Origin: Gammaproteobacteria bacterium
GTDB taxonomy: Bacteria > Pseudomonadota > Gammaproteobacteria > S144-34
DNA length: 10,341 bases
Reading direction: 5' to 3'
Assembly: GCA_015487895.1 (NCBI GenBank)
Contig: WFOW01000315.1
Location: forward strand, 1-10,341
Shown piece after piece: positions 1 through 10,341 of this stretch. Both the position numbers and the translations under genes were made by a program. Every line of letters begins with the position of its first letter. The stretch's first letter is position 1. The notes beneath the pieces were generated by a model, which worked only from the letters and a program-made list of their open reading frames with translations, had not been told where the DNA came from and did no database searches.

Positions 1-450
1 GGGCGGCAGCGGGCGCGCGTTCCCGCGTTCCAGCGGGCCGCCCGCTGCCGCCCATCCCGCCACGCCGCCCGCGAGCACGGCCACTTCGGGATGGCCGAGG
101 AGCTCGAGCACCCAGAGCAGGCGCGCGGCATCCTTGAGGGAGCCGTTGTCGTAGACCACCACGGGGCGGCCGGCGCGCACGCCCGCCGCCTCGAGCAGCG
201 TGCGCAGGCGGGCCGGGCCCGGCAGGCGGGCCGGATCCTCCTCGGACCACAGCATCCTGCCGGGCAGGCTCGCCGCGCCCGGGAGGTGGCCCGCGGCATA
301 GGCGGCGGCGGGCCTTGCGTCCAGCACGTGCACCTCGCTGCGGTGCGCGAGCAGCCAGGCGGGCCCGACCAGCAGGTCCGGCAGCAGGCCCGCCCGCGCC
401 GCACCGGACGCCAGCGCGAGCACGCAGGCGAGCGCCGCAGCGGCGCGCAT
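1..450 (-). CDS. Secreted two-domain rhodanese-type sulfurtransferase, N-terminal part (3' end off window)
   Basis: The reading frame is open from ATG at 450 to the window edge (150 codons), so the C-terminus is missing. Residues 1-20 look like a Sec signal peptide (Arg start, Ala/Leu-rich core, cleavage after ARA), which places the protein in the periplasm. Residues 25-137 match a rhodanese domain: VHVLDARP near 41-47, AGHLPGA near 53-59, and VVVYDNG at 97-103 followed by an LGH and LAGG-AGW pattern. Asp101 sits where an active domain has the persulfide-forming Cys. This is normal for the first, non-catalytic domain of two-domain thiosulfate/mercaptopyruvate sulfurtransferases, so the catalytic Cys domain should lie beyond position 1. 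The start overlaps the kinase stop codon by one base (TGATG), indicating translational coupling. A single-domain inactive rhodanese remains possible. The domain assignment is strong; the substrate is unknown. Confidence 0.85.
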   Translation of the reverse strand, partial: MRAAAALACVLALASGAARAGLLPDLLVGPAWLLAHRSEVHVLDARPAAAYAAGHLPGAASLPGRMLWSEEDPARLPGPARLRTLLEAAGVRAGRPVVVYDNGSLKDAARLLWVLELLGHPEVAVLAGGVAGWAAAGGPLERGNARPLPP

Positions 451-1910
451 CAGCCGCGCTCCTCCTCCCCGTCCCGGACGCGCAGGCGCAGCGCATGCGG
501 CCCGAGCGTGAAGCAGAAGCGCGCCCCCTCGCCCTCGCGCCCTTCGGCCCACACGCGGCCGCCGTGCATGTGGACGATGCGCTGCACGGTGGACAGGCCG
601 ATCCCGGACCCCTCGAACTCCTGCGCCGAGTGCAGCCGCTGGAAGGGCTGGAAGAGCTTGTGCGCATAGCGCGGGTCGAAGCCGGCGCCGTTGTCGCGCA
701 CGCTCACGCAGGGCTCGCCGCGCTCGATCTCGAGGGTGAGCTCGATGCGGGCCGGCTCGCGCCCGCGGGTGAACTTCCAGGCGTTGCGCAGCAGGTTCTC
801 GAGCACCACCCGCAGCAGGCGCGGGTCGGCCTCGGCCTCGATGCCGGGCGCGATGCGCGCCTCGACGGCGCGTCCCGGCTCGGCCGTGCGCAGCTCCTCG
901 ATCACCTCCTCGGCCATGCGGCTGAGGTCCACGCGCGCGCGCTCGAGCTGGCTGCGGCTGACGCGCGAGAGCAGCAGCAGATCCTCGATGAGCTGCCCCA
1001 TGCGTTCGGCCGCCGCGCGCATGCGCTCCAGATATCCCCGCGCCTCCGGGGAGAGCTCGGCGGCGTGGTCCTCCATCAGCGCCTCGCCGAAGCCCTGCAC
1101 GGCGCGCAGCGGCGCGCGCAGGTCGTGCGAGACGGCCGAGACGAAGCCCTCCAGCTCGCGGTTGGTGCGCTCGAGCTCGGCGGTGCGGGCGCGCACCCGT
1201 GCCTCGAGCGCCGTGCGCGCCTCCTCGAGCGCGCGGCGGTCGGCCTCGAGGCGCTCGGCCATGTGGTCGAAGGCGGCGCCGAGGGCCCCCACCTCGTCGT
1301 CGCCGCGCACGCCGCTGAGCCGCCCGCGCTCGCCGCGCGACATGGCCTGGGCCGCCGCCGCCACCCGTTCGAGCCGCCGGGTGAGCAGCATCCCGAAGGT
1401 CACGCCCACCACCGCGATCACCGCCATGCCCGACAGGCCGATGCCGATGCCGAGGTTGCGCGCCTGGGCATGGATGCGCGCGAGCGGCGCGCTCGAGAAC
1501 TCGACGGCCAGCGTGCCCAGCGGGCCGGCGGCGTTCGCCAGCCTCTCGGCGCGCCAGTAGTTCCCTGCCTTTCCCGCCAGGGGCGGCAGGGGGCCGCCCA
1601 CGAGGCGGGCGTCGCTGGCGGCGACGACGCGCCCTTCCCCGTCCGCGAGCACGGCGCGCACCACGTGCGGATCGCGCAGGAGCCGCTCGATGTAGGGCTG
1701 GAAGCGGTCGTACTCCTCGGTGAGGAGGGCCTCGCGTGCCGGCCCCCGCAGGATCTGCAGCGCGACGCGCTCCATCTCCTCGATCTGGCGCTCGGTCGCC
1801 TCCCGCACGAACCCCGTGGTCTGCCAGATGACGACCGTCAGCACCACGGCCTCCAGGGCGAAGATGGTGGCCGCGATGCGGTAGCGCAGCGAGCGCGGCA
1901 GCAGCCTCAT
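450..1910 (-). CDS. Membrane sensor histidine kinase with HAMP domain
   Basis: A 486-residue transmembrane histidine kinase. Hydrophobic segments at about 12-30 and 153-176 bracket a periplasmic sensor region of about 120 residues that I cannot assign to a family. A HAMP domain (about 175-228) and a short coiled coil (about 224-255) follow. The kinase core has the H-box SHDLRAPLRA with phospho-acceptor His262, N-box Asn372/Asn376, G1 DNGAGFD (406-412), F-box KLFQPF (418-423) and G2 GSGIGL (434-439), so it should be active. There is no receiver domain and no response regulator in the window. The frame is open further upstream, but ATG at 1910 overlaps the binding-protein stop by four bases (ATGA) and precedes a normal Arg-flanked first membrane helix; the upstream extension is Arg-rich and unlike a kinase. 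Operon position suggests it reads the state of the neighbouring periplasmic binding protein. Confidence 0.93.
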   Translation of the reverse strand: MRLLPRSLRYRIAATIFALEAVVLTVVIWQTTGFVREATERQIEEMERVALQILRGPAREALLTEEYDRFQPYIERLLRDPHVVRAVLADGEGRVVAASDARLVGGPLPPLAGKAGNYWRAERLANAAGPLGTLAVEFSSAPLARIHAQARNLGIGIGLSGMAVIAVVGVTFGMLLTRRLERVAAAAQAMSRGERGRLSGVRGDDEVGALGAAFDHMAERLEADRRALEEARTALEARVRARTAELERTNRELEGFVSAVSHDLRAPLRAVQGFGEALMEDHAAELSPEARGYLERMRAAAERMGQLIEDLLLLSRVSRSQLERARVDLSRMAEEVIEELRTAEPGRAVEARIAPGIEAEADPRLLRVVLENLLRNAWKFTRGREPARIELTLEIERGEPCVSVRDNGAGFDPRYAHKLFQPFQRLHSAQEFEGSGIGLSTVQRIVHMHGGRVWAEGREGEGARFCFTLGPHALRLRVRDGEEERG

Positions 1911-2767
1911 GGCCTTCCGCCCGCGGCGAGCTCGCGCCAGATGGCGCGCACCGCGTCGTACTCCGCGTCGCTCGCCGGCACGAAGGCGTCGAATCCCAGA
2001 TTGTGCAGCAGCCGCCGGCCTGCCTCGCCGCCGTGCCACGAGAGCATCGCTGCGCGCCATTTCCGGACGATCGCGTGGGGCACGCGCGTGTGCGCGGCGA
2101 AGAGCGAGGGCGGGATGGGGCGGCTCCTGGCGATCACGCGCAGGCCGCCGCCGAAGCGCGCGCGGTAGACGCGCAGCGGCGAGCGCGCGGTGACGCAGGC
2201 GGCCGCGGTATGCGCCAGCACCTGGCGGATGCAGGCGAAGTGGTTGCGCAGGTGCGCGATCTCGACCGCGCCCGCGAGCCCGCGCTCGGCGAGCAGCGCG
2301 CGACCGAGGATGCTGACGGCGGCATCCGGAGGCGGCATCGCCACCCGTCGGCCGCCGAGGTCGGCGATGCTCTCCACGGGCGCGCCCTCGGCGCGCGTCA
2401 CCACGAGCGCCCTGAGCCGCCCCTTCCAGCGGGCGAGGGGACGGTAGCCCGCCGGCGCGGCGGCGCGCACGTAGTCGAAGGGCTGGACGAAGACGAGATC
2501 GAAGCGGCCTTCGGCGAGCGCCTCGCGGAAGCGCTCGAAGCTGCCCCGGGTGCGGAAGGTCAGATGCACGCCCGCCGCCTCGCCGAGGGCGCGCGCCACC
2601 GGCGCGTACAGGCGCTCGAGGCGCACCGGAGGCAGGTACGGGAAGACGCCGAGGACGTAGTGCGCCTGCCGCGGCTCCGCGCAGACGGCGGGGGAGACGA
2701 GCATCGCCAGGGTGGCCGCGATGAGGACGCCCCCTGCGCCCATGCGTCCCCTCGCCACGGTCTGCAT
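1907..2767 (-). CDS. PhnD-like periplasmic substrate-binding protein
   Basis: A 286-residue secreted protein of the phosphate/phosphite/phosphonate-binding (PhnD, type 2 periplasmic binding) class. Residues 1-30 form a signal peptide ending VCA; no lipobox is seen. The mature part starts with the family-like YVLGVFPYLPP (38-47), has FDLVFVQPFDYV (89-100) typical of the ligand cleft, IADLGGRRVAM (134-144), and HFACIRQVL (176-184) followed by ACVT (190-193). Cys179 and Cys191 are the only cysteines outside the signal peptide. An in-frame GTG lies at 2773, but a GGAGG at 2775-2779 sits 7 nt from the ATG at 2767 and only 1 nt from the GTG, so I chose the ATG. With no transporter genes beside it and a kinase overlapping its stop codon, a sensing role is more likely than uptake. 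The ligand is unknown; a sulfur oxyanion is suggested by analogy with TtrS/ThsS and by the rhodanese downstream. Confidence 0.85.
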   Translation of the reverse strand: MQTVARGRMGAGGVLIAATLAMLVSPAVCAEPRQAHYVLGVFPYLPPVRLERLYAPVARALGEAAGVHLTFRTRGSFERFREALAEGRFDLVFVQPFDYVRAAAPAGYRPLARWKGRLRALVVTRAEGAPVESIADLGGRRVAMPPPDAAVSILGRALLAERGLAGAVEIAHLRNHFACIRQVLAHTAAACVTARSPLRVYRARFGGGLRVIARSRPIPPSLFAAHTRVPHAIVRKWRAAMLSWHGGEAGRRLLHNLGFDAFVPASDAEYDAVRAIWRELAAGGRP

Positions 2768-2774
2768 CCGCACC

Positions 2775-2779
2775 CCTCC
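2775..2779 (-). promoter_or_regulatory. Ribosome binding site deciding the binding-protein start
   Basis: GGAGG on the minus strand, 7 nt before the ATG at 2767. It would be only 1 nt from the in-frame GTG at 2773, so it favours the shorter protein. Confidence 0.7.
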
Positions 2780-2812
2780 CCGCGCATCCGCCGCGCGGAA
2801 AGCCTTTCGCCT

Positions 2813-2843
2813 AGTATAGTCACGCCTGGGCCGCTGCCGTCAT
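2813..2843 (-). promoter_or_regulatory. Putative sigma70-type promoter for the sensor/rhodanese operon
   Basis: On the minus strand, ATGACG (2843-2838; 4 of 6 to TTGACA) and TATACT (2818-2813; 5 of 6 to TATAAT) are separated by 19 nt, slightly long. This gives a leader of about 40 nt before the ATG at 2767. The AT-rich CTAGTATAGT stands out in an otherwise very GC-rich divergent intergenic region. The same bases read TATAGT on the plus strand, but no matching -35 is seen for that direction. Confidence 0.45.
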
Positions 2844-2869
2844 CACGATGCCGTCCCCGCTGGCCCGAA

Positions 2870-2904
2870 GGGGATTCAGGAATCAGGAAAGGGGATTCGG
2901 GATG
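2870..2904 (+). repeat. Five degenerate 7-bp repeat units overlapping a start codon
   Basis: Five consecutive heptads, GGGGATT, CAGGAAT, CAGGAAA, GGGGATT and CGGGATG, run without a break. The last contains the ATG at 2902 chosen for the ATPase gene, and the purine-rich units (AGGAAAGGGG) supply its only ribosome-binding-like sequence. The unit differs from those around pssA, but the 7-bp period and G-rich style are the same. Confidence 0.6.
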
Positions 2905-3699
2905 GGCCTGCTGTCGCCGCTCCTGCGTCGCCGCGTGCCGGGGACGGCCACGGTGCTGCGCTGGCGGCGTGCCGGGGAGGGCGGCCCGCGCCTGGAGCCG
3001 CTCGCCCGTCCTGCGCTCGCCGACCTCGACGACCTCGTCGGCGTGGAGCGCCAGAAGGCCGAGGCGCTGCGCAACGTGGCGCAGTTCGTGGCCGGACGGC
3101 CCGCCAACAACATGCTCCTGTGGGGCGCGCGCGGCACCGGAAAGTCCACGCTGGTGAAGGGGCTGCTCGCACGCTTCCGCGGCGAGGGCCTGCGCATGGT
3201 GGCCGTGGACCGGCTCGGCCTCGCGGACCTGCCGGACATCGTCGAGCGCCTGGCCGGCGCCGGCGGGCGTTGGATGGTCTACTGCGACGATCTCGGCTTC
3301 GAAGGGGAGGAGACCGGCTACCTGGGGCTCAAGTCCGTGCTCGAGGGCGGGCTCGCGGCGCTGCCGGAGCACGTGCTTGTCTGCGCCACCTCCAACCGCC
3401 GCCACCTGCTGCCGGAGCCCGCCGCCGGCACCGCCTGCGAGGTCGAGATCCACCCCGACGAGGCGGTGGACGCGCGCCTCTCGCTCGCCGACCGCTTCGG
3501 GCTGTGGCTTTCCTTTCCGCCCTTCGACCAGCGCACCTATCTGCGGGCGGTCTTCCACTGGCTCGCGCGCCTCGGCGCGCCGCTCGAGCCGCGCGCCGAG
3601 ATCGAGCGCGAGGCCCTGCAGTGGGCGATGGGGCGCGGCTCGCGCTCGGGGCGCACCGCCTGGCAGTACGCGCGCGACCGTGCCGGCCGGACGCTCTGA
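2902..3699 (+). CDS. DUF815-type AAA+-like P-loop ATPase
   Basis: A 265-residue cytoplasmic protein resembling the DUF815 group of P-loop ATPases, whose cellular role I cannot name. Features in order: an N-terminal region ending in DLDDLVGVERQK (41-52), typical of the segment before the nucleotide site; Walker A GARGTGKS (75-82); Walker B-like WMVYCDDLGF (124-133) with paired Asp129/130; a sensor-1-like CATSNRRHL (161-169); SLADRFGLWLSF (194-205); and a C-terminal Arg-rich helix (245-263). An ATG at 2848 is in frame and would add 18 residues, but those are encoded mostly by the 7-bp repeat and do not look like the family. The ATG at 2902 has GGGG 7 nt upstream, so I prefer it. The gene is divergent from the sensor operon and 188 bp from the next gene on its strand. 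The ATPase call is strong; the exact start is moderate. Confidence 0.85.
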   Translation: MGLLSPLLRRRVPGTATVLRWRRAGEGGPRLEPLARPALADLDDLVGVERQKAEALRNVAQFVAGRPANNMLLWGARGTGKSTLVKGLLARFRGEGLRMVAVDRLGLADLPDIVERLAGAGGRWMVYCDDLGFEGEETGYLGLKSVLEGGLAALPEHVLVCATSNRRHLLPEPAAGTACEVEIHPDEAVDARLSLADRFGLWLSFPPFDQRTYLRAVFHWLARLGAPLEPRAEIEREALQWAMGRGSRSGRTAWQYARDRAGRTL

Positions 3700-3806
3700 G
3701 CCGCTCCAGGCTGTGCCGGCATTCCCTCGGCGGCAGGGGGGCGGCCGGCGCGCTCCACCGCCCGCGTATGGAGCGGGCCGGGCCTTTCCTGCGCCGTGCC
3801 GCCGCG

Positions 3807-3812
3807 TACAAT
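3807..3812 (+). promoter_or_regulatory. Possible -10 element before the small ORF
   Basis: TACAAT, 5 of 6 to TATAAT, lies in an AT-rich patch (GTACAATAT) of a GC-rich 188-bp gap that otherwise holds nothing I recognise. No good -35 is visible at 16-18 bp. Transcription would start near 3819, giving a leader of about 70 nt to the ATG at 3888. Confidence 0.35.
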
Positions 3813-3887
3813 ATCGCGCCGCGCGGGCACGCGCGCATTCCCTGCTGCCGAGACCGGCCTCTGGCCGGAGCACCCCGCACCACCGCG

Positions 3888-4100
3888 ATGGGCGACCGTG
3901 GCGAAGGCTCCAGGCTTCCGCGCGACGGCCGGAAGCGGCCGGAGGAGGGCGCGCGCCCGCCGGCGGAGGACGAGGAGGGCGGCCGCGGCCGCGCCTGGCG
4001 CGACGTGGAGCGCTACCTCGAGCGCAAGGCGCTGCGCGAGCGCCTGCGCGACGTCTTCGACGAGGACCTCCCGGAGCTCGATCTCCCCGACGACGAGTGA
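3888..4100 (+). CDS. Small highly charged hypothetical protein
   Basis: A 70-residue hydrophilic protein with no membrane segment or signal peptide. The N-terminal half is Gly/Arg/Pro/Glu-rich and probably disordered. Residues 36-58 form a likely amphipathic helix (WRDVERYLERKALRERLRDV), and the C-terminus is acidic (FDEDLPELDLPDDE). The basic helix followed by an acidic tail recalls small proteins of the PA3496 type in gammaproteobacteria; this is a resemblance in style, not a proven homology, and their function is unclear. An in-frame ATG at 3768 would extend it by 40 residues, but that extension crosses the -10-like TACAAT and has unlikely composition. No strong ribosome-binding site precedes 3888. 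A chance frame in GC-rich DNA cannot be excluded, but the ordered helix-acidic pattern argues for a gene. Confidence 0.6.
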   Translation: MGDRGEGSRLPRDGRKRPEEGARPPAEDEEGGRGRAWRDVERYLERKALRERLRDVFDEDLPELDLPDDE

Positions 4101-4180
4101 GCGGGTGTGCGGGGTGCGGGAGACGGGAGACGGGAGACGGGAAACTGTACACCGTGACCTGCAAACCGTAACCCGTCTGT

Positions 4181-4212
4181 GGAAGGCGCTTCCGGCCCCG
4201 CCCGCTTCGGGG
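4181..4212 (-). repeat. Degenerate REP-like palindrome (left copy)
   Basis: Minus strand: CCCCGAAGCGGGCGGGG followed by CCGGAAGCGCCTTCCACA. It is closely similar to 5222-5256 but with weaker hairpins (GGAAG-CGC-CTTCC remains). It lies 3' of both convergent genes, where it could affect termination or mRNA stability. Confidence 0.55.
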
Positions 4213-4240
4213 AGTGCACGGGAGACGGAAAAGAACGGCC

Positions 4241-4255
4241 GCGCGCGGAGCGCGC
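4241..4255. repeat. Perfect 6-bp hairpin, GCGCGC arms, 3-nt loop (left copy)
   Basis: GCGCGC-GGA-GCGCGC on the plus strand (TCC loop on the minus strand). It lies beside the sequence GGGAGGCGAGGGGTGGT (minus strand), which is also next to the matching hairpin at 5300-5316. Confidence 0.6.
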
Positions 4256-4290
4256 ACCACCCCTCGCCTCCCGATACCCGCCTCCCGCTC

Positions 4291-5067
4291 CTAGTGCCGC
4301 AGACGCTCCCGCGCGGCGCGGCGGTGGCGGCGCCGCTGCACCTCCACCAGCGTCAGGACCGGTCCCGAAAGCGCGTAGACGAGCGCGGCGGCGAACAGGG
4401 CCTTGGGGGGGTCGATGGAGCCGAAGGCGAGCACCAGCACCACGGCGACCACGGCCACGAAGGGCACGCGGCTGCCCAGGTCCAGCTCCTTGAAGCTGTG
4501 GTAGCGCAGGTTGGAGACCATGAGGCCGGCGGCGAGCAGCGTCAGCACCAGGGCGGGCACGGCCAGGGCCTCGCCCGGGAGGCCGAGGTCGGAGGCCATC
4601 CACACGAGCGTCGCGAGCAGCCCTGCCGCCGCCGGGCTCGGCAGCCCCTGGAAGTGGCGCCGGTCGGCGACGCCGAGCTGGGTGTTGAAGCGTGCGAGCC
4701 GCAGCGCCGTGCATGCCGCGTAGACGAAGGCCGCGAGCCAGCCGAGCTTGGCCCACAGCCAGCCGTAGGCGGCGAGGTGCGCCAGCGCCCAGTGGTAGAC
4801 CACGAGCGCGGGCGCCAGGCCGAAGGCGATCACATCCGAGAGGCTGTCGTACTGGGCGCCGAAGTCGCTCTGCGTGCCCGTCAGGCGCGCGATGCGCCCG
4901 TCGAGCCCGTCGAGGACCGCCGCCACCAGCAGCGCCACGGCGGCCGGGTCGTGCCGGCCGCCCATGGCAGCGACAATGGCGTAGAACCCCGCGAAGAGCG
5001 CACCGGTGGTGAGCAGGTTCGGCAGCAGATAGATGCCGCGCCTGCGCTGTGCGCGTTCGCCTTCCAT
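4291..5067 (-). CDS. pssA: CDP-diacylglycerol--serine O-phosphatidyltransferase
   Basis: Makes phosphatidylserine from CDP-diacylglycerol and L-serine, the first committed step to phosphatidylethanolamine, at the inner membrane. The 258-residue protein carries the complete CDP-alcohol phosphatidyltransferase signature: Asp56-Gly57-x2-Ala60-Arg61-x8-Gly70-x3-Asp74-x3-Asp78, within DGLDGRIAR and YDSLSD. It starts with the family-like IYLLPNLLTTGALFAGFYAI (12-31) and has several further hydrophobic helices to about residue 240, then a basic tail. The start at 5067 fits the family, but only a weak GAG precedes it. A 338-bp gap filled with repeats separates it from the psd-like gene upstream, much wider than the other gaps in this run, so it may have its own promoter. 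It is bracketed by related repeat blocks in opposite orientation. Confidence 0.95.
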   Translation of the reverse strand: MEGERAQRRRGIYLLPNLLTTGALFAGFYAIVAAMGGRHDPAAVALLVAAVLDGLDGRIARLTGTQSDFGAQYDSLSDVIAFGLAPALVVYHWALAHLAAYGWLWAKLGWLAAFVYAACTALRLARFNTQLGVADRRHFQGLPSPAAAGLLATLVWMASDLGLPGEALAVPALVLTLLAAGLMVSNLRYHSFKELDLGSRVPFVAVVAVVLVLAFGSIDPPKALFAAALVYALSGPVLTLVEVQRRRHRRAARERLRH

Positions 5068-5092
5068 GGTCTCAAGTTAGCACAGGGCCGCG

Positions 5093-5116
5093 CCCGCCGC
5101 GAGCGCCTGCGGCGGG
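5093..5116 (-). other. GC-rich 8-bp hairpin upstream of pssA
   Basis: A perfect inverted repeat, CCCGCCGC / GCGGCGGG, with an 8-nt spacer, 26 bp before the pssA ATG. No T-run follows on either strand, so it is not a standard intrinsic terminator. It would lie in the pssA leader of any transcript coming from upstream. Confidence 0.5.
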
Positions 5117-5221
5117 AGGGTCGGGAGGCGGAGGTCGGGAGGCGAGGGCCGGGTTACGGGTTGCAGGCTACGATGTACGGTCGCTCGTCACCCGTCTCCT
5201 GTCTCCCGTCTCCCGTACACT

Positions 5222-5256
5222 CCCGCGAAGCGGGCGGGGCTGGAAGCCCCTCCCAC
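5222..5256 (+). repeat. REP-like double hairpin (right copy)
   Basis: Two perfect hairpins in tandem: CCCGC-GAA-GCGGG (5222-5234) and GGGGCT-GGA-AGCCCC (5236-5250). The minus strand reads GTGGGAGGGGCTTCCAGCCC, the layout of REP sequences (a GTGG-like tetranucleotide next to a palindrome). It may act as a 3' stem for the psd-like mRNA. Confidence 0.6.
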
Positions 5257-5299
5257 AACCGAGAGCGGCGGGAGACGAGGGGCGGGAGGCGAGGGGTGG

Positions 5300-5316
5300 T
5301 GCGCCCTCCGGGCGCA
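5300..5316. repeat. Perfect 7-bp hairpin with TCC loop (right copy)
   Basis: TGCGCCC-TCC-GGGCGCA. It is the counterpart of 4241-4255: the fifth stem base changes from G to C here with the matching C to G change on the other arm, while the TCC loop is kept. Confidence 0.65.
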
Positions 5317-5405
5317 GCCGTCCGATTGCGGTCTACGGTAGACTGTCGACCGTAACCCGTAACCCGTAACCCGTAACCCGTGCCTGCGCGCCGGTGACGC
5401 GCGGA

Positions 5406-6017
5406 TCAGTCGTGCACCAGGGTGGCGAGGATGGTGCTGCCCGCCCGCACGCGCGAGCCGGGGCCCACGTCGAGGCGCGCGTTGCGCGGCACCCACACCT
5501 CCACGCGCCCCCCGAAGCGCACGTATCCGCAGCGCTGGCCCTGCCCCACGCGCTCGCCGACGCCCGTCACGCACACCGGGCGGCGCCAGCGCGCGGGCTC
5601 CTCGAGCACCAGGACGACGTCGTCCCGCTCGTCGGTCTGCAGCCAGATCGCGTAGCGCCGCCCGCAGCCGCCCTCGGCGCACGGCCGCAGCCAGCGCTCG
5701 ACCACGCGCCCCTCGATGGGCGCGCGCACCACGAAGGGCCCCCACGGGCGCATGCGGATGACGATGCGCCGCGCGGTGCGCTCGAGAAAGGGGTCGTCCG
5801 CCTCCTCCTCGATCCGCTCGACGCGGCCGTCCGCCGGCGCCACCACACCGAGCGGGTGGGGCGGCACCTCGCGCTCGGGATCGCGGAAGAGGAAGAGGGC
5901 GAGGGCGGCGAGCAGCCACAGCGGCAGCGCCCAGAGCGCGTGCGGGGCGGCGAGCTGCACCCACAGCGCTAGCCCGGCCGCCAGCGCGGCCCACAGCAGC
6001 GCCTCGCGGGCGAGCAT
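5406..6017 (-). CDS. psd: Phosphatidylserine decarboxylase-like protein lacking catalytic residues
   Basis: By position (ilvC-psd-pssA) and sequence this belongs to the short PSD-A type of phosphatidylserine decarboxylase, which converts phosphatidylserine to phosphatidylethanolamine after self-cleavage to a pyruvoyl enzyme. The 203 residues show two N-terminal hydrophobic segments (about 6-22 and 28-44), FRDPERE (44-50), PADG (61-64, keeping Asp63), RIVIRMRPWGPFVVRAP (84-100) and GYVRFGGRVEVWVP (164-177). Family members normally have HVNR and RFGSRVD in the last two motifs. Here Phe95 replaces the conserved His, and Gly170 (codon GGG) replaces the Ser that is cleaved and becomes the pyruvoyl group. 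A GST at 193-195 near the C-terminus resembles the LGST of the longer type but would leave only 10 residues. The frame is intact and GGAGG precedes the start by 6 nt, so it looks expressed. Whether it decarboxylates anything is doubtful. Confidence 0.8.
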   Translation of the reverse strand: MLAREALLWAALAAGLALWVQLAAPHALWALPLWLLAALALFLFRDPEREVPPHPLGVVAPADGRVERIEEEADDPFLERTARRIVIRMRPWGPFVVRAPIEGRVVERWLRPCAEGGCGRRYAIWLQTDERDDVVLVLEEPARWRRPVCVTGVGERVGQGQRCGYVRFGGRVEVWVPRNARLDVGPGSRVRAGSTILATLVHD

Positions 6018-6047
6018 CGCGGCCCTCCCGACCCGTCTTCCCGGTGC

Positions 6048-9300
<3,253 letters not shown>

Positions 9301-9336
9301 CGAGACCCCGGGGGCGGAAGCCCTGCTTCAAAGACG

Positions 9337-9363
9337 AAAAAACCCGCCAAAACGGGCATTTTT
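9337..9363 (-). terminator. Intrinsic terminator or attenuator ahead of ilvB
   Basis: Minus strand: GCCCG-TTTTGG-CGGG followed directly by TTTTTT (9342-9337), with A-rich sequence before the stem. The core stem is only 4 bp plus A/T flanks, so it is modest. The plus strand also ends in TTTTT (9359-9363), so it could work both ways. It lies 50 bp after the hydrolase-like gene and 36 bp before ilvB, so it either ends the upstream transcript or partly stops transcription into the ilv genes. Confidence 0.55.
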
Positions 9364-9386
9364 GACCTCAACGGGCCAATGAGGGA

Positions 9387-9416
9387 ACGGTACCTTCAGT
9401 GCATGGCCCAGGTCAA
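9387..9416 (-). promoter_or_regulatory. Possible promoter for the ilv operon
   Basis: TTGACC (9416-9411; 5 of 6 to TTGACA) and a weak TACCGT (9392-9387; 3 of 6) are spaced 18 nt, overlapping the end of the upstream gene. Transcription would begin near 9380, placing the T-run hairpin inside the ilvB leader. Confidence 0.35.
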
Positions 9417-10192
9417 GGCAGGGCCGCGCGAGCACCTCCCAGGCGCCAGGTAAGAAAGGCCCGGGCGGCCTCCAGGGCCTCGCGGGCCAACCGCGGGTCG
9501 TAACCCGGCTCTCGAGGCTCGGAGAACCCGGACCCGCCGGGCAGGCGGCGCAGCACCACCGCCCTCCCCAGGGCCATGGCCTCCTCCTCCAACCGCCGCA
9601 CCTCCGAGGCGGTGGGGAGGGCAGCACCCTCAGCCAGCAGCACCAAGAGGCCATCCGGGAGCCGACCGAGGGTCTCCGCGTCTGCCGGCAGCAGCGAGGG
9701 CTCGATGAGCACAGCGGCCTCCACCGGGGCGGAGGCCGCTCCGGCATGCCGGGCCAGCAAGGTCCAGGCCCGGTCGGCCCCATAGCCCCAACCGATCACC
9801 GCGAGGCGCCGCCCCGGCCGGCGCAGGTGTTCCAGCGCGGCAGTCACGTCCGCCTCCACCCACACCGGATCCACCTGCCGGTACACCTCCTCCGCCCGCC
9901 GTCGGCTCTCGGGTCGGCGGCCATCGAAGAGGTCGATGGCCAGCGTCCGGAAACCGGCCTCAGCCAGCTGCTCCGCGGCCCGGCGCACGCTCTCGGTCAG
10001 GCCCCAGCGGTCGTGCAGCAGGAGCACCCCCACCGCAGCTTCCTCGGGGCCGGCAGCATAGGCATCGAAACGGGTGCCGTAGGCGGTGGTCAGCTCCAGG
10101 AAGCGCCCTCCCTGCGCCGCAGGCGTCGCGGCCAGCAACAGGGCCAGGGCCGTCCCGGCCAGCACCGCCGCCCGCCGCCGTCCCCTCGCCAT
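9413..10192 (-). CDS. Secreted dienelactone-hydrolase-like alpha/beta protein without a catalytic triad
   Basis: The 259-residue protein has a signal peptide (1-28, Arg-rich start then AVLAGTALALLLA) and an alpha/beta-hydrolase body of the dienelactone hydrolase type: GVLLLHDRWGLTESVRRAAE (55-74), GFRTLAIDLFDGR (80-92), LAVIGWGYGADRAW (130-143), GLLVLLAEGAALPT (181-194) and GGSGFSEP (219-226) before a final helix. The nucleophile elbow G-x-Cys/Ser-x-G reads Gly134-Trp-Gly136-Tyr-Gly138, the acid position reads AEGAA, and the usual His-Gly-Phe reads Ser221-Gly-Phe, so no triad residue is where it should be. An in-frame ATG at 10249 lies inside the predicted promoter. The ATG at 10192 has GGAGG 10 nt upstream and begins the signal peptide, so I chose it. 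A periplasmic binding or structural role is possible. Function is not known. Confidence 0.75.
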   Translation of the reverse strand: MARGRRRAAVLAGTALALLLAATPAAQGGRFLELTTAYGTRFDAYAAGPEEAAVGVLLLHDRWGLTESVRRAAEQLAEAGFRTLAIDLFDGRRPESRRRAEEVYRQVDPVWVEADVTAALEHLRRPGRRLAVIGWGYGADRAWTLLARHAGAASAPVEAAVLIEPSLLPADAETLGRLPDGLLVLLAEGAALPTASEVRRLEEEAMALGRAVVLRRLPGGSGFSEPREPGYDPRLAREALEAARAFLTWRLGGARAALP

Positions 10193-10239
10193 GGCCTGCG
10201 CACCTCCTCGCCCACCGAATCTCGAAGGTTCCGGCGCGG

Positions 10240-10268
10240 ACCATAGCATGGCACCCAGTGGGCGGCAA
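10240..10268 (-). promoter_or_regulatory. Putative sigma70-type promoter for the hydrolase-like gene
   Basis: TTGCCG (10268-10263; 4 of 6) and TATGGT (10245-10240; 4 of 6) are spaced exactly 17 nt, with an extended -10 TGC directly before TATGGT. Transcription would start near 10233, about 40 nt before the ATG at 10192. Confidence 0.55.
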
Positions 10269-10301
10269 TCGGGAAGCCAACGCCTCCCCGTCAGCCCTCC
10301 A

Positions 10302-10331
10302 GCCCCCCCAACAAGGCCCTCCAGGGGGGGC
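10302..10331. other. GC-only hairpin at the right edge
   Basis: GCCCCCCC and GGGGGGGC form an 8-bp stem with a 14-nt loop; the nonamer GCCCTCCAG appears twice nearby (10294 and 10316). There is no T-run. It lies upstream of the hydrolase-like promoter, between it and whatever gene is off window. Confidence 0.4.
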
Positions 10332-10341
10332 GGGACGGGAC

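Follow-up and report, generated by a model that had tools for sequence, protein, structure and literature searches.

Phosphatidylethanolamine synthesis is treated as the work of two enzymes, PssA and Psd, but 60 of the 206 genomes sampled here keep a third, apparently dead member. A further enzyme to be considered in this context, AdoMetDC, is pyruvoyl-dependent. In trypanosomes, a catalytically dead form of AdoMetDC, the prozyme, is reported to activate the live paralogue (PMC5201418). For E. coli Psd, it is reported that the exchange S254A blocked cleavage, while H144A/N abolished activity, with no phosphatidylethanolamine made and slow cleavage remaining (PMC7952604).

Here, we analysed a stretch of DNA of 10,341 nucleotides (the window) from a gammaproteobacterial assembly (GCA_015487895.1, contig WFOW01000315.1), in which a degenerate homologue of Psd-A is encoded between ilvC and pssA. 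The features of the window used below are as follows.

7600..9300, minus strand: ilvB/ilvI, presumably the acetolactate synthase large subunit, named from its three TPP enzyme domains
7106..7600, minus strand: ilvH/ilvN, which we take from its sequence (MRHIISML..., within the frame 7106-9331) to be the acetolactate synthase small subunit
6048..7064, minus strand: ilvC, the upstream neighbour, with KARI_N and KARI_C domains
5406..6017, minus strand: the degenerate Psd-A homologue (putative pseudoenzyme), an open reading frame of 203 amino acids with a Pfam PS_Dcarbxylase match
5829..5831, minus strand: codon GAC for Asp63 (PADG), the residue of the cleavage triad that is retained
5733..5735, minus strand: codon TTC for Phe95, replacing the catalytic His (HVNR/HSNR)
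5622..5633, minus strand: codons 129-132 (DERD), with Asp129, Glu130 and Asp132 near-invariant in the clade
5529..5558, minus strand: codons 154-163 (GERVGQGQRC), with Arg156, Gly158 and Gln159 near-invariant and Cys163 clade-typical
5508..5510, minus strand: codon GGG for Gly170, replacing the pyruvoyl Ser (RFGSR)
4291..5067, minus strand: pssA, type II phosphatidylserine synthase, the downstream neighbour (TIGR00473, 109.6 bits, cut-off 107)

The spacer between the gene and pssA measures 338 bases and contains a short head-to-tail run of CCGTAAC units (5341-5385) as well as a stretch partly complementary to it (5145-5195). A REP-like palindromic repeat lies on either side of pssA (5230-5257 and 4178-4205); a 28-base pattern derived from it, with at most 3 mismatches allowed, gives 16 occurrences across the genome, and its reversed control 0. 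At 450-2773, a HAMP histidine kinase and a periplasmic binding protein of the phosphonate type (PF12974) are encoded side by side in the same orientation, and the two are possibly a sensor pair.

The initial annotation of the gene had claimed Gly170 (GGG) at the pyruvoyl Ser and Phe95 at the catalytic His with Asp63 kept, all of which is confirmed by the codons; the window protein thus has neither the Ser nor the His expected of a Psd-A. Going by the D-x-H pattern common to Psd-A and Psd-B, the His of HVNR would be the counterpart of E. coli His144. A sequencing error at Gly170 or Phe95 is unlikely and was rejected as an explanation, since two further assemblies from this genus, L014 (95% identity) and L015 (78%), likewise read FVVRAP and RFGGRVEV. 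Nor is the loss of both residues due to chance, as it follows a clade-wide pattern. Among the best 120 of 345 homologues (the window's own included), position 95 is Tyr in 73, Phe in 47 and His in none, position 170 is Gly in 74, Ser in 30, Ala in 12 and Thr in 4, and Asp stands at position 63 in 119. The alignment with related Psd-A proteins that had been proposed as a check hence agrees with the claim, with no His in the 120 best rows and Gly170 in the window protein. Catalytic His and pyruvoyl Ser are each present in 134 of 134 intact Psd-A rows. In the 178 degenerate rows (120 taken by search rank and 58 from the even sample described below, partly sorted by motif, with some proteins entered twice, the window's own among them), His is found in 2, Ser in 37 and both together in 0, so that the clade-wide loss of catalytic residues expected of a conserved pseudoenzyme is seen.

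It had further been considered that cleavage might have moved to the C-terminal GST (193-195). This was not supported and was rejected: Asp occupies position 195 in 112 of 120 rows, the window's own row is the one with Thr, and the nearest relatives, P0002 and P0003, have GSV and GTS at this site. Of the three options originally left, a pseudoenzyme (likely) and a genuine psd elsewhere (see below) therefore stand, while the moved cleavage site does not. The window gene is most likely a conserved pseudoenzyme, rather than the product of a sequencing error or of a relocated cleavage site.

Judged by the alignment, more than the two catalytic residues are changed, and the change appears wider than first reported. 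The FxNAxxDKAxxxNERN segment, a substrate-side loop, shows gaps or substitutions in the window protein and most clade members. Relative to intact enzymes, the AGLIARRI stretch has also been lost, together with the Asn of HSNR and the Phe at position 88 of the window protein. The window protein matches Pfam PS_Dcarbxylase with 58.1 bits (cut-off 22). Of the NCBIfam models, NF003680 fits best, at 125.9 bits where the cut-off lies at 262, and the protein stays under the cut-off of each of the 11 models listed. Eight of eight further clade members likewise fall below every NCBIfam cut-off listed (models at E 1e-15 or better), five of them being labelled phosphatidylserine decarboxylase in public sources; the intact Psd-A L084 and L086 score 316.6 and 320.3 against the same cut-off of 262. 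Could the protein still decarboxylate phosphatidylserine via a residue other than Ser170/His95? The kept Asp63 and the slow cleavage of E. coli H144 mutants (PMC7952604) are compatible with such a residual enzyme. We nevertheless regard it as highly improbable, given that the same study reports S254A as uncleaved and the H144 mutants as inactive in decarboxylation (PMC7952604), that the substrate-side loop is lost, and that a strong second match is present in 57 of 60 sampled degenerate-form genomes.

The gene product appears well foldable. An AlphaFold2 model has a mean pLDDT of 93.8 and consists of two N-terminal helices (amino acids 4-23 and 27-43), hydrophobic by sequence, and a beta domain (approximately amino acids 55-202), and the protein is probably membrane-anchored. 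A sequence search of solved structures with the window protein gave 0 matches at E up to 1, and Foldseek ranked PsiD first for the model (E 0.014), giving no match as strong as E 0.001. Employing Nei-Gojobori counting in a script, we obtained dN/dS values for the gene of 0.093 against L014 and 0.235 against L015, compared to 0.071 and 0.121 for pssA and 0.079 and 0.140 for ilvC. Against L015, the value is about twofold that of pssA, which we count against the explanation favoured below. Taken together, dN/dS and pLDDT indicate purifying selection on a foldable product, as expected of a conserved pseudoenzyme. The statement of the initial annotation that this is not simple decay is supported by the dN/dS values (0.093 and 0.235) and the clade-wide conservation; on the grounds of dN/dS and residue conservation, simple decay is disfavoured.

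The conservation concerns a distinct set of residues. Based on about 78 effective degenerate and about 9 effective intact sequences, the weighted frequencies in the clade are 0.99 for Glu102, 1.00 for Asp129, 0.98 for Glu130, 0.97 for Asp132, 1.00 for Arg156, 0.99 for Gly158 and 0.97 for Gln159. In intact Psd-A, those at positions 129, 130 and 132 are 0.37, 0.35 and 0.34, and those at 156, 158 and 159 are 0.34, 0.17 and 0.40. Cys163 (0.84) and His202 (0.85) are less strict in the clade, position 163 being Tyr or Phe in the intact set. As the nearest intact Psd-A (L045 and L084) already carry the TDEGDD and GERIGQG motifs, these were fixed in the clade and not invented there, which we count against the explanation favoured below. 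E102, D129, E130, D132, R156 and Q159 might act as contact or ligand residues. With each of these six at 0.97 or above, and with Cys163 and His202 at 0.84 and 0.85, one could also imagine an enzyme in which the conserved acidic residues, together with Arg, Gln, Cys and His, form a novel active site that needs no pyruvoyl group. We consider this very unlikely, as the acidic and GERIGQG motifs of the intact L045 and L084 may serve the fold or membrane contact instead, and a known active-site pattern was not recognised among the conserved residues.

Phylogenetic analysis points towards a common history of the degenerate proteins. When 14 Psd-A from other classes served as outgroup, the protein tree united the 58 degenerate rows in a single group (support 100/99) with one change of form, although the bootstrap was not fully settled, and a 79-row protein tree without outgroup yields the same single group. 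Both trees used all sufficiently filled columns, even those at which residues were lost, and the grouping could be favoured by long branches. The tree of ilvC and pssA, taken as an independent check, did not confirm a single origin: on it the intact/degenerate label needs 4 changes, with many weak forks, which counts against the explanation favoured below, so that a single origin of the degenerate form is likely but not settled.

The gene is one of a widespread gammaproteobacterial group and not a single odd gene. We fetched the best 80 of 221 loci confirmed in the genome collection, 75 of which are degenerate and 5 intact (L045, L076, L084, L086 and L092); among the 75, L078 has His without Ser and ten have Ser without His. 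In these best 80 of 221, ilvC lies just upstream in 80 and pssA downstream in 79, with the CDP-OH-P (CDP-alcohol transferase) motif in all 79 PssA found. The even sample, which overlaps in part with this set, comprised 206 gammaproteobacterial genomes, requested at a completeness of at least 95%, with the window's own (88%) counted among them. The clade profile matched in 71 of the 206; the match in G129 falls inside its strong PS_Dcarbxylase match, leaving 70 genomes, 60 with the degenerate form (the window counted; 29% of 206) and 10 with an intact Psd-A. For the 59 degenerate loci fetched from this sample, one of them a weak match (L252), ilvC was found upstream in 56 (2 kb off in L226) and pssA downstream in 56; two, L210 and L220, have His without Ser. 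The 11 intact-type loci, one of which is cut by a contig end (L251), show ilvC in 9 and pssA in 8; this number includes L253, an extra copy in G209 that reads His and GST and does not lie near ilvC or pssA. Counting both forms jointly, 63 of 70 sampled loci have an IlvH match upstream. In L241 and L252, the gene still stands beside pssA though no ilvC was found there, which we count in favour of the explanation given below. No pssA was found near the gene in L210, L214 and L229, which counts against our preferred explanation. In L210 (G251) and L214 (G147), the degenerate gene follows ilvC in a stretch in which no pssA was found, and frames further downstream begin like what we take to be a CvpA-type membrane protein and PurF.

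The gene is also frequently missing. From the 136 sampled genomes without it, 40 were picked by hand and their pssA loci fetched: ilvC lies less than 400 bases before pssA in 19, too close to hold the gene, a larger gap is present in 2, and no ilvC was found in 19. The gene is thus not needed everywhere, another point against our explanation, and the slot between ilvC and pssA was probably emptied in several lines. Moreover, 202 of the 206 sampled genomes have TIGR00473-type matches, which exceed the cut-off in 190, so that presence of a type II PssA alone does not call for the gene. Its absence is scattered over the tree of ilvC and pssA, and one sampled degenerate copy, L223 (G186), carries an in-frame TAA with no motif readable, a possible case of recent loss. 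These three observations, the missing slot in 19 of the 40 fetched loci, the scattered absence and the stop codon of L223, would suit a fossil without function, made redundant by Psd-B, still translated within a needed operon and heading for loss. Such a fate appears unlikely to us, as dN/dS amounts to 0.093 and 0.235, seven residues reach 0.97-1.00 over the 178 rows (about 78 effective) and are less conserved in the intact set, and an internal stop was found in just 1 of 75 match rows of the even sample.

If not a fossil, what might the protein do? We suggest that an ancestral operon Psd-A lost its decarboxylase function where a Psd-B encoded elsewhere can make phosphatidylethanolamine, and that the gene was afterwards kept for a non-catalytic protein. 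The window protein would neither cleave itself nor form a pyruvoyl group nor decarboxylate phosphatidylserine. Less certainly, it may sit anchored in the membrane and assist or regulate PssA without catalysis of its own, for example by binding new phosphatidylserine, by holding PssA active or by passing the product of PssA to Psd-B. From the loss of catalytic residues, the selection and the place beside pssA, we infer that it most likely helps or controls phosphatidylserine synthesis. We put this explanation as a whole, a dead ancestral Psd-A kept as partner or regulator of PssA, at slightly better than an even chance. More tentatively, and with the balance of probability against it, the pseudo-decarboxylase could belong to type II phosphatidylserine synthase, either as a subunit without catalytic role or as its lipid sensor, and set the amount of phosphatidylserine or hand it to Psd-B.

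The explanation involves a second decarboxylase, and the genuine psd elsewhere envisaged by the initial annotation was found by a search of the window's genome. Contig C347 encodes a Psd-B with SPVDG, YHRVH and MGST (181.1 bits, TIGR00163 cut-off 111.75), the 5' end of which is apparently cut by the contig edge; absence of any psd from the organism was thereby rejected, and this Psd-B is likely the working decarboxylase. In the even sample, a PS_Dcarbxylase match at E 1e-50 or better exists in 57 of 60 degenerate-form genomes, the window's own among the 57, but in 0 of 10 intact-form genomes, as counted by eye from the genome table (Fisher p 7e-10, the true weight being lower as the sampled genomes are related). 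All 10 intact-form genomes have exactly one PS_Dcarbxylase match, which must be their Psd-A, and among 59 second-match proteins of degenerate-form genomes, HxxHxP and the GST site are each present in 58. The best-80 set gives a similar picture: 4 of 5 intact-form genomes have Psd-A only, the exception to this one-enzyme pattern being G099 (intact L076) with a second match of 127.5 bits (contig C57:8116-8700), and a second match is present in 70 of 75 degenerate-form genomes, four of the 70 being weak, partial or in pieces (G067, G071, G075 and G078). It was not found in the other 5 of the 75 (G061, G062, G101, G102 and G116). A TIGR00163 match was found in none of these five, nor in G241, G261 and G279, the three degenerate-form exceptions of the even sample, and we count these eight degenerate-form genomes without a Psd-B seen, as well as the second match of G099, against our explanation. 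As strong matches are present in G131, G163 and G187, which share the family codes of G241, G261 and G279, incomplete assemblies of the latter three are likely.

The co-occurrence raises the alternative of a helper subunit of Psd-B, similar to the trypanosome prozyme. A dead partner has already been described for AdoMetDC (PMC5201418), itself a pyruvoyl decarboxylase, and the strong second match alongside the gene in 57 of 60 sampled genomes fits, as co-occurrence only. We hold this to be improbable, since the gene is encoded beside pssA and not psd, and since a PS_Dcarbxylase match is present in 126 of the 136 sampled genomes that lack the gene, so that such a helper is not generally needed. 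Mirror-tree correlations with the gene, calculated from the 59 of 75 degenerate loci that were usable (a number limited mainly by the best 60 second-match loci), were 0.69 for PssA, 0.64 for Psd-B and 0.55 for ilvC, the slightly lower value for Psd-B also speaking against the helper. The partial correlation for PssA, controlling for Psd-B, was 0.43, and that for Psd-B, controlling for PssA, was 0.28; 0 of 500 shuffles reached any of the partial values, which shows shared kinship only. As 0.69 is hardly above 0.64, we counted the comparison against a partner of PssA.

Among the open-access papers listed in a literature search, none was found, by title and opening of the abstract, to treat a degenerate Psd family, though it may be described elsewhere. 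Since public records name several clade proteins as enzyme, automatic pathway maps can count a decarboxylase that is probably unable to work. Should the gene control PssA, the setting of the main membrane lipid of bacteria could be studied through it; should the reading as subunit or sensor be true, phosphatidylethanolamine synthesis would possess a control layer that has been concealed because the protein is annotated as a second decarboxylase. The operon slot, which occurs with an intact gene, with a degenerate one or empty, furthermore provides a natural series for the path from enzyme to pseudoenzyme.

Compared to known systems, structural neighbours are EIIA-Glc and LytM-type domains such as EnvC, which have non-enzymatic roles; the likeness is one of fold and not of sequence as far as seen, and fold alone says nothing about partners. 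Psd-B (E. coli Psd, TIGR00163) belongs to the same Pfam family as the window protein, but is longer, encoded elsewhere, and has intact triad residues and an (L/M)GST site. Like the prozyme (PMC5201418), the window protein is a probably dead decarboxylase relative kept in the genome; the family is a different one, and the live partner is proven for the prozyme, compared to co-occurrence alone here. The closest relative is Psd-A itself (NF003680 / TIGR00164, PF02666), intact examples of which stand at ilvC-X-pssA in an Acidiferrobacterales bacterium and in Ca. Muproteobacteria (L076, L084). In contrast to Psd-A, the window protein is devoid of the cleavage Ser, the catalytic His and the FxNAxxDKAxxxNERN loop, has other near-invariant residues and scores below the listed NCBIfam equivalog cut-offs. 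With Psd-A it shares ancestry, size, the N-terminal helices, the beta domain, the gene place and the Asp of PADG.
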